NCBI GenBank assembly: GCA_025463765.1
Contig: JAODBC010000039.1
Span: 62,001 to 126,000, forward strand
Source: Subtercola sp.
Lineage (GTDB): Bacteria > Actinomycetota > Actinomycetes > Actinomycetales > Microbacteriaceae
Length of the DNA: 64,000 nt
Reading direction: 5' to 3'
The position numbers and the translations under genes were made by a program. Position 1 is the stretch's first letter; every line of letters starts with the position of its first letter. Positions 1-64,000 of the stretch are shown here, piece by piece. The notes beneath the pieces were generated by a model that saw nothing but the letters and a program-made list of their open reading frames with translations, ran no database searches and was not told where the DNA came from.

Positions 1-2
1 TC

Positions 3-311
3 GTCGAGCTCGTGATCGACGCGATTCCGGGCATTCTGCTGCGGCTGAACGACGCCATTCTCGACCACGCGGGGCCGATCACGACGGCGGTTCCGGGCTG
101 GTTTCCGTCGCCGCTGCGCGATCAGCAGCTGTCGGGCGACCTGCTCTGGTTCATCGCCGAGATCGCGGACATTCCGATTCTGATTCTGCTGTTCATCCGC
201 TGGTCGAAGCACGACCGTAAAGAGGCGAAGCAGATCGACGAGCTCAGTGACGAAGAGATGGATGCCCTCACCCAGGCTCACCTGAAGTCGTTCGGCAACC
301 GCTCCGACTGA
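3..311 (+). CDS. CtaG-type cytochrome c oxidase assembly protein, C-terminal fragment
   Basis: The reading frame is open to the left edge of the window, so only the last ~103 residues of a longer membrane protein are present. The tail fits the end of the caa3 oxidase assembly factor CtaG, often fused to a CopD domain in actinobacteria: a DQQLSGDLLW stretch just before a hydrophobic helix (IADIPILILLFIRW), then a charged cytoplasmic end with the DRKEAKQID pattern. CtaG helps deliver copper to cytochrome oxidase in the plasma membrane. Without the N-terminus I cannot say whether a CopD half is present. The GTG at position 12 lies inside the gene and should not be taken as its start. The gene converges with the leftward FUSC gene, leaving only 16 bases between the stops. 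Confidence 0.7.
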   Translation, partial: VELVIDAIPGILLRLNDAILDHAGPITTAVPGWFPSPLRDQQLSGDLLWFIAEIADIPILILLFIRWSKHDRKEAKQIDELSDEEMDALTQAHLKSFGNRSD

Positions 312-327
312 GCTGTTTCCGCTCGGC

Positions 328-1410
328 TCACACCGCGCGCACGTCGTCTGTGGCCGTGACGAGCTCCTCGTGGATGCGGCGCAGGTCTTCGAGCAGAAAG
401 CCCAGCAGCACCCAGTGCTCCGAGCGGGGAATCGCGATGCTGAGCGGCGCGGTGAGGGCCGGCAGTTCATCCGTCACCGGCTCGGGTTCGGTGCCGGGCA
501 GGTCGGCGTTCAGGATGATCAGGCGCAGGTCATGGGCGGCGCGCGTCAGCTCCGACACGATGTCGCCCACGATCGGCTCGGCCAGCAGATCGTCGTCGTA
601 GTGGTCGACCACGCCGCGCGCCATGCCCGCCACCCGGGTGACCAGGATGGTGAGCATGGCCAGCAGCTGCCCGTCGCGCTCGAGCAGGTCGCGGTGAACC
701 GAACGGCGAGGGTTGTACTTCAGGCTCTCATCGCCGGCAGCCAGAGCTGCCGCCGCTTTCGTACGCATGGGAGTGAGCAGGCGAGCTTCGACGAGCATGC
801 CCGTGCGCTCGGCCTGAGTCGACGGCGAACTCAGCACCCGGGCCATCGTTTCGAGCACGTTGGCGACCTCATTGCCGAGCGACGCCACTGCCTCGTGCAC
901 CGGCTGAAGAGCCACAGGGGGAACAATCAGCAGGTTCACAGCAACACCGATGAGTGCGCCGATGAGCGTCTCGATGATGCGGTCGAAAGCGTAGCCAGGC
1001 GTGGTCGACCCGAGAATCAGCACCAGCATGGCGCTGATCGGAATCTGCACCGACGACGTCACGCCGAGCCTCAGACCCCAGCCCAGAAACAGCGACAGAA
1101 CGACGGCCAACAGAATCGCCCACGACGACTGACCCACGGTGACACCAACGATGTAGGCGAGAACGACACCAATGATCACGCCGATGCAGCGCTCGAGCGC
1201 CTTACCGACCGACTGATTGAGGCTCGGCTGCACGACGAGAATCGCCGCGATCACGGCGAACAGCGGAGTCGCGCCCTGCAGCAGAAGCACTCCGGCGCCC
1301 CAGGCGAGAATAGCCGCGACGCCGGTCTTCACAACCTGCAGAAACGGAATGCGCGACGAAGAGAGGATGAGCTTTGCGTATCGGTCAGGAGACAGGGCGG
1401 CCACGTTCAT
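328..1410 (-). CDS. FUSC-family inner-membrane protein (aromatic-acid-exporter-like)
   Basis: A protein of 360 residues with a hydrophobic N-terminal half of about six closely spaced membrane segments (residues ~20-165) and a soluble, helical C-terminal half rich in Arg and Glu. This is the arrangement of the FUSC/aromatic acid exporter family, whose members are thought to export organic acids or xenobiotics. The features visible are a conserved VVQPSLNQSVGKALER-type stretch after the second segment and GTTPGYAFDR later. I chose ATG at 1410 because AAGGGG lies six bases upstream (1417-1422). A GTG at 1443 would add 11 residues but has no good ribosome site. The substrate cannot be inferred. 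The gene diverges from the mannose synthase at 1502, so both promoters must lie in the short 1411-1501 interval. Confidence 0.72.
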   Translation of the reverse strand: MNVAALSPDRYAKLILSSSRIPFLQVVKTGVAAILAWGAGVLLLQGATPLFAVIAAILVVQPSLNQSVGKALERCIGVIIGVVLAYIVGVTVGQSSWAILLAVVLSLFLGWGLRLGVTSSVQIPISAMLVLILGSTTPGYAFDRIIETLIGALIGVAVNLLIVPPVALQPVHEAVASLGNEVANVLETMARVLSSPSTQAERTGMLVEARLLTPMRTKAAAALAAGDESLKYNPRRSVHRDLLERDGQLLAMLTILVTRVAGMARGVVDHYDDDLLAEPIVGDIVSELTRAAHDLRLIILNADLPGTEPEPVTDELPALTAPLSIAIPRSEHWVLLGFLLEDLRRIHEELVTATDDVRAV

Positions 1411-1501
1411 CCGTCGCCCCTTGAACCAGTTGGTGGCGTTCACACAACAACACTAGGAGCCTGTGCCGTATATTGGGGCAGTCCCAAAGAAAGGTAGCCC
1501 A

Positions 1502-2248
1502 TTGCCTGGAGCTGTCGTTGTCATCCCCACCTACAACGAAAAAGAAACCATCACCGCGATCATCGACCGCGTTTTGGCGTCGGACTCGAGCGTACACATC
1601 CTGGTGGTCGATGACGGTTCACCCGACGGCACGGGCCGCATCGTCGACGGCATCGCCGCGTCGAACGACCGCGTCAACATCATGCACCGCACCGAGAAGA
1701 ACGGGCTCGGCACCGCATATGTGAACGGTTTCGGCTGGGCGCTCGAGCAGGGCTACGACTACATCATCGAGATGGATGCCGACGGCTCACACCAGCCCGA
1801 GGAGTTGTCTCGCCTGCTGCTGTTGCTCGACAACGGGGCGAACCTGGCCATCGGCGCCCGCTGGATTCCCGGCGGCAAGACCGAGAACTGGCCCTGGTAC
1901 CGCAAGCTCATCTCCCGCTCGGGAACCACCTACGCCCGCATCATGCTCTCGTCGAAGCTGCACGACATCACGTCGGGCTACCGCGGGTTCAGCGCCGACA
2001 CCCTGCGCGCCCTCGACCTTTCGAAGCTCGACTCGGCCGGGTACTGCTTTCAGATCGAGCTCGCCTGGCTCGTCGAGCGCTCGGGCGGCGTCGTGCGCGA
2101 GTTTCCCATCACGTTCGTCGAGCGCATCGAGGGCCACTCGAAGATGACGACGGGCATCGTGGTCGAGGCCCTCTCCAAAGTCACCACCTGGGGTATCGCT
2201 TCCCGCCTCGGTCGCATCCCCAAGTCGCAGCCGCTCGCGGTGAAGTAG
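1502..2248 (+). CDS. Polyprenol monophosphomannose synthase (DPM1-like, GT2)
   Basis: A family 2 glycosyltransferase that would move mannose from GDP-mannose to a polyprenyl phosphate, making the lipid-linked donor used for lipomannan/lipoarabinomannan and O-mannosylation. The N-terminus VVVIPTYNEKE, the metal/nucleotide motif VVDDGSPDGT and the acceptor-side EMDADGSHQPEE are classic for DPM1/Ppm1. GARWIPGG, ITSGYRGFS and the C-terminal EGHSKM also fit. At 248 residues it is the single-domain enzyme, without the N-terminal acyltransferase found in M. tuberculosis Ppm1. I prefer TTG at 1502, preceded by AAAGAAAGG at 1486-1494 with seven bases spacing. GTG at 1463 has AGGAG only three bases upstream and would add 13 residues not typical of the family. 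Confidence 0.9.
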   Translation: MPGAVVVIPTYNEKETITAIIDRVLASDSSVHILVVDDGSPDGTGRIVDGIAASNDRVNIMHRTEKNGLGTAYVNGFGWALEQGYDYIIEMDADGSHQPEELSRLLLLLDNGANLAIGARWIPGGKTENWPWYRKLISRSGTTYARIMLSSKLHDITSGYRGFSADTLRALDLSKLDSAGYCFQIELAWLVERSGGVVREFPITFVERIEGHSKMTTGIVVEALSKVTTWGIASRLGRIPKSQPLAVK

Positions 2249-2469
2249 TTTTGTGCGCCGCCGCCTCTGGGCCCACGCCGGCCGGAGGCTCCGCGCGCCG
2301 CTTGCGGCGGGTGGAGTGGCCCGGTGGGGACGGCAAACCGTGCGACTGGATGCTCGTTCCCGAGTAGTGGCCGCTACCGACGATGAAAGCGCCGAGCGCG
2401 GTCGCCGCTTTCATCCGACCCCGCTTGGCGCGCCGCCACGTGCTCGCTCGGGCGTGAGAGCGGCGTTAG

Positions 2470-2507
2470 CGGACGAGAGCGACCGCCGCACCCCTCGCTC
2501 TCGTCCG
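2470..2507. repeat. Perfect 12-bp inverted repeat (hairpin)
   Basis: Arms CGGACGAGAGCG (2470-2481) and CGCTCTCGTCCG (2496-2507) enclose a 14-base loop ACCGCCGCACCCCT. It lies in the 620-bp gene-free interval between the mannose synthase and the FMN riboswitch. There is no T-run after either arm, so it is not a typical intrinsic terminator. A close relative of the loop occurs near 41423 in the second hairpin field. Confidence 0.75.
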
Positions 2508-2561
2508 GAAAGCACGCTCTCGCAACGTGATCTCGTCGCCGCAGGTCGGATTCCGCGCGAC

Positions 2562-2604
2562 CTGGCTCGCGGGGGCGGCGGCGGCGCGTTAAGCGCGCAG
2601 CCAG
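2562..2604. repeat. Imperfect inverted repeat around a GGC-rich core
   Basis: CTGGCT-CGCG (2562-2571) pairs with CGCGC-AGCCAG (2594-2604) with a one-base bulge. The interior is a run of GGC triplets followed by GCGCG-TTAA-GCGCGC. The same GGGGCGGCGGCG core recurs at 2728-2740 and 2844-2856. Confidence 0.45.
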
Positions 2605-2639
2605 AGAACGCGGCGGCGGCTGCCAGCATGTCGAGGTCG

Positions 2640-2672
2640 GGAGAAAGCGGCGGCGTGTACGTCGCTTTCTCC
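2640..2672. repeat. Hairpin A: 10-bp perfect stem, 13-nt loop shared with hairpin B
   Basis: Arms GGAGAAAGCG (2640-2649) and CGCTTTCTCC (2663-2672) enclose GCGGCGTGTACGT. The identical 13-base loop occurs 117 bp downstream at 2767-2779 between different arms that are again perfectly complementary. A decayed ~117-bp repeat unit (loop, then GTAACAAnTCGCA, then CGCCGCAGGGGCGGCGG) connects the two copies. Confidence 0.75.
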
Positions 2673-2757
2673 GTTGGACGCGGCCAACACTTCACGGCGA
2701 GTAACAATTCGCACAGAACCCGCCGCAGGGGCGGCGGCGGCGCCAACCGCACGGCCA

Positions 2758-2788
2758 GCGGGGGCGGCGGCGTGTACGTCGCCCCCGC
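2758..2788. repeat. Hairpin B: 9-bp perfect stem, same 13-nt loop as hairpin A
   Basis: Arms GCGGGGGCG (2758-2766) and CGCCCCCGC (2780-2788) enclose GCGGCGTGTACGT, identical to the loop of hairpin A. The stems differ at most positions between A and B, yet both pair fully, which points to selection on structure rather than on sequence. Confidence 0.75.
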
Positions 2789-2834
2789 GTCTCCGCGGCA
2801 ACAACCTTGGAATCGCGTAACAAATCGCAGGAAC

Positions 2835-2857
2835 TGCGCCGCAGGGGCGGCGGCGCA
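2835..2857. repeat. Perfect 8-bp hairpin just before the FMN riboswitch
   Basis: TGCGCCGC (2835-2842) and GCGGCGCA (2850-2857) enclose AGGGGCG. It ends ten bases before the first riboswitch stem and would be transcribed with the rib leader if the promoter lies upstream. Confidence 0.55.
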
Positions 2858-2866
2858 GTAAACTGG

Positions 2867-3026
2867 CACCGTGCTCCGGGGTCGGTGAGAATCCGAACCG
2901 GCGGTTATAGTCCGCGAACTGAGGGGCTTCACGCGTCGCGTGGAGTGTCGAGGTTGATCTGGTGTGATTCCAGAACCGACGGTCATGAGGGCGTTCTGCG
3001 CCTTCAGTAGTCCGGATGGGAGGTGC
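2867..3026 (+). promoter_or_regulatory. FMN riboswitch (RFN element) of the riboflavin operon
   Basis: The conserved RFN blocks are present in order: CTCCGGGGTCGGTGAGAAT, CCGAACCGGCGGTTATAGTC, a variable arm (GCTTCACGCGTCGCGTGGAG), a further arm around GATCTGGTGTGATTCCAGA, ACCGACGGTCATG, an additional arm (GGGCGTTCTGCGCC), and the closing AGTCCGGATGGGAG. The outer stem is GCACC (2867-2871) with GGTGC (3021-3025). FMN binding would repress the downstream ribD-ribE-ribBA-ribH operon. About 75 bases separate it from the ribD start. I do not see a clean T-rich terminator, so control may act on translation or through Rho; that is inference. Confidence 0.95.
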
Positions 3027-3102
3027 ACACGTACCGTGTGGCTTTGGCTACCCGGTCGGGCGCAACGCGCATACCCGGAGTCGTCGATGACGAGGATTTC
3101 GG

Positions 3103-4551
3103 ATGACCAGCGCCCGCACCACGAGGCCGAGCAACACGCTCGCCGCCGGTGTGACCGCGCGTTCGCTTCCCCGTTCGCCTTTGTCACACGCTGAGCCCCT
3201 GACCACCCTCGCCACAGCGGAACCACCTGTACCGGCGACCACCAGCGTGCCGCCGGCCGTGCTGGCCGCTATGCGCCGCGCCATCGAACTCTCGCAGAAC
3301 GGACCCGTCTGGGGCGGCAACCCCCAGGTCGGCTGCGTTTTGCTCTCGCCCGACGGCCGAACCCTCGCTGAGGGCTGGCACCGGGGTGCGGGCACCCCCC
3401 ACGCCGAAGTGGATGCCCTGGCGAACCTGATGCGAGCATCCACCGCCCCAGACGCCAACGCAGCGGGCACGACGGCAGCCGCTCTCGCCGGTGCAGCCGC
3501 TCTCGCCGGTCCAGCCGCCTCCGCCGACCCGGCCGCTCTCGCCGCCTCCGCCGACCCGGTCGCGATCGCCGTCCCGCCTGCCGCCGCCCCGCCGACCGGC
3601 CCCGGCCCCGGCCCGCAACCGGCACGCGGCGCGACAGCCGTCATCACCCTCGAGCCCTGCAACCACACGGGGCGTACCGGGCCTTGCAGCGCCGCCCTCA
3701 TCGACGCGGGAATCGCCGAGGTGTATTTCGCCGTGGCCGACCCGGGAGCCGACTCCGCGGGCGGGGCCGCAGCCCTGGCCGCCGCCGGCGTGCACGTGCA
3801 CCGGGGGCTGCTCGCCGAGCAGGTGGAGCAGAGCATCCGCCCCTGGCTCACCGCGATGCGCAACGGCCGCCCCTACGTGACGCTCAAGTGGGCGTCGAGC
3901 CTCGACGGCCGCACGGCCGCGGCCGACGGTACGAGCCAGTGGGTCACCGGGCCGGATGCCCGTTCCGACGTACACACGCGCCGAGCCGCCAGCGACGCCA
4001 TCGTGGTCGCGACCGGCACCCTCGACGCAGACGATCCCAGCCTGACCGCCCGTGACCGCGACGGAGCCCTGCTCCCCCACCAGCCGGTTGCGGTGGTGGT
4101 GGGGCGCCGAGCAATCCGTTCGGGCGCACGCGTGCACGAGCATCCGCTGCCTGTGCTCGAGTACCGCACCCGCGACGCCCGCGCAGTGCTCGAGGATCTC
4201 TTCGCGCGCGGTATGCGATCGGCGTTCGTCGAGGGCGGCCCCTCCCTCGCAAGCGCGCTGCTGGCCGAAGGGCTGGTCGACGAACTCGTCATCTATCTGG
4301 CGCCGCTGCTGCTCGGCGGCCCGCACACGGCCCTCACCGACCTCGGTATCGTCTCGATGGCGGATGCCCAGCACCTCGACCTCGTCTCGACCGACTTGCT
4401 CGGCCCCGACCTGCGCATCGTGGCTCGCCCCCGTGCCGCCCCACCCGGCGCTCCCGGCACCTCCCACGCCAGCACCACCCGTGCCAGCGCCACCCTGCGC
4501 CCGACCCCCCCACCCCCGAAGGAGCCCCGAGATGTTCACCGGAATCATTGA
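3103..4551 (+). CDS. ribD: Bifunctional riboflavin biosynthesis protein RibD (pyrimidine deaminase/reductase)
   Basis: Carries out the deamination and reduction steps that turn the GTP-derived pyrimidine into 5-amino-6-ribitylaminouracil phosphate. The N-terminal deaminase half has the zinc ligands HAEVDAL (His100/Glu102) and EPCNHTGRTGPC (Cys186/Cys195). The C-terminal reductase half has the TLKWASSLDGRTAAADG start and FVEGGPSLASALL. Between the two zinc motifs, at residues ~112-175, sits an Ala/Pro-rich low-complexity insertion of about 60 residues that normal RibD proteins lack. The last ~40 residues are also low-complexity Pro/Thr/Ala. The length of 482 therefore exceeds the usual ~340-370. 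It is first in the riboswitch-controlled operon and overlaps the start of ribE by 20 bases. GAGGA at about 3089 supports the ATG at 3103. Confidence 0.93.
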   Translation: MTSARTTRPSNTLAAGVTARSLPRSPLSHAEPLTTLATAEPPVPATTSVPPAVLAAMRRAIELSQNGPVWGGNPQVGCVLLSPDGRTLAEGWHRGAGTPHAEVDALANLMRASTAPDANAAGTTAAALAGAAALAGPAASADPAALAASADPVAIAVPPAAAPPTGPGPGPQPARGATAVITLEPCNHTGRTGPCSAALIDAGIAEVYFAVADPGADSAGGAAALAAAGVHVHRGLLAEQVEQSIRPWLTAMRNGRPYVTLKWASSLDGRTAAADGTSQWVTGPDARSDVHTRRAASDAIVVATGTLDADDPSLTARDRDGALLPHQPVAVVVGRRAIRSGARVHEHPLPVLEYRTRDARAVLEDLFARGMRSAFVEGGPSLASALLAEGLVDELVIYLAPLLLGGPHTALTDLGIVSMADAQHLDLVSTDLLGPDLRIVARPRAAPPGAPGTSHASTTRASATLRPTPPPPKEPRDVHRNH

Positions 4552-5311
4552 AGAAGTCGGCGAAGTCACCGCCCTCACCCAGAGCGCCGACGTCATTCGG
4601 CTTTCGGTGCTCGCCCCGCTGGCGGTCGTCGGTACGAAGCACGGCGACTCCATCTCGGTCAACGGCGTCTGCCTCACCGTGGTCGACCAGTCCCCCTCCG
4701 GATTCACGGTCGACGTCATGCAGCAGACCCTCGACATGAGCACGATCGGCTCGCTGCAGCCCGGCGACCGGGCCAACCTCGAGCGCGCCGCCATGGTGGG
4801 CGACCGCATCGGCGGACACATCGTGCAGGGGCACGTCGACGGCACCAGCACGGTGCTCGCGGTGAGCCCCGGCGAGGCGTGGAGCGTTCTGCGCTTCAGC
4901 CTCAGCGACGACCTCGCGCCCCTTGTCGTCGACCAGGGCTCGATCGCGGTGGCGGGGGTGTCGCTCACGGTTTCTGCCGTCAGCCACATCGCCGGCGCTG
5001 GCGGGAACGGGCATCCGGATGCCTCGCCCGGCGCCGAGACGGGCGACACCGTCGAGACGGGCAACACCGGCGACACCGGCAACACCGCCGAGACGGGCAA
5101 CACCGGCGACACCGCACCCGACGACACCGCCGCTGCCGGCGAACACTGGTTCGAAGTCTCGCTCATCCCCGAGACCCTCGCCGCCACCACCCTCGGCGCC
5201 CTCGCAGTAGGCGACGTCGTGAACATCGAAACCGACATTCTGGCCCGCCACGTCGAACGGCTGCTGTCGTTCCGCGGCTCCTCTGAAACCCCTGCACAAA
5301 GGACGAACTGA
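4532..5311 (+). CDS. ribE: Riboflavin synthase alpha chain, with a repeat insertion
   Basis: Dismutates two 6,7-dimethyl-8-ribityllumazines into riboflavin and the pyrimidine substrate. The canonical start MFTGIIEEVG, the first lumazine-binding repeat (SISVNGVCLTV, residues ~40-50), the second-repeat entry GDRIGGHIVQGHVDG (~90-104) and IAVAGVSLTV (~138-147) are all present. The second barrel is interrupted at residues ~152-204 by a Gly/Thr/Asp/Asn-rich insertion built on repeats of ETGNTGDT, after which normal sequence resumes (WFEVSLIPETL, then VNIETDILARHVERLL). This raises the length to 259 from the usual ~200-215. The DNA of the insertion is a short tandem repeat of GAGACGGGC-ACACC units and stays in frame. 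GAAGGAG at 4518-4524 marks the ATG. The stop codon overlaps the ribBA start by one base. Confidence 0.93.
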   Translation: MFTGIIEEVGEVTALTQSADVIRLSVLAPLAVVGTKHGDSISVNGVCLTVVDQSPSGFTVDVMQQTLDMSTIGSLQPGDRANLERAAMVGDRIGGHIVQGHVDGTSTVLAVSPGEAWSVLRFSLSDDLAPLVVDQGSIAVAGVSLTVSAVSHIAGAGGNGHPDASPGAETGDTVETGNTGDTGNTAETGNTGDTAPDDTAAAGEHWFEVSLIPETLAATTLGALAVGDVVNIETDILARHVERLLSFRGSSETPAQRTN

Positions 5312-6696
5312 TGGCCCTCACACCCATGCCCGAGGTACTCGCTGCGCTGCGCGCCGGCAAGCCGGTGATCGTCGCCGACGACGAGTCCCGCGAGAACGAA
5401 GGCGACGCCATTCTGGCCGCCGAACTCGCGACCCCCGAATGGATCGCCTGGATGGTGCGCAACACCTCGGGCTTTCTCTGCGCCCCCATGACACCACCCC
5501 GCGCCGCCGCGCTGGGTCTGCCGCCGATGGTCGAGCGCAACGAAGACTCTCTTCGCACCGCGTACACGATCACCGTCGACGCTTCGTCGGGCGTCACCAC
5601 CGGCATCAGCGCCGCCGACCGGGCGCACACCCTGCGCAGCCTCGCCGACCCGGCCTCGACACCGGCCAGCTTCATCCGGCCCGGGCACGTACTGCCCGTC
5701 GTCGCCGTCGCGGGAGGGGTGCGCCAGCGCGCGGGCCACACCGAGGCCACCACCGACCTGCTCACGCTGGCCGGCCTCACCCCCGTCGGAGTCATCGGCG
5801 AGATCGTGCGCGACGACGGATCAATGGCCCGGATGCCCGATCTCATCGCCCTCGGCGAGCGAGACGGTCTGCCGGTAACTACTATCGCGGCCATGATCGT
5901 GTGGCTCGACGCCGCTGACGAGGCTGCCCGGGTGCCTTCGGCGGCACCGGACGCTGCCGCGCCCACCCCTGCCGCCACCACGCAGGTCAGGCGCGCGCTC
6001 GTCACGCCCGCTGCCGCAGCCGACCCGGCCGCCTCCGCAGCCGCCTCCGCCTCCGCCGCGAGCGCTACCGCCGTCGCGCGCGCGCTGCCGGGCGTGGCCG
6101 ACCGGGTGCAGTTTCAGGTCGAGACCGTCGTGCCGACCATCCACGGTGCCTTTCGTTTTCGGGCCTACCACGACCTGGTCACGGGAGCCGATCACCTCGC
6201 AGTGATCTCCGGCATGCCGCCCACCGCCAACGCACTCGTGCGCGTGCACTCCGAATGTCTGACCGGCGAGGCCTTCGGGTCGCTCAAGTGCGAGTGCGGC
6301 CCGCAGCTCGATGCCTCGCTCGACCTGATAGCCCGGCACGGCGGCGTCGTCGTCTACCTGCGCGGGCAGGAAGGCCGGGGTATCGGCCTCATCAACAAGC
6401 TGCGCGCCTACCGCCTGCAAGAAGACGGCCTCGACACCCTCGACGCGAACCTCGCCCTCGGGCTCGCGGTCGACTCGCGCGACTACACCGCGGCCGCCGC
6501 GATTCTCACAGACCTCGGCATCGAGTCGGTGCGGCTGCTCACGAACAACCCCGACAAGGTCAGCCAGCTCGAGGCGCACGGCATCGCCGTCACCGAGCGC
6601 GAGCCGCTGATCGTCGGGCACAGCGAGGCGAATGCCGCCTACCTCGATGCGAAGCGCGACCGCATGGGGCACCTTTTTCCCGTGAAGGCCGGCTGA
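5311..6696 (+). CDS. ribBA: Bifunctional 3,4-dihydroxy-2-butanone-4-phosphate synthase / GTP cyclohydrolase II
   Basis: Supplies both entry compounds of riboflavin synthesis. The N-terminal RibB half (residues 1-~205) has the acidic metal site [16 protein letters not shown], the [18 protein letters not shown] loop and RPGHVLPV, with AGHTEA near its end. The C-terminal RibA half (from ~255) has the zinc-cysteine signature [14 protein letters not shown], the arginine-containing [13 protein letters not shown] motif and LTNNPDKV. The two halves are joined by an Ala-rich linker of ~50 residues (205-255), much longer than usual and low in complexity, in line with its operon neighbours. The start ATG shares one base with the ribE stop, so translational coupling is likely. 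Downstream, 164 bp with small GGCGTTCCGG and GCGGCGCTGC duplications separates it from ribH. Confidence 0.94.
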
Positions 6697-6860
6697 CACT
6701 CCGCGGCGTTCCGGCCCTTCCGCCACGCCGGCGTTCCGGCCCGACCGACACAGCGGCGCTGCGGCGCTGCGGCCCTCCGGCGCTGCACCGCAGCCTCCAC
6801 CGCGGCGAATTCCACCACCTGACCACTCACCCCCTCTCCCCCAACCGAAAGGCCCACCCC

Positions 6861-7367
6861 ATGAGCGGCGCCGGATCACCTTCCACCTCCTCCTCAGCCG
6901 GCACACCCCTCGACGGTTCCGGCCTGAAAGTCACCATCGTGGCAGGCCGCTGGCACGACGAGATCACCAACGGCCTGCTCGCGGGAGCACACCGCGTGCT
7001 CGCCGAAGCGAACGTCGCCGTCACCGAGATCCGCGTGCCCGGCAGCTTCGAACTGCCTGTGGTGAGCCGCGCAGCGCTCGAGGCGGGGGCCGATGCCGTC
7101 GTGGCGCTGGGCGTGATCATCCGCGGTGGCACACCGCACTTCGAATACGTCTCGGATGCCGCGACCAGCGGCCTCACGCAGGTCAGCGTTCTGACGGGCA
7201 AGCCGGTCGGGTTCGGCGTCCTGACCCTCGACGACGAGGCGCAGGGGCTCGACCGCGCCGGGCTCCCAGGCTCACGCGAAGACAAGGGCGCCGAGGCGGC
7301 AGAGGCGGCGGTCGCCACGGCGCTCGCGCTGCGCGCACTGCGCTCCGGGCATCCACTCGCCCCCTGA
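6861..7367 (+). CDS. ribH: 6,7-dimethyl-8-ribityllumazine synthase
   Basis: Condenses the RibD product with the RibB product to give the substrate of riboflavin synthase, and forms icosahedral or pentameric shells. The family core starts with [18 protein letters not shown] (substrate-binding W), then [25 protein letters not shown] with the catalytic His, and [17 protein letters not shown]. At 168 residues it is close to family length. The first ~20 residues are a Ser/Gly/Pro-rich tail of the kind seen across this operon. The ATG at 6861 follows CCGAAAGG. It is the last gene of the rib operon and is followed by a strong hairpin at 7391-7424. The order ribD-ribE-ribBA-ribH matches the actinobacterial rib operon. 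Confidence 0.94.
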
Positions 7368-7390
7368 CGCCGACGAGAGAAGCCGGCACG

Positions 7391-7424
7391 GACGAGAGAA
7401 CCCCGTGCACCGGGTTCTCTCGTC
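7391..7424 (+). terminator. 13-bp perfect hairpin after ribH, probable operon terminator
   Basis: Arms GACGAGAGAACCC (7391-7403) and GGGTTCTCTCGTC (7412-7424) enclose eight bases. It begins 24 bases past the ribH stop. GACGAGAGAA also occurs once more just upstream (7373-7382). No long T-run follows, only CTTCTTTC, so it may act as a weak or Rho-assisted terminator. Confidence 0.6.
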
Positions 7425-7582
7425 GCTGCGGCCTTCTTTCGATAACATCGCGTTCTGAGGAGTAAAGTTGCGGGTTGGGTCACCGCCCACCCCGTCACAT
7501 CGTGGTTGACTTTGCGCCCGATCGACGCTCTCACCGCAGCTGTGCTTTGCACCCGTTCGCCCCTTCATCGCCGAAAGTCGTC

Positions 7583-8971
7583 ATGTCTTCGCCCACTCTC
7601 GCCTCTGCACCCGCCCCCGTGAATACCCGCTCTCGCGTCGTTCTGGCCAGCCTCATCGGCACCTCGATCGAGTTCTACGACTTCTACGTCTACGCCACCG
7701 CTGCGGTGCTGGTGTTTCCGAAGCTGTTCTTTCCGACCACCGACCCGAGTGTGGGCCTGCTCACCTCGTTCGCCGTGTTCGGCGTGGCCTTCGTGGCTCG
7801 CCCCATCGGCTCGATCATCTTCGGGCACTTCGGCGACCGCATCGGGCGCAAGAAGACGCTCGTCGCGTCTCTGCTCACCATGGGCATCGCGACGGTGCTG
7901 ATCGGATTCTTGCCCACCTACGGCAACATCGGCCTCTGGGCGCCGATTCTGCTGACCGTGCTGCGCTTCGCACAGGGCCTCGGGCTCGGCGGCGAGTGGA
8001 GCGGAGCCGCGTTGCTCGCGACCGAGAACGCCCCGGCCGGTAAGCGAGCCATCTGGGGCACGTTCCCGCAGCTCGGTGCACCCATCGGCTTCATCATCGC
8101 CAACGGCGTTTTTCTCTGGCTGAACCTGGCGATGTCGCCAGCCGACTTCGCTGCGTGGGGCTGGCGCGTGCCCTTCATCGCGAGTGCTGTTCTCGTCATC
8201 GTCGGTCTGTACGTGCGGTTCCGTCTCGTCGAGACTCCGTCGTTCCAGCGGGTGCTCGACGCCGGCGACGTGGTGAAGCTGCCGCTGGCCCGCGTGTTCA
8301 AGACGAGCTGGCGCCCGCTCATCCTGGGCACCTTCATCATGCTCGCGACGTACACGCTGTTCTATCTGATGACCACGTTCACGCTGACCTACGGCACGAC
8401 GGCGTCGTCGGTCGCGCAGGGGCAGGCCGCCGCTTCGAAGGCCGGCACGACCTTCAACGCCACCGGATTCGTTCCGGGGCTCGGCTACAACCGCAATGAG
8501 TTCTTGATCATGCTCATCATCGGCGTGGTGTTCTTCGGCATCTTCACCCTCGTGTCAGGCCCGTTGGCCGAGCGTTTCGGGCGGCGGCGCACGCTGATTC
8601 TGACGACCATCGGAATCATCGTCTTCGGCCTGCTCTTCGTGCCGCTGTTCGGCGCCGGCGTTGTCGGAACAATGGCGCTGCTCATCATCGGGTTCACGCT
8701 GATGGGGCTGACGTTCGGGCCCATGGGCGCGGTTCTGCCGGAGCTGTTCCCGGCGAACGTGCGCTACACCGGTTCGGCGATCAGCTACAACTTCGCCTCG
8801 ATTCTCGGTGCCGCCGTCGCGCCGTTCATCGCCGTCGCCCTCTGGACCGCCACCGGCGGCAGCACCATCCTTGTGGGCATCTACCTCAGCGTCATGGCGG
8901 TCATCACTCTCATCGCGTTGATTATCAGCCGCGACACCGGCGACGTCGAATACGAGACCAACCTCACCTGA
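7583..8971 (+). CDS. MHS-family (metabolite:H+ symporter) MFS transporter
   Basis: A 12-helix major facilitator transporter of the plasma membrane. The signature of the metabolite:proton symporter subfamily is clear: the GTSIEFYDFYVYATAA start of helix 1, FGHFGDRIGRKKTL between helices 2 and 3, RFAQGLGLGGEWSGAALLATENAP at helices 4-5, and the mid-protein RFRLVETPSF. Close family members carry shikimate, alpha-ketoglutarate, proline/betaine or dicarboxylates, and the sequence alone does not tell which. ATG at 7583 gives 462 residues and the normal short N-terminus. Upstream in-frame codons back to 7475 would add non-family sequence. It is a single gene with its own ~150-bp upstream region after the rib hairpin, and an ABC exporter follows on the same strand. 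Confidence 0.88.
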   Translation: MSSPTLASAPAPVNTRSRVVLASLIGTSIEFYDFYVYATAAVLVFPKLFFPTTDPSVGLLTSFAVFGVAFVARPIGSIIFGHFGDRIGRKKTLVASLLTMGIATVLIGFLPTYGNIGLWAPILLTVLRFAQGLGLGGEWSGAALLATENAPAGKRAIWGTFPQLGAPIGFIIANGVFLWLNLAMSPADFAAWGWRVPFIASAVLVIVGLYVRFRLVETPSFQRVLDAGDVVKLPLARVFKTSWRPLILGTFIMLATYTLFYLMTTFTLTYGTTASSVAQGQAAASKAGTTFNATGFVPGLGYNRNEFLIMLIIGVVFFGIFTLVSGPLAERFGRRRTLILTTIGIIVFGLLFVPLFGAGVVGTMALLIIGFTLMGLTFGPMGAVLPELFPANVRYTGSAISYNFASILGAAVAPFIAVALWTATGGSTILVGIYLSVMAVITLIALIISRDTGDVEYETNLT

Positions 8972-9075
8972 GGCCTGCTCCCGGCAGGGTACGTCGGGGG
9001 GCGAGAGTACTCCGTTCGATGTAACCTGTGCCGGGCATCCACCCCGCCGTCAGCCGAACACGATAGAAAGTACTC

Positions 9076-11472
9076 ATGACCACAGCACCTTCGTCAGCTC
9101 GTTCGGCGCGTTCGGCGCGCGATTCGAGCAGCACCGGCAGCGGGCGCAGCAGCGGGGGCGGGCGGGGCGGCGGCGGCCGTTCACGGGGGCGCGGGCGCAC
9201 CGCCGAGGGGCCTCGAGCGAAGTTCTCCGACCTGCTGCCGTACCTCACCGAGCACAAGAAGGTGCTCGCGATCGTCATCGTCTTGAGCCTCATCGGCGCC
9301 GCCGCGAGCCTGGCCCAGCCGCTGCTGGTCAGTCAGGTCATCACCTTGGTCGGTCAGGGCAGCAGCCTCAACGGGCTCGTCTGGCTGCTGGTCGTTCTCG
9401 TGGTGGTCTCGGGGCTCATCAGCGGTTTTCAGCACTACCTGTTGCAGCGCACGGGCGAGGGCGTGGTGTTGTCGTCGCGCAAGCAGCTGGTGCGACGGAT
9501 GCTGCACCTCCCTATTCGCGAATTCGACACCCGGCGTACCGGCGACCTCGTGTCGCGGGTCGGCAGCGACACCACGCTGCTGCGAGCCGTGCTGACGCAG
9601 GGCTTCGTGGACTCCATCGGCGGGGCATTCGTGTTCGTCGGGGCCCTCATCGCCATGGCCATCATCGACCCCGTGCTGCTCGGGCTGACTGTGCTGGTGG
9701 TCGGCATCTCTGTCGTCGTCGTTGTACTGCTGTCGGGGCGCATCCGCACGGCCAGCAGAAAGGCTCAGGAGAAGGTCGGCGACCTGGCGGCGAGCGTCGA
9801 ACGGGCACTGAGCGCGGTGCGCACCGTTCGCGCGGCGAACGCGACCGATCGCGAGATCGCAGAGGTCGAGAAAGACGCCGAGGGGGCCTACCTCATGGGA
9901 ATCCAGGTCGCCCGCATCTCAGCGCTCGTCGTTCCGGTGGCGGGAATCGCCATGCAGGTCGCCTTTCTGACCGTCATCGGGGTGGGCGGTTACCGGGTGG
10001 CGAGCGGGGCGATCACCATCGCCTCACTCGTGTCGTTCATTCTCTTTCTGTTCATGATGATCATGCCGCTCGGCCAGGCCTTCGGAGCCTTCACGTCGGT
10101 GAACGCAGCGCTCGGGGCGCTCGGTCGTATTCAAGAGATCATTCTGCTGCCGAGCGAGGGTGAGAACGACCCGGTGGTGCAGGGCGACGCGGGCCCGGGC
10201 AGCGGCGCGGCTGGCGCGGGCAGCGGCGCCGCAGGCGCGGCAGGCGCGGCAGGCGCGGGCACGATGGCATCGACCGGCCACTCTGCAGGCGGTGACCCGT
10301 CGATCGCCGTTCAGTTCGTCGGGGTGCAGTTCGCCTACGCCACGACGCCCACGAACTCCGCTGCGGCCGGCGGCGGCTTCGGCGATTCGAGCAGCGGCCC
10401 CGGTTCAGCCGGCAGCGGCTCCGGTGCGGTCAGCGGCAGGTCCGGCGATTCGAGCGGTGGCTCCGGTGCGGCCGGCGGCGCCTCCGCTGCGGCCAGCGGC
10501 AGCTCGGCTGATTCGAGCGGTGCCTCCGCCGCGGCCAGCAGCGGCTCGGCTGATTCGAGCGGCACTGCGCCGGCCGCGGCCTCGGATGGGTTCGGTACGG
10601 AGGCGTCAGACGCCGATCCTCTTGCGCTACTCGAAGCGACGCTCGACGGCGAGGCACTCGACGAGCTCGCGGGCGGCTTGAGCCGCGAGGGTGCGTTCGA
10701 AGGGTCGGCAGCGAGCTACCTCGCTCGCCCGCAGACGGCTCGGGGTGACACGGACGATGCATTCGGCGCGGAGCAGCCGGGCATCCTGAGCCCCACCGTA
10801 CTGCGCGGCGTGAGTTTCAGCGTGCCGCGGGGTAAGAGAGTGGCGCTGGTGGGGCCGTCAGGCGCCGGAAAGAGCACCATTCTCGCCCTGATCGAGCGCT
10901 TCTACGACCCGACCGCTGGCGCGATTCTCATGGGCGGCATCGATATTCGGCAGCTCGACAGACGCGCGCTTCGTTCACAGATCGGTTACGTCGAACAAGA
11001 TGCGCCCGTGCTGGCCGGCAGCATCCGCTCGAACCTGCTGCTCGCCTCGCCCGAGGCGACTGACGCCGAGTGCGTCGAGGTGCTGCGCGCCGTCAACCTG
11101 CTCGAGGTGCTCGAACGTTCGCCTCAGGGTCTCGATGCCCAGGTGGGCGAAGAGGGCGTCATGCTCTCGGGCGGCGAACGCCAGCGCCTGGCAATCGCCA
11201 GGGCCCTGCTCGTCGCACCGCCCATTCTGCTGCTCGACGAGTCGACCTCGAGCCTCGACGGGCTCAACGAGCAGATGCTGCGCGAAGCCATCGACGCCGT
11301 TGCCGAGAACCGCACACTGATCGTCATCGCGCATCGGCTGTCGACGGTCGTCGACTCCGACCTTATCGTCGTGCTCGACCACGGCAGCGTGGTCGGTGTC
11401 GGCACGCACTCCGAACTCGTCGAGACGACCCCGCTGTACCGCGAGCTCGCCAAGCGCCAGCTGCTCGTTTAG
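9076..11472 (+). CDS. ABC exporter with fused permease and ATPase, large insertion in the ATPase domain
   Basis: A half-size ABC exporter that would work as a homodimer. A Ser/Arg/Gly-rich N-terminus precedes six membrane segments (residues ~55-335) with the DTRRTGDLVSRVGSDTT coupling region. The ATPase has Walker A GPSGAGKST (~593), the Q-loop, the signature LSGGERQRLAIARALL, Walker B ILLLDESTSSLD and the H-loop IAHRLST. The unusual part is a ~150-residue insertion (about 423-575) between the first ATPase strand (VQFVGVQFAY) and VLRGVSFSVP. Its first part is Gly/Ser/Ala repeats; the second is acidic and less repetitive. A short Gly/Ala stretch also precedes the domain near residue 375. The length of 798 compares with ~580-620 for relatives. 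The substrate is unknown: peptides, drugs and lipids are all possible. Confidence 0.88.
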   Translation: MTTAPSSARSARSARDSSSTGSGRSSGGGRGGGGRSRGRGRTAEGPRAKFSDLLPYLTEHKKVLAIVIVLSLIGAAASLAQPLLVSQVITLVGQGSSLNGLVWLLVVLVVVSGLISGFQHYLLQRTGEGVVLSSRKQLVRRMLHLPIREFDTRRTGDLVSRVGSDTTLLRAVLTQGFVDSIGGAFVFVGALIAMAIIDPVLLGLTVLVVGISVVVVVLLSGRIRTASRKAQEKVGDLAASVERALSAVRTVRAANATDREIAEVEKDAEGAYLMGIQVARISALVVPVAGIAMQVAFLTVIGVGGYRVASGAITIASLVSFILFLFMMIMPLGQAFGAFTSVNAALGALGRIQEIILLPSEGENDPVVQGDAGPGSGAAGAGSGAAGAAGAAGAGTMASTGHSAGGDPSIAVQFVGVQFAYATTPTNSAAAGGGFGDSSSGPGSAGSGSGAVSGRSGDSSGGSGAAGGASAAASGSSADSSGASAAASSGSADSSGTAPAAASDGFGTEASDADPLALLEATLDGEALDELAGGLSREGAFEGSAASYLARPQTARGDTDDAFGAEQPGILSPTVLRGVSFSVPRGKRVALVGPSGAGKSTILALIERFYDPTAGAILMGGIDIRQLDRRALRSQIGYVEQDAPVLAGSIRSNLLLASPEATDAECVEVLRAVNLLEVLERSPQGLDAQVGEEGVMLSGGERQRLAIARALLVAPPILLLDESTSSLDGLNEQMLREAIDAVAENRTLIVIAHRLSTVVDSDLIVVLDHGSVVGVGTHSELVETTPLYRELAKRQLLV
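10384..10560. repeat. In-frame minisatellite inside the ABC ATPase (21-bp periodicity)
   Basis: The marker GATTCGAGC recurs at 10384, 10447, 10510 and 10552, that is at 63, 63 and 42 bp: multiples of 21 bp (seven codons). It encodes the Gly/Ser/Ala repeat that interrupts the nucleotide-binding domain. Because every step is a multiple of three, copy-number changes would stay in frame. Confidence 0.7.
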
Positions 11473-11502
11473 AGCGCACTGCCCGGCCTGAGCGCGCCCC
11501 GA

Positions 11503-11634
11503 GTGACGCTGCATCGCCGTGTGGCTCCGCGCCGACGGGTGACTCCGCATCGCCGGGTGACGCCGCACCGCCGAGTGACGTCCCGCACTAACGGGTAACG
11601 TCCCGCACCGACGCGTGCCGTCCCGCGCCGACGG
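11503..11634. repeat. Phased tandem repeat: four 18-bp then three 20-bp units
   Basis: After the ABC exporter stop, units starting GTGACGCTGC, GTGGCTCCGC, GTGACTCCGC and GTGACGCCGC are each exactly 18 bp. They are followed by GTGACGTCCC, GTAACGTCCC and GTGCCGTCCC units of exactly 20 bp. No gene covers this stretch, and I see no coding function for it. Confidence 0.75.
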
Positions 11635-11660
11635 TGTCTCGCAAGGTCTCGCGAGACACC
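11633..11660 (+). terminator. 10-bp perfect hairpin at the end of the tandem repeat
   Basis: GGTGTCTCGC (11633-11642) and GCGAGACACC (11651-11660) enclose eight bases. A small GCGCCG/CGGCGC hairpin and a related TGTCTCCCGAGACA palindrome follow before 11725. It may terminate the ABC exporter transcript; there is no clear T-run. The rest of 11661-11827 is GC-rich, includes a GGGCGCGCG run, and has no gene that I can support. Confidence 0.45.
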
Positions 11661-11827
11661 TGCGCCGAAATGCGGCGCGTATAGCGACCTCATCTTGACG
11701 CAGCTGTCTCCCGAGACACCGCCAGCCGCAAAACTGCCGCCCAACCAGACCGATGCACCCTGCTCAGCGAGAGTGGGCGGGCAGGCAGGCAGGCGCGCGC
11801 GGGCGGGCGCGCGGGCGCGCGCGCGGG

Positions 11828-12691
11828 CTACCGCTGCGCGAGCTCGTACTGCAGCTCGGCGGCCCGCAGGGTATTGCTGAGCAGCATGGCGATGGTCATC
11901 GGCCCCACCCCGCCCGGAACGGGCGTGATCAGCCCGGCCACCTCAGAGACCCCGGCAAAGTCGACATCGCCGCTCAGCCCCTCTGGCCCGCGGTGGATGC
12001 CGACGTCGATCACGGTCGCCCCCGGCTTCACGAAATCGGCCGTCACGAGCCCCTTCACGCCGACCGCGGCCACGATGATGTCGGCGGACCGACACACCGC
12101 CGCGAGATCGCGAGTGCGGGAGTGCGCGATAGTCACGGTGGCGTTGCGGTTCACGAGCAGCTGCGCGACGGGCCGGCCCACCAACTCTGAGCGCCCGATC
12201 ACGACGACGTTCGCCCCTTCGATCGGAACGTCGTAGGCGTCCAGAAGTTCGATCACACCAGAAGGCGTGCAGGGCCGCAGCCCGGGCTTCTTCTGCGCAA
12301 GCAAGCCGACGCTCTGCGTCGTGAGCCCGTCGACGTCTTTTTCGAACGGAATCAGCTCGATCAACGGAGCAGGGTCGAGGTGTGCCGGAACCGGCAACTG
12401 CAACAGGATGCCCGAAACCGCCGGGTCGGCCGCAAGCTCTCTGAGCAGCCTTTCGACGTCTGCCTGGCTCGTATCAGCGGGCAGATGCTGGTGCAGGTCG
12501 GCCATTCCCGCCGCAACCGAGGAGCGCCGCTTGCTCGCCACGTACACTTCCGAGGCCGGATCTTCTCCCACGAGCACGGTAGCGAGCCCCGGTTGTATGC
12601 CTGTCTTGGCATGAAAGGCGGCGACTTCTTCTTTCAGGTTCTCGCGTACCCGCGCCGCTACGGCCTTGCCATCGATGATTGCCGCTGCCAT
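11828..12691 (-). CDS. folD: Bifunctional methylenetetrahydrofolate dehydrogenase / methenyltetrahydrofolate cyclohydrolase
   Basis: Interconverts 5,10-methylene-, methenyl- and 10-formyl-tetrahydrofolate using NADP. The catalytic YVASK (Tyr/Lys of the family) lies near residue 53, GILLQLPVPAHLD near 97, the DVDGLT loop near 120, CTPSGVIELL near 141, the nucleotide-binding GRSELVGRPVAQLL near 168 and the C-terminal TPVPGGVGPMTIAMLL. The two ATGs six bases apart are resolved by GGAGG at 12699-12703. It lies seven bases before the ATG at 12691 but only one base before the ATG at 12697. It is transcribed leftward right after purU, which uses the 10-formyl form that FolD makes, so the pair forms a one-carbon unit. 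Confidence 0.95.
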   Translation of the reverse strand: MAAAIIDGKAVAARVRENLKEEVAAFHAKTGIQPGLATVLVGEDPASEVYVASKRRSSVAAGMADLHQHLPADTSQADVERLLRELAADPAVSGILLQLPVPAHLDPAPLIELIPFEKDVDGLTTQSVGLLAQKKPGLRPCTPSGVIELLDAYDVPIEGANVVVIGRSELVGRPVAQLLVNRNATVTIAHSRTRDLAAVCRSADIIVAAVGVKGLVTADFVKPGATVIDVGIHRGPEGLSGDVDFAGVSEVAGLITPVPGGVGPMTIAMLLSNTLRAAELQYELAQR

Positions 12692-12758
12692 GGTCATTCC
12701 TCCACATTTATCAAGGCACTGCAGTTCTCCACAGATGCCGGATCCAGCACTCGCACCG

Positions 12759-13697
12759 CTACAAGATGGTGGTGGAGTTGCCCCATGTCATCACGCGATC
12801 TTCACAGTGCCACTGCACGGCACGAGCCAGCACGCTGCGCTCGACCTCCGCGCCCCTCCGCTCCAGCTCCCCCACGTCGTCACGGTGAGAGACCCGCACG
12901 ACATCTTGCTCGATGATCGGGCCCTCGTCGAGATTCGCGGTGGCGTAGTGGGCCGTCGCACCGATGAGTTTCACTCCGCGCTCCTTGGCGCGCAAGTACG
13001 GCCCAGCGCCGGCGAATGCCGGCAGAAAGGAGTGGTGAATATTGATCACGGGGCAACCGACGTTCTGCAAGAAGTCGGCCGACAGAATCTGCATGTATCG
13101 CGCCATGACCACAAGATCGGCCGTGCCGTGCAACAGTTCGAGTTGCCGTGCTTCGGCCTCCGCTTTGGTCGCCTTCGTCACCGGAATGTGCACGAACGGA
13201 ATACCGAAGTTCGCGACCTCGTTCTCGAGGTCGGCATGATTGGAGATGACCAGGGTCACGTTCATGTCGAGGTCTCCGCGCTTGTTGCGCCACAAGAGCT
13301 CGAGCAGGCAGTGATCGTACTTCGAGACCATGATCGCGACGCGCTTCGGCGAGGCGACACTCGTGAAGGTGAAGGTCATGCCGAAGCGGTCGCCCACCTG
13401 CGCGGCGAAGTCACGTTGCAGGTCGGCCAGAGCCTCGGCCAGGCCGTCGCGATGAAAGACGGTGCGCTGAAAGAACTCTCCGCCCTCAGAGTCTGTCGAG
13501 AACTGACCCAGCTCAACGATGTTCGCACCGTGTTCAGCAAGAAAGCCCGCAACGGCAGCGACGATTCCCGGCTGGTCTGCACACTGAATCGTGAGCCGCC
13601 CGATGTCTTTCGCGTCGCCACCCTTGCTGCCACTGCCTGCAGTCGCAGCATCCGCTGCAGCCGACTCAACAGGTGTCACGACAGTTTCGGGCGCCAT
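12759..13697 (-). CDS. purU: Formyltetrahydrofolate deformylase
   Basis: Hydrolyses 10-formyl-tetrahydrofolate to formate and tetrahydrofolate, balancing the one-carbon pool. The N-terminal ACT domain starts at RLTIQCADQPGIVAAVAGFL (residue ~35), followed by SDSEGGEFFQR. The formyltransferase-like catalytic domain has MVSKYDHCLLELLWR, LVISNH, the catalytic INIHHSFLPAF and IGATAHYAT with its His, and the Asp in LDEGPIIEQDV. ATG at 13697 is preceded by AAAGGAG with ten bases spacing. An upstream codon at 13736 would add 13 residues without support. Before the ACT domain there is a ~30-residue Ala/Ser/Gly-rich leader. It ends 67 bp upstream of folD. Confidence 0.94.
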   Translation of the reverse strand: MAPETVVTPVESAAADAATAGSGSKGGDAKDIGRLTIQCADQPGIVAAVAGFLAEHGANIVELGQFSTDSEGGEFFQRTVFHRDGLAEALADLQRDFAAQVGDRFGMTFTFTSVASPKRVAIMVSKYDHCLLELLWRNKRGDLDMNVTLVISNHADLENEVANFGIPFVHIPVTKATKAEAEARQLELLHGTADLVVMARYMQILSADFLQNVGCPVINIHHSFLPAFAGAGPYLRAKERGVKLIGATAHYATANLDEGPIIEQDVVRVSHRDDVGELERRGAEVERSVLARAVQWHCEDRVMTWGNSTTIL

Positions 13698-13793
13698 CGA
13701 GGGCACGCTCCTTTTCGAGAGATCAGAAAGTACCACGCTAACGGGTTCTCGGTGCCACCGCGCACAGCGTCGACGGCCCCGCCTGCACGAGCA

Positions 13794-14657
13794 TCACGAC
13801 GACACCGCCCAGAGCGCTACCGCACTGGCTGCCGCGACGTTGAGCGAGTCGATTCCATGGGCCATCGGGATGCTCACCACTGTGTCTGCCGCAGCGAGAG
13901 CCTCTGGTGTGAGTCCGTCGCCTTCTGCCCCCAATACCAGTGCGAGCCGGTCTGGGCGCCTCCCCTCAGAGGCGAAAGAGCGCAGCGAGACAGCGTCGTC
14001 AGAGAGGGCCAGGGCGGCGATGTGAAAGCCTTCGTCGTGCAGCTGCGGCGCCAAGATGCTCCAGTCTCCCGAACGTGTCCACGGCACCTGCAGAACCGTG
14101 CCCATGCTCACGCGAATCGCCCGTCGATAGAACGGGTCGGAGCACCGCGGCGTGACCAGCACCGCGTCGGCTCCGATCGCGCCGACAGAACGAAAGATCG
14201 CGCCGACGTTTGTCGGGTCGGCGACGTTCTCGAGCACGACGACGAGCCGAGCATCCCGAAGCAACTCGACCGGCGAGATCAGAACCGGGCGATTCATCGA
14301 CGCGATGATGCCGCGGTGCAGAATGTAACCGGTCAACTCGGCGAGCAATTCGCCGGCGCCGACGAAGATCGGCACGGAGTCAGCCCACGGTCCGAGCGCC
14401 AGGCGCGCGTCGTCGACCGAGGCACCCAACGCCAGCACCGAGCGCGGAACATGGCCCGCCCGCACGGCCCGTTCGAGCACCAACGCCGACTCAGCCAGGT
14501 AGAGACCGTGCTCAGACCCCTGCGCCTTACGCAGCGCGACGTCGGTCTGATGGGAGTAGTCCCGCAAGCGTGGGTCGTCGAGGGTCGTGACCCGAACGAT
14601 GTTGCCGGCGGCCGCATCGGGCACGCCGACGCCAGACGCGTCAGGGTGCTTCGACAT
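13794..14657 (-). CDS. SpoU/TrmH-family RNA 2'-O-methyltransferase
   Basis: A SPOUT-class methyltransferase that would methylate a ribose 2'-OH in tRNA or rRNA with S-adenosylmethionine. The three SpoU motifs are all present in the C-terminal half: motif 1 NVADPTNVGAIFRS (residue ~147), motif 2 LVLGAEGDGL (~235) and motif 3 IPMAHGIDSLNVAAASAVALW at the end. The N-terminal ~110 residues form the substrate-binding part (residues such as GLYLAESALVLERAV). The exact target base cannot be told from this sequence. Its ATG overlaps the end of pncA by 17 bases, so the two are probably co-transcribed. Confidence 0.88.
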   Translation of the reverse strand: MSKHPDASGVGVPDAAAGNIVRVTTLDDPRLRDYSHQTDVALRKAQGSEHGLYLAESALVLERAVRAGHVPRSVLALGASVDDARLALGPWADSVPIFVGAGELLAELTGYILHRGIIASMNRPVLISPVELLRDARLVVVLENVADPTNVGAIFRSVGAIGADAVLVTPRCSDPFYRRAIRVSMGTVLQVPWTRSGDWSILAPQLHDEGFHIAALALSDDAVSLRSFASEGRRPDRLALVLGAEGDGLTPEALAAADTVVSIPMAHGIDSLNVAAASAVALWAVSS

Positions 14658-15237
14658 CTGCCGACGAGATCAGCAACGCGCCGGCGTGGGCGAGTTCGGC
14701 GAGAGCAGCGTCGCTCGACGCTTCGCCCACGCCCGCCACCAGGTCGGTGAGCACCCGAACTCGCCGCCCGTGCTCGATGGCATCGAGTGCAGAGGCACGA
14801 ACACAGTAGTCGGTCGCGAGGCCGGCGATGTCGATTTCAGTAACGGCGTGCTCGTCGAGCAGCGCGTGAACCGTGCCGCCCTCTTCGGTCACGCCCTCGT
14901 AGATCGAGTAGGCCGGCTGCCCTTGGCCCTTTCGCACGTGAAAGTCGATGGCCTGCTCGGTCAAGTCGTCGTGGTACTCGGCTCCGGGGGTTCCGGCGAC
15001 GCAGTGCACTGGCCAGGTCGTGACGAAGTCGGGCTGCGAGTCGAGCGCGAAGTGGCCGCCGTTGTCGTTTTCGGCGTCATGCCAGTCGCGTGAGGCGATA
15101 ACCAGGTCGTAGACGTCAGGATGCTCGGCCAAAAGCCGGGAGATGCCCGCAGCCACCGCAGCCCCACCCTCGACACCGAGCGCGCCGCCCTCGGTGAAGT
15201 CGTTCTGCACATCGATGATGAACAACGCCTTTTTCAC
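14641..15237 (-). CDS. pncA: Nicotinamidase (pyrazinamidase)
   Basis: Deamidates nicotinamide to nicotinic acid for NAD salvage. The catalytic triad of the isochorismatase-like fold is visible: Asp in FIIDVQNDFTEGG (residue ~9), Lys in VRKGQG (~102) and Cys in ATDYCVRASALDA (~145). The metal ligands are in SRDWHDAENDNGGHF (~50-65). I chose GTG at 15237, nine bases after AAGGAG. The TTG at 15246 abuts the ribosome site and cannot be used well. The resulting 198 residues is a normal length. It is followed by a SpoU methyltransferase whose start overlaps its stop. Confidence 0.93.
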   Translation of the reverse strand: MKKALFIIDVQNDFTEGGALGVEGGAAVAAGISRLLAEHPDVYDLVIASRDWHDAENDNGGHFALDSQPDFVTTWPVHCVAGTPGAEYHDDLTEQAIDFHVRKGQGQPAYSIYEGVTEEGGTVHALLDEHAVTEIDIAGLATDYCVRASALDAIEHGRRVRVLTDLVAGVGEASSDAALAELAHAGALLISSADVEAP

Positions 15238-15303
15238 CAGCGCCAACTCCTTGCTTCTCGCCCACTCATTCTACGACGGCAGCACGCTCCCCCCGCGGGC
15301 GTG

Positions 15304-16734
15304 CTAGTTGTTCGACAGCGCGTTTCCGCACTTGTAGATACCGACGGTGAGGCTGTCGAGGGCCTCGCGCCCGGCATCGATCGAGCTATCGAGCGAGAAA
15401 AAAGCGAAGGTCAACGTTGTGCCGTCTGCCGCGTGTACGACTCCCGCCAGCGTGTTGGCGGTGTCGATCGAGCCGGTCTTCGCGATCACTTTGCCGTCGA
15501 CCACCGAGTTGGCGCCCGTGAAGCGGTACGACAGAGTTCCCGTTTGATCGGCGACCGGCAGGCCGTCGAGAATCACACCTAAGTTACCGACGCGGGCGTT
15601 GATCTTGTCGAACAGCGTCGTCAAGAACTTCGCCGAAACCGCATCGTCGTTGCTGAGCCCCGACCCGTCGACGATGACGAGGTTACTGACGTCGAGACCG
15701 TAATTGTCGTGCAAGGCGGAGGTGATCGCCGTCTGCAGCGACGCGAACGAACTGCCGACTCCGAGCTTGATCGCCGTGAGCCGAGCGAGCATCTCTGCTT
15801 CCGTGTTGTCTGAGCGCAGAATCGCCTCTTGCACCATCGTCGACACCGGCGCGGACTGCACAGACCCCAGGGTGCTGGCGCCCGGCAGAGCAGTACCCGC
15901 GACCAGCTGAGCACCGGAGGCCACCGAGCCCAGCGCGCTCTGCAACGCCTGCCCGGCCCGGCTCACCGGGTCTGAGCTGCGCGGAGAAGTGTCGGCCATC
16001 GGATTCGCCCGGTCACCGTCGACCATCAGCGCGGTCACCTCGGCGGTGGATCCCTCGGTCTGCTCGATCCTGTCCCACGACGACTGCCAGCTGTCGCCGC
16101 TGAACAGCGAGCTGTCGAGCACGATCGTCGAGATCGGCACCCCGGCATTCGCCGGATCGGCCGCCCAGGCCGCCTTCACCTGACCTGCGAGATCGGCCAT
16201 GTTCGCGGTGTTGTTGTAGATGTTCGACGAACCGCTGGCGAGCGTGACATCGCCACCGCCGACCAGCACCACCGTTCCCGGAGCTGAACCGGCCACGACC
16301 TTCGTCGTGATGCGATAGTCGGGGCCGAGCACAGCAAGCGCCGCCGACGACGTGAGCACCTTCATGACGCTGGCGGTACGGGAGTAGGTATCACCGCTGC
16401 GATCGAACAGAATCTCACCGGTATCGGCCTTACGAACAGTGCCCTCAAACGTGGCCAGACCCGCCGCGCTGGCCAGATCGTTCACCGAGCAGGTGCGCAC
16501 GATGCTCGCGCCGGCGGCCGATGTCGGTTGAGGCCGACGCGTCGGAACCGGCAGCGTCGAGATCGGCCCCAGGGTGGGCGCCGCCGAAGCCACCGAGGCG
16601 ATCGGCTGATGTGCCGACGCGACCGCGGCTCCGGCGCCGACCGAGCCGAGCGCCAAGACGGCGAAAGCGACCCAGGCTACAGCGACCAGCCAGCCCCGGC
16701 GCGGGCGATGGTGCGCGGGGGCGTGGTCGGGCAT
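15304..16734 (-). CDS. D-alanyl-D-alanine carboxypeptidase/endopeptidase, PBP4-type (peptidase S13)
   Basis: An exported penicillin-binding protein that trims or cleaves peptidoglycan stem peptides. It has an N-terminal signal/anchor helix (residues ~14-42) followed by a Pro/Thr linker. The active-site SxxK is SVMK (~123), the SxN motif is SDN (~308) and the third motif is KTG in IAKTGSID (~430). VDGSGLSNDD and VLVGGGDVTL are typical S13 landmarks. A cysteine pair (CSV near 82 and CGN at the end) could form a disulfide. The length of 476 is typical. It stands alone on the minus strand between pncA and an oxidoreductase gene with short gaps. ATG at 16734 has only a weak ribosome site. Confidence 0.9.
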   Translation of the reverse strand: MPDHAPAHHRPRRGWLVAVAWVAFAVLALGSVGAGAAVASAHQPIASVASAAPTLGPISTLPVPTRRPQPTSAAGASIVRTCSVNDLASAAGLATFEGTVRKADTGEILFDRSGDTYSRTASVMKVLTSSAALAVLGPDYRITTKVVAGSAPGTVVLVGGGDVTLASGSSNIYNNTANMADLAGQVKAAWAADPANAGVPISTIVLDSSLFSGDSWQSSWDRIEQTEGSTAEVTALMVDGDRANPMADTSPRSSDPVSRAGQALQSALGSVASGAQLVAGTALPGASTLGSVQSAPVSTMVQEAILRSDNTEAEMLARLTAIKLGVGSSFASLQTAITSALHDNYGLDVSNLVIVDGSGLSNDDAVSAKFLTTLFDKINARVGNLGVILDGLPVADQTGTLSYRFTGANSVVDGKVIAKTGSIDTANTLAGVVHAADGTTLTFAFFSLDSSIDAGREALDSLTVGIYKCGNALSNN

Positions 16735-16794
16735 CCGGTCAATTTACCACTCGAGTCTGAAGCCGCGGTCTGAGCACCACCCCGGCCGTCAGCA

Positions 16795-17775
16795 TCACTC
16801 CCCCGGGTAGACCAGCCCGATCTGCCGACGCACCTCGTCGAGGGTGCCCATGATCGCAACCGACGACGACGCGGGCATCAGGGGGCTTTCGCGCTCGCCT
16901 GCCGCGATCATCCGCTCGAATTCGAAGGCTTGATACTCCATTCCGCGCGAGACGACCGGATGCTCGTACCGCTCGAGCACCGTGCCCGCCGAGTCGATCA
17001 GGCGGAACGTGGTCGGAGTGAACCACATCGCATCGATTTCGATGCGCGCCTCGGTGCCGATGATCGAAGCGACGTTCGGCCCGGCCGTATCGAGAGCAAA
17101 CTGCGACACTGACTGCGTGCCACCCTCGTGCTCCATGACGACGACCGTCTGCCGGTCGACGCCCGTCGCGGTCGGGCTCGATGATGCGAGTACCCGCGCG
17201 GGCAGGCCGAGAAGGTCGATCGCGAACGAGATCGGGTAGATGCCGAGGTCGAGCAATGCGCCCCCGCCGAGCTCAGGGTTGTTGATGCGATGTGCCGGGT
17301 CGGCCGGGAGTCGCTGATTGTGGTCGGCAGAGATCGTGCGAATCTCACCGAGCGCGCCCGAAGCGATGAGCTCGCGAATGCGCACGGTTTGCGGCAAGAA
17401 CCTGGTCCACATCGCCTCCATCACGGCGACTTCGTGCGCAGCCGCCTCATCGACGATCAGCTGGGCCTCGCGCGCATTGACGGTGAACGCCTTCTCGATG
17501 AGAACGTGCTTGCCTGCGCGAATGGCCAAGAGGGCGTTCTCGACGTGCAGCGGATGCGGGGTCGCGACATAGACCGCATCGACGTCTTCATCGGAGACAA
17601 GATCTTCGTAACTGCCGTGGGCGGTCGGGTCGCCGAACCGGCCCGCGAACTCGCGCGCGTTCTCGAGGGAGCGCGAGCCGACAGCGCTCACCTGAAGCCC
17701 GGTCGTCAGCAGATCGGTCGTGAACTGCGAGGCGATCCAGCCCGTGCCGAGAATTCCCCACCGAATGTCGCTCAT
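16795..17775 (-). CDS. Gfo/Idh/MocA-family oxidoreductase
   Basis: An NAD(P)-dependent sugar or inositol-type dehydrogenase. The N-terminal Rossmann fold begins IRWGILGTGWIASQF (GxGxxA, residue ~8). VYVATPHPLHVENALLAIRAGKHVLIEKAF (~68-97) contains the EK(P/A) signature with the conserved Lys, here EKAF in place of the more common EKP. The central AMWTRFLPQ and the C-terminal substrate domain with GGGALLDLGIYPISFA (~178) match trans-1,2-dihydrobenzene-diol-dehydrogenase-like members. The substrate is unknown. GGAGCAAA immediately upstream of the ATG at 17775 supports the start. The 204-bp gap behind it (17776-17979) holds only a small GCCCCAAACTGGGGC palindrome. Confidence 0.88.
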   Translation of the reverse strand: MSDIRWGILGTGWIASQFTTDLLTTGLQVSAVGSRSLENAREFAGRFGDPTAHGSYEDLVSDEDVDAVYVATPHPLHVENALLAIRAGKHVLIEKAFTVNAREAQLIVDEAAAHEVAVMEAMWTRFLPQTVRIRELIASGALGEIRTISADHNQRLPADPAHRINNPELGGGALLDLGIYPISFAIDLLGLPARVLASSSPTATGVDRQTVVVMEHEGGTQSVSQFALDTAGPNVASIIGTEARIEIDAMWFTPTTFRLIDSAGTVLERYEHPVVSRGMEYQAFEFERMIAAGERESPLMPASSSVAIMGTLDEVRRQIGLVYPGE

Positions 17776-17979
17776 TTTGCTCCTTCATCGCCCTCTGGTC
17801 GCCTCGACCATCTTGCCCTACCCGCACGTCAACGCCCCAAACTGGGGCAAGACGGGCACGGCTCGCTACTGGCACGCTGATCAGTAGCTACCGGCGAGCT
17901 TTTCCCCCCAATGGATCCCCACTCGCCGGCAGCCCTCACTTCAGTGCACACGGGCGAGCGTGAGCGCATGCGTGCCGCG

Positions 17980-19425
17980 TTAGGGCCGGCTGAGTCGGTA
18001 GATGGTCGTGTCAGAGAGCGTGAGAGTGTTTTCGACGTGATAGCCCGCGCCCTCGAACATGACGACATCGTTCGAAGCCTCGGAGTCGTGATCGCCAATG
18101 AACCACAGTGTGTGCCCCGGGAGAGGTTCGTGCACAGCGTCTGTCGGGCTTCGGTAGTCGCCCCACAGAGATGAGGTGTCGCTCTCCACTAACCCCACAT
18201 CGTCGGTTGCCTCGAAGGCGCGGGGGTAGCTGATCATCAACCCGCGCGTATGGTTCGATTCGAAAAGCACCGCGTCACCCGGGCTGGCGATGGCCGCGAA
18301 CTCTGCGGCGGCCTGCGACCAATCGCTCTTATTCGCTTGCGGTGTTCGCAGGCCGACGTCGGTTGCCAGGGCCAAGGCGGCTATCACGACGACTCCCACG
18401 ATTCCCCACGAGTTTCGCGGTAAGACCGAGAGCGTGAAACCGATGAGCAGCGCCGCAGCCGGTACGCAGAACGACACGTATCGCGGGCTGTAACTGGGAG
18501 ACACGAGGCTGATGGCGGCGAGCAGTACGACGGGAACGAGCAGCCACACGAGGCCGAGCGTGACCAGCGGCGGAAACCACTGCACCTTCGCCCTCAGATA
18601 GACCGCAACCGCTGTCGCAAGCAGAATGAGCGCCCAGCAGACGATCGCGAGCGGTTGCGAGTAGAACCATTGCAACAGAAAAACGTCGTTCCCGGTCACT
18701 GCTTTTCCGACGCTGATGATCTGCCCGCGTTCGAACACCGAGGCGAGGATGACCGGGAGGGCGATGAGGAGCCCCGCGACGGTGGCTAACGCCCACCCCT
18801 TCGCGGCGGCCCGACGTACACCGAGATCTTTTCGGGCAAAGATCAGAAAGAGGCCGAATACCGCAGCGAGAAGCGCCAGGTAGAGAAAGACATAGATCGC
18901 CGCGGCAAACGCGAGGGCGAACCACAGCCACGCTCGACTTCGGTTCTGCCGCACAAGTCTGAGCAGCAAGATCGTCAGCCACACTGCTGCCGCAGCTGCT
19001 ATCGCGTAAGAGCGACCCTGGGCGCCCATGTCGATGGTGCGGGGAAGAACGGCCGCGACGAATCCGGCGAGTATGCCACTCCATCGTGTCGATAGCCTGG
19101 CCCCGATCACCACCACGCCCGCGACCATGAAGCCCACGGCGATCGCACTCGGGAGTCGCAGCGAGACCTCGGAGATGCCGAACATCCGAATCCAGAAATG
19201 CATGAACAGGTAGTAAGTGCCGTGCACTGCGTCGACATTGAGCAGGAGCTTCGGCAGGGTCGAGAGCGGCCGAGATGCCGCAGCGATCGTGGCCGCTTCA
19301 TCTGTCCAGAACGACGGAACCCATGACCCGACGAAAGATGCGACGAAACCGAAAGCCCCAACGGCGACCGCTGCCGGTGCCACGCGAGCTGTGCGCGACG
19401 GGGTGGCGGTCAAGGTCGTCGTCAT
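17980..19425 (-). CDS. Polytopic GT-C/GT39-like glycosyltransferase
   Basis: A protein of 481 residues with about ten membrane helices and a soluble C-terminal domain (~110 residues). The first extracytoplasmic loop carries FWTDEAATIAAASRPL. An acidic DEA motif at this place is characteristic of dolichyl/polyprenyl-phosphate-mannose-type GT-C transferases (GT39/ArnT/PMT-like). The C-terminal part (FESNHTRGLMISYP, HTLWFIGDHDS) resembles the lumenal tail of such enzymes. It may use the polyprenyl-phosphate mannose made by the GT2 enzyme at 1502, but this is inference. GAGGGG five bases upstream supports ATG at 19425. The gene begins only 84 bp downstream of tRNA-Thr on the same strand. Confidence 0.7.
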   Translation of the reverse strand: MTTTLTATPSRTARVAPAAVAVGAFGFVASFVGSWVPSFWTDEAATIAAASRPLSTLPKLLLNVDAVHGTYYLFMHFWIRMFGISEVSLRLPSAIAVGFMVAGVVVIGARLSTRWSGILAGFVAAVLPRTIDMGAQGRSYAIAAAAAVWLTILLLRLVRQNRSRAWLWFALAFAAAIYVFLYLALLAAVFGLFLIFARKDLGVRRAAAKGWALATVAGLLIALPVILASVFERGQIISVGKAVTGNDVFLLQWFYSQPLAIVCWALILLATAVAVYLRAKVQWFPPLVTLGLVWLLVPVVLLAAISLVSPSYSPRYVSFCVPAAALLIGFTLSVLPRNSWGIVGVVVIAALALATDVGLRTPQANKSDWSQAAAEFAAIASPGDAVLFESNHTRGLMISYPRAFEATDDVGLVESDTSSLWGDYRSPTDAVHEPLPGHTLWFIGDHDSEASNDVVMFEGAGYHVENTLTLSDTTIYRLSRP

Positions 19426-19509
19426 GCGCGCCCCTCTATCGCTCGGCACGGCGACAGTCGGTGTCTCTGGCCCCACGGGGTTTCTCGCCACAGGATCTTT
19501 AGCCCCAAG

Positions 19510-19582
19510 GGCCGCCTATCAGAATCGAACTGATGACCTATTCATTACGAGTGAATCGCTCTACCGACTGAGCTAAGGCGGC
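19510..19582 (-). tRNA. tRNA-Thr (anticodon CGT)
   Basis: Read on the minus strand: acceptor stem GCCGCCT (19582-19576) with AGGCGGC (19517-19511), D-arm AGCTCAGTCGGTAGAGC, anticodon stem ATTCA/TGAAT enclosing CTCGTAA (anticodon CGT), short variable loop, and T-arm with GTTCGATTC. CCA is not encoded. It lies between a TetR-family gene and the GT-C gene. Confidence 0.95.
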
Positions 19583-19617
19583 CTGGCCGGGGTTACCCCA
19601 CGGCACAGCAAGCAAGC

Positions 19618-20280
19618 TTATATGAGTGTGTGAAGCTCGCGAAACGAGTTGGTGAGCAACACGGCCATGGAATCGCCATCAGAGCTCTGCGCCCAGCACG
19701 CCCAAGCGTGCCGCATGGCCGCCAAGGCGACCAGGGCAGTCAATGAGGCTCGGTCGCGAAGTAGTGTTTGATCAGGTACTTCGCTCGTTTCGACCCGGGC
19801 TCGGGCATCCACTTCGAGTCGACGCTCGACGAGCGAGGTGAGCTCGACCTCGAACTCTCGAACTCTGCTAATTCGCTGAATCAGCAGGTGCGGGGCATCG
19901 TGAATGACGCTCTTGCGCAGCTGGTGCAGCTCGAAGTCTTCGGTGTCGGGCGTCGCGACCACGAGCATGATGCCGAGCAGCCCGTCGAGAACCGGCTGAT
20001 CGGGCCCGGCTGCAACGAAGGCCTCGGAGAGTTCGGTCGGCAAAGCGCCGAAATTCGAATCGCCCATCACCGCTGACTCTTTCGAATCGAAGTAGTTGAA
20101 GAAGGTTCGGGGCGAGATGTCTGCCCGCCTGCTGATGTCGTCGACGGTGACGTTCTCGAGGCCCTTCTCACGGCTCAGCTCGAGAACGGCGAACTGAATC
20201 GACCGTCTCGTCGCCTGACGTTTACGCTCGCGCAGACCGAGCTCTGGCGCGGAGGCGGGTGCGCTCATCGTGTCGGTCAC
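19618..20280 (-). CDS. TetR/AcrR-family transcriptional regulator
   Basis: A dimeric DNA-binding repressor. The N-terminal helix-turn-helix domain (residues ~16-70) reads LRERKRQATRRSIQFAVLEL, then VTVDDISRRADISPRTFFNYFDSKE, which is a textbook TetR recognition segment. The C-terminal ligand-binding part (~80-215) has no recognisable specificity. The start is either GTG at 20280 or ATG at 20268; neither has a strong ribosome site. No divergent gene exists, because the next gene upstream (20380-21966) points the same way, so its targets cannot be read from context. It may regulate only itself or a distant locus. It ends 36 bp before tRNA-Thr. Confidence 0.88.
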   Translation of the reverse strand: MTDTMSAPASAPELGLRERKRQATRRSIQFAVLELSREKGLENVTVDDISRRADISPRTFFNYFDSKESAVMGDSNFGALPTELSEAFVAAGPDQPVLDGLLGIMLVVATPDTEDFELHQLRKSVIHDAPHLLIQRISRVREFEVELTSLVERRLEVDARARVETSEVPDQTLLRDRASLTALVALAAMRHAWACWAQSSDGDSMAVLLTNSFRELHTLI

Positions 20281-20379
20281 CCACTAATCATTGCAGACTG
20301 CGCAATATTGCACACCGCTATCGTGAGGTGACTTTTCGTTCCGTTCACAGGCCACCGGATGCCCGCGTCTGGCCGAGTG

Positions 20380-21966
20380 TCAGCTCGTGCATCGAGGGTC
20401 AGAACTCGGCACCGCCCCCGTCAAGAAGTACTGATTCACGAGGGAGTGTACGCACGAAGAAGAGTTGTAGGCCGTGTGCCCCTCACCGACGAATGTGATC
20501 AGCTGGGCGCTCTGAAGTTGCTTGGCCACAGACTGCGCGTCTTCATAGGGAGTTGCGGGGTCGTCTGTCGTGCCGATGACCAGGATGGGCTTCGCCCCCG
20601 GCGCGCTCACGGGCCCGGGCGTGCGGGTCGCCGGCACCGGCCACGCCGCGCAACCGATGTCGCCGTAGGTCCACCACGGGCCGAAAGTGGGTGAAGCGGC
20701 GATGAGTTCGGCGTTCTGCTTCGTTATGGTCGCCGCATCTGTCACCGCGGGGTAGTCGAGGCAGTTGATGGCGGTGAACGCCTCGGTCTGGTTGTTCTGG
20801 TAGGTGCCGTCGGTATTGCGACCGTTGTACGCATCGGCGAGCTGGAAGGCCAGATCGGCTTTGCCCTGCTTGACCTGAGCGATCATCTGCGACAGGTAGG
20901 GCCAGCTGTCTTTGCTGTACAGCGGGTAGAAGATGGCCGTCAGCAGAGACGAAGAGCCGAGCTGTCGGCCGTCGCTTGCGGTGATCGGGCTCTTGTCGAC
21001 CGCATTCAGCAGTGTCTGAACTTGGGTCGACGCATTGTCGACCGTTCCCGAGAACGGGCAGTCCGACCCTGCGAGACAGTCCGCCAGATAGGCGCGCATG
21101 GCGCCCTCGAAGCCCTTCGCCTGACCGAGGGTGGAATCGAAGCCGGTCGACGTGGGGTCGACCACACCATCCAGTACGAGCCGATTCACTTTCGTCGGGA
21201 ACAGGGCCGCATATTCGCTGCCGATGAAGGTTCCGTAGGAGTAGCCGAGGTAGTTCAGCCCGGTGTCGCCGACCGATGCCCGCAGCGCGTCGAGGTCACG
21301 CACCGTGCTCTCGGTGTCGACGTGCCCGAGCAGCGCACCTGTCTTCTGCTCGCAGCCGGCCCCGAATGCGGTGGCGCTGGCCTTCGCAGCAGCCTGCCAC
21401 TCGGCAGAACCGTGTGCGCCGGGAGTGATGTCGTAGAGGTAGGAATCCATTTGCTTCGGCGTCACGCAGCTGACGGCCGACGAAGCTCCGACGCCGCGCG
21501 GGTCGAAGGCCACGACGTCGTACTGCTTCTGCAGCACGGGGTCGACGGCGAAGTCGGCGCTGTTCTTCAGAAAGTCGACGGCCGAGACGCCGGGGCCGCC
21601 CGGGTTGACGAAGAGCGTGCCGAGCTTCGTACCGCCGCCGCTGGCGGGCTTCTTGATGAGGGCGAGCGAGATCGTGTCGCCCCCCGGATTGCTCCAATCG
21701 AGTGGAACCGTGGCGGTCGCGCACTCGAATGAGCCGTTGCAGCTGCTCCAGTCGAGCGACTGGTCGTAAAACGGCTGCAACGCCGCGTCGACCTTCTCGC
21801 CCGTGGGCGTCGAGGCGCCCGCCGATTGGCCGTCGGTGGCTCCCGAGGCGGAACTGAACCAGGTCGAGCATCCGGAGAGAACAAGGGCGGCCAACACGGC
21901 GGCGGCGGCCAGCGCAAGGGCTCGGCCGCGGCGGCGCGACGAACGGGCGCGGGGTGGAACAGTCAC
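20380..21966 (-). CDS. Secreted lipoprotein alpha/beta hydrolase, tripeptidyl-aminopeptidase (TAP)-like
   Basis: An exported serine hydrolase of the S33/TAP group known from Streptomyces and from M. tuberculosis Slp/CaeA-type proteins. A charged start and hydrophobic stretch end in the lipobox LSGC (Cys at ~33), so the mature protein is probably anchored to the outer face of the membrane. The nucleophile elbow is GYSYGTFIG (~242), the oxyanion region is FVNPGGPG (~120), and the acid and His are in VIGTTDDPATPYEDA (~465) and GEGHTAYN (~495). Three cysteine pairs are plausible. Its GTG start overlaps the holB stop by four bases, an unusual pairing of an exported hydrolase with a replication gene that is nevertheless common in actinobacteria. 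Confidence 0.88.
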   Translation of the reverse strand: MTVPPRARSSRRRGRALALAAAAVLAALVLSGCSTWFSSASGATDGQSAGASTPTGEKVDAALQPFYDQSLDWSSCNGSFECATATVPLDWSNPGGDTISLALIKKPASGGGTKLGTLFVNPGGPGVSAVDFLKNSADFAVDPVLQKQYDVVAFDPRGVGASSAVSCVTPKQMDSYLYDITPGAHGSAEWQAAAKASATAFGAGCEQKTGALLGHVDTESTVRDLDALRASVGDTGLNYLGYSYGTFIGSEYAALFPTKVNRLVLDGVVDPTSTGFDSTLGQAKGFEGAMRAYLADCLAGSDCPFSGTVDNASTQVQTLLNAVDKSPITASDGRQLGSSSLLTAIFYPLYSKDSWPYLSQMIAQVKQGKADLAFQLADAYNGRNTDGTYQNNQTEAFTAINCLDYPAVTDAATITKQNAELIAASPTFGPWWTYGDIGCAAWPVPATRTPGPVSAPGAKPILVIGTTDDPATPYEDAQSVAKQLQSAQLITFVGEGHTAYNSSSCVHSLVNQYFLTGAVPSSDPRCTS

Positions 21967-23123
21967 AGTGTTGCCTTTCGCTGTGGTGACGCAACGGTGA
22001 CAAGCATGGCCTCCAGCGCCAGGGCCGGGGTCACATTTCGTGAAATTCTCAGCCGGGCCGCAGCAATTGCATCCATGATTGCCAGCGTTTCTGCAGGGTC
22101 GGTGTCACGCGCGACCTGCACAAGCTGCTCTTCGATGGCGAGGTTGATGAGCTCGAGTTCGGAGTCGAGCTGCAGCAGCAGAACGTCACGGTACAGCGAG
22201 AGCAGATCGACCAGAATGCGGTCGATTCCGTCGCGCAGGCTTCGCGTGGCCCGGCGCTTCTGGTCTTCTTCGAGCGCCTTCACCTGCGAACGCAGACCCA
22301 TCGGAACCGCCTGCCCGGGCTCGACGCCGAGCGTGCGCAGCGTGTTCTCGCGCTCTTCGGCGTCGCGCTCTTCGGTGATGGCCTCGGCATCGTCTTTCGC
22401 CAGCTCGAGCAGCCGGGCGGCGGCCATGACCGCCTCAGGAACGGTCTGGATGCCCAGAGCGATGTTCAGCGTCTCTTCACGCCGGGCGCGAGCGTCGTCG
22501 TTCGTCGCAAGCCGATGCGCCATGCCGATGTGACTCTGCGACTCGCGCGCCGCGCGCTCGGCCGTCTCGTGGTCGACCCCGTCGCGTCGCTGCAGAAGGC
22601 GCGCGACGTCACTCGCACTCGGAACACGCAGACGCACCGAACGCACTCGCGACCGGATGGTCGGCAGCAGGTCGGCCTCGCTCGGAGCGCACAGAATCCA
22701 CACCGTGCGCTCTGGCGGTTCTTCGAGCGCCTTGAGCAGCACATTCGAGGTGCGTTCGACCATACGGTCGGCGTCTTCGATGACCATCACGCGGTAGCGC
22801 GACACCGACGGCGAGAACTGCGAACTCGTCACGAGCGAGCGCACCTCGTCGATGGAGATGATGACCCGGTCGGTGGCGAGCACGGCGAGATCGGGGTGCG
22901 TGCGGGCGGCCACTTGACGGCAATCAGGGCAGACCCCGCACCCGCCATTTCGGCAGAGGAGCGCCGACGCGAACGCGTAGGCGAGGTTCGAACGGCCCGA
23001 CCCGGGCGGCCCGGTGATGAGCCAGGAGTGCGTCATAGCCGCCTGCTGCGTCGACCCGCCCGCGGCCGCGCGAAAGAGCTCGATCGCCTCGGGCTGGCCG
23101 GTCAGTTCGTTCCACACGCTCAT
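21963..23123 (-). CDS. holB: DNA polymerase III subunit delta'
   Basis: A clamp-loader subunit of the replicative polymerase. The N-terminal AAA+ fold includes a P-loop variant GPPGSGRSNLAYAFA in which the usual Lys is Arg, as expected for delta', which does not hydrolyse ATP. It is followed by a zinc site CRNGGCGVCPDC (residues ~57-68), IISIDEVRSLV, VMVIEDADRM and LLKALEEPPERT, with the SRC-like region SRVRSVRL. The C-terminal half is the actinobacterial helical collar. The length of 386 is normal. tmk and topA lie upstream on the same strand, and the TAP-like hydrolase follows with a four-base overlap. Confidence 0.92.
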   Translation of the reverse strand: MSVWNELTGQPEAIELFRAAAGGSTQQAAMTHSWLITGPPGSGRSNLAYAFASALLCRNGGCGVCPDCRQVAARTHPDLAVLATDRVIISIDEVRSLVTSSQFSPSVSRYRVMVIEDADRMVERTSNVLLKALEEPPERTVWILCAPSEADLLPTIRSRVRSVRLRVPSASDVARLLQRRDGVDHETAERAARESQSHIGMAHRLATNDDARARREETLNIALGIQTVPEAVMAAARLLELAKDDAEAITEERDAEERENTLRTLGVEPGQAVPMGLRSQVKALEEDQKRRATRSLRDGIDRILVDLLSLYRDVLLLQLDSELELINLAIEEQLVQVARDTDPAETLAIMDAIAAARLRISRNVTPALALEAMLVTVASPQRKATL

Positions 23124-23190
23124 ACAGACAACTTACCCGGGGTAGCCGACACTCGCGCCGGGGCCGGCGGCGGCCCGGCCGGTCAGAGTC

Positions 23191-23829
23191 TCAGAGCAGC
23201 GGTTCGAGCCGGGCACGAACCTGCGCGGCGATGGATTCGGGCGGCAGCGTGCCGTCGACCACTACGAAGCGAGCGGGTTCGGCTGCCGCGATCTCGAGGA
23301 ACGACTCGCGCACCCTGCGGTGAAAGTCGCTCTTCTCGGCCTCGAGCCGGTCGAATCTCTTCTGATCGTTGTCGAGCCGGGCCCGCGCCGCGACCTCATC
23401 GAGATCGATCAGAACGGTGAGGTCTGGGCGCAGATCTTCGGTCGCCCACTGCGACAGCGATCGGATCTCGGCCGCACCCAACACACGACCGCTGCCCTGA
23501 TAGGCCACCGAGGAGTCGATGTAGCGATCTTGAATGACGATCTCGCCGCGTTCGAGCGCCGGTCGCACCTTCGTGGCGATGTGCTGAGCCCGGTCGGCCG
23601 CGTACAGCAGGGCTTCGGCCCGAGGAGTGATGAAGCCGCGGCTGTGCAAGACGATTTCGCGCACCTCGAGGCCGAATTCGGTGCCGCCAGGCTCACGCGT
23701 GCGCAGCACCGTGCGGCCCGCCTTGAGCAGCCACTCTTCGAGCAGGCCTGCTTGTGTCGACTTACCCGATCCGTCGCCGCCCTCGAGGGTGACGAAGAGA
23801 CCGCGGCCGACGCTCACCGCTGAATTCAC
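23191..23829 (-). CDS. tmk: Thymidylate kinase (dTMP kinase)
   Basis: Phosphorylates dTMP to dTDP. The P-loop LEGGDGSGKST sits at residue ~15. TREPGGTEFG (~45), the DRAQH motif (~79), the QDRYIDSSVAYQG segment (~97) and the lid region DLDEVAARARL...RFDRLEAE (~140-165) follow. The 212-residue length is standard. The GTG start at 23829 overlaps the topA stop in a GTGA, so translation is coupled to topA. holB begins 67 bp further on. The gap 23124-23190 contains only a GGCCGG-rich palindrome. Confidence 0.95.
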   Translation of the reverse strand: MNSAVSVGRGLFVTLEGGDGSGKSTQAGLLEEWLLKAGRTVLRTREPGGTEFGLEVREIVLHSRGFITPRAEALLYAADRAQHIATKVRPALERGEIVIQDRYIDSSVAYQGSGRVLGAAEIRSLSQWATEDLRPDLTVLIDLDEVAARARLDNDQKRFDRLEAEKSDFHRRVRESFLEIAAAEPARFVVVDGTLPPESIAAQVRARLEPLL

Positions 23830-26738
23830 TTCTTCGGTGCGGCCTTTCGCGCGGGCGCCTTACGTGCCGGCGTCGTGGCTCGTTTTGCGGTGGTGCGCGG
23901 CTTCGCCGGACCCTTCGCACGCTTGTCGGCGAGAAGCTGAACCGCGCGATCGAAGTCGATCTCTTCGATCGTCTCGGCCTTCGGAATCGTGGCATTCGTC
24001 ACACCGTCAGTCACATAGGCGCCGAACCGGCCGTCTTTGATCTTGATGGCTTTGCCGCTTTCAGGGTCTGGCTTCTCGAAGTCTTTCAAAGCACTGGATG
24101 CCCGGCGAGCGCCGTACTTCGGCTGAGCAAAGAGTTCGAGAGCACCGGGCAGGTCGATATCGAAGATGAGGTCTTCGTTTTCGAGCGATCGCGTGTCGGA
24201 TCCACGCTTGAGGTACGGGCCGAACTTGCCGTTCTGCGCGGTGATCGGCTCGTGAAGTTCGGGGTCTTCACCGACGGTACGCGGAAGTTCGAGGAGCTTG
24301 AGCGCGGTATCGAGGTCGATCGACGCCAGATCCATCGTCTTGAACAGCGACGCCGTTCGCGGCTTGGCGGCCGCGGCGGCCTTGGTTGTCTTCTTCGCGG
24401 GAGCCTTTTTGGCCGGAGCCTTGGCGGTGGCCTCGGTCGTCGTCGCCGTTGCGGCCGCTGCGGCGGCCACCTTCGCCCGTGCAGCTTTCGTTGTCGGGGC
24501 CGTCGTCGCAGCCGGCTCGGCGAGTAGCCCGGCTGCAGCCTCGGCGAGGGCGATCGTCGCCTCCATGTCGACCACGGGTTCTGGCTCGAGCTCGGTGACA
24601 TAGGGGCCGAAGCGGCCGTCTTTCGCCACGATGTTCTTGCCGTTGGCCGGGTTGACTCCGATGACACGATCGGTGACGACGGGTGCCTCGATGAGTTCGA
24701 TGGCTTTGGCGAGGGTGAGTTCATCCGGAGCCAGCTCCGGCGGAATGTTCACTCGCCGTGGCGGCGAGACCTCACCCGTAGCAGGGTCGGCTGTCGCCGT
24801 GTCGTTCACCTCGAGGTAGGGGCCGTACTTGCCGATTCGAAGCGTGATCTCGTCGGAAAGCGCAATGGAGTTGATGGCACGGGCGTCGATGTCACCGAGG
24901 TTGTCGATCACGTCGCGCAGACCCTTGTGCTCTTCGTTTCCGAAGTAGAAGCCGTTGAGCCAGTCGACTCGGTCTTCTTCGCCGCCTGCGATCTTGTCGA
25001 GGTCTGACTCGAGTTCGGCCGTGAACTCGTAGTTGACGAGTTCGGCGAAATACTCTTCGAGCAGCCGCACCACCGAGAAGGCGATCCAGTTGGGTACGAG
25101 CGCTTGCCCACGGGGCGTGACGTAGCCGCGATCGATGATGGTGGAGATGATCGAGGCGTACGTCGAGGGGCGCCCGATTCCCAGCTCATCGAGGGTCTTG
25201 ACCAGGCTCGCTTCGGTGTAGCGCGGGGGCGGGCTGGTCTCGTGGCCGGCGGCATCGACCGTGATGGCCTTCAGCTGCTGACCGGCGACGAGCGGCGGCA
25301 ACTTCGACTCGGTGGGCTCCGACGGAGCGTTGCGCTCTTCGTCGCGGCTCTCTTCGTAGGCCAGCATGAAGCCGCGGAACGTGATGACGGTTCCGCTGGC
25401 CGAGAATTCGGCGGTCGTCGACGGCGAGATCGCTTCGACGGCGGTCGGCCCGGCAGTGATGGTGACCGACGCGGTCGACCCTTTGGCGTCTGCCATCTGT
25501 GATGCGACGGTGCGCTTCCAGATGAGTTCGTAGAGCTTGAAGTCGTTGCCGCGCAGCACACTGGCCACCTGCGACGGTGTACGAAACGTCTCGCCGGCCG
25601 GTCGAACGGCTTCGTGGGCCTCTTGTGCGTTCTTGCCCTTGCCCGTGTAGAGCCGCGGCTTGTCAGGCACTGTCTCTGCGCCGTAGAGGGCGCGAGCCTG
25701 GGTGCGGGCGGCATTCAACGCCTGCTGCGACAGTGCGGGTGAATCGGTACGCATATACGTTATGTAGCCGTTTTCATAGAGCGTCTGCGCCACGCTCATC
25801 GTCTGCCGAGCCGAGAATCGCAGCTTTCGCGCGGCCTCCTGCTGCAGCGTCGATGTAGTGAAGGGCGCCGCGGGGCGCCGGGTATACGGCTTCGACTCGA
25901 CGCTGGCGACCTGGATGTTCACGCTCGGGTCGGCGAGGGCCTCGGCCAGCGCCGTTGCCTGGGTCTCGCCCAGCAAGGTCGCCTTGCTCTTCAGCGAACC
26001 GGATTCGTCGAAGTCGCGGCCGGTGGCGATGCGGTCCCCGTTCACGCGCACGAGGCGTGCACCGAAGTGCACCGATTCCGCCTCGGATGCGGTAGCGGCG
26101 TCTGCGAGTACGGCACTCAGATCCCAGTAGCTCGCGGCGGTGAAGGCGAGACGTTCGCGCTCGCGCTCGACGACGAGCCGGGTGGCAGCTGACTGAACAC
26201 GGCCGGCAGAGAGGCCGGGGCCTACCTTGCGCCAGAGAACGGGCGATACCTCGTAGCCGTAGAGGCGGTCGAGAATGCGCCGCGTCTCTTGAGCATCGAC
26301 AAGAGCTTCATCGATGTCACGCGTGTTGTCTCGGGCGTGCTCGATGGCCTCTTTCGTGATCTCGTGAAAGACCATGCGGCGCACGGGAACTTTGGGCTTC
26401 AAGACCTCGAGCAGGTGCCAGGCGATGGCCTCACCCTCGCGGTCTTCATCAGTTGCGAGATAGAGCTCGTCGGCGTTCGCCAGCGCCTTCTTCAGCTCGG
26501 CAACGGTTTTTCTCTTCTCGGCAGACACCACATAGTACGGAGCGAAACCGTTCTCGACATCGACGGAGAATTTGCCGAGCGAGCCCTTCTTCAGCTCGGG
26601 AGGCAGGTTTTTGGGCTCGACGAGGTCTCGAATGTGGCCGACCGAGGCTTGCACCTCGTATCCATCGCCCAGGTACTGGGCGATGGACTTCACCTTGGTG
26701 GGCGACTCGACGATTACGAGCTTTCTCGGGCCTGGCAC
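23826..26738 (-). CDS. topA: DNA topoisomerase I
   Basis: Type IA topoisomerase that relaxes negative supercoils. The Toprim domain begins KLVIVESPTKVKSIAQYLG, with the acidic metal site LATDEDREGEAIAWHL (~95-110). The active tyrosine lies in YITYMRTDSP (~328). LPPLVAGQ, YTEASLVKTLDELGIGRPSTYA and RGQALVPNW are family markers. The C-terminal part has the actinobacterial repeats (for example GRFGPYVT, KFGPYLKRG, RFGAYVTDG) and no zinc fingers. It is interrupted by an Ala/Lys/Thr-rich linker around residues 745-800 and ends in a Lys/Arg/Ala-rich tail, a feature known from actinobacterial TopA to help processivity. GTG at 26738 follows AGGAG by five bases. Confidence 0.95.
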   Translation of the reverse strand: MPGPRKLVIVESPTKVKSIAQYLGDGYEVQASVGHIRDLVEPKNLPPELKKGSLGKFSVDVENGFAPYYVVSAEKRKTVAELKKALANADELYLATDEDREGEAIAWHLLEVLKPKVPVRRMVFHEITKEAIEHARDNTRDIDEALVDAQETRRILDRLYGYEVSPVLWRKVGPGLSAGRVQSAATRLVVERERERLAFTAASYWDLSAVLADAATASEAESVHFGARLVRVNGDRIATGRDFDESGSLKSKATLLGETQATALAEALADPSVNIQVASVESKPYTRRPAAPFTTSTLQQEAARKLRFSARQTMSVAQTLYENGYITYMRTDSPALSQQALNAARTQARALYGAETVPDKPRLYTGKGKNAQEAHEAVRPAGETFRTPSQVASVLRGNDFKLYELIWKRTVASQMADAKGSTASVTITAGPTAVEAISPSTTAEFSASGTVITFRGFMLAYEESRDEERNAPSEPTESKLPPLVAGQQLKAITVDAAGHETSPPPRYTEASLVKTLDELGIGRPSTYASIISTIIDRGYVTPRGQALVPNWIAFSVVRLLEEYFAELVNYEFTAELESDLDKIAGGEEDRVDWLNGFYFGNEEHKGLRDVIDNLGDIDARAINSIALSDEITLRIGKYGPYLEVNDTATADPATGEVSPPRRVNIPPELAPDELTLAKAIELIEAPVVTDRVIGVNPANGKNIVAKDGRFGPYVTELEPEPVVDMEATIALAEAAAGLLAEPAATTAPTTKAARAKVAAAAAATATTTEATAKAPAKKAPAKKTTKAAAAAKPRTASLFKTMDLASIDLDTALKLLELPRTVGEDPELHEPITAQNGKFGPYLKRGSDTRSLENEDLIFDIDLPGALELFAQPKYGARRASSALKDFEKPDPESGKAIKIKDGRFGAYVTDGVTNATIPKAETIEEIDFDRAVQLLADKRAKGPAKPRTTAKRATTPARKAPARKAAPKK

Positions 26739-26881
26739 GGGCGCTCCTACAACAACGATTGGGGGTTCTCGGGGGTCGAACGGCAGATTCGACCGTCAGG
26801 CACACCATACACACCCTGTGCCCTGCATTGCCTAATCGACTCTTCGGTTCATCTATTCCTCTTATATGCAAATGGCCGATT

Positions 26882-27316
26882 TCACCTGTGCTGCATGTGC
26901 ATCCTCGAATCGTGCGTGCTCGAATCGTGGATGCTCGAATCGTGGATGCTCGCATCGCCCTGCACGGAGGGCAACAGCTCCGGCGGGCCGGCCCTGGCCC
27001 TCCCGGTCACCTGCATGCCGAGAACAGCACGCGACACGATCACGGAAACTACCTCACCGTCGGCCCGGCACGAATCGAGCGTCGCGCCGTCGAGTTCTGC
27101 CGCCCGAGCCGCCTGCTCGCACGGGTAGCCCGCAATCGCACCCGAGGCGACGTCGGCGGCAGCCAGCGCGGCCGACTCCGCCGCGGCCTGAACACCGTGC
27201 TTGAGCGAGATGGCGCCGCACAAGACGAGCAGCATCGTCGCAACGCACACGGCGCCCGCCGCCACAGCGACGGCGAGCACCGAGCCGGCCCCCCGATCAT
27301 CCGCCGCCCACCTCAC
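26882..27316 (-). CDS. Rv3654c-like small secreted/membrane protein of the Tad cluster (TadG/TadE-like)
   Basis: A 144-residue protein with a short charged start (DDRGAGSVLA) leading directly into one hydrophobic helix (VAVAAGAVCVATMLLVLCGAI). It continues as a soluble domain rich in Ala with a CEQAARAAELDGATLDSC cysteine pair. This layout matches the helicase/secretion-neighbourhood TadE-like proteins (Rv3654c family) at the end of actinobacterial Tad operons. The GTG at 27316 overlaps the stop of the preceding tadE gene in a GTGA. The C-terminus is odd: it runs into a 15-bp tandem repeat encoding SIHDS-type pentapeptides and a final His/Met-rich tail, so the original stop may have been lost. 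Confidence 0.72.
   Translation of the reverse strand: MRWAADDRGAGSVLAVAVAAGAVCVATMLLVLCGAISLKHGVQAAAESAALAAADVASGAIAGYPCEQAARAAELDGATLDSCRADGEVVSVIVSRAVLGMQVTGRARAGPPELLPSVQGDASIHDSSIHDSSTHDSRMHMQHR
26904..26956. repeat. 15-bp tandem repeat at the 3' end of the TadG-like gene
   Basis: CTCGAATCGTGCGTG, CTCGAATCGTGGATG and CTCGAATCGTGGATG follow one another directly (26904-26948), and a partial fourth copy begins at 26949. Read on the minus strand they encode repeated IHDSS/THDSR pentapeptides at the C-terminus. Confidence 0.75.
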
Positions 27317-27672
27317 TTGCCACCTGCGAGAGCGCACGCTCTCGCGCTGACCCGAAGGCCGCCAGAGTCGCCGAGCCCGCCGAAAACAACGGGCGCAGAT
27401 ACGGTTGCGCAGACGAACTCGCCTTCGGTCGACGACGAGAGCTCGTGGGAGCCGGCGAGGGCGCCCGCCAGCGAGTCTGCCGCGCCTGTGGATTCGCCAC
27501 GCCCGAGGCTGCGGGCGGCCGCCGAGGCGGCATCGACGACCCTGATCTGCACTCCGGCCGCTTGCACGGCTCCCAGCATCAGGATGATGACGAGGGCGAC
27601 AGCCGGCAGCGCGGCCGCCAGCTCGGCGGTAACGGTGCCGCGGTCCTCGCGCAGCCATAGCGCGGCTCTCAT
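27313..27672 (-). CDS. TadE-like pseudopilin
   Basis: A 119-residue protein with a charged N-terminus followed by the prepilin-like stretch DRGTVTAELAAALPAVALVIILMLGAVQAAG. The TAE-LA pattern with a Glu at the fifth position of the hydrophobic segment is the hallmark of TadE-type pseudopilins, which are processed by a prepilin peptidase and assist Flp pilus assembly or secretion. The rest is a small extracytoplasmic domain. It corresponds to the Rv3655c position in the M. tuberculosis cluster. Both neighbours overlap it by four bases (27313-27316 and 27669-27672), so the cluster is one transcript. Confidence 0.82.
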   Translation of the reverse strand: MRAALWLREDRGTVTAELAAALPAVALVIILMLGAVQAAGVQIRVVDAASAAARSLGRGESTGAADSLAGALAGSHELSSSTEGEFVCATVSAPVVFGGLGDSGGLRVSARACALAGGK

Positions 27673-27884
27673 CCGGACACCGTGAGTGCACGGTGGATCA
27701 TGTCCGTCAGCATGCCGCGCACCTCATCCCCCCGCAGAATCACCACCAGCAGGCCGGCGAACCCGACCGCCGCCATCGTGGCGATGGCGTACTCGGCGGT
27801 GACGGATCCGCTGTCGTCGGCGAGCATCGCGGTGACTCGTTCGGCTCGGCCGAGGGTTCGCGGTGTGTTGATGTAATCGATCAT
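27669..27884 (-). CDS. Flp-type pilin-like protein (DUF4244)
   Basis: A 71-residue protein ending in a single hydrophobic helix after DDSGSVTAEYAIATMAAVGFAGLLVVIL. The motif G/S-TAEYA with Glu and Tyr at fixed positions is that of Flp/DUF4244 small pilins, the major subunit candidate of the Tad apparatus. ATG at 27884 follows AAGGAG by eight bases, the strongest ribosome site of the cluster, which fits a highly expressed pilin. The 67-bp gap ahead of it (27885-27951) contains a GAGTGGGTGGGT direct duplication. It is the Rv3656c counterpart. Confidence 0.85.
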   Translation of the reverse strand: MIDYINTPRTLGRAERVTAMLADDSGSVTAEYAIATMAAVGFAGLLVVILRGDEVRGMLTDMIHRALTVSG

Positions 27885-27951
27885 GCAGATTTCTCCTTGA
27901 GTGGGTGGGTGAGTGGGTGGGTGATAAGAGTGATGAGTACCAAAGAGGTGT

Positions 27952-29166
27952 TCAGAGAGCGGTGAAGGTCGATGTCACCACCGAGATGAGAAGGGGAGCG
28001 ACGCCCAGCAACATGAAGGCCGGAAGCACGCAGAGCCCCAGCGGCAGCATCAGGCGCACGGCAAGCGCCGCAGCACGCGTCTGACTTGCGGTCAAGGCTT
28101 CTCGACGCGCCTGGGCCGCCTCGGCACGCAACAACTCCGCAGCGGGTACGCCCGCCCGCTCGGCGAGCTCGAGAACATCGTCAAGCCGCCGACGTTCGGT
28201 CGGCGACACGAGATGGGCTGAATCCACCGCACGCTCGGCGATCTGACGGGCGCGCGAAAGCGATGCTCCACCGCTCATGGCGACGGCCATCAGGTCGAGA
28301 GAGAGCCCCGATGACACGTGCCGCGGTTGTGCGGCCCTGACGAGCAGCGCATTCCACCGCGACGAGACGAGGAGAAGGGCACTGCCAGCGACGAGACAGA
28401 CGACTCCAGGAACCGTGGCGAACAGGGTGTGCACGGTATCGAACCCCAGCACAGCGCCGAATGCCAGCCCCGCCACCGGGAGCAAGGTCATCATGCGCGC
28501 CGTCGCGATCGGCGCCGCGAGCGCCACCTCGACCGTGCGCCGCACATCGCCGACCTCGACCAGGGTCTTCGAGAGGTCGCGCAGACACTGGGCCAGCGGG
28601 GCGCCGCTCTCTGTTGCCACCCGCCAGGCCGCTGCGACGAGCATCCACGCCTGCCGGCTGTGCGCGGAACAGACGTTCGCTGCGGCGGCGATGGCCTCGT
28701 CGATGGGGGCGCCGTCGCCGACGGCGCCGGCCACGCGGCGCACCACCTCGTTCTGCGCGGCGGATTCGATCGGCACAGCCGCGCCGGGAGCCGCGCCGGC
28801 GGCCGCGCCGGAGGCGTTTGCGCGACCGGAAACGCTCGCCGAGCCAGACGCTCCGATCGCATCGGTGACGCCCGCCACGACAGCTCCGCGGCCGACGCCC
28901 CTGCGTGATGCCTCGGCCAGATAACGCCACGCCCGTGCGGGTGGGACGCCTGCTTCGAGAAGAACCGCGAGCCTCTGCACACTCGACGAAACAGCCTGGG
29001 TCTGCGCCGCCTGCGACTGAGATCGAGATCGAGACCGAGACCGAGATCGAGACCGAGACCGATCGGCACCGCCAACGCGGCCGGCACCGAAGGCGGTGCC
29101 GGAGGCACGGCCGTCGCCGACTCCGCTGCCGTCGCGCAAGGCCGCTCCCCTATTCTCGTCAGACAT
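27952..29166 (-). CDS. Type II secretion F-domain protein, TadB/TadC-like, with Ser-Arg repeat
   Basis: The membrane platform protein of the Tad machine. After a soluble N-terminus with a conspicuous (Ser-Arg)n run (residues ~35-50), the T2SSF domain follows: VQRLAVLLEAGVPPARAWRYLAE, a central amphipathic region, the LRDLSKTLVEVGDVRRTVEVALAAPIATARMM segment, then three or more membrane helices and a second F-like region (RRLDDVLELAERAGVPAAELLR...LPLGLCVLPAFMLLGVAPLL). M. tuberculosis has two F-domain genes here (Rv3657c and Rv3658c); only one is present in this window, longer than either. The region ~100-130 is a Gly/Ala/Ser low-complexity insertion. It overlaps the end of tadA by eight bases. 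Confidence 0.78.
   Translation of the reverse strand: MSDENRGAALRDGSGVGDGRASGTAFGAGRVGGADRSRSRSRSRSRSRSQSQAAQTQAVSSSVQRLAVLLEAGVPPARAWRYLAEASRRGVGRGAVVAGVTDAIGASGSASVSGRANASGAAAGAAPGAAVPIESAAQNEVVRRVAGAVGDGAPIDEAIAAAANVCSAHSRQAWMLVAAAWRVATESGAPLAQCLRDLSKTLVEVGDVRRTVEVALAAPIATARMMTLLPVAGLAFGAVLGFDTVHTLFATVPGVVCLVAGSALLLVSSRWNALLVRAAQPRHVSSGLSLDLMAVAMSGGASLSRARQIAERAVDSAHLVSPTERRRLDDVLELAERAGVPAAELLRAEAAQARREALTASQTRAAALAVRLMLPLGLCVLPAFMLLGVAPLLISVVTSTFTAL
29019..29066. repeat. Hexanucleotide repeat coding the Ser-Arg run of TadB
   Basis: About eight hexamers of GAGATC/GAGACC follow one another. On the minus strand they read as alternating Arg and Ser codons. The array is in frame, and it is the type of short repeat prone to slippage in steps of two residues. 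Confidence 0.75.
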
Positions 29167-30343
29167 GGCGGCCCGCGCTCGTTCGTATGCCCCCGATGTC
29201 GTAAGGAGATGAGCCGACGAGACGGCCCTGGGGCCATACCCTCGCTACTGGTCCGGGCGGCGGCGGTGGAGGAGGCGGCGGTGCCGGGTCTTCGATGACG
29301 ACGAGGCGGTCCCGGGCATCCAGTTCGAGTCGGCCGATCTGTGCAAGTCTGCGGCGATTCCCGATGCGTTCGAGGTGAAAGACGACGTTGATTGCGCTCA
29401 CCGCTTGGCGCGCCACCGCCTGAGGCTGCAGAGCCGCGAGTGCACCCATCGCCTCGATGCGCGCCGCCACATCGTGAAGAGAGTTCGCGTGCAGGGTTCC
29501 GGCTCCCCCGTCGTGCCCGGTGTTCAACGCCGAGAGCAGTTCACGAATCTCGGCGCCACGGCACTCGCCGAGTACGAGGCGGTCAGGGCGCATGCGCAAT
29601 GCCTCGCGCAGCAACCGCTCGAGCGAGATCTCGCCGGCGCCTTCGAGGTTTGCCTGCCGGGCTTCGAGTGCCACGAAATGTGGATGCTCGACTCGAAGCT
29701 CGGAGACGTCTTCGATGGCCACGATTCGCTCGCGGTGCGGTGCTTCGGAGAGCAGGGCAGACAGAAGGGTCGTCTTGCCACACCCGCCCGCACCGGTGAT
29801 GAGCATGTTCGAACGGGCCTTTACATGATTGCGGACCAGTTCGAGCTGACGCTCGTCGGAGAAGAAGCCTCGCCCGTCGAGGTCGTCGAGGCTCAACCGC
29901 CCAGCTGCCGGCACGCGCAGAGAAATGACAGTGCCTTTGGGTGCTGCCGGCGGCAAGACTGCGTGCAGCCGCACTCCGTCATGCAGACGCACGTCGACGC
30001 ACGGATTCGCTTCGTCGATGTGCCGGCCGCCCAGCGAAATGAGTCGTACGGCGAGTTGTCGCAGCTCTGCTTCACCGGGACACGACCACGTCTCATCACG
30101 GCAGAGCCCCTCGCCGCGATCGAACCAGAGATCGTTCGGCCCGTTGATGAACACGTCGGTCACTGCCCGATCTCGCAAATAGGCAGCCAGAGGGCCGAAG
30201 TCGTCGGTGCCGACACGTTCTTCTGCCGCGGGGAGCGCCACGCGCGGGGTGATCGAAGACGCATCGGATAGCGACGACGCGGCGGGCGGGCGGCCGTGCT
30301 GAGAACGTGAAGCGACGAAAGGAGCGAAGTGAGTCGATGTCAT
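29159..30343 (-). CDS. TadA/CpaF-type secretion ATPase
   Basis: The hexameric ATPase that powers Tad pilus assembly. Landmarks are FGPLAAYLRDRAVTDVFINGPNDLWFDRG (N-terminal domain), Walker A ITGAGGCGKTTLLSALL (~190), the Asp box AIEDVSELR, the RPDRLVLGECRGAEIRELLSALNTGHDGG Walker B/His box region (~270) and GTLHANSLHDVAARIEAM. This is the GSPII_E type used in Tad clusters (Rv3659c counterpart). The C-terminal tail contains a run of nine prolines. ATG at 30343 is the most reasonable start, giving 394 residues, although its ribosome site is weak. No TadZ/septum-site-like gene precedes it, unlike in M. tuberculosis. The gene overlaps tadB by eight bases. Confidence 0.88.
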   Translation of the reverse strand: MTSTHFAPFVASRSQHGRPPAASSLSDASSITPRVALPAAEERVGTDDFGPLAAYLRDRAVTDVFINGPNDLWFDRGEGLCRDETWSCPGEAELRQLAVRLISLGGRHIDEANPCVDVRLHDGVRLHAVLPPAAPKGTVISLRVPAAGRLSLDDLDGRGFFSDERQLELVRNHVKARSNMLITGAGGCGKTTLLSALLSEAPHRERIVAIEDVSELRVEHPHFVALEARQANLEGAGEISLERLLREALRMRPDRLVLGECRGAEIRELLSALNTGHDGGAGTLHANSLHDVAARIEAMGALAALQPQAVARQAVSAINVVFHLERIGNRRRLAQIGRLELDARDRLVVIEDPAPPPPPPPPPGPVARVWPQGRLVGSSPYDIGGIRTSAGRHV

Positions 30344-30539
30344 GCTGCGACAGTAGGCAACACCGCTCGCGCAGACTCCGCCGTGACGACCATCTGTGCA
30401 GAAGCCCCGAAACCATGCGGCTGTGCAGAACTCCGCACCAGAACTCCGCACCAGGCTGCGCGGCGGCGAAGGCGGCGTGTACGGCCTCGACGGCCCAGAG
30501 AGAACGGCGCCGGGCAAAAGCGGCCGTTAAATGAAGGGG

Positions 30540-30570
30540 GCGGCACCATTTGGGGGAAAAGGTGCCGCCG
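30540..30570. promoter_or_regulatory. 9-bp perfect hairpin in the tadA-acs intergenic region
   Basis: GGCGGCACC (30540-30548) and GGTGCCGCC (30562-30570) enclose ATTTGGGGGAAAA. It lies ~220 bp before acs and ~200 bp before tadA, in the 445-bp divergent interval 30344-30788. That interval also has an AGAACTCCGCACC duplication (30427-30452) and one more copy of GGCGGCGTGTACG (30470-30482), the loop sequence of hairpins A and B. I see no gene in the interval. It must contain both promoters. Confidence 0.4.
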
Positions 30571-30788
30571 TAGCACCGCATGATTGGGGGGAATCAGTGT
30601 TGCGGTGCATCCAAGCCATAATCGACTTGGTAGCTAAGAGTTTACCTATCCGAAACATGCGCGCAAACCCCATCAGAGAATTCCCAGCATTTCGCAATCG
30701 ACGCACAGGTTCACGCTCGCAATGAGACGCAGCACCCCGCTACGTCGGTGCGGCAGAATGTGAGAGCGAGCAGTTCAAAGGAGCACAA

Positions 30789-32774
30789 ATGGCGGCCGAC
30801 GGCAACATCGACAATCTTCTGCACGAGACGCGCAGATTCGCGCCGAGCGAGCAATTTCAGGCGAACGCCGTCGCGCACGCCGATCTCTACGAGAACGCGG
30901 CGAAAGACCTGCCGGCCTTCTGGGGCGACCAGTCGCGCGAGCTGCTGCACTGGCACACTCCGTTCACCACAACGCTGAACTGGAGCAACCCGCCCTTCGC
31001 CCAGTGGTTCGAAGACGGCGAGCTGAACGTCGCCTACAACTGCCTCGATCGGCACGTCGAGGCAGGCAACGGCGATCGCATCGCCCTCAACTGGGAGGGC
31101 GAGCCCGGCGACAGCGCCACGTACACATACTCGGAATTGACCCAAGCGGTCAAGAAGGCCGCGAACGTGCTGCTGGGCCTCGGCGTCTCGCGCGGCGATC
31201 GCGTCGCCATCTATCTGCCGATGATTCCCGAAGCAGTCATCTCCATGCTTGCTGTCGCACGCATCGGGGCCGTTCACTCCGTCGTCTTCGGCGGGTTCAG
31301 CGCCGAGAGCCTTCGAGCCCGCATCGATGACGCCGCCGCGAAGCTCGTCATCACGGCCGACGGTGGCTGGCGCAAGGGCAAGGTGTCCGCCCTCAAACCG
31401 GCCGTCGACGCGTCACTCACAATCGGCGGAATAGAGAATCCATCCACAGTCGAGCACGTTCTCGTGGTCAGACGCGGAGACAACGACATAGATTGGGCCG
31501 AAGGGCGCGACCTCTGGTGGCACGAGCGGATGGCTGCGGCCGACACCGAACACGAAGCACAGCCGTTCCCCGCAGAGACTCCCCTGTTCATCCTCTACAC
31601 CAGCGGAACGACCGGCAAACCGAAAGGAATACTTCACACAAGCGGCGGCTACCTCACGCAGGTCGCTTTCACTCACAAGAACGTCTTCGATCTACGCCCC
31701 GAAACCGATGTCTACTGGTCGACGGCCGACGTCGGCTGGATCACGGGCCACAGCTACGTCGTCTACGGCCCGCTCGCCAACGGCGCCACCCAGGTGATCT
31801 ACGAAGGCACCCCCGACTCGCCGCATGCGGGCCGGTGGTGGGAGATCATCCAGAAGTACGGCGTCACCATTCTGTACGCGGCGCCGACGGCCATCCGCAC
31901 CTTCATGAAGCTCGGGCGCCACATTCCCGACCAGTTCGACCTGACGAGCCTGCGTGTTCTCGGCTCGGTGGGCGAGCCGATCAACCCCGAAGCCTGGGTC
32001 TGGTACCGCGACGTCATCGGGAGCGGAACCACCCCGGTGGTCGACACCTGGTGGCAGACCGAGACCGGTGCGATCATGGTGTCGGCGCTGCCGGGCGTCA
32101 CGACGCTCAAGCCGGGGTCGGCGCAGGTGCCTGTGCCGGGCATCCACATCGAGGTACTGGATGATCGGGGCACACCGGTGGGCAAGAACTCGGGCGGGCT
32201 GCTGGTCGTAGCCGAACCGTGGCCTTCGATGCTGCGGGGAATCTGGGGCGACCCCGATCGTTTCGTCGAGACGTACTGGAGTACCTTTCCCGGTAAATAC
32301 TTCGCCGGCGACGGGGCTCGGCTCGACCGTGACGGCGACATCTGGCTGCTCGGGCGGGTCGACGACGTGATGAACGTGTCAGGTCACCGGCTTTCGACGG
32401 CCGAGATCGAATCGTCGCTGGTGTCGCACCCGCGCGTTGCCGAGGCTGCGGTGGTCGGCGCAAGCGACGAGACGACCGGTCAGGCGGTGGTGGCCTTCGT
32501 CATCGTGCGCAGCGAGGAGCCCAGCGACAACTCCGGCGCTCCGATCGAAGACGTCGACGCCCTCGCGCAAGAGCTGCGGGCACACGTTGCCACGCAGATC
32601 GGCGCCATTGCACGCCCACGTCAGGTCTTCATCGTGGCCGAGTTGCCGAAAACCCGGTCGGGCAAGATCATGCGGCGCCTTCTGCGCGACCTCGCGGAGG
32701 GCCGGGAGATCGGCGACACCACCACCCTCGCCGACACCCAAGTGATGACCGTGATCAGCGCCAGCGTCGGCTGA
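30789..32774 (+). CDS. acs: Acetyl-CoA synthetase (AMP-forming acetate-CoA ligase)
   Basis: Activates acetate to acetyl-AMP and then acetyl-CoA. The core adenylation motif is LYTSGTTGKPKGI (residue ~275). WSTADVGWITGHSYVVYGPLANGAT, the WWQTETGA A5 motif (~425) and the GRVDDVMNVSGHRLSTAEIES A8 hinge follow. The catalytic, acetylatable Lys is in PKTRSGKIMRRLLRD near residue 626. FQANAVAHADLYENAAKDLPAFWGDQ at the N-terminus is the acetyl-CoA-synthetase-specific domain, and 661 residues is typical. AAAGGAG lies six bases before the ATG. Divergent orientation to the Tad cluster matches M. tuberculosis acs (Rv3667). The conserved Lys suggests control by a Pat/sirtuin-type acetylation system, which is not in this window. 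Confidence 0.96.
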   Translation: MAADGNIDNLLHETRRFAPSEQFQANAVAHADLYENAAKDLPAFWGDQSRELLHWHTPFTTTLNWSNPPFAQWFEDGELNVAYNCLDRHVEAGNGDRIALNWEGEPGDSATYTYSELTQAVKKAANVLLGLGVSRGDRVAIYLPMIPEAVISMLAVARIGAVHSVVFGGFSAESLRARIDDAAAKLVITADGGWRKGKVSALKPAVDASLTIGGIENPSTVEHVLVVRRGDNDIDWAEGRDLWWHERMAAADTEHEAQPFPAETPLFILYTSGTTGKPKGILHTSGGYLTQVAFTHKNVFDLRPETDVYWSTADVGWITGHSYVVYGPLANGATQVIYEGTPDSPHAGRWWEIIQKYGVTILYAAPTAIRTFMKLGRHIPDQFDLTSLRVLGSVGEPINPEAWVWYRDVIGSGTTPVVDTWWQTETGAIMVSALPGVTTLKPGSAQVPVPGIHIEVLDDRGTPVGKNSGGLLVVAEPWPSMLRGIWGDPDRFVETYWSTFPGKYFAGDGARLDRDGDIWLLGRVDDVMNVSGHRLSTAEIESSLVSHPRVAEAAVVGASDETTGQAVVAFVIVRSEEPSDNSGAPIEDVDALAQELRAHVATQIGAIARPRQVFIVAELPKTRSGKIMRRLLRDLAEGREIGDTTTLADTQVMTVISASVG

Positions 32775-32785
32775 GGGCCCTTCCG

Positions 32786-33283
32786 TTACTCGAACGAGAC
32801 GATCAGCTCCACCTCGACGGGCGAGTCCAGCGGCAGCACCGCCACGCCGACGGCCGAACGCGAGTGGATGCCCGCTGCCCCGAACACGTCGACCAGAAAC
32901 TCCGAGGCGCCGTTGATCACACCCGGCTGGCCCGTGAACAACGGGTCTGACGCGACGAATCCGGTCACCTTGACGACCTGCGTGACGCGGTCGAGCGACC
33001 CGATCACGCTCTGAATAGCGGCCAATGCGTTGAGAGCGGCGATCTGCGCCATGCCCTTCGCGTCAGAAGGAGACACCAGCGAAGCCGAACCGGCCGACGC
33101 CCCGGAATCTGCCTCAACCCCGACCTTGCCCGTCTGCCCCAGCAAGCCGCCCACGAACGGCAGCTGCCCAGCGGTGTAAACGAGGTTTCCCGACACCACT
33201 GCGGGAACGTACGCTCCGGCAGGCGCCGACACAGAAGGAAGCGCGATGCCGAGCTCAGCCAGCCGCGAGGCGACGCCGCTCAC
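32786..33283 (-). CDS. RidA/YjgF-family protein
   Basis: A member of the Rid family, which hydrolyses reactive enamine/imine intermediates. VVSGNLVYTAGQLPFVGG is the family entry motif (residue ~35), QIAALNALAAIQSVIGSLDRVTQVVKVTGFVAS lies in the middle, and the C-terminal LDSPVEVELIVSFE end is conserved in the class. The classic catalytic Arg of RidA (in the R-A/P-V region) appears here as HSRSAVGVAVLPLDSPVE, fitting the Rid4-7-like subgroups. The GTG at 33283 overlaps the DUF4177 gene stop in a GTGA. Its position matches Rv3678c, next to the DUF4177 gene Rv3678A and the ponA2 locus. Confidence 0.86.
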   Translation of the reverse strand: MSGVASRLAELGIALPSVSAPAGAYVPAVVSGNLVYTAGQLPFVGGLLGQTGKVGVEADSGASAGSASLVSPSDAKGMAQIAALNALAAIQSVIGSLDRVTQVVKVTGFVASDPLFTGQPGVINGASEFLVDVFGAAGIHSRSAVGVAVLPLDSPVEVELIVSFE

Positions 33284-33516
33284 TGAGCAGCCCCGTCGTT
33301 CCACGAGCCCGCTGCGGCAGCGGCCGAAGCGGCAGCGGCAGCCGGCTCGTCACCCAGCAGTGGCCGCTTCAGGTACGCCACGATTCCCCCCTCGGGGTTC
33401 GTCACGATCTGCACGAGTTCCCAGCCATCGGCTCCCCAATTGTTCAGAATCGCGGCGGTGTTGTGAATCATAAGCGGCGTCGTGAGGTACTCCCACTTAG
33501 CAGGTGTTGCTGGCAA
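33280..33516 (-). CDS. DUF4177-family small protein
   Basis: A 78-residue protein whose first ~55 residues fit the DUF4177 pattern: KWEYLTTPL, then ILNNWGADGWELVQIV, then GIVAYLKRPL. The WGxDGWELV core is diagnostic. The function is unknown. The last ~20 residues are an Ala/Ser-rich tail. Two adjacent TTG codons are possible starts; the second (33516) sits six bases after AAGGAG and is preferred. Translationally coupled to RidA and conserved beside ponA2 in actinobacteria (Rv3678A position), it probably belongs to the same stress or envelope neighbourhood. Confidence 0.82.
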   Translation of the reverse strand: MPATPAKWEYLTTPLMIHNTAAILNNWGADGWELVQIVTNPEGGIVAYLKRPLLGDEPAAAAASAAAAAGSWNDGAAQ

Positions 33517-33553
33517 CAACTTCTCCTTTGGCTATTTTTCAGCTTTGTAAATT

Positions 33554-36079
33554 ATGCTCGACCTTATGTCTGCCCCCCAACGTAAGGTTAGTGGCGCGGT
33601 CGGAGCCATCCTGGGGTTGGTGGGCATGAGCGTCATAGCGGGCGTCTTGGTCACAGCTATGGTCACTCCGGCCCTCGCCGTCACTGGCCTCGGTGCCAAC
33701 AGCACCATCAGCGTATTCGAGAACTTGCCGAGTTACATCAAACCCGACGCGCTGAGTCAGACCTCGAGCGTCTACGGCAAGAACCAAGACGGCTCAGAGG
33801 TTCTGCTGGCCTCGTTCTTCGAGCAGAACCGCCAGACCGTCGGCTGGGACGACATCAGCCAGAACGTCAAAGACGCTCTGGTCGCCACCGAAGACCCGCG
33901 GTTCTACGTGCACGGCGGAGTAGATGTTCAGTCGACCACTCGGGCCCTGATCGGCAACTTCGTGTCGGGCAACGTTCAGTCGGGCGCCTCCACCATCTCG
34001 CAGCAGTACGTCAAGAACATCCTGGTACAGCGCGCCGAAGCGATCACCGACCCGGTGCAGGAGCAGGCAGCCTATGCCGAGGCCACCGCAACGACGTTCG
34101 ACCGCAAGCTCAAAGAGATGAAGCTCGCCATCGGGCTCGAGAAGGAGTACAGCAAAGACGACATTCTGCTGGGCTACCTGAACATCTCGCTCTTCGGCGG
34201 GCGCGTCTACGGCATTCAAGCGGCGGCCGAATACTACTTCGGTGTCAGCGCCAAAGATCTCACTCTGCCGCAGGCGGCAAGTCTCGTCGCCACGGTGAAC
34301 GAGCCAGAGGGTCTGCGCATCGACAACCCCGACAACATCGACGCCAACAAGGCCCGGCGCGACAAAGACGTTCTCGCCTCCATGCTCAAAGAGCACACCA
34401 TCACGCAGCAGCAGTACGCCGATGCCGTCGCAACGCCCGTCACCCCGAACATCACGCAGCCCTCCACCGGCTGCCAGACCGCCGTCGACGGCGCCGGGTT
34501 CTTCTGCGACTACGTCAAGAAGATCATCGAGCAAGACACCACCTTCGGCGACACGGCGGATGCCCGTGAACACGCCCTCAACACCGGTGGTTACAAGATT
34601 CACACCAGCCTCGACATGAACCTGCAGAAGTCGGCAGACGACACGGTGAAGTACTACATTCCGTACACCACCGACGTGCTCGACCTCGGCGCTGTTCTGG
34701 TCACCGTAGAGCCGGGCACCGGGCGCGTCACCAGCATGGCGCAGAACAAGAACTTCTCTGAAGACCCTGCTGCGCCCGCCGATTCGACATCGATCAACTA
34801 CTCCACCGACGCCGCATACGGTGGCTCGACGGGCTTCCAAGTGGGTTCGACGTACAAGCTGTTCACGCTGATCAACTGGCTGCAGACCGGTCATTCGCTC
34901 GGTGACATCGTGAACGGTGGCAACGGCCAGAAGTTCAACATGTCATCGTTCCGCAACTGCGACGGCACCACCGGCGGCTCGTACTCCCCGCAGAACGACG
35001 CGGGCGAGGCCGGCGGCCGGGCAACCGTGCTGAGCCAGTTCGAGGAGTCGGTGAACAACGCCTTCATCGCCATGTCTCAGCAGCTCGACGCCTGCGACAT
35101 TCGCAACGTGGCCCAGTCGCTCGGTGTGCACCGCGCCGACAACACGCCGCTGCAGACCAACATCACTGCGGTGCTCGGTACCAACGAGATCGCGCCGCTC
35201 ACCATGGCCGCGGCCTACGCCGGCGTCATCAACAAGGGCATGTTCTGCACACCCATCGCCATCGACAGCATCACCGACGCCTCCGGGGCGGCAGTGGATG
35301 TTCCGAAGTCGACCTGCACGCAGGTCATCGACCCCAAGATCGCCGTCGCCGCCACGTACGCCATGCAGGGCGTCATCCAGAGCGGAACAGCGACCCCCGC
35401 GAACCCGCATGACGGCATCTCTCACGCAGGCAAGACCGGTACGACAGACAACGAAGAAAGCGTGTGGCTGGTCGGTGGTACGACCAAGCTCGTCACGGCA
35501 TCCTGGACCGGAAACGTCACCGGCCACGTCTCGATCAGGCACAGCACCATCGACGGCCCCGGCAGCGGCGGCGTAGGTTCTGGCCTGTCTCGTCTGTACA
35601 TGTGGCGCGACTTCTACGAGAACACGGCCGACGCGTACGGCGGAGACGACTTCGCGACGCCCGATCGTAACCTCACGAACGGCACCTCTGTCACGGTTCC
35701 CGATGTGTCGGGCCTGTCGATGGATTCCGCGCAGAGCAGGCTCTCGAACGCCGGGTTCAGCCCCAACGACGGTGGTGCGGTCGACTCCGACAAGCCGGCC
35801 GGGCAGGTGGCGAGAACCGATCCTCCGGGCGGCTCGAGCATCACCAAGGGCTCGAACGTGACGGTGTACACGAGCAACGGCAAGCTCACGAACCTGCCCG
35901 ACACCACGGGCGACTCGGTGGGCAGTGCGACGTCACAGCTCAAGGGCTTCACCGTGACGACACAGGTCAGCCCAGACCCGACCTGTAAACCCGATACGGT
36001 CGTCAGCCAGACGCCCGGCGCGGGGCTCGTGAATCCATCATCGACGACCGTTAGCCTTGTCGTATGCCCCAAGAAGTAG
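33554..36079 (+). CDS. Bifunctional class A penicillin-binding protein with two PASTA domains (PonA2-like)
   Basis: Polymerises glycan strands and cross-links peptides of the cell wall. One N-terminal membrane helix (residues ~13-40) is followed by the GT51 domain with the catalytic Glu in VATEDPRFYVHGGVD (~115) and GASTISQQYVKN (~145). The transpeptidase domain has SxxK in GSTYKLFTLINW (~431), SVN in EESVNNAF and KTGTT (~627). Two PASTA domains close the protein (~715-775: VTVPDVSGLSMDSAQSRL; ~777-841), which bind muropeptides or beta-lactams. Start choice between 33554 and 33566 is uncertain, since neither has a clear ribosome site. A strong hairpin follows the stop. The whiB4 gene that precedes ponA2 in mycobacteria is absent. 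Confidence 0.94.
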   Translation: MLDLMSAPQRKVSGAVGAILGLVGMSVIAGVLVTAMVTPALAVTGLGANSTISVFENLPSYIKPDALSQTSSVYGKNQDGSEVLLASFFEQNRQTVGWDDISQNVKDALVATEDPRFYVHGGVDVQSTTRALIGNFVSGNVQSGASTISQQYVKNILVQRAEAITDPVQEQAAYAEATATTFDRKLKEMKLAIGLEKEYSKDDILLGYLNISLFGGRVYGIQAAAEYYFGVSAKDLTLPQAASLVATVNEPEGLRIDNPDNIDANKARRDKDVLASMLKEHTITQQQYADAVATPVTPNITQPSTGCQTAVDGAGFFCDYVKKIIEQDTTFGDTADAREHALNTGGYKIHTSLDMNLQKSADDTVKYYIPYTTDVLDLGAVLVTVEPGTGRVTSMAQNKNFSEDPAAPADSTSINYSTDAAYGGSTGFQVGSTYKLFTLINWLQTGHSLGDIVNGGNGQKFNMSSFRNCDGTTGGSYSPQNDAGEAGGRATVLSQFEESVNNAFIAMSQQLDACDIRNVAQSLGVHRADNTPLQTNITAVLGTNEIAPLTMAAAYAGVINKGMFCTPIAIDSITDASGAAVDVPKSTCTQVIDPKIAVAATYAMQGVIQSGTATPANPHDGISHAGKTGTTDNEESVWLVGGTTKLVTASWTGNVTGHVSIRHSTIDGPGSGGVGSGLSRLYMWRDFYENTADAYGGDDFATPDRNLTNGTSVTVPDVSGLSMDSAQSRLSNAGFSPNDGGAVDSDKPAGQVARTDPPGGSSITKGSNVTVYTSNGKLTNLPDTTGDSVGSATSQLKGFTVTTQVSPDPTCKPDTVVSQTPGAGLVNPSSTTVSLVVCPKK

Positions 36080-36085
36080 AAACCT

Positions 36086-36115
36086 GCGAGTGAGCCGGCG
36101 TTCCGGCTCACTCGC
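36086..36115 (+). terminator. 13-bp perfect hairpin after the ponA-like gene
   Basis: GCGAGTGAGCCGG (36086-36098) and CCGGCTCACTCGC (36103-36115) enclose CGTT. Seven bases past the stop codon, with a very stable GC stem and a four-base loop, it is the best terminator candidate in the window despite the missing T-run. It covers the GTG at 36090, which argues against that codon as the start of the next gene. Confidence 0.7.
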
Positions 36116-36173
36116 CGCCACCGACCCTCAACCCGTAACCGGCACCGCACTCGACGCAGCGCTCGACACACTT

Positions 36174-37130
36174 GTGAAGACGGCCGTGACCGCGGTGAGT
36201 GTGACGGCCGCCGCCGGCGTGGGGGCGTTCGCCTGGGGCTCTCTGGTCGAGCGCCGCCTGTTCACCCTGCGGCGCGTCACGGCACCGGTGCTGGCAAAGG
36301 GTGCCGACCCGATCAGGGTGCTGCACCTGTCTGACTTTCACCTCGCGCCCTGGCAAGAGCAGAAGCAGCGCTGGATCCGCCAGCTCGCGAACCTCAAGCC
36401 CGACCTCATCGTCGACACCGGCGACAACCTCGGCCACGTCGACAGCTACGACGCGCTCGCCTATGCCCTCGAACCGCTGCGGGGCGTCCCCGGAGTCTTC
36501 GTGAACGGATCGAACGACTACTGGGCCCCCGGCTTCAAGAATCCGCTGAAGTACTTCATGGGCCCCTCCCGCGCACCGCGCGAGCCTGCCCGGCTCGACC
36601 TCGAGCGTGAACACGGCATCTTCGCATCTCTCGGCTGGCGCGACCTGAACAACAAAGCGACGTCACTGGATGTTCGGGGAACCCACATCGAACTCTTCGG
36701 TGTCGACGACCCCCACCGCCGCTACGACCGGCTCGAACTCATCTCGGGCGCGCTCGACGACCTGCGTGAAGAGGAGTCTGACGACGACAACGCGAACGAG
36801 AACAATTCCGTCTCCGACCGCAGCACCCTCACGATCGGGGTCGCCCACGCTCCCTACCAGCGCGTGCTCAACTCGTTTGTGAACCACGGCGCTCAGGTCA
36901 TCTTCGCGGGCCACACCCACGGCGGTCAGGTCTGCGTTCCCGGCTTCGGTGCCCTGGTGACGAACTGCGACATTCCGCGCAAGCAGGTCAAGGGCCTGAG
37001 CCTCTGGCGGCGCGGGCGGCGCGCGGCGTACCTGAACGTCTCGGCGGGGCTCGGCACATCCATCTACGCCCCCGTGCGCTTCGCCTGCCTGCCTGAGGCG
37101 ACCCTGCTCACCCTAACCCCGGCCTACTGA
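36174..37130 (+). CDS. Membrane-anchored metallophosphoesterase (Rv3683-like)
   Basis: A calcineurin-like phosphoesterase attached by an N-terminal hydrophobic helix (AVTAVSVTAAAGVGAFAWG). All metal-site blocks are visible: LSDFHLAPWQ (D-x-H), IVDTGDNLGH (GDN), VNGSNDY (the GNHD-type block, here GSND), GVAHAP and FAGHTHGGQVCVPG (GHxH). ELFGVDDPHRRYDR and the C-terminal YLNVSAGLGTSIYAPVRFACLPEA are typical of the actinobacterial group next to ponA2. A short Asp/Glu/Asn-rich loop follows LREEE. I prefer GTG at 36174, giving 318 residues and the usual short leader. GTG at 36090 would add 28 residues but lies inside the terminator-like hairpin. The substrate is unknown. Confidence 0.86.
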   Translation: MKTAVTAVSVTAAAGVGAFAWGSLVERRLFTLRRVTAPVLAKGADPIRVLHLSDFHLAPWQEQKQRWIRQLANLKPDLIVDTGDNLGHVDSYDALAYALEPLRGVPGVFVNGSNDYWAPGFKNPLKYFMGPSRAPREPARLDLEREHGIFASLGWRDLNNKATSLDVRGTHIELFGVDDPHRRYDRLELISGALDDLREEESDDDNANENNSVSDRSTLTIGVAHAPYQRVLNSFVNHGAQVIFAGHTHGGQVCVPGFGALVTNCDIPRKQVKGLSLWRRGRRAAYLNVSAGLGTSIYAPVRFACLPEATLLTLTPAY

Positions 37131-37160
37131 GCCTTCGCCGCAGGCCAAGCTCGCCAAAGC

Positions 37161-37215
37161 AAAAAAGGCCACCCGAAGGTGACCTTTCGTGCTTTGTCGG
37201 GGTAACAGGATTTGA
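37161..37215. repeat. Decayed duplicate of the tRNA-Pro 3' end and its terminator
   Basis: The 55 bases at 37161-37215 repeat those at 37314-37368 with few changes: A6-GGCCACC, a loop, GGTGACCTTT, GCTTTGTCGGGGTAACAGGATTTGA. The last 18 bases are the acceptor and T-arm end of tRNA-Pro. Weaker similarity continues on both sides (CCAAGCTCGCCAAA against CCAGCTCGACAAA; GCGACCTC in both). It looks like an old att-site scar or a lost tRNA copy. Its hairpin may also terminate the metallophosphoesterase transcript. Confidence 0.75.
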
Positions 37216-37313
37216 CTCCCCACCGCGACCTCCAGCCACCGCTACGCGGCGCCCGGAGCCTCTACGCGGCGTGGGCCCACGAGCAGCTTCGCCTCCGGCC
37301 AGCTCGACAAACC

Positions 37314-37343
37314 AAAAAAGGCCACCTGACGGTGACCTTTTTT
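37314..37343 (-). terminator. Intrinsic terminator of tRNA-Pro (bidirectional shape)
   Basis: AAAAAAGGCCACC-TGAC-GGTGACCTTTTTT forms a hairpin with A and T runs on the two sides. On the minus strand it directly follows the tRNA-Pro gene. The stem has two mismatched positions in the middle. Confidence 0.75.
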
Positions 37344-37349
37344 GCTTTG

Positions 37350-37423
37350 TCGGGGTAACAGGATTTGAACCTGCGACCTCGTCGTCCCGAACGACGCGCG
37401 CTACCAAGCTGCGCCATACCCCG
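37350..37423 (-). tRNA. tRNA-Pro (anticodon CGG)
   Basis: On the minus strand: acceptor CGGGGTA (37423-37417) pairs with TACCCCG (37357-37351), discriminator A at 37350. The D-arm is GGCGCAGCTTGGTAGCGC. The anticodon stem CGTCG/CGACG encloses TTCGGGA (anticodon CGG), and the T-arm carries GGTTCAAATCC. CCA is not encoded. Confidence 0.95.
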
Positions 37424-37533
37424 ATCGAAGTTCGAACCGGAATGACCCGGCCAGAACAACTTATCTAGAGTACCTGATCTTTCGCGTGCTGCCGAACCGA
37501 GCGCCGGGCCAGACGGCAGCGAGCAGCGGATGC

Positions 37534-38142
37534 TCAGCCGGCGACAAGGGTGCCGCCGAGCATCCCGCCGCTTTCTTCGAGGTAACACGCACCACAGAGC
37601 GATTCGTACGTGACACTGTCGCCGTCGATCGCGACCTGGTCACCGTCGAAGACGAAGCGACCGTTCACCAGGCGCGAGTTGAAGATCGCCTTGCGCCCGC
37701 AGCGGCAGATGGTCTTCAGCTCTTCGAGGCTGTGCGCCACCTCGAGCAGACGGGCGCTGCCCGGGAACGCCTCGGTCAAAAAATCCGTGCGAATGCCGTA
37801 GGCCAGCACGGGAACATTGTCGATCAGTGCGATGCGCAGCGCATCATCGACCTGCGCGCGCGTCAGAAACTGCGCCTCGTCGATGAGCAGGCAGCTCACC
37901 CCGCCCACCGCAGCCCGGCGCACTTCGAACTCGTCGCGCAGCGAAGCGCCCGAGTCGACGAGAAAGTCGACCTCACGTTTCACGCCGAGCCGCGACACGA
38001 TCTGGTGATCGCCCCGCGTATCGGTCGACGGCTTCGCGATGAGCACGCGATGCCCGCGTTCCTCGTAGTTGTAGGCCGCCTGAAGCAGCGCCGTGCTCTT
38101 GCCGCTGTTCATCGCGCCGTACCGAAAGTAGAGTTTTGCCAC
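37534..38142 (-). CDS. tdk: Thymidine kinase (TK1-type)
   Basis: Phosphorylates thymidine (salvage). The P-loop FRYGAMNSGKSTALLQ is at residue ~7, the Walker-B-like LLIDEAQFLTRAQVDDAL at ~87, YGIRTDF at ~113 and the lasso segment YESLCGACY at the C-terminus. The structural zinc ligands are CRC (~146) and C-GAC (~184), as in type II (TK1-like) enzymes. The 202-residue length is standard. It starts 87 bp from the rightward membrane protein gene and ends 110 bp from tRNA-Pro. Confidence 0.94.
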   Translation of the reverse strand: MAKLYFRYGAMNSGKSTALLQAAYNYEERGHRVLIAKPSTDTRGDHQIVSRLGVKREVDFLVDSGASLRDEFEVRRAAVGGVSCLLIDEAQFLTRAQVDDALRIALIDNVPVLAYGIRTDFLTEAFPGSARLLEVAHSLEELKTICRCGRKAIFNSRLVNGRFVFDGDQVAIDGDSVTYESLCGACYLEESGGMLGGTLVAG

Positions 38143-38229
38143 CCGACAAGCCTAGGCCGCGGGCGGGCGCACTCGGCCCGACGGGGCGGCTCCCAGGATG
38201 CCCGGGGCTGAACGCATAAGGTAGGGGCT

Positions 38230-39882
38230 GTGCATCGGCGATTTCTCTGGGCCGCCGGCCTGATCATCGCCGGCGGAGTCGCGCTCCGCGTGGCGCTGGC
38301 GCTCTCGCCGGGCTTCGTTGTCGACTCCGATCGTGCCATCGTGTACCTCATGGCCGTGCACGCCTCGCACGGAGACCTCGCCGTCGTGTACTGGGGCCAG
38401 CAGTACGGCGGATCACTCATCTCCCTCGTCTCCGGCGCCGTGATGGCGGTCGTCGGCGAGAGCCCGTACGTCGTGTACGGCGTGGTGCTGGCGATGATGG
38501 CGGCGAGCGCGGCGCTGCTGTGCCGCCTGACGCGACTGGCGCTCGGCCGAGTCGCGGGCCTCGTTGCGACGGCGCTGTTCATGTTTCCCGGCACGTTCCT
38601 TACCCGGCAGACGCTCGACGACGGCGGCTTCTACATGAGCAGCGTGCTGTTCGCGCTGCTTGCCATCTGGTTGGCGGTCGATCATCCGCTGCGCGCACCG
38701 CGGTGGCGGATGCTCGGCGTCGGCCTGAGCGTGGGCATCGCTCTCTGGTGCTCACCGATGGGTTTCGCCCTGGCGGTACCCGCGCTCGGCGTGGCCCTGT
38801 TCCGGCGCCGACGGGTTTCGACCGCCCTGCTCATGCTGCCCGGGCTGGCACTGGGTGGTGCCGCCTTCGCCGTCGGCGAGCTGCAGTTTCGAGCGGCAGA
38901 CAGCGGCTGGGCGCAAGAGGTGACTCTCTTCGGCGGAGCGCTCGAACGCATTCACCAGCTGTTCTTCGGCCTGATTCCCGCAGGCCTGCCGTTCGGAATC
39001 GGCTCGCTGCGCGTGGTCGTCGCCCTCGTTGTGCTCGCGCTCATCGTGGTGCTGCTGGTCGGGGCTTTTCGTGACAAGAGTGGTGTGACGTTCGCATTCG
39101 CAGCCGGGGTAGTGCTGCTCACCGTGGTGCTCGTGCTGTCGGGAACGACACTCATCGACGCCGCCGCGCGATACGACGAGTTCTATCTGCCGGCGCTGGC
39201 CTTCGCGGCCGCGGCGATCATCGTGCGTGTTGCGGCCGGCGTGGCGGTGCTTGCCAGCAGGGGTCGCGCGGGCGACGCGGGCGACGCGGGCGACGGTAAT
39301 CCCGAGGGCGACGCCGCTACCCGGGCGGGCACACCCGCGTCGCCTCCCGCATCCAGACGCCCAGCACGAGCACTTCTGGGCGCCCTCGCCGCCCTGACTG
39401 TGGTCGCGGCGGTCGTGATCTCGGTGCGCGGAACCTACCTCATCGGCTCCACCACCACCCAGACCGGCGATAACAGAGGCACGATCGCGGCGGCAGACAC
39501 CCCGTCGGCGGCCACCGTGCCGGTTGCCGGCCTCCAGCTCTACGGTGGAGACGCGATCGCCGTCGACGACCTCCTCGAGGCCCGCGGAATCACCGCCGTG
39601 TGGGCCGCATACTGGATCTCCTACCGGCTCGCCGCCGCCAGCGATGAGCGGGTCGTCGCGGCCGACATCGAGCTTCGCCGCTACGCCCCCTACGTGCAGC
39701 GTGCCAGCGCCGTAGACCCGGCCGCGGTGGTCGAGCCGACGGGCAGCGGCGCAGAGCAGGCCCTCAGCGCCTCGACCGACCTGCCGTACACCGAGCGCGA
39801 GACGGTCGCAGGTATGACCGTGTTCATCTACGATCATCCGGTGACCGCCGAACGATTGGGTCGCGTCATCGGCATGGCCTGA
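38230..39882 (+). CDS. Polytopic membrane protein, GT-C glycosyltransferase-like
   Basis: A 550-residue protein with about ten membrane helices in the first ~340 residues, one more near 390, and a ~130-residue soluble C-terminal domain. An acidic DSDRAIVYLMAVHASHGD segment follows the first helix, and ARYDEFYLPALAFAAAA occurs later, both reminiscent of GT-C transferases that use lipid-linked sugars. No family is certain. A Gly-Asp-Ala repeat (GDAGDAGDG, coded by GGCGACGCG triplicates at 39270-39295) lies in the loop before the last helix. GTG at 38230 is the start. The gene is isolated between tdk and the convergent radical SAM gene. Confidence 0.6.
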   Translation: MHRRFLWAAGLIIAGGVALRVALALSPGFVVDSDRAIVYLMAVHASHGDLAVVYWGQQYGGSLISLVSGAVMAVVGESPYVVYGVVLAMMAASAALLCRLTRLALGRVAGLVATALFMFPGTFLTRQTLDDGGFYMSSVLFALLAIWLAVDHPLRAPRWRMLGVGLSVGIALWCSPMGFALAVPALGVALFRRRRVSTALLMLPGLALGGAAFAVGELQFRAADSGWAQEVTLFGGALERIHQLFFGLIPAGLPFGIGSLRVVVALVVLALIVVLLVGAFRDKSGVTFAFAAGVVLLTVVLVLSGTTLIDAAARYDEFYLPALAFAAAAIIVRVAAGVAVLASRGRAGDAGDAGDGNPEGDAATRAGTPASPPASRRPARALLGALAALTVVAAVVISVRGTYLIGSTTTQTGDNRGTIAAADTPSAATVPVAGLQLYGGDAIAVDDLLEARGITAVWAAYWISYRLAAASDERVVAADIELRRYAPYVQRASAVDPAAVVEPTGSGAEQALSASTDLPYTERETVAGMTVFIYDHPVTAERLGRVIGMA

Positions 39883-39909
39883 GCCCTTACCCTCTGTCTG
39901 TGCTGCGGC

Positions 39910-41103
39910 TCAGAACAGCGTGGCTTCGTCGGCTTGCGGATGCCCGCGCCCCCGCTCGCGTGCCAACTCGGCCTCTCGGGCGGCGCGTGCTGTGCCGGCT
40001 CTCGGGCCGGCCCGCGGCGCCGTGTTGGGCCAGGCTTCAGGCCCGACTTCTGCCGCGACGCCGAAGTCGAATTGAGGAGTCGAAGACCGCGGTGAGCCAC
40101 CAGCCGCAAGCGCCGTCGACCGCACGCCACCCGTCACCGGGTCTTCTTCACCCCGGGTGAGCCCGTGCCGCGCAATCAGCGGCCTGATTCGTGCGGCCAG
40201 CCACTTTCGGTACTCCTTCGGCGCGTACGAGGTCGCGCCGAAGTACATCTTTCGGTACGACTCCACGAGCTCCGGATGCTCGCGCGCAAGCCACTGCATG
40301 AACCACGGTTTGACGCCCGGCCGCAGGTGCAGCGCCGTGTACAGAACGCTCGTCGCCCCCGCCGCTTTGATCTGCGCCAGCGCGGTGTCGAGGTGCGTCG
40401 TGGTGTCGGTGAGGTACGGCAGAATCGGCATCATGAAGACGGAGCAGTCGAGCCCGGCCTCCCGAACCGCACTCACCGTCGCAAGCCGCGCCTTCGCCGT
40501 GGGCGTGCCGGGCTCGACCGACTGCTGCAACTCGTCGTCGTACACGGCGATCGACATCGCCAGATCGACCGGAACCGCCCGGGCCGCCTCGGCCAGCAGC
40601 GGCAAGTCGCGGCGCAGCAGGGTGCCCTTGGTGAGGATGGAGAACGGAGTGCCCGACCCGGCGAGCGCCTCAATGATGCCCGGCATCAGTTTGTACCGCC
40701 CCTCGGCGCGCTGATACGGGTCGGTGTTGGTGCCGAGCGCCACCGCATTGCCACCCCACGAAGGCTTTTTCAGTTCACGCGCCAACACCTCGGCGACATT
40801 GACTTTCACGATGATCTGACTGTCGAAATCGTGCCCGGCGTCGAGGTCGAGATAGGTGTGAGTGGGGCGCGCGAAGCAGTAGGTGCAGGCGTGACTGCAG
40901 CCGCGATAGGGGTTTATGGTGTAGCCGAAGGGCATCATGCTCTGCCCCGGAACCTTGTTCAGCGCCGACTTCGCCAGCACCTCGTGAAAGGTGATTCCGG
41001 CGAATTCGGGCGTCTGCACGCTTCGCACCAGATTGTTCAGCCGCGCGAGCCCGGGCAGCGCACTGTCGCTCTCGACTCCGAGTTGTTGCCCGCTCCACCG
41101 CAT
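39910..41103 (-). CDS. Radical SAM protein, Rv2578c/SPL-like family
   Basis: A 397-residue iron-sulfur enzyme. The cluster motif is INPYRGCSHACTYCFARP (CxxxCxxC, residues ~60-70). YLDLDAGHDFDSQIIVKVN, ALGTNTDPYQRAEGRYKLMPGIIEAL and ILTKGTLLRRDLPLL identify the SPL-like/Rv2578c radical SAM family, related to spore photoproduct lyase. The exact reaction is unknown. Family members in mycobacteria sit in the LexA regulon, and a LexA-like box lies just upstream here (41112-41127), which supports a DNA-damage role. The C-terminal ~60 residues are low-complexity Ala/Gly/Arg. ATG at 41103 has no clear ribosome site and could be read from a leaderless transcript. Confidence 0.86.
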   Translation of the reverse strand: MRWSGQQLGVESDSALPGLARLNNLVRSVQTPEFAGITFHEVLAKSALNKVPGQSMMPFGYTINPYRGCSHACTYCFARPTHTYLDLDAGHDFDSQIIVKVNVAEVLARELKKPSWGGNAVALGTNTDPYQRAEGRYKLMPGIIEALAGSGTPFSILTKGTLLRRDLPLLAEAARAVPVDLAMSIAVYDDELQQSVEPGTPTAKARLATVSAVREAGLDCSVFMMPILPYLTDTTTHLDTALAQIKAAGATSVLYTALHLRPGVKPWFMQWLAREHPELVESYRKMYFGATSYAPKEYRKWLAARIRPLIARHGLTRGEEDPVTGGVRSTALAAGGSPRSSTPQFDFGVAAEVGPEAWPNTAPRAGPRAGTARAAREAELARERGRGHPQADEATLF

Positions 41104-41111
41104 ACCGTCAT

Positions 41112-41127
41112 TCGAACATACATTCGA
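41112..41127 (-). promoter_or_regulatory. LexA-like SOS box in front of the radical SAM gene
   Basis: TCGAACATACATTCGA resembles the Gram-positive/actinobacterial consensus TCGAACATATGTTCGA at 14 of 16 positions, with one core half (CGAAC) intact and the other changed to ATTCG. It begins nine bases upstream of the ATG, where the promoter or transcript start would be if the mRNA is leaderless. Confidence 0.55.
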
Positions 41128-41174
41128 AGCTCCGTCAATGCCGCCACACCCACCGCCCCGCGGCAACCATGCCC

Positions 41175-41234
41175 GCGCGCAGTTGGGAGCATCCGCCACC
41201 GCTCGAGCAGGCGCAGATGCTCCCAACTGCGCGC
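41175..41234. repeat. 19-bp perfect inverted repeat
   Basis: GCGCGCAGTTGGGAGCATC (41175-41193) and its exact complement (41216-41234) enclose 22 bases. It is the longest perfect inverted repeat I found. There is no T-run, and it lies far from any stop codon on the strand that would need it. The gap 41104-41774 holds no supportable gene. Confidence 0.8.
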
Positions 41235-41481
41235 CTCCGCAGCCAAGGCGGTGACCACGATGCCAGCGGCGCTCAAAGCCTCCAGCCAGCGCGGCAGAGG
41301 CGGCGGCGGCGCGGCGGGCCCGAGCCTCGTGTCGACGTGACCGGCACCAGCCATCAATCGGAACTGGCTCGGTGGCGCACGAGCAGGCAGCACCGCTCAC
41401 TGCGAGGTCAACCGACGCGGCGACCGCACCCCTCAAGCGCTGCGCTGCGTGCACAGCACAGCGCTGCGCCCGACGAAATCA

Positions 41482-41515
41482 ACGGAACGCGGCGACCGCG
41501 CTCGTCGCGTTCCGT
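41482..41515. repeat. 10-bp perfect inverted repeat with GCGACCG loop
   Basis: ACGGAACGCG (41482-41491) and CGCGTTCCGT (41506-41515) enclose GCGACCGCGCTCGT. The segment GCGGCGACCGC also occurs at 41418-41428, followed there by ACCCCTC, as in the 2482-2496 hairpin loop. A nearly perfect GCGCTGCGCTG/CAGCGCTGCGC pair lies between them at 41437-41469. Confidence 0.65.
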
Positions 41516-41593
41516 GTCAGTAGCGGCCAATACTCAAGCTCGAGAATCCAGTCGCAATGCGCGCCGCAGCGGCGGCGGCGCGCCAATAAATAC

Positions 41594-41646
41594 GTACCAA
41601 GCGCTCCCCGCAGTGAGGGGTGTCGACCGCGGGAAGCGCTTGGTAC
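41594..41646. repeat. 18-bp inverted repeat with one mismatch
   Basis: GTACCAAGCGCTCCCCGC (41594-41611) pairs with GCGGGAAGCGCTTGGTAC (41629-41646) apart from one C-A position. A CGCCGCAGCGGCGGCGGCG core, like those of the 2.3-2.9 kb field, sits just ahead at 41563-41583. Confidence 0.75.
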
Positions 41647-41774
41647 CTAGGTGCGTCGGGTGGGCTCCATCGCAGTTGGAGCCCAGATTCCCGACACAGT
41701 GGTTGTTCGGAGGCCAGAAAGAATCGGATTGGAAACTTTTCTGAAATTCTTTTCAGGCCCCCGAAACCTGGTTT

Positions 41775-42446
41775 CTAGAGCCCCGTCGAGTCGTCTGGCC
41801 CCGAATCACCGCCGGGCGCATCCCCCACGACGCGTGAGCGCCGCGACAGAACCAGCACCAGAATCACACCGGCGATCGCCAGCACGACAATGCCGCCGGC
41901 GATGCCGAGAATCAGCCCGGCGTTGATGCCGGTTCCCGACGCGTCGGCGGTTCCACTCGCCGGCAGCGCCGCAACCGACGCCGACGAGCCGCCGCTTCCG
42001 CACGCCGGGCCGCTCGCGCTGCCCGCACTCGGCGCCGTACCCGCGACAGGCGCGTACGTGAAATCGATGGCATTCGAAACCGGATGCCCATCAGACGACA
42101 CGATCTGCCAGCTCACTTGGTACTTTCCGGGTGCACCCAGCGCCACGGGAGCGCTCACGGTGCGACCCAGGATGGTCGGGCATCCGGTCTCGAAATGAGT
42201 GGATGCCCCGTCTGGGCCCGTGACCTCGACCACCGATGACGATCCGTCGCCCGACAGGTCGAGCACGAGGTCGTTGAAGGTCAGCGACACGGTGCTGAGC
42301 GGGGTGGTCACCGTCGAGTTGAGGGCCGGAGTGCTGTCGACGAGAAAATCGTGCGCACTCGCACTCGTCACAGGAACCAGTGCGAGCCCCGCGGCAACGA
42401 CCGCTGCGAACGCAGCAGCGAAGAGCTTGCTGCGGCGCCTACTCAC
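41775..42446 (-). CDS. CopC-domain copper resistance protein with C-terminal membrane anchor
   Basis: An exported copper-binding protein. A signal peptide (residues ~5-32, ending ASA) exposes an N-terminal His (AHDFLVDSTPA), as required for the CopC copper site. The beta-sandwich domain follows with VSLTFNDLVL and YQVSWQIVSSDGHPVSNAIDFTY, which holds the second His ligand region. A Gly/Ser-rich linker and one membrane helix (GLILGIAGGIVVLAIAGVILVLVL) end in a short cytoplasmic tail. GTG at 42446 overlaps the ycnI-like gene by eight bases, so the pair is co-translated. After the stop, a CTGAAA/TTTCAG palindrome (41741-41756) and GAAACC-T-GGTTTC (41763-41775) may help end transcription. Confidence 0.87.
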   Translation of the reverse strand: MSRRRSKLFAAAFAAVVAAGLALVPVTSASAHDFLVDSTPALNSTVTTPLSTVSLTFNDLVLDLSGDGSSSVVEVTGPDGASTHFETGCPTILGRTVSAPVALGAPGKYQVSWQIVSSDGHPVSNAIDFTYAPVAGTAPSAGSASGPACGSGGSSASVAALPASGTADASGTGINAGLILGIAGGIVVLAIAGVILVLVLSRRSRVVGDAPGGDSGPDDSTGL

Positions 42447-43332
42447 CGGCGGGGCCCTTCGAATCGTCGGGTTGCGCCGCGACCGGAACCGTAGCACGGC
42501 CCCGCGAGCGGGTCAGCGCGAGCACGGCCACGATCAGCGCGATGGCGCCGAGTGCGAGCCCACCGATGCCGACGCCGATCGCCACGGCGTCGGCCGAGCC
42601 CGTTGTCGCGGCTGCGGTCGTCGTCGAGCCCTGCGAGGCTACCTCGCCCGACCCCGACCCCGAACCCGCCGACCCGCCATCGCTGCCCGAACCCGACCCG
42701 GAGCCCGACCCCGCGACATCCGTCGCCACCGGCCCGGCCGTCACACCCGCAGAACCCGTGCTGCCGGGAACCGAAGACGCCTCGGTGGGCGGCGCATCGT
42801 TGATGTACAGCGTCGGAGCCGGGTTCTGCGGCTCCACCCCCGATGCCGGCGTCGGGTCGACCCAGTCGGCCACCGTGCCGTCGGAATACGTCTGGTGCAC
42901 CGGGAACATCACGCTTCCCGTGTCGGGCACCGGCCCAGCCGACAGCACGAACTGCTGAAACTGCCCGGGCGCGATTCCCCCACCCGCATCGGCGGTGTAG
43001 GTGATTTGCGTGGGCGCCTCGGTGATCGTTCCATCGTCGGTCGTCACGGGCGTGGCGAGGGTCGACGTGACGACGTTGGTCGTCCATCCGGCGACCGGTT
43101 GATAACTCACACTGCCGAACGGAGTATCGGTCGGAAGGTCGATCTCGATCTTCACCGTGCTCGCGGTGGCCGATTCGGTGGGCACCTTGAACGTGAGCGT
43201 CGCATAACTGCCGGCGGCCGCCTGGTTGGGGCTCACCGGAACGTGCGCACTCGCCGCCAGCGGCGCCGCGGCAGCCAGGGCGAGTGCAAGTGTTGCTGTT
43301 GTGACCGCGCGCGCGATCGTTTTCTTCTGCAT
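42439..43332 (-). CDS. YcnI-family (DUF1775) copper-associated membrane protein
   Basis: An exported protein of 297 residues. The signal peptide (residues 1-~28) leaves AHVPVSPNQAAAGSYATLTFKVPTES, whose N-terminal His is the copper(II) ligand together with a Trp in the domain (PVAGWTTNV), as known for B. subtilis YcnI. The FQQFVLSAGPVPDTGSVMFPVHQTYSDGTVADWV segment is diagnostic of DUF1775. A Gly-Ser repeat linker (~205-235) leads to a single C-terminal helix. YcnI and CopC adjacent to each other is a standard actinobacterial copper pair. The 237-bp upstream gap contains a CTCAGGGGCGCTGACG direct duplication (43391-43422) and the 43492-43585 tandem repeat. Confidence 0.9.
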   Translation of the reverse strand: MQKKTIARAVTTATLALALAAAAPLAASAHVPVSPNQAAAGSYATLTFKVPTESATASTVKIEIDLPTDTPFGSVSYQPVAGWTTNVVTSTLATPVTTDDGTITEAPTQITYTADAGGGIAPGQFQQFVLSAGPVPDTGSVMFPVHQTYSDGTVADWVDPTPASGVEPQNPAPTLYINDAPPTEASSVPGSTGSAGVTAGPVATDVAGSGSGSGSGSDGGSAGSGSGSGEVASQGSTTTAAATTGSADAVAIGVGIGGLALGAIALIVAVLALTRSRGRATVPVAAQPDDSKGPAGE

Positions 43333-43491
43333 GGGTACATCTTTCGTCTCTTGACCGTGCGATCGACAATTCGCGCCGTGGCCTTCTCGGCTCAGGGGCG
43401 CTGACGCTCAGGGGCGCTGACGCTCCTGGCGAGCGAGCCGGCGAGCGCAGGCGTCCGCGATCTGCCGTCGACGGTCGGCAATTGAACAGTT

Positions 43492-43585
43492 CTAGGGCTG
43501 TTGGAATCTAGGCTCTGCGAATCTAGGCTCTGCGAATCTAGGGCTGTGCGAACCTAGGGCTGTGCGAACCTAAGGCTGTGCGAAC
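43492..43585. repeat. Six tandem 15/16-bp units ending inside a gene
   Basis: Units CTAGGGCTGTTGGAAT, CTAGGCTCTGCGAAT (twice), CTAGGGCTGTGCGAAC (twice) and CTAAGGCTGTGCGAAC follow without gaps. The last unit supplies the TAG stop (CTA at 43570-43572) and the last codons of the leftward gene at 43570-44316. Confidence 0.8.
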
Positions 43586-44316
43586 TGCCAGACGGGCGGG
43601 CCACGATGCCGCAGCCTGCCGATGAGCACCTCGAGGGCGCGCGGATGATCGGGGGCTCTGCGCCGGGCAAACGCAACATCGACGCGCCGAACCCCTACCG
43701 GTTCGACGAACGGAAGCTGTACGAGGCGCCGAACGTGCACACGCGCGCTCTCGAGGGCTGCCGCAGCCGCCGCTGCCCCGCGATGAAGCGCGGCCACCGT
43801 GACCGCAGCCGCTGCCACGTGGGCGACCCACATCCAGCCGCAGAACAATGTCGCGACGAGCGCCCACGGATCCACCGCGGTCGACGCCGTCGCGCCTGCG
43901 ACGGCGTGTGCCAGGGCAGTGTCGGCGGGCAGCGAGAGGAGCGAGGTGCCGTGCGACATGCCCGCCGCACCCATGCCCGACATGCCACTCATTGCCGACA
44001 TGCGCTGCAGAGCATCCGCTGCCCCGGAGCCAGCACCCGCGCCCGCGCCCGCGGCGGTCGACGCCCCGCCGCCCCCGACGGAGAACAGCAGGTGAAACGC
44101 GAGCTGGCTGAATCCCACTGCGAGGCTGAGCCGCACGAGCGACAGTGTTCTGCCGGCCAAAGCGACACAGACGACAGCCGAAAAGGCGAGCGCAAGCACC
44201 ACCCCGATGCCACCCGGCGCATCCCCGCCGCCGAGAGCGTGCGAAAGCGCGGCAACGAACACGGCCACCCCGGCCGCGGTGAGCCCGCGCAGCGTGCGTG
44301 CCGCCCTGCTGCTCAT
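43570..44316 (-). CDS. Membrane protein with Met/His-rich segment, copper cluster
   Basis: A 248-residue protein with about five membrane helices: four before residue ~100 and around 150-180, and a last one near 185-205 (VATLFCGWMWVAHVAAAAVTVAAL). Between them an extracytoplasmic loop carries MSAMSGMSGMGAAGMSHG, a Met-rich stretch ending in His that looks like a copper(I) binding patch. I do not recognise a named family, but proteins of this shape often precede YcnI/CopC in actinobacteria. The C-terminal ~45 residues are Arg-rich. The ATG at 44316 begins SSRAARTLRG. The stop codon lies within a 16-bp tandem repeat, so the end of the protein was probably set by repeat expansion. Confidence 0.6.
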   Translation of the reverse strand: MSSRAARTLRGLTAAGVAVFVAALSHALGGGDAPGGIGVVLALAFSAVVCVALAGRTLSLVRLSLAVGFSQLAFHLLFSVGGGGASTAAGAGAGAGSGAADALQRMSAMSGMSGMGAAGMSHGTSLLSLPADTALAHAVAGATASTAVDPWALVATLFCGWMWVAHVAAAAVTVAALHRGAAAAAAALESARVHVRRLVQLPFVEPVGVRRVDVAFARRRAPDHPRALEVLIGRLRHRGPPVWQFAQP

Positions 44317-44334
44317 GCCGCTCCTGCCGCTTCT

Positions 44335-44470
44335 GCTGTTGCCGTCTGGGGCCTCTGCCATTGCCGTCTGGCGCTTCTGCCGTCGACGTCTGGCCCTGTC
44401 TGCGCCGCCTTCTGCCGCCGCCTGCCGCCGTCTGGCGCCGTCTGGCGCTGATGCCGCTTTTCGCAACCGC
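44335..44470. repeat. Degenerate TCTGGC/CTGCCG repeat upstream of the esterase gene
   Basis: The interval 44317-44606 between two divergent genes contains about eight imperfect copies of GCCGTCTGGCGCTTCTGCC-like sequence. I see no gene here. A promoter for each flanking gene should lie within it. Confidence 0.5.
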
Positions 44471-44606
44471 CAGCTCAACCCCTCCAGTCTACGTTCGGCA
44501 CCCCAAGCGACTGAACCGTCGACTCCACCCGAGCTGCCGGCCCCAAAGAGGCCTCGCCCGCCCACCTCCAGCATTCCGTCGCCGGCTTGAGGTACTCTCG
44601 CCAGTT

Positions 44607-45896
44607 GTGTACGACTCCCTGCTCGCGCTCAACATTGTGCGCGGCCCGCTGATCATCACCTTCGGCGTGCTCAGCCTCGCGGCTGCCATCTACCTCATCG
44701 CCCGCCGCCCCACCCGGCGTTGGATCATCACCGCCGCCTCCGGCCTCCTCGGCGGCGCGGCGGCCGGGGCGCTCACCCTCTACATCACCGTCACGGTGCT
44801 CGACCTGTTCGGCACCCGGCTTTCTCCGCTCGTCGATGCCACGGTCATCCTTACTTTCGCCGCGGTCGGGCTCGCCGTCGTCAACCTCTGGCGCTCGCGC
44901 TGGTGGCGCAAAGTGGTGGCGGTCGCGGCCATGGCCACCCTCCTCATCGCCGGAACCCTCGGCGTCAACGCCATCTTCGGCCTCAATAAGACGGTCGCCG
45001 CCTTCTTCGGCGTGACGAACGAAAAGCCGCTCGCGCTGCCGCTCGCAACTGACGCCGCCGGCCAGCTCGTGGGCCAGCAGGGCACCCCGGTACCCGTCGA
45101 CCCCGCTACGGGCCTGCCTCTCGCCGGCGAAGTCGGCACCGTGAGCATTCCGCACGACGTCTCCGGATTCATCGCCCGCACCGCCCTCGCCTACGTGCCG
45201 CCGGCGGGGCTGGTCGCGAATGCGCCTGCACTGCCGGTGATCATCCAATTGAACGGTCAGCCCGGCAGCCCCGGGCTCGACGACCCCAAGACCCTGCTCG
45301 ATGCCCGCGCCGCCACGAACCACGGGCTCGCTCCTATCGTCGTCAACCCCGACCAGCTCGGCGACGACAGCCGCGACCCGCTCTGCCTCGACACGCACCG
45401 CGGCAACGTCGAGACGTACATCATGAAAGACGTGGTTCCGTGGGTGAAGACGCACTTCCATGTGCTGCAAGACCCCCGCTACTGGACCATCATGGGCTTC
45501 TCCAACGGCGGCATGTGCGCCGCCTACTTCGGAGCCAAATACCCCGGCACCTTCGGCAACTTCGTCGACATCTCGGGCGACGAGTACCAGGGCGTCGACT
45601 CCGCGCCCACGCTCGACTCGATCTTCGGCGGCGACAGAGCCGCCTACCAGGCCGTCTGGCCCGTCACCGTGATGGCCGCCAACGCCCCGTACGCCGACTC
45701 CTCGGCGGTATTCGCCGTCGGGGCGATGGATGACCAGGCCATCCCCGGAGTGAAGAAGAACTTCGACGCGGCCGTCGCCGCGGGCATCCACTCGACCTAC
45801 ACCGAAATCGCCGGCAGCGGCCACGACGGAACCGCCCTCGACGGCGGCCTCAGCGCCGGCTACACCCTCGCCTTCGTGCGCGCCGGGTGGGGCTAA
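44607..45896 (+). CDS. Membrane-anchored esterase (alpha/beta hydrolase, antigen 85/esterase D-like)
   Basis: A protein of 429 residues with four membrane helices at the N-terminus (residues ~8-120: IVRGPLIITFGVLSLAAAIYL, ITAASGLLGGAAAGALTLYITV and two more) and an extracytoplasmic hydrolase domain. The domain has VIIQLNGQPGSPG, ETYIMKDVVPWVKTHF, the nucleophile elbow IMGFSNGGMCAAYFGAKYP (Ser in GFSNGG, ~304) and FGNFVDISGDEY. The Asp is near VFAVGAMDDQ and the His is in GSGHDG. This layout matches actinobacterial esterase/mycolyltransferase-like proteins. GTG at 44607 is the first start that keeps the first helix near the N-terminus; its ribosome site is weak. Confidence 0.82.
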   Translation: MYDSLLALNIVRGPLIITFGVLSLAAAIYLIARRPTRRWIITAASGLLGGAAAGALTLYITVTVLDLFGTRLSPLVDATVILTFAAVGLAVVNLWRSRWWRKVVAVAAMATLLIAGTLGVNAIFGLNKTVAAFFGVTNEKPLALPLATDAAGQLVGQQGTPVPVDPATGLPLAGEVGTVSIPHDVSGFIARTALAYVPPAGLVANAPALPVIIQLNGQPGSPGLDDPKTLLDARAATNHGLAPIVVNPDQLGDDSRDPLCLDTHRGNVETYIMKDVVPWVKTHFHVLQDPRYWTIMGFSNGGMCAAYFGAKYPGTFGNFVDISGDEYQGVDSAPTLDSIFGGDRAAYQAVWPVTVMAANAPYADSSAVFAVGAMDDQAIPGVKKNFDAAVAAGIHSTYTEIAGSGHDGTALDGGLSAGYTLAFVRAGWG

Positions 45897-46110
45897 CGCG
45901 CCTACCCGCACCCGCGCCCGCCCGCCCTCCCTCCGCGCCTCCCGCACCCGCGCCCTCCCTCCGCACCCTCCCTCCCTTCCGTGCCGCCGCGCGCCCTCCT
46001 CCGCGCCCCCGCGCGCGCTGTCTCCGCACCCCCCGCGCACCCGCCCTCCCTCCGCGCCCCCGCGCGCCCTCCCTCCGTACCCCTCCTCCGTGCCCCTCCT
46101 CCCCCGTCGC
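45897..46110. repeat. Low-complexity C/T-rich tract
   Basis: About 200 bases, almost purely pyrimidine plus G in CG steps, made of repeated CCCTCCCTCCGCGCC and CCCGCGCGCCCTCC blocks. No gene or terminator is recognisable, although short chance reading frames cross it. Confidence 0.65.
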
Positions 46111-46305
46111 TCGCGGAATCCACTTTGCAAAAAAGCCCCCAAGAACCGCCGGATAGAGCCATTTTCGCTAAGTCGATCCGCGCGGCAGCCCGGGCTCTCA
46201 GTGGAGGGGATACTCGGAGAGCCAGGAAGGAGTCGCGTGCGGGGAGGGCGCGAACATGCGGCGCAGGAAGGTGTCGCCTAGGGCTCGCCCGGATCGGCCG
46301 GGAGC

Positions 46306-46640
46306 CTAGCCGCTGCCGTTGCGCTTGCCTTGCGCCACTATGCGCGACACTCGCGGCCGCCGCGCCGCCTCGTAGGTGGCGAGAGCCGCTTCGGGCGTCG
46401 GGGAGTTTCGCAGCGCCAGCGCCAGCACCGCCGCATCGTCGATCGCCATCGACGCCCCATGACCCGACGACGGCGATGCCGCATGCATGCGCCGCATCTC
46501 CGATGATCAGCATGCCGTCGCGGCTCCACACCTTCACTTTGGGCAGATCGTGCCTCGGCCGCGCAACAAACAGTTCACCGCTGTTCCGGATGATCGTGGT
46601 CGCCGCCCGCTTCGAGCCACCGAGCACCTGACGACGGGAG
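46306..46640 (-). pseudogene. Remnant of a FAD-dependent aromatic monooxygenase (PHBH-like), frameshifted
   Basis: On the minus strand one frame gives LPKVKVWSRDGMLIIGDAAHA and, after a frameshift, another gives SPSSGHGASMAIDDAAVLALAL, then ATYEAARRPRVSRIVAQGKR. Together they are the second FAD-binding block (GDAAH...GxGxxMAxxDA) and the tail of a PF01494-type monooxygenase. The shift coincides with a duplicated ATGC (GCATGCATGC at 46481-46490), and deleting four bases joins the frames. Only ~110 of the normal ~400 residues remain. The left (N-terminal) part is lost near 46640-46700, where a CGCACTGGCGACCGG direct duplication lies. Confidence 0.8.
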
Positions 46641-46802
46641 ATTCGCCCGCGGTCACACGCACTGGCGACCGGTCGCACGCACTCGCGACCGGCGAACGAC
46701 ACCGGTGGTCCGCCCGAAAATCGTCGAGCCTCAGGCGAACCCAGTCGTCTTAGCGATCAGATCCGCTCTGCTCCGACAGCTTCCAGGCGCCCAACGTCGC
46801 CG

Positions 46803-46924
46803 CCCAACATCGGCGCCCACAACCCAGCGCCACCCGACGCCAGCGCCTCCAGCGCAGACCACACCCAACGTCGGCGCCCACAACCCAGCGCCACCCGACG
46901 CCAGCGCCTCCAGCGCAGACCACG
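46803..46924. repeat. 61-bp direct tandem repeat, two copies
   Basis: CCCAACATCGGCGCCC... (46803-46863) and CCCAACGTCGGCGCCC... (46864-46924) differ at only about two positions. A third partial copy (GCCCAACGTCGCCGCCCAACAT) precedes them. The array ends two bases before the stop codon of the giant repeat protein. 46641-46802 contains no gene. Confidence 0.85.
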
Positions 46925-46926
46925 CC

Positions 46927-49900
46927 CTACGGCACGACCTTCGCCGTTGCGGCACTCGTCACACTCTTCGAGTCGAAGCCCGTCTGCGAACCCGTCACCG
47001 TAACCGTGAGCGCGAGCCCCTTATCGGCAGCGACCGGCTTGTATGTCGCCGCCGTCGCATTCACGATCGCGACCCCACCCCGCTTCCACTGATACCTCAG
47101 CGTGACCGTCGCCGGCGCCCACGTTCCGGGCTTCGCTGTGAGAGTCTGACCCACCTTCGCGGTTCCCGAGATGGTCGGCGTCGGCGCGGTCAGCGTTCCA
47201 CCCGTCACCACCGCCGTACCCGGGCTGGTCTTCGCGACCGTCGTGTACCCCGTCTTACTACCGGTCACAGTAACCGTGATCGTCTTACCGGCGTCGGCGT
47301 TCACCAGCGTGTACGTCGACGCGGTAGCCCCCGCGATCGCCACGCCCGCCCGATTCCACTGATACCCGAACGTCACCACCGTCGGGGCCCAGGTACCCGT
47401 CGCCGCCGTCAGCTGCTGACCCACCTTCGCCGTGCCCGAAATTGTCGGAGTACCGACCGTCAGAGTGCCCGTCGGCACCACCGCCGTCGCAACACTCGTC
47501 GTCGCCACCGTCGCATACCCGGGCTTCGACCCCGTCACCGTAACGGTCAGAGCCTTGCCCGCTTCGGCCGCGGTCACGGTATACGTAGATGCCGTAGCCC
47601 CCGTTATCGCGACCCCGCCCGCCGACCACTGGTACACCAGCGTCACTACCGCGGGTGCCCACGTGCCAGCCGCGGCCGTGAGCTTCTGCCCGATCGCCGC
47701 CGTGCCGCTCACCGTCGGCACTGGAGTCGCCGTGAGAACATTGGCGGCAACGGATGCCGTCGCCCCACTATCTCGCGACACCGTGTAGTAGCCCGCCTTC
47801 GTGCCCGTTACGGTCACGGTGATCGCGCTCCCGACATCACCGGCCACGACCTTATACGTCGCCCCGGTGCCGATGGGCAAGTTCGCCCGCTTCCACTGAT
47901 AGGTGAACGCGATACCTGTGGGCGACCATCCATTGGTCACGGCAGTCAGGGTCTGCCCGAGAGCCGCCGTGCCCGAAATGGTAGGGGGAGCTGCGGTCAG
48001 GCTGAGCTGCGTCGGTTTCGGCACGAGCACCGCGTTTTTCGCCGCAACCGCCTGGGCCGCGGTGACGGTGATCGGGTCGGCCGCCGTGAGCGTCGCCTTG
48101 GCACTCGAGAACTGGTCGGTGTACTTGAACCCACCCGTGCCGTCGTAACTGTTGCCCGTCGAGTAATCGGTGAACCCCACCTTGTAGGTGCCAGGTGCGA
48201 GCCCGGGCATCGAGTAATTACCCGACCCGTCTGTGCGTGTGGCGCCCACCTGGGTGTAGGTCGAGCCCGTCTGTTGCCAGATCGGCACGGTGATGCCGTC
48301 GAGCTTCTCACCTTGAACGTTGCTCACTGTTCCCGAAATGGATGCTCCGCTCGAGAGCGTCGCATTCTTGCCGGTAACGGCTTGACCCGCTGTGAGCGTA
48401 ATCGCAGTCGCTGTCGCCAGGCTGGTCTTGCCGGGCCACCACTGTGGCGCAAGAGAACTCAAGCCCTGGTATCTCGTCGACGAATAATACGACAGCTTGT
48501 AGGAACCTGCCGCCAGACCCGTTACGAGATAGTTTCCGTGCTGGTCGGTATAGTCATAACCCGCGATCGATCCGTCGCGGTTGTTCGCCACCACGAACTC
48601 GTACTGCATCGGTCTTGCAGGGCTAGAGGAGTCGACGACCGTTCCAGCGAGAGATGCCCCGCGGTGCCGAGCAATGTTCATGCCCGTCACAGATTGATTG
48701 GCAGCAACAGTGATGGTGTCGGCCGCGGCCAGCGTCGGTTTGCCACCGAACCACTCAACGGCATACCTCGTGTCTTGGCCGAACGATAGCTTGTAGGTAC
48801 CTGCCGGCAGCGACGAGAGCACGTAGCCGCCATCGGATTCCGTCGTGGTGGATGCGACTATCACCCCAGCCGTCGTATAGGCCTGCACCTGGTTACCGCC
48901 GCCGATGCCCGTTCCGAACGTGGCATCGGTTTCGACCCCTGAAATCGAACTTTTCAGTAGCGGCGAAAGCACGGCGTTGAACCCGGTCAGGTTCTGCGAT
49001 GCCCCCACAGTGACGGGGGTCGCGGTCGCTTGGCTGGTTTTTCCGTTCCACCAGCTGACAACGTAACCGTCAGCGACGTACTCCAGCGTGTAGGTATCTG
49101 CGGGCAATCCGGTGATCGTGAAATTGCCGGATGCGTCGCTGTCGGCGCGTTCGAAGGAGTAGCCATTGGAGCCGAACGCATATACCCACGCGTCTGCGAG
49201 ATTGGCGGAGGGACTGCCTGCCTTAATGTTTCCCTTCAGCGTTGAGCCTTTGATCAGGGTGACATTCTTGCCTGTGATCGCCTGACCAGCGGCGACCACG
49301 ATCGCGGTCGAAGCCTGCAGGGTGGGTTTGTTGCCGTACCACTGCCCAGCGTCTGAACCCTCGCTCGTCGACACCTGCAGTCGATACGACCCGTCAAGCA
49401 ACCCAGACACGGTGAATGCACCCGTCGCCGAGTCCACCTGGGCCGAAGCAACGTATCCGCCCGCGGTCGTGTAGACAGATGCAGTCGCGTATCCATACGG
49501 ATAACTCGCATTTCCGACGGTTCCATCGGAATTGGTGACGATGCCCGAGATCGACCCTGCAGGAAGAAGATTTGCGTTGGCGCCCGTCACCGTTTTTCCG
49601 GACGAAACGGCGATCTTGTCGGCGGTACCGAGGCTCGCACGGTTGGTGCTGTACTTCGTTACGAATCCTCCTGCACTGAACTCGAGTTTCACAAAGCCCG
49701 GAGTCAGGCCGACGAGGGAGTACGACCCCGTGGCATCCGTCTGCGTCGACGCTTCGTAGATGCCGTTCGGGTCGTACGCCTCGACCAGTGACCACGTCGC
49801 CGTAGGAGCCGCGCCCGCTACGGTGACCACACCGCTCACCGTTGCGCCAGCTCGCAGTGAGACATTCTTTCCGGTCGCGGTTACGTTGCCGGTAACGCTC

Positions 49901-52602
49901 ACCGCTGTAGCCGCATCGAACGTGGTTGCTCCGAAGAACTGAGGGAGATAGTTCGTGTGATAGGCCGGGGTGAACTGCAGCTTGTACGATCCGGCTTGCA
50001 GGCCGCTGACGGTGTAGGTGCCGTCGGCCGCGGTGGTAGCCGAGCCAGCCCAGACATCGGCCACAGTGTAGGCAGCGACAGACACGCCGGCTATCGGCAG
50101 AGCGGGCGCCGTGGAAGACGACACCGTTCCCGATATGGCACCACCCAGAGCCAACGTGGCATTCCGAGCTGTGATGACCTGCCCGGTCGTGACGTCGAAA
50201 GTGGTTGCCGTGGCCAAGTCGGATTTTGCCCCCCACCACTGTTCGGTGAACGCTCGGTTCACCTGCGGCTGGAAGTCGAGTGTGTACGTTCCGGCCGACA
50301 CGCTATTGAACGCATAATTGCCGGAACTGTCTGTGTAGACCGAGGTCACGATGTAACCAGCCGACGGATTGACGAGCGAGACCATTACGCCGGAGAGAAT
50401 CGACGGTGTAGAACCGGCGCCTTTGACGGTGCCGCTGATCGATGCGGTTCGCGACAGCACGAAGTTCTTACCCCCGACCGCCTGTCCGGCAGTCAGAGTA
50501 ATCGGATCGGACTGCACTCGGGCGATCTTGCCGCTATACCACTGCGACAAATAACCCGAGTTCGACGGTGCGTCGACGTGCAACGAGTAAGAGCCGGCCG
50601 GCAGACGGTTCATGGAGAAATTTCCCGAGCTGTCGGTGTCAGCGTAGGTGGTCTGCAGGCCGGTTGCGGTGACGATATCAACTTCAGCCCCGGCCACCGG
50701 AACACCTCCTACGCCAGTCACCGTTCCTGAAACCGTTGCGCCTGCTGTCAACACTGCATTTTTGCCGGTCACGACGGCACCCGCTGCCACAGTGATCGGC
50801 GCGGCCGTGGTCAACGAGCTCTTGTCGTCGAACCATTCTGAGAGATAGTTAGCTGCGGTCGAGAATTGCAGCGCGTACGTTCCTGCAGGGAGACCGACAA
50901 GGTTGTAATTTCCTGCCGAGTCGGTCGTCGCTGTGAGCGTGGCCCCCGCGCCCGAACCCGAGGTCGGTATCGCTTGCACGGTCGCGCCCCCGAGGTTAAC
51001 CGTCGACGAGCCTTGCCCTTTGACATTCCCGCTGATCTGCGCGCCGACACTGAGCACCACGTTCTGACCTGACAAGGTTTGGCCTGCGGAGACTGCTAGA
51101 GCTGTCGCGTCGGCGAAGCTCGACTTGTGGTTGAACCATTCAGGAGCGTAGTTGTCACTCGTTGAAAACCGCAGCTTGTAGGAAGCGCCGACCAATCCGA
51201 TAAACGAGAAGTTGCCGGCGGCATCTGTTGTGGTCGTCCGTTGAGCCGAGTAATCCCATGAGGCGCTGAAAAGTTCGACCTTCGCGCCAGCAAGATTGGT
51301 AACGCCCGCCTTCACATTTCCGCTGATGACCGCTCCAGCCGCCAGCGACGCATTCTTGCCGGTAACTACCTGGCCCGTGGTCACCGTGATCAGGGTGGCT
51401 GACTCGTAATCGGCGACGTTCCCGTAATACGCAGGCAGATAGTTACCCTGCGGGGTGAACTCGAGACGATACGACCCTGCCGCCAGCCCCGTGATCGTAT
51501 AGGCCCCAGAAGCATCGGTGGTAACGAAGTCAGGATACGAGCCTGTGCCGTTGGGTGAGGCCTGCACGGTCACCCCCGAGAGGGCAGCTCCAGCGGTTCC
51601 TGTGACCTTGCCCGAGACCGTCGCTCCGACGGCGAGCACAGCATTCTTGCCCGTCAGATCTTGACCCGCAGAGATGGCAACGTAATCGGCCTCCGAGAAG
51701 GAACTCTTACCCGACCACCACTGGCTCAGATAGTTCGCTTGGCCGCTGAAGTAAAGCCTGTAAGACCCCGTCGACAGGCCGTCGATTGTGTAGTTGCCGC
51801 TTTCATCGGTGTCGCCACCGCCGACGTAGTTGTAGGTGGAATCGTAGGCGTAAACGTACACGTTGCTGAGCCCGCCCGTGCCGCTTCCGGTTACCTTGCC
51901 AGAGATCGACGCTGCTTTGACGAGAGTGATGTCTTTGGTAGTGACCTGACCGGCCGTCACGATGATGGGAGACGAAGACAACGCGGAGTTATCGCCACCC
52001 CAGGTCTGGGTCAGATACCCGTTGAGACCGAACTCGACGGTATAAGCCCCCGCCGCCAGACTGCTGAACGAATACGTACCATCGGTGCCGGTGCCGGTGG
52101 TCATGTATTGCATCGGCGAGCCGCCCCATTTCCAGAGGTAGATGTACACCATAGAAAGCGCAGACGCCGGTGAGCCACCCGTCACGGTACCTGAAATGCT
52201 TCCCGGCGGCCCTGAAGGAGTCGGGGTCGGTGACGAGGTCGGTGTAGCGGTGGGGAAAGACGTCGACGTCGGGAACGACGTAGAGGTCGGGCTCGGACTC
52301 GAGGTGGGCGTCGACGTCGGCGTCGAGGAAGGCGTCGAGGTCGGCGTCGAGATCGATGTCGATCTAGGAGTGGGCGTCGACGTCGAAGTCGAACTGGGCG
52401 TCGGCGACGAGGTCGGCGTCGGTGACGAGGTCGGCGTCGGCGTCGACGTCGGCGTCGAGCTCAGGCTCACGGCGGTGGCCTCCGGCTGCGCCGCCTGTGC
52501 CGCCACCGGGGCAAGTACTAGCGCCGCCCCGACGGCAATCGTCGTGAAGATGCCAGCCAGCGCCATGCGCGCGGATCGTTTGGTGCGTCGTGGAGCAGTC
52601 AT
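46927..52602 (-). CDS. Giant secreted repeat protein (carboxypeptidase-regulatory-like and Ig-like domains)
   Basis: A protein of 1,891 residues. A signal peptide (RMALAGIFTTIAVGAALVLAPVAAQA) is followed by a ~90-residue Ser/Thr/Pro-rich stalk, likely glycosylated. Fourteen repeats of ~95 residues then follow, each built as SGxV-x-G-V-x(15-20)-TDxxGNYxxxGLxAGxYxLxF-x(10)-QWWxGKxS-x-ATxITVxAGQxVTGKNAxL. These resemble CarboxypepD_reg/Cna-B-like beta-sandwiches. Four ~85-residue repeats end it: PTISGTAKVGQxLTA-GTWAP-VTLxYQWxRxGVAIxGATASTYTxxxADxGKxxTVTVTGSKxGY. The protein stops at AKVVP with no LPxTG or helix, so it is released or held non-covalently. ATG at 52602 follows GGGGGA. It probably serves as an adhesin or matrix protein; no enzymatic motif is seen. 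Confidence 0.85.
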   Translation of the reverse strand: MTAPRRTKRSARMALAGIFTTIAVGAALVLAPVAAQAAQPEATAVSLSSTPTSTPTPTSSPTPTSSPTPSSTSTSTPTPRSTSISTPTSTPSSTPTSTPTSSPSPTSTSFPTSTSFPTATPTSSPTPTPSGPPGSISGTVTGGSPASALSMVYIYLWKWGGSPMQYMTTGTGTDGTYSFSSLAAGAYTVEFGLNGYLTQTWGGDNSALSSSPIIVTAGQVTTKDITLVKAASISGKVTGSGTGGLSNVYVYAYDSTYNYVGGGDTDESGNYTIDGLSTGSYRLYFSGQANYLSQWWSGKSSFSEADYVAISAGQDLTGKNAVLAVGATVSGKVTGTAGAALSGVTVQASPNGTGSYPDFVTTDASGAYTITGLAAGSYRLEFTPQGNYLPAYYGNVADYESATLITVTTGQVVTGKNASLAAGAVISGNVKAGVTNLAGAKVELFSASWDYSAQRTTTTDAAGNFSFIGLVGASYKLRFSTSDNYAPEWFNHKSSFADATALAVSAGQTLSGQNVVLSVGAQISGNVKGQGSSTVNLGGATVQAIPTSGSGAGATLTATTDSAGNYNLVGLPAGTYALQFSTAANYLSEWFDDKSSLTTAAPITVAAGAVVTGKNAVLTAGATVSGTVTGVGGVPVAGAEVDIVTATGLQTTYADTDSSGNFSMNRLPAGSYSLHVDAPSNSGYLSQWYSGKIARVQSDPITLTAGQAVGGKNFVLSRTASISGTVKGAGSTPSILSGVMVSLVNPSAGYIVTSVYTDSSGNYAFNSVSAGTYTLDFQPQVNRAFTEQWWGAKSDLATATTFDVTTGQVITARNATLALGGAISGTVSSSTAPALPIAGVSVAAYTVADVWAGSATTAADGTYTVSGLQAGSYKLQFTPAYHTNYLPQFFGATTFDAATAVSVTGNVTATGKNVSLRAGATVSGVVTVAGAAPTATWSLVEAYDPNGIYEASTQTDATGSYSLVGLTPGFVKLEFSAGGFVTKYSTNRASLGTADKIAVSSGKTVTGANANLLPAGSISGIVTNSDGTVGNASYPYGYATASVYTTAGGYVASAQVDSATGAFTVSGLLDGSYRLQVSTSEGSDAGQWYGNKPTLQASTAIVVAAGQAITGKNVTLIKGSTLKGNIKAGSPSANLADAWVYAFGSNGYSFERADSDASGNFTITGLPADTYTLEYVADGYVVSWWNGKTSQATATPVTVGASQNLTGFNAVLSPLLKSSISGVETDATFGTGIGGGNQVQAYTTAGVIVASTTTESDGGYVLSSLPAGTYKLSFGQDTRYAVEWFGGKPTLAAADTITVAANQSVTGMNIARHRGASLAGTVVDSSSPARPMQYEFVVANNRDGSIAGYDYTDQHGNYLVTGLAAGSYKLSYYSSTRYQGLSSLAPQWWPGKTSLATATAITLTAGQAVTGKNATLSSGASISGTVSNVQGEKLDGITVPIWQQTGSTYTQVGATRTDGSGNYSMPGLAPGTYKVGFTDYSTGNSYDGTGGFKYTDQFSSAKATLTAADPITVTAAQAVAAKNAVLVPKPTQLSLTAAPPTISGTAALGQTLTAVTNGWSPTGIAFTYQWKRANLPIGTGATYKVVAGDVGSAITVTVTGTKAGYYTVSRDSGATASVAANVLTATPVPTVSGTAAIGQKLTAAAGTWAPAVVTLVYQWSAGGVAITGATASTYTVTAAEAGKALTVTVTGSKPGYATVATTSVATAVVPTGTLTVGTPTISGTAKVGQQLTAATGTWAPTVVTFGYQWNRAGVAIAGATASTYTLVNADAGKTITVTVTGSKTGYTTVAKTSPGTAVVTGGTLTAPTPTISGTAKVGQTLTAKPGTWAPATVTLRYQWKRGGVAIVNATAATYKPVAADKGLALTVTVTGSQTGFDSKSVTSAATAKVVP

Positions 52603-52748
52603 CGGTCCCCCGTTATGGCTTTCGCGGTCGCTTCGCGGCAAGCCAAAACTGTGTAGAACATGTGTGACCCCCACCCCAGAAGATAGCGATCTTCACATCA
52701 AGCGGTCACCCCCCAGAACAGGGCTGGTTTTCGGCGAGCGACGGGAGG

Positions 52749-55019
<2,271 letters not shown>

Positions 55020-55173
55020 CTGCGATGCCTCTCCCCGGCTCGTCTCCCCATTCGCCTCTGTCTTCAGCCCGGCGGGGCCGCCGGGCCAACGGGCCACGAT
55101 GAACTCGCGGCCCGTCACGTGCCGCTCTGGGCGACGCGACGACAGAAGCGTGTCTCACGATACTAGGAGCACG

Positions 55174-55494
55174 GTGAGCATCACGGATGGCCTTCAGCTC
55201 ACCACGCAGCAACAGCCACGCTCTGAGACCACTCGTGGCGCCGCGCCGGGCACGTCGTCCGCGCGTTCGTCACACCGAGACGGCGTGCGTGGCGCCCCTA
55301 CGTCGGCGAGTGGCGATGACCGGGTCAGCCCGATGTTGAAAAACATGGTTGCCAGCGTCGCGAGCAATCCGGTGGCGGCGATTCCGATTCACGTCTGTTC
55401 TACCCGAGCCCTGGCCACCCGGAACCTCGGCCCAGTTTGCGCAAAAGCACCTAAAACGGCACACGAAGATGCCTTTGCGCAACGACGGAGCTGA
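55174..55494 (+). CDS. Possible small gene of unknown function
   Basis: In the 559-bp gap between two leftward genes (55020-55578), a rightward frame of 106 codons starts with GTG four bases after AGGAG. It encodes a polar N-terminus and then MLKNMVASVASNPVAAIPIHVCSTRALATRNLGP. It matches nothing I recognise. The second half looks like a weak membrane segment and could be the mutated start of a larger membrane protein gene. Codon usage is ordinary. I list it only because no other feature explains the gap; it may be chance. Confidence 0.2.
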   Translation: MSITDGLQLTTQQQPRSETTRGAAPGTSSARSSHRDGVRGAPTSASGDDRVSPMLKNMVASVASNPVAAIPIHVCSTRALATRNLGPVCAKAPKTAHEDAFAQRRS

Positions 55495-55578
55495 CCGAGG
55501 GGTCTCAGCTCGCCAGAGCGCCGCGCCCCCCAGCCCGCTGATCAGCCTGGCGAGGGGCCCCGCGCCAACACAGCGGCG

Positions 55579-56487
55579 TCAGCTACTCGCCACCGCCCCC
55601 ATACTCAGAATCGTGTTCAGCGCCAGCACCACGATGAGCCCGTTGAAGAAGAAGCTCAGCACCGAATGCCACACCACCGTGTAGCGCAGCCGCGTGCTCA
55701 GCACCTCGACATCAGACGCCGCGAACGACGTGCCCAGCGTGTACGCGAAGTACACGAAGTCGACCACGCCCGGGTTCGGCGTATTCGGAAACCGCATCGG
55801 CGGCGTCGCCGACCTGAAGTAGTTCTGCTGGTAGATCTGCGCGAAGCCCCAGTGCAAGAACCCCCACGACAGCAGCATCGCCCACACCCCGACCACGTTG
55901 AAGAGCGGCCCGTAGTTGGGATCGTTGCGCAGCGTCAGCAGCTGCACTGCCGCCACCACTCCGACCAGGCTCGCCGAGAACGTTCCGATGAACGAGATCA
56001 CCCGCACCGGCAGGCTCAGCTCGAGCCGCGACGGGCGCCCCTCGGCCGTGCGCCGCAGGCGGCTCAGGATGCCCAGCAGCAGCACCGCGACGACCGCGTA
56101 ACTCGTTCCGAGCGTGCACCACAGCAGCTGGGAGAACAGCGACGAGTCGTCGTCGTCTGCCGAGATGAACGTGACACCGAGAATCACCATGACGATCTGA
56201 ACCGCCACGCTGATCACGAACACCGCGATGACCACGCGGCCCCGCCGCGCTTGCACCTCGCCGTCGCGGTAGGCCCGGGCATCCATCTCTCCCCCACCCG
56301 CGCCCCCGCCCGCGCCCCCGACGCCCCCGCCGGCGAGACCGTCATTTTCGGCCGAGACCCCCCGCTGCAACGGCCGATCTCGGCCAGAACTGACGGCCTC
56401 GGCGTTCGCTGGGCCCGGGGCTGGGCCCGAGTCGGGGCCCGGAGTCGGCGAAGGCGCCGGCGAAGGCTCGGAGTCGCCCGAACTCAC
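55579..56487 (-). CDS. DUF1345 membrane protein with low-complexity N-terminus
   Basis: A 302-residue protein. Residues 1-~75 are Pro/Gly/Ser-rich and disordered. Five or six membrane helices follow. The region NPGVVDFVYFAYTLGTSFAASDVEVLSTRLRYTVVWHSVLSFFFNGLIVVLALN is the DUF1345 signature, which resembles the pore loop and last helix of potassium channels. The function is not known. The start codon overlaps the stop of the signal peptidase gene in a GTGA, so the two are translationally coupled. Together with the HprK-like gene they form a tight three-gene unit. Within the leader a GGCCGAGA/TCTCGGCC inverted repeat is visible on the DNA (56347-56394). Confidence 0.85.
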   Translation of the reverse strand: MSSGDSEPSPAPSPTPGPDSGPAPGPANAEAVSSGRDRPLQRGVSAENDGLAGGGVGGAGGGAGGGEMDARAYRDGEVQARRGRVVIAVFVISVAVQIVMVILGVTFISADDDDSSLFSQLLWCTLGTSYAVVAVLLLGILSRLRRTAEGRPSRLELSLPVRVISFIGTFSASLVGVVAAVQLLTLRNDPNYGPLFNVVGVWAMLLSWGFLHWGFAQIYQQNYFRSATPPMRFPNTPNPGVVDFVYFAYTLGTSFAASDVEVLSTRLRYTVVWHSVLSFFFNGLIVVLALNTILSMGAVASS

Positions 56488-57602
56488 AACCCGCTCCAGT
56501 GCCCCGGCGGCAGCACCACCGCGAACGCCCGGCCCACCACGTCAGAGCGACCCACCATCTTCAGGCAGTCTGACGTCGACGCCGTGGGCGGCCTGCCCCG
56601 GCACGCGTAGATGGAGTCGTTCGAGTTCGACCGATGGTCGCCGAGCACGAAGTACTGCCCCGCCGGAACCGTCACCGTGGGAAAACAGCGCTGCGACTCC
56701 GGCGTCGTCGTGCAGTCGAGCACGCCCGGCTGGTACGGATAATCCTCGTAGATATACGGCTCATCGAGCGCCACCCCGTCGACCGTCACACGACCGAGAG
56801 CATCGCAACACGACACCGTCTGCCCCGGCCCCGCGATCACCCGCTTCACCAGGGTATGGTCGAGCGACGGCCCGACCCCGACGATTCCGCTCAGCCATTT
56901 CACCGCGTACGACAGCGGATTCGACGGCGCCGGTGCCGGCTCCCCCCACAGCGACGAGGCCGTGAACACCACAACGTCGCCCGGCTTCGGGTTCGCCCCG
57001 AACTCGTAACTGATGCGGTCGACCAGAATACGATCGCCCACCGCCAGCGTCTGCTGCATCGACCCCGACGGAACGTAATACAGCTTCACCACGAACGCCT
57101 GCACCAGCGCCAGCACCACGAAGGCGGCAACCAGGTTGAACCAGAAGCTGCCCGTGACGCGCCGGATGCCCGTGCGCTTGCCCCCCGCATGCTTGCGAGC
57201 TGGCGCAGTACTCCGGGCCGGGTCCACCGGCTGCCGACCGCCGCTCGCAGCACCCTCGTGGGCATTCCCGTCAGCACCCCCCACAGAAGGCGCGGCACCC
57301 GCAGCACCCGCCGCTCCCGACCGCGCTCCCCCGCCGACCGCACCATCGCCGCCCGCGTTACCCGACCGCGTTCCCGCCTCTGCCGTCACCTCACCATCCG
57401 GCGCTGAACCGCCCGCAGAACCCCGCGCAGAACCCGCCCGCGCTCCCGCGCCGGCCCCACCGTCCCCGCCCGCGCTACCCGACCGCGCTCCCGCCTCTGC
57501 CCTCACCTCACCATCGGGCGCTGAACCGCCCGCAGAACCCTGCGCAGCACCCGCCGCGCCAGCGACCGGGCCCGCTCCCCCGCCCCCGCCCCCGTCACTC
57601 AT
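56484..57602 (-). CDS. Signal peptidase I with repetitive N-terminal extension
   Basis: A membrane-bound serine-lysine protease that removes signal peptides of exported proteins. After a ~135-residue Gly/Ala/Asp-rich cytoplasmic extension made of repeats, one helix (SFWFNLVAAFVVLALVQAFVVKLYYV) leads to the catalytic Ser in PSGSMQQTLAVGDRILVDR. The catalytic Lys is in LVKRVIAGPGQTV. VPAGQYFVLGDHRSNSNDS and the C-terminal VVGRAFAVVLPPG complete the fold. Three cysteine positions (SCCD, DCTTTPESQRC, YAC...DC) suggest disulfides on the outside. ATG at 57602 overlaps the HprK-like gene by eight bases. As the operon contains only this protease, DUF1345 and the HprK-like protein, it may be a dedicated rather than a general enzyme; that is inference. 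Confidence 0.9.
   Translation of the reverse strand: MSDGGGGGGAGPVAGAAGAAQGSAGGSAPDGEVRAEAGARSGSAGGDGGAGAGARAGSARGSAGGSAPDGEVTAEAGTRSGNAGGDGAVGGGARSGAAGAAGAAPSVGGADGNAHEGAASGGRQPVDPARSTAPARKHAGGKRTGIRRVTGSFWFNLVAAFVVLALVQAFVVKLYYVPSGSMQQTLAVGDRILVDRISYEFGANPKPGDVVVFTASSLWGEPAPAPSNPLSYAVKWLSGIVGVGPSLDHTLVKRVIAGPGQTVSCCDALGRVTVDGVALDEPYIYEDYPYQPGVLDCTTTPESQRCFPTVTVPAGQYFVLGDHRSNSNDSIYACRGRPPTASTSDCLKMVGRSDVVGRAFAVVLPPGHWSGL
57363..57555. repeat. 117-bp tandem repeat coding the signal peptidase extension
   Basis: CGACCGCGTTCCCGCC (57363) and CGACCGCGCTCCCGCC (57480) begin two copies of a 117-bp unit (39 codons) with high identity through GAACCGCCCGCAGAACCC. The repeat is in frame and encodes two copies of a GSAGGSAPDGEV-type block. 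Confidence 0.8.
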
Positions 57603-59115
57603 CGCGCCCCACGCCCCGCCCAACAACAGCCAGCAGCCCGATCTCCACCAGTTCCCCGACCGCAGCGCCCACCAGCCCCTCGGCCAAACCCTCACCCGGG
57701 TCGCCGTGCACCTCCACCACCGCGTTCACCAGCTGCCGCCGGCTGCGTGGCGCAAGCTCCACCGCCTCGATGATGGTCGGAGCGATGCCGCCGAGCACCC
57801 GAACCGTGGTTCCGCTGAGCACGATCATCGACTCCCCATCACGCACAGCGTCAGCGTACTCGGCGCGTAACAGCTCCTCGTCAGACGTGTCAGTGTTCTC
57901 AGCGGTTGCTGGGGGTGCAGCCGCCGCAGGTGCAGCCGCGGCGGGTTCCGCCGCAGCAGCAGCGCCCGCAGCGGCGCCCGGCGCACCGGCCGCGCCCCGA
58001 TCATCCACCACGTTCGCACGCGCAGCACCCCGAGCATCCACTTCTCGCGCACCGAGAGCACCCCGAGCATCCACATCGCCCGCGCCCACTCCCGCGCCGC
58101 GCACCAGCGCGCCCGACCCGTGACCCGCCGCCCGCGCCTCGGCGAACAGCCGCGCGAACACCTCAGGCAGCGTCGCCGCCTCGCTGTACGTCACCGCGCG
58201 CAGCCCCCCGCACGCCGCGAGCACCTGCACGAGCCGGCGCAGCGGCTTCTGCCGCTCGGGCAGGTAGCTGATCTGCGGCACGAGTTCTTCGACCGACTCC
58301 GCCACGCTCACCGGCCGGATGCTCGGCGCACCTTCATGCCCAGGCTGCCGATCGAGCATCACCACCCCCACCAAGCGCAGCGCACCCGACGGCGCATTCA
58401 AGCCCAACTCCGACGGCGAAACCTGGTCTTTGTAGTACTCGGGAGGTGGCTGCTTCACCGAAAGGGGCTTGCCGTACGCCAGCACCCCGAGGTCGTCTTG
58501 CACGGCCAGCGTCTCGTCGGTGACATACTCGAACACCTTTCCCAGGGCGATCGATGCCGTCGTCTTTCCGCGACCCGAGGGCCCGACGAACGCGATCACA
58601 TCGCCCGTCGCGGGGTCGGCGACACCGCCCGCGTGAAACATCAACAGCTCGGCCCGCCGCGCATCGATCGCCAACCGCGTGATGAGCCCCGAGAGCTGGT
58701 CGGCAAGCGCCCGGTACGTGGGCGCTGTGGCGCGCTGCTCCGCCGTTTCGGCTGCCCCAGTCAGTTCGCCTACGTCACTGTCGGCGGCAGCGGTATCGGC
58801 AGCCGCCGCAACGGCAGTAGCAGCCGAAGCGGCAGCGCCTTTAGCGGTATCGGGATCGGCCGCCGCAGTAGCAGCAGCAGCCTCGGCAGCCGCCGCCGCA
58901 GTAGCAGCAGCCCCGATCGCGACGGCGCGCCGTACCGACGCATCCTGCACAGAGGCGCGGATGATCGTGGCCCCCTCAGGCGCGACCGCTACCTCGCGCG
59001 CCTCACACCACTGCCACGACTCCAGAAAGTGCCGGGCATCCGTCTCGCCCACACCCTCGAGCACCACGGCGAACGGCTGCTGCAGCGCAGTTAGCGTGAC
59101 CCACGACCCCATCAC
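57595..59115 (-). CDS. HPr-kinase-like P-loop protein fused to a PqqD-like domain
   Basis: A 506-residue soluble protein of unusual domain build. The N-terminal ~60 residues form a small domain, followed by Ala-rich repeats (~68-118). Then comes a kinase-like core: AELLMFHAGGVADPATGDVIAFVGPSGRGKTTASIALG (Walker A GPSGRGKTT, ~178) and EYVTDETLAV, which matches the HPr kinase/phosphorylase C-terminal fold (its DD is DE here). A second Ala/Gly low-complexity region spans ~345-410. The C-terminal ~90 residues (DAVRDGESMIVLSGTTVRVLGGIAPTIIEAVEL...VGAAVGELVEIGLLA) fit PqqD, the RRE fold that binds leader peptides in RiPP pathways. It likely phosphorylates or handles a peptide or protein partner. 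It is first in an overlapping operon with signal peptidase I and DUF1345. Confidence 0.72.
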   Translation of the reverse strand: MMGSWVTLTALQQPFAVVLEGVGETDARHFLESWQWCEAREVAVAPEGATIIRASVQDASVRRAVAIGAAATAAAAAEAAAATAAADPDTAKGAAASAATAVAAAADTAAADSDVGELTGAAETAEQRATAPTYRALADQLSGLITRLAIDARRAELLMFHAGGVADPATGDVIAFVGPSGRGKTTASIALGKVFEYVTDETLAVQDDLGVLAYGKPLSVKQPPPEYYKDQVSPSELGLNAPSGALRLVGVVMLDRQPGHEGAPSIRPVSVAESVEELVPQISYLPERQKPLRRLVQVLAACGGLRAVTYSEAATLPEVFARLFAEARAAGHGSGALVRGAGVGAGDVDARGALGAREVDARGAARANVVDDRGAAGAPGAAAGAAAAAEPAAAAPAAAAPPATAENTDTSDEELLRAEYADAVRDGESMIVLSGTTVRVLGGIAPTIIEAVELAPRSRRQLVNAVVEVHGDPGEGLAEGLVGAAVGELVEIGLLAVVGRGVGRDE

Positions 59116-59160
59116 CCCAAACTACCGTGCCTGCGTGCCGCATCTTCTCCACCCGAACGA

Positions 59161-59310
59161 GCGGCACACAAATCGGCGCCACCCAGCCTGGGGGCACCCG
59201 CCCGAGCGGCACTCGCGTGAGCGCCACCTAACCTGGCGGCACCCCCCTGAGCGGCACTCGCGCGAGCGGCACCCAGCCGAGCGGCACCCGCTCGAGCGGC
59301 ACCCTCTTTA
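59161..59310. repeat. Ten exact 15-bp tandem units in the promoter gap
   Basis: From 59161 to 59310 every 15 bases begins a new GCGGCAC(C/T)C-type unit (for example GCGGCACTCGCGTGA, GCGGCACCCAGCCGA, GCGGCACCCGCTCGA). None is lost or gained in length. It lies in the gap 59116-59478 between the divergent HprK-like and Tat-protein genes. On the minus strand the units would read VPLxR, but stops break the frame. Confidence 0.85.
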
Positions 59311-59478
59311 GGGCTTTAGTGCTGGTCAGAGGTCGAATTACAGTCGTTAACAGACCCACGACCCTTGACGCAGCGAGGGCATTCTCGAAGGTCTTTTCTC
59401 GCCCATGCATCGACGCTCGCGAACGCAGCCGACGCTGCTCGCGAGCGCTGACACCCGACCCGAAATGCGACTCACCCC

Positions 59479-60009
59479 ATGGCCCTGCGCTCTCACGACA
59501 CCTCACTGCCCGCGAACCTCGACATCACCGATACCCCCAACGGCGCCGATACCCCGAGCGCCGTCGACACCCCCTCCACCGGTTTCAGCCGCCGCACCCT
59601 CGTCAAGAGTGCCGCCTGGTCGGTGCCGGTCATCGCACTTGCAGTCGGCGCCCCCGCCCAGGCCTCGTCGAAACCGCACGACTGGACTCCTTGCATCTGC
59701 GGCGGCAAGAACGGATCGGGCCCTTACGGCCAGAACGACAACGGGCAGTACCTCGTCGAAGAGCACCTGCTCATCATCACGTACGACCGAATTCCGCAGA
59801 ACACCATCGACGTCAACGTTCGTTTTCTCGACGGAACCAGCAAGAACTTTCACTACGACTTCAAGAACTGGCCGCTCACCCCGGGCTCGAACCAGCTCAC
59901 CATCAACCTCGCCGGCTATTCCACCACCGGCCCCGCCTGGGTGCAGGTCGACGGCTTCAACTCCCACTACTCCGACCCGAAGTGCCCCGCCCCCTCCACC
60001 AACAAGTAG
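59479..60009 (+). CDS. Tat-signal secreted protein of unknown function
   Basis: A 176-residue protein. Thr/Asp/Pro repeats (DTP-type, residues ~17-33) precede a twin-arginine signal SRRTLVKSAAWSVPVIALAVGAPAQA (~37-62), so it should be exported folded and cleaved near AQAS. The mature ~115 residues begin with WTPCICGG, hold a central beta-rich part (HLLIITYDRIPQNTIDVNVRFLDG, NQLTINLAGY) and end with DPKCPAP. Three cysteines in a small secreted beta protein suggest a disulfide and perhaps metal or cofactor binding. I do not recognise a family. Its nearest neighbours are the divergent HprK/PqqD-signal peptidase operon and a response regulator downstream on the same strand. Confidence 0.72.
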   Translation: MALRSHDTSLPANLDITDTPNGADTPSAVDTPSTGFSRRTLVKSAAWSVPVIALAVGAPAQASSKPHDWTPCICGGKNGSGPYGQNDNGQYLVEEHLLIITYDRIPQNTIDVNVRFLDGTSKNFHYDFKNWPLTPGSNQLTINLAGYSTTGPAWVQVDGFNSHYSDPKCPAPSTNK

Positions 60010-60132
60010 CTCTCAGCCCCGGCAAATCGCACTCGATGCGTTCGGAATGACCTTCGACGTCGACCACGACGCCCTCGTCGTTTCGCCCTCCGTCTGCCAG
60101 GCTCCCCCGCCGCTTCGCGGTCTGTTGGTAGC

Positions 60133-61038
60133 ATGACGGTAATGGAGATGTCGGGGCAGTTCCAAATCGCAGTCATCATCGAAGACAGCCCGGACATCAG
60201 CGGGCTCATCGATACCGTGCTCAGCGCTGCCGGCTTTCGCACTGTCGTGACGACCAACGGTCTCGACGGCATCGATGCTGTGCGTGAACATTCGCCCGTC
60301 ATCACCACGCTCGACGTCAACATGCCGGGAATCGACGGGTTCGAGACGGCTCGGCGCATCCGCAGTTTCAGCGACACCTACCTGATCATGCTCACGGCCC
60401 GCGACGACGAGATCGATACCCTCCAAGGCCTTGAGGCCGGCGCCGACGACTACCTCGTCAAGCCCTTCCGCCCCCGCGAGCTGCGCGCCCGCATAGCGGC
60501 CATGCAGCGCCGGCCCCGCACCATGGTGAACCCGGGCGAGCAGCGCGCCTCACCCGACGTGACCAGCACCGGCACCACCACCGGCACGAGCTCCGACACC
60601 ACCAGCACCGGCACCGGCACGAGCTCCAGCCCTGGCTCCACCACCGGCACCGGTGAGCCCGCAACCGGCACCTCGGGCCGTGCGAGCTATCCGAGCGACG
60701 ACGGCTGGGTCGGCTACAACGGGCTTTACCTCAACGAAGAGATGCGTCTGGCAGAGAAAGACGGCATTCAGCTCGAACTCACGCGTAGCGAGTTCAGCCT
60801 GCTGGTCGCACTTGTGAACAGCGGCCGTCGCGTTCGCAGCAAGACAGACCTCGCGCTGCTCTTGCGCGGGGAATCCGCATCACCATCGCCGTACGTGAGC
60901 GAGAGCGACAAGCGGGCGATCGAGGTGCATATCGTCAATCTCCGGCGCAAGCTGGGTGACGGCCTCCCCGACCCACGTTTCATCGAGACGGTTCGCGGAA
61001 TCGGCTACCGAATGGCCGCAACGCACGACGCATCCTGA
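60133..61038 (+). CDS. OmpR/PhoB-type response regulator with repetitive linker
   Basis: A transcription factor controlled by phosphorylation. The receiver domain (residues ~10-125) has the acidic pocket IIEDSPD, the phospho-acceptor Asp in TLDVNMPGIDG (~57), LTARDDE and the Lys in YLVKPFRPRELRARI (~110). A Thr/Ser/Gly repeat linker of ~45 residues (~140-185; TSTGTT, TGTGTS) separates it from the winged-helix DNA-binding domain (~200-300) with LTRSEFSLLVALVNSGRRVRSKTDLALLLRG and AIEVHIVNLRRKLGD...IETVRGIGYRM. Candidate starts at 60133, 60142 and 60148 cannot be resolved. The histidine kinase at 62340-63971 is the obvious partner, separated by a GGDEF-like gene on the other strand. Confidence 0.9.
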   Translation: MTVMEMSGQFQIAVIIEDSPDISGLIDTVLSAAGFRTVVTTNGLDGIDAVREHSPVITTLDVNMPGIDGFETARRIRSFSDTYLIMLTARDDEIDTLQGLEAGADDYLVKPFRPRELRARIAAMQRRPRTMVNPGEQRASPDVTSTGTTTGTSSDTTSTGTGTSSSPGSTTGTGEPATGTSGRASYPSDDGWVGYNGLYLNEEMRLAEKDGIQLELTRSEFSLLVALVNSGRRVRSKTDLALLLRGESASPSPYVSESDKRAIEVHIVNLRRKLGDGLPDPRFIETVRGIGYRMAATHDAS

Positions 61039-61074
61039 CGACCGCTGCGAATGCAGCCGAGCCCACGTCGAACC

Positions 61075-62268
61075 TCAGGGCGTGTCTGACAATTGCGTGC
61101 CGGCTGCTCGTGGCCCATGACCGACCTCGATGTGGTTGCCGCCCTCCGCTCGAGTCAGCTGCGTGAGCTCATCGAGCGCCGTCGACAACACTGTCATGTC
61201 GTAGCCGAAGGCGTCGGTGCTCACTACACCGAAGCTCGCCGTCGCCCGCAGGCTCTGCGACTCGTCGATGGGATGGTCGACCAACGCGTCTCGAATGCGC
61301 CCGGCGATCTTCTGTGCGTCATAGTCGTTGGTCACGACCATGACGATCACGAACCTGCCGGATCCCGGATGCCCGAGAAGAGCACCTGTGGGGGCAACCG
61401 CCCGAACGACTCTCGCCACCTGGAGAATGACCCCGTCGCCGAAGGTTCGGCCCAGCGCAGTGTTGATCTCCGGCAGGCTGTCGATGTCGATCGCGATCAT
61501 CGCCAGTCGCTCCGACCGGGCTGCTGCCCGCTCGAGCCAATCCTGCCACTGCTGCGCGAATGCCGAAGCCGAGAGCAAGCCGACCACCGAGAGGGTTCCG
61601 ATCGTCAGATCTCCGAGCGCGGAGGCTCCCGCCCGCTCCACCTGCAAGATCGAGAGCGAGATAGTGCCGAGTAGCACGAACGCGGTGACGAGAATGGTCG
61701 AAATCTCCGGCCCGAAATACGTCACGAACAGCTCACCCTGCGGCCCGCCCAAGGCGAAAGCAATGGTTCTGAGCCCGTAGTAGATCGCGATGACCCACAG
61801 CGCTCCAGCGAGAATTCGAGCGTTCACATTGCGCAACAGACGCCCACGCAGCGCCTCGAAACCGGCCAGGCCCGAGAAGACGGCAATGACGGGGAAGAGC
61901 ACGAGCGAGCCCTGCCACGCGCCTTGACTCTGGGCAGTGACGATGCTCGCGACGGCGACGGCGGCCGCCGCGAGTGCCACGACCACGATGTACGGCCGAC
62001 GACCGTTGAACGCCCGGCATCCCGACCAGATCATTCCGCTGACGAGCGAGTAAGCCGCATTGCCGATGACGAGAATCCAGCTCGCATCGGTTGTTCCGCC
62101 CCAGATTCCGAAACAGATGACTGAGAGTATTGCGCCGATGAAAGACACGCTCCACAGACGACCGGCCAAGTCGTTGCGCCGGGTCGCCGTGTTGAGCACG
62201 AAAGAGAAGCCGCACAGCACGACGACGATTCCGTCGAAAACGAGAAGGGTCTGCAGGTCGAGCCTCAC
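61075..62268 (-). CDS. Membrane protein with degenerate GGDEF domain
   Basis: A 397-residue protein with six to seven N-terminal membrane helices (residues ~5-215) and a C-terminal GGDEF-like domain (~225-385). AMIAIDIDSLPEINTALGRTFGDGVILQVARVV is the usual substrate/metal block. The active-site loop is HPGSGRFVIVM where an active cyclase has GGDEF, so the catalytic acidic residues are lost. No RxxD inhibitory site is visible five residues upstream. It is therefore unlikely to make cyclic di-GMP and may instead bind GTP or c-di-GMP, or act as a scaffold. GTG at 62268 begins RLDLQTLLVFDG. It lies between the response regulator (convergent) and the histidine kinase (same strand, 71 bp upstream), so it probably belongs to their signalling unit. 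Confidence 0.85.
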   Translation of the reverse strand: MRLDLQTLLVFDGIVVVLCGFSFVLNTATRRNDLAGRLWSVSFIGAILSVICFGIWGGTTDASWILVIGNAAYSLVSGMIWSGCRAFNGRRPYIVVVALAAAAVAVASIVTAQSQGAWQGSLVLFPVIAVFSGLAGFEALRGRLLRNVNARILAGALWVIAIYYGLRTIAFALGGPQGELFVTYFGPEISTILVTAFVLLGTISLSILQVERAGASALGDLTIGTLSVVGLLSASAFAQQWQDWLERAAARSERLAMIAIDIDSLPEINTALGRTFGDGVILQVARVVRAVAPTGALLGHPGSGRFVIVMVVTNDYDAQKIAGRIRDALVDHPIDESQSLRATASFGVVSTDAFGYDMTVLSTALDELTQLTRAEGGNHIEVGHGPRAAGTQLSDTP

Positions 62269-62339
62269 CTGTACAGCGCCTTTCGGTCAGTCTGTCTGCG
62301 GCTGCGACCCGCAGTCATGTCGCCACTTGCCAGGTCGAT

Positions 62340-63971
62340 TCAGGCCAACTCTAGCTGTTTGAGTGGTAGTCGCACCACGAACTTCGAGCCGACTCCGGTG
62401 GTACTGCTCACCTCGAGTTCGCCGCCGTGCTCTCGCACGATATTGCGGCTGATGCTCATGCCCAGACCCGAACCTTGGATTCCCGACTGTTGCACCGCCT
62501 CCGCCCGAAAGTATCGGTCGAAGATCTTCGCCTGTTCGAACTCGCTGAGCCCGATGCCGGTGTCACTGACGGCAATGGTGACATCGGTGTTGGTCGCCTG
62601 CACATCGACGTGCACCGATCCACCGGCCTTGTTGTATTTGATGGCGTTGGTGAGCAGGTTGTCGACGACTTGTCGTAGCCGGAATCCATCCGCGACGATT
62701 CTCGCGGGGGCGAAGGCCTCGCCGGTCACGGTGATTCCGTGCTCCTCTGCGAGCGGGTGCCGAGCCTGAATCGAGTCGGTGACGATCTGATTCACGTCGC
62801 ATTCCTCGAACTTCATCGCGAGCAAGTGATCGGAGTCGGGGGCGGTGACCCGTAGATCAGCGATCAGCGCGAGCAGCCGGTCTGCGTTCGACGAGGCGAT
62901 CTCCAGGTACGACGACGTGACGGGGTTGAGGGAGGGGTCTTCGAGTGCCAGGTCGAGGTACCCGAGAATCGAGGTCAGGGGCGAGCGCAATTCGTGCGAG
63001 ACGATGGCAACCAGGTCGTCACGGGCCCGAATGGCCGTGATTTCACTGGTGACGTCTCGAGTCACCATGACGCCGCCGTCGTGCTCACCATCGGCGCCGA
63101 CGATCTGCCGAGCCGAGATCGAGAGCGCCCTGCGACGCTCGCCCGGTTCGCCCACCCACACGACGAAGTCGCTGTAGACCCTTCCGAGCGCAGCCTGCCG
63201 GTACGGTCGCAGCTCGTCGGGCATCGGGGTGACACGATCCGCGTAGTAGAGCGTGCTCGGCTCCGGGCTCGTCGCAGAGGCACCGAATTCGGCCGCGAGC
63301 CTCTCTGACGTTCGGTTCACCAGGGTCTCGCGACCGTGCTTGTCGAAGGCCACCACACCGAACTCGACCGAGTTCAATACCGCATCGAGTGTTTGTTCCT
63401 GCCGCCGGGCACGACGATGTGCCGCTTCGAGCAGGTTCGCCTGCTGTCGCAGCAGGGCCAGCTGGGCGGCCGAGCTCTTGGCGCGAACGAAGCTCACCGC
63501 AGCAATGAACGCGAGGGTGACGGGCACAACGATGAGGGCGGGGGCGTTCGCCATCACGCTGACCGAACCGCCGACGAAGGCGCAGCCCCAGATCAACGCG
63601 GCAGACCCGATCGACCCGAAAATCGCGCCTCTGACACCGAACTCAGTCGAGAGCCAGATGATGGGAAAGACGAAGAGAATAGACGCGGCCAGATCGATGG
63701 ATGCGGGATGCGCGGTCGCACCCAGCACTATCGATGCCGCGGCCAGCATGTCTGCGATGGGCACGGCCACGATCCAGCCCGGCGTGATCTCACCCCAGGG
63801 CAGAACAGCGGCGAGTGCGGTGACGACGAAGACGGCGACGCCTCCGCTGAAGAAGAATGGATTGACGACCGTGCCGCTCTGCATGATGAATTCGGCGCAG
63901 ATCAGGAGAAGTGCCGTGGCGGCGAAGGGCAGTTGCGACTGGAACACGGCGCGCTCGCGCCGTTCCTGCAT
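62340..63971 (-). CDS. Membrane-bound sensor histidine kinase with PAS-like domain
   Basis: A 543-residue kinase. Five to six membrane helices (residues ~12-165) form a MASE-like sensor. A coiled coil (AQLALLRQQANLLEAAHRRARRQEQ) is followed by a PAS-type domain (~200-320; VLNSVEFGVVAFDKHGRETLVNRT). The HisKA box is IVSHELRSPLTSILGYLDLAL (~325). The ATPase has N-box LLTNAIKYNKAGG, G1 SDTGIGLSEFE, F-box KIFDRYFRAE and G2 GSGLGMSISRNIV, and ends in VGSKFVVRLPLK. ATG at 63971, with GAGGGG nine bases upstream, is preferred over GTG at 63992. It is the likely partner of the regulator at 60133. The signal sensed is unknown. Confidence 0.92.
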   Translation of the reverse strand: MQERRERAVFQSQLPFAATALLLICAEFIMQSGTVVNPFFFSGGVAVFVVTALAAVLPWGEITPGWIVAVPIADMLAAASIVLGATAHPASIDLAASILFVFPIIWLSTEFGVRGAIFGSIGSAALIWGCAFVGGSVSVMANAPALIVVPVTLAFIAAVSFVRAKSSAAQLALLRQQANLLEAAHRRARRQEQTLDAVLNSVEFGVVAFDKHGRETLVNRTSERLAAEFGASATSPEPSTLYYADRVTPMPDELRPYRQAALGRVYSDFVVWVGEPGERRRALSISARQIVGADGEHDGGVMVTRDVTSEITAIRARDDLVAIVSHELRSPLTSILGYLDLALEDPSLNPVTSSYLEIASSNADRLLALIADLRVTAPDSDHLLAMKFEECDVNQIVTDSIQARHPLAEEHGITVTGEAFAPARIVADGFRLRQVVDNLLTNAIKYNKAGGSVHVDVQATNTDVTIAVSDTGIGLSEFEQAKIFDRYFRAEAVQQSGIQGSGLGMSISRNIVREHGGELEVSSTTGVGSKFVVRLPLKQLELA

Positions 63972-64000
63972 CGCTCTCGACCCCTCGACCACCCCTGAAT

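Follow-up and report, generated by a model that had tools for sequence, protein, structure and literature searches.

A 64,000-nucleotide stretch of Subtercola DNA (the window) contains a gene for a protein in which an HprK-like P-loop domain is fused to a PqqD-like (RRE) domain. It is followed by genes for signal peptidase I and a DUF1345 membrane protein, with a gene for a small Tat-signal protein on its other side. The initial annotation read these four genes as one system. We asked what the fusion acts on, and which of its neighbours belong with it.

Layout of the locus

The three overlapping leftward genes and the divergent Tat protein gene, 364 bp from the fusion, were found as open reading frames where they had been described (Table 1). 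The fusion and signal peptidase I genes overlap by 8 nt (57595-57602), and the signal peptidase I and DUF1345 genes by 4 nt (56484-56487). The ATG of signal peptidase I sits within a longer ORF, and the conserved start of the fusion is probably the ATG at 59112. Pfam matches leave the identities of the signal peptidase and the DUF1345 protein clear. The spacer between the divergent genes holds a repeat array, possibly a shared control region; a search for Sigma-70-type promoters found none.

Table 1. Features of the fusion locus, in window coordinates.
Feature	Position	Strand	Basis or detail
HprK-like kinase / PqqD (RRE) fusion, 505-506 aa	57595..59115	-	ORF call and profiles of relatives
HprK-like P-loop domain, residues about 130-330	58126..58728	-	HprK_rel_A and invariant residues
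Walker A GPSGRGKTT	58558-58584	-	within HprK-like domain
TDET motif	58510-58521	-	within HprK-like domain
PqqD-like / RRE domain, residues about 415-500	57616..57873	-	PDB profile matches, hhalign
Signal peptidase I, second copy, bacterial-type	56484..57602	-	Peptidase_S26 9e-34, TIGR02227 2.9e-29
DUF1345 membrane protein	55579..56487	-	Pfam PF07077 4e-32
Repeat array, 15-bp multiples, core GAGCGGCAC, six copies	59159..59302	.	divergent spacer
Tat-exported cargo protein, W-x2-P class	59479..60009	+	class signal motif
Leader-like signal of the 59479 protein	59590..59670	+	spacing common to 186 class members
Signal residues of the 59479 protein	RR 59590, W47 59617, P50 59626, P59 59653, S64 59668	+	

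Domains of the fusion

The fusion was found in 11 of 12 genomes of the genus (own genome counted), and because it recurs in other genera and families it is more than a chance joining. No plasmid homologues of it were found. Both domains proposed for it were upheld once relatives were included. In an NCBIfam search the window fusion alone gave matches that were weak but correctly positioned, to HprK_rel_A (0.038) and PqqD_rel_X (0.15). HprK_rel_A was found in all 11 close members (best 1.4e-4) and in all 16 diverse kinase domains (best 3.1e-9); it covers the most members among NCBIfam families, and the P-loop was also matched by many ABC families. Moreover, all 39 distinct domains share an invariant His, the Gly/Gly/Lys/Thr of Walker A, Asp-Glu, Lys-Pro, one Lys and one Arg. 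In the HMM check suggested for the P-loop region, HprK_rel_A matched below its cut-off and Pfam HPr_kinase_C was absent from the 24 families matched by the 11 members (E up to 1). PDB searches, run with the complete fusion and separately with its kinase domain, returned P-loop proteins of ABC type, other P-loop proteins and PEPCK (1ii2) among the 60 matches listed. The assignment as a kinase rests on the sub-cut-off HprK_rel_A matches together with the invariant residues.

For the C-terminal domain, PF05402 (PqqD) was found in 9 of 18 PqqD domains (best 1.7e-7); the window protein's close relative gave no match. Comparison of fused with stand-alone PqqD by hhalign gave 96.9%, and the top three PDB sequence matches were RREs of lasso and LPP pathways (9x90, 9x8z, 5v1u; PbaB1, LppB, TbiB1). 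The RRE was detected within the kinase ORF 28 times and in an ORF of its own 9 times, the latter mainly in f10 loci. In LppB, N33 and D70 contribute to the selection of Tyr; neither N nor D occurs at these sites in any of 18 RREs. The HPr-rel-A system resembles the fusion in its kinase superfamily and PqqD partner, but scores here are far under the curated cut-offs. Against the 200 bits of TIGR04352 (HprK_rel_A) the window protein reaches 13.1 bits, with a top score of 27.1 bits among the matches listed; against the 35 bits of TIGR04353 (PqqD_rel_X) it reaches 13.0 bits, and the separate PqqD of locus L080 25.1 bits.

Conservation of the neighbourhood

Twenty six loci were mapped, 11 from the genus (window included) and 15 from other genera. 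The four genes did not hold together as a conserved system, and the idea was dropped after this comparison. Of the 11 genus loci, three (the window, L002 and L031) have DUF1345 next to the fusion, and none of the 15 others does, which makes it a local addition and probably a lineage-specific neighbour rather than a core component. The Tat cargo of the window type was likewise kept in 3 of 11 genus loci. Signal peptidase I was retained in 10 of 11 genus loci and in 14 of 26 over all genera, being absent from 12. Among 9 kinase-positive genomes searched, 7 have the peptidase directly beside the kinase, an eighth has it 5.4 kb away and the remaining one (G003) lacks it. The own genome has two S26 loci, one of them the operon copy; this second copy looks dedicated, as had been suggested. 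It is of bacterial type, with Ser and Lys motifs and a TIGR02227 match of 2.9e-29 against 5.8e-4 for TIGR02228.

What is conserved is a broader setting. Across the mapped genera the fusion lies in exopolysaccharide loci, frequently accompanied by an NTP_transf_5 protein, a separate PqqD, Wzz/BY-kinase and LMW phosphatase. The NTP_transf_5 protein is encoded in 15 of 26 kinase loci and absent from 11, and a further separate PqqD occurs in 13. NTP_transf_5 (PF14907) was found in 6 of 7 genomes; in the own genome it lies away from the operon with its own PqqD (G000:C58:11167).

A Tat signal class with a fixed motif

The Tat protein facing the fusion is one of a class of proteins that share the signal pattern RR-x7-W-x2-P-x8-P-x4-S, in which the spacing is fixed. 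RR..W..P is kept in 186 of 187 collected class ORFs and, counted ungapped from W, there is P at W+12 in 96% and S at W+17 in 94-95% of the class, with Thr there in 0%. A profile built without the Ser column still recovered S in 169 of 178 members, against 48 of 320 for Ser in other AxA-type signals, a rough control. The signals have the twin Arg, a hydrophobic region, an AxA-type site and an Ala-rich end before the Ser. Recognition had been placed in the first 35 residues of the 59479 protein; the conserved motif lies instead at W47, P50, P59 and S64 of its signal peptide.

Behind this common signal the mature parts are diverse, forming 104 BLAST groups of 64-524 residues. A choice-of-anchor G domain was found in 2 of 10 cargos scanned. 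None of 179 cargos has a membrane-like C-terminal end, and the LPxTG-like strings in 2 of them come without a membrane segment. The cysteine character of the facing protein is not class-wide, and cysteines were ruled out as a class feature by a mean of 1.3 per mature part.

Kinase and signal class occur together

A raw tally placed the kinase in 94 of 120 family genomes and was set aside. Twelve have matches of 9.4e-58 or better (with a further G140 copy at 2.7e-57) and were taken as kinase-positive; the remaining matches are 4.2e-6 or worse, mostly to the P-loop only. The signal class was present in 12/12 kinase-positive and 2/108 kinase-negative family genomes. In a sample of the order that excluded the own genome, using a profile built without any peptide from the sampled genomes, it was present in 19/21 kinase-positive and 4/127 kinase-negative genomes; Fisher values for the co-occurrence ignore relatedness. 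Two kinase-positive genomes (G234, G248) had no cargo detected. Across 346 genomes of the phylum, kinase matches were strong in G000, G145 and G176 and weak in twelve more.

The two are also close in the genome. Cargo genes lie less than 10 kb from the kinase in 20 of 133 cases against 0.81 expected, and in a second set in 30 of 95 against 0.67, about 25-45 times expectation. Taken together, these data provide strong evidence for a genetic link between kinase and signal class, and the connection to Tat export noticed in the window extends far past a single gene.

A proposed pathway

Linear polyphosphorylated peptides (LPP), described as restricted to Bacillota, come from loci with an HprK-like kinase, a discrete RRE, a SipW-like (archaeal-type) signal peptidase I, an NTP transferase and an MsbA-like transporter (PMC13381572, Nat Commun 2026). 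Their precursors of 35-200 aa carry the leader YxxPxVLxHQxIxFETxxS, and Ser is polyphosphorylated (PMC13381572). On our best reading the system described here is an actinobacterial, Tat-coupled relative of this 2026 pathway, acting on secreted proteins. The kinase-RRE fusion appears to mark these proteins via the fixed motif in their export signal, and the mark is probably a modification of the Ser that starts the finished protein. We hold with somewhat more confidence than doubt that the fusion is a recognition-and-modification enzyme of an LPP-like pathway working on whole Tat-exported proteins.

In such a pathway the PqqD/RRE domain would bind W-x2-P in the signal peptide while the cargo is cytoplasmic, and the HprK-like domain would then phosphorylate the near-invariant Ser 17 residues downstream, predicted to be at or next to mature position +1. 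The NTP_transf_5 protein may add a sugar to the Ser phosphate. The folded cargo would be exported by Tat, a signal peptidase I (in this genome the operon-encoded second copy) would free the marked N-terminus, and this end would perhaps be linked or sorted to polysaccharide from the same loci. Because the active site of signal peptidase faces outside, it is hard to see how the RRE could offer it the cleavage site in the way suggested for LPP. The lack of Thr at W+17 fits LppK, which is reported to modify S3 and not S3T (PMC13381572).

Only tentatively do we extend this to a general machinery of Actinomycetota for modifying and sorting proteins, in which the HprK-RRE protein would read W-x2-P and phosphorylate the N-terminal Ser, NTP_transf_5 would add sugar, the Tat signal would serve as a RiPP leader and the phosphosugar would covalently anchor up to 41 proteins per genome to surface polysaccharide. 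If true, this would parallel LPxTG and PEP-CTERM anchoring, but from the N-terminus, and would join RiPP leader recognition to protein export with one sequence as both export signal and modification tag. It also suggests a role for the HprK-like kinases, RREs and NTP transferases of polysaccharide loci, and yields a collection of 187 cargo ORFs for which the fixed motif and the putative site of modification are defined. Among the papers listed in literature searches, none joins Tat signals with RRE or HprK.

Relation to known systems

The likeness to LPP covers the HprK-like kinase, RRE, signal peptidase I and NTP transferase in capsule or exopolysaccharide loci, the aromatic-x2-P leader motif, the variable C-terminal parts and the distance from aromatic residue to Ser (17 residues here, 18 in LPP). 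In contrast to LPP, however, kinase and RRE are mostly fused here, the hosts are Actinomycetota, and the leader-like sequence is the Tat signal peptide of secreted proteins, with W for Y and an Ala-rich end for FET. The signal peptidase is of the bacterial Ser/Lys type, whereas that of LPP is SipW-like (Ser/His/Asp), and Tat export is proposed in place of the MsbA-like transporter.

Paeninodin-type lasso clusters (PadeK/ThcoK, PsmK/PsmN, B1 RREs) share the HprK-like kinase, NTP transferase, RRE and WxxP leader; with PsmK and PsmN, Ser is phosphorylated and then glycosylated (PMC9266682). For LPP and paeninodin products alike, the literature describes the role as unknown (PMC13381572). Lasso kinases have Asp-Asp where the motif here ends Asp-Glu, their modified Ser is C-terminal whereas that proposed here is N-terminal in the mature product, and the proposed substrate here is a protein. 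Neither lasso cyclase nor B2 protease was seen among the neighbours scanned.

Sortase/LPxTG and exosortase/PEP-CTERM systems each use one machinery and one short signal for many cargos. One short common signal likewise heads many different cargos here, but it is N-terminal, and the cargos have no C-terminal membrane anchor (0/179).

Alternative explanations

The kinase, RRE and NTP transferase might modify some other small precursor, with the Tat matrix proteins merely travelling along and their motif read by the Tat translocase or signal peptidase. In LPP, the precursors are indeed encoded on their own, by ORFs of 35-200 aa within capsule loci (PMC13381572). Class members also persist in five genomes without a detected kinase (G035, G110, G202, G216, G229), with Ser kept in 7 of 9 genes in the fetched stretches; no missed kinase was found in 20-kb stretches near such discordant cargo genes, nor was an earlier G061 match reproduced there. 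We nevertheless regard this explanation as unlikely. A scan of 22 loci that covered only ORFs of at least 60 aa brought up no further recurrent precursor family, and the class motif copies both the published RRE motif, [Y/W]xxPx[LVIFA], and the Ser spacing. Moreover, Ser is kept in 21 of 24 cases in those f10 genomes whose kinase loci lack signal peptidase, and in four f10 genomes rows of 3-6 cargo genes adjoin the kinase.

It is improbable that the fusion acts on a regulator or sugar carrier of polysaccharide assembly, and on no ribosomal peptide, with its RRE docking another protein. Wzz/BY-kinase and LMW phosphatase, which elsewhere form a phosphorylation circuit, are encoded in 17 and 19 of the 26 loci, but this leaves the WxxP...S motif and the co-occurrence with the cargos unexplained.

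Kinase and signal class are concentrated in one order and the genomes are non-independent, so the class could be a habit of this lineage and its match to the kinase shared ancestry. Proximity at 25-45 times expectation and variation within genera make this very improbable. G024 lacks both and G120 has both, and the two vary together likewise in G130/G195/G209/G237 against G223, G029 against G211, G036 against G157, and G033 against its kinase-positive sister genomes.

The four-gene system, in which DUF1345 would be the channel or anchor and the single Tat protein the sole substrate, matches the layout of the window, L002 and L031 but is scarcely credible and largely refuted by the neighbourhood comparison (DUF1345 in only 3 of 26 loci), and class members are many, with 7 matches in the own genome and 41 in G098.

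The fusion and its surroundings

The overlapping operon and the divergent Tat-signal gene described in the initial annotation were confirmed in their ORF positions and overlaps.

Genes of the fusion operon and the facing Tat-signal gene, positions in the window
Feature	Position	Strand	Remarks
HprK-like/PqqD fusion	57595-59115	-	
Signal peptidase I	57602 (ATG) to 56484	-	clear Pfam match; overlaps fusion by 8 nt
DUF1345 protein	56487-55579	-	clear Pfam match; overlaps peptidase by 4 nt
Tat-signal protein	59479-60009	+	opposite direction to operon; no match in Pfam scan

In the spacer that separates the fusion from the Tat gene (59159-59302), GAGCGGCAC occurs six times in steps of 15 or 45 bp; across the window, its core is found nine times on the + strand. 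The Subtercola lobariae locus (L002) has similar copies, and these repeats are possibly a shared control region. Straight after the Tat gene (60133-63992) lie a response regulator, a GGDEF protein and a histidine kinase, which adjoin it only in locus L031 of 22 compared. A Wzy_C protein (52749-55118) adjoins a secreted-looking protein of 1915 aa (46927-52674, -) that contains 14 CarboxypepD_reg stretches and is rich in Ser/Thr/Pro at its N-terminus.

Four regions of the fusion can be told apart when 11 relatives are aligned: an N-terminal part; the HprK-like P-loop domain; a linker, low in complexity and variable in length; and, at the C-terminus, a domain of ~85 residues. The PqqD assignment of this last domain was borne out by hhalign against stand-alone PqqD proteins (96.9%, E 1.5e-10), by PF05402 (9/18 copies, best 1.7e-7) and by a PDB search with a profile of the 18 copies, whose top three matches, PbaB1 (9x90, 0.0022), LppB (9x8z, 0.0028) and TbiB1 (5v1u, 0.016), are leader-binding PqqD-like domains (RREs) of lasso peptides and of linear polyphosphorylated peptides (LPPs).

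Searched alone, the window fusion gave a weak PEPCK_ATP match as its sole Pfam hit and weak NCBIfam matches to HprK_rel_A and PqqD_rel_X. HprK_rel_A matched more members than any other family (11/11 aligned relatives, best 1.4e-4; 16/16 diverse kinase domains, best 3.1e-9), always far below the family cut-off, and many ABC families also match at the P-loop, about equally well in some members. PEPCK_ATP, a family of the P-loop superfamily that also includes HPr kinase, matched 10/11 aligned relatives. Pfam HPr_kinase_C, the profile named in the initial annotation for the P-loop region, was unmatched by the fusion relatives, and HPr kinase was absent among the PDB matches listed. Invariant in 39 distinct kinase domains are one His, Walker A Gly/Gly/Lys/Thr, Asp-Glu, Lys-Pro, a Lys and an Arg. 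Lasso kinases are reported to have His-Lys-Asp-Asp (PMC9266682), so the fourth residue differs.

A class of Tat signals that accompanies the kinase

When the whole 59479 protein was searched against 12 genomes, its body was matched only in G009 and G005 besides its own genome, whilst its signal peptide gave matches in numerous further proteins. A profile of this class (hereafter cargos) was built from a motif scan demanding RR, W and P. In a family sample of 120 genomes, the class was found in 12/12 kinase-positive and 2/108 kinase-negative genomes, one of the two marginally (Fisher 8.6e-15), a test biased because the profile held peptides from some tested genomes. For an order sample, the profile held 31 peptides from this family only, the window's own genome being excluded and no other source genome being in the sample; here the class was found in 19/21 kinase-positive versus 4/127 kinase-negative genomes (Fisher 4.1e-18). 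Both Fisher values assume independent genomes, an assumption that does not hold here; even so, kinase and class are jointly present or absent within several genera (G024/G120, G223 and sisters, G211/G029, G157/G036, G033 and sisters). A class gene lay ≤10 kb from the kinase gene in 10/12 genomes of the family sample (0.76 expected under uniform scatter) and in 10/19 of the order sample (0.65 expected); four f10 genomes carry rows of 3-6 cargo genes beside the kinase. One genome (G098, locus L076) has 41 class members, seven of them ≤10 kb from the kinase.

RR..W..P was present in 186/187 distinct class ORFs with an RR-to-W spacing of 7 residues in 166, the conservation of RR, W and P+3 being partly due to selection by the motif scan. 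Counted ungapped from W in 185 ORFs, Pro is found at +12 in 96% and Ser at +17 in 94%. This Ser is present in 93% of 145 ORFs left out of profile building and, with a profile lacking the Ser column, in 169/178 versus 48/320 (15%) in other AxA-type signals, taken as a rough control. Thr at W+17 is 0%, and Ser never exceeds 13% at any position from +18 to +39. Of six cargos read in the window's own genome, five have Ser at W+17 and the sixth is off by one residue. A preference of the dedicated signal peptidase is unlikely to cause this conservation, since Ser is kept in 21/24 cases in f10 genomes whose kinase loci are peptidase-free.

BLAST at 1e-4 sorts the mature parts (n=177, 64-524 aa, median 148) into 104 groups, which may be distant kin. 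Ten cargos scanned gave no Pfam match at 0.01; choice-of-anchor G was found in two of them (L080, 4927-6576; L075, 10591-12024), both without the C-terminal anchor, and a C-terminal membrane segment in 0/179 complete cargos.

Kinase loci

Within the genus, 11/12 genomes encode the fusion, the window's own among them (G007 lacks it), with a signal peptidase adjoining or one ORF away at 10/11 loci (none in L032). The four genes, which had been proposed to form one system, are not a kept unit: DUF1345 together with a 59479-type cargo stands beside the fusion only in the window, L002 and L031 among the 11 genus loci, and across 26 kinase loci (11 genus, 15 other, each ≤20 kb) DUF1345 was found in 3 and signal peptidase in 14, leaving 12 without. 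LMW phosphatase was found in 19/26, Wzz/BY-kinase in 17, class cargo in 16, NTP_transf_5 in 15, separate PqqD in 13 and EPS sugar transferase in 6. In the window's own genome, NTP_transf_5, separate PqqD, Wzz, phosphatase, sugar transferase and one further cargo gene lie on contig C58. In all 12 genomes searched, a stronger signal peptidase match lies elsewhere, which makes the one in the operon a second copy; this extra copy is directly beside the kinase in 7/9 kinase-positive genomes, 5.4 kb off in G021 and missing in G003.

Proposed mechanism and known systems

What the data show is the genetic association and the motif. In the proposed mechanism, cargo would be recognised in the cytoplasm, phosphorylated on Ser, possibly given a sugar, and then exported by Tat and cleaved. 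Counted against this are the five genomes with class members and no detected kinase (order-sample cut-off 1e-12; G110 has P-loop matches only), in which 7/9 class genes keep the Ser, the two kinase-positive genomes without detected cargo, and the loci lacking peptidase.

According to the accessible text of PMC13381572, LPP capsule loci of Bacillota encode a SipW-like peptidase, RRE, HprK-like kinase, NTP transferase and exporter; the leader carries YxxP, the kinase modifies S3 but not S3T or S3Y, and [Y/W]xxPx[LVIFA] is the RRE motif. Counted along the leader published there, Y-16 to S3 is 18 residues, compared with 17 from W to S here. The present system thus appears to work like LPP, yet it differs in the kinase-RRE fusion, peptidase type, leader consensus and host phylum. 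A further point against the mechanism is that a peptidase acting outside the membrane does not fit the view, taken for LPP, of an RRE passing it the cleavage site. Swapping the PbaB1 counterparts of LppB N33 and D70 alters Tyr/Trp choice in the same text; in 18 RRE rows the matching sites are S/A/D/G/T/Q and L/A/V/I/R/H, never N or D respectively. In the accessible part of PMC9266682, PsmK phosphorylates and PsmN glycosylates a Ser, and that of the RRE paper PMC12710340 mentions neither kinases nor signal peptidases.

Other arrangements were also seen. At L233-L236 (f10 genomes), one open reading frame joins an LMW phosphatase and an HprK-like domain; after it come a separate PqqD and several Tat cargo genes in a row. 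L268 (7807-11762) has two consecutive kinase-PqqD genes, the second a weaker, split kinase match, and at L039 (15248-17913) a second signal peptidase is faced by a cargo gene, the downstream genes being tatA- and tatC-like by eye.
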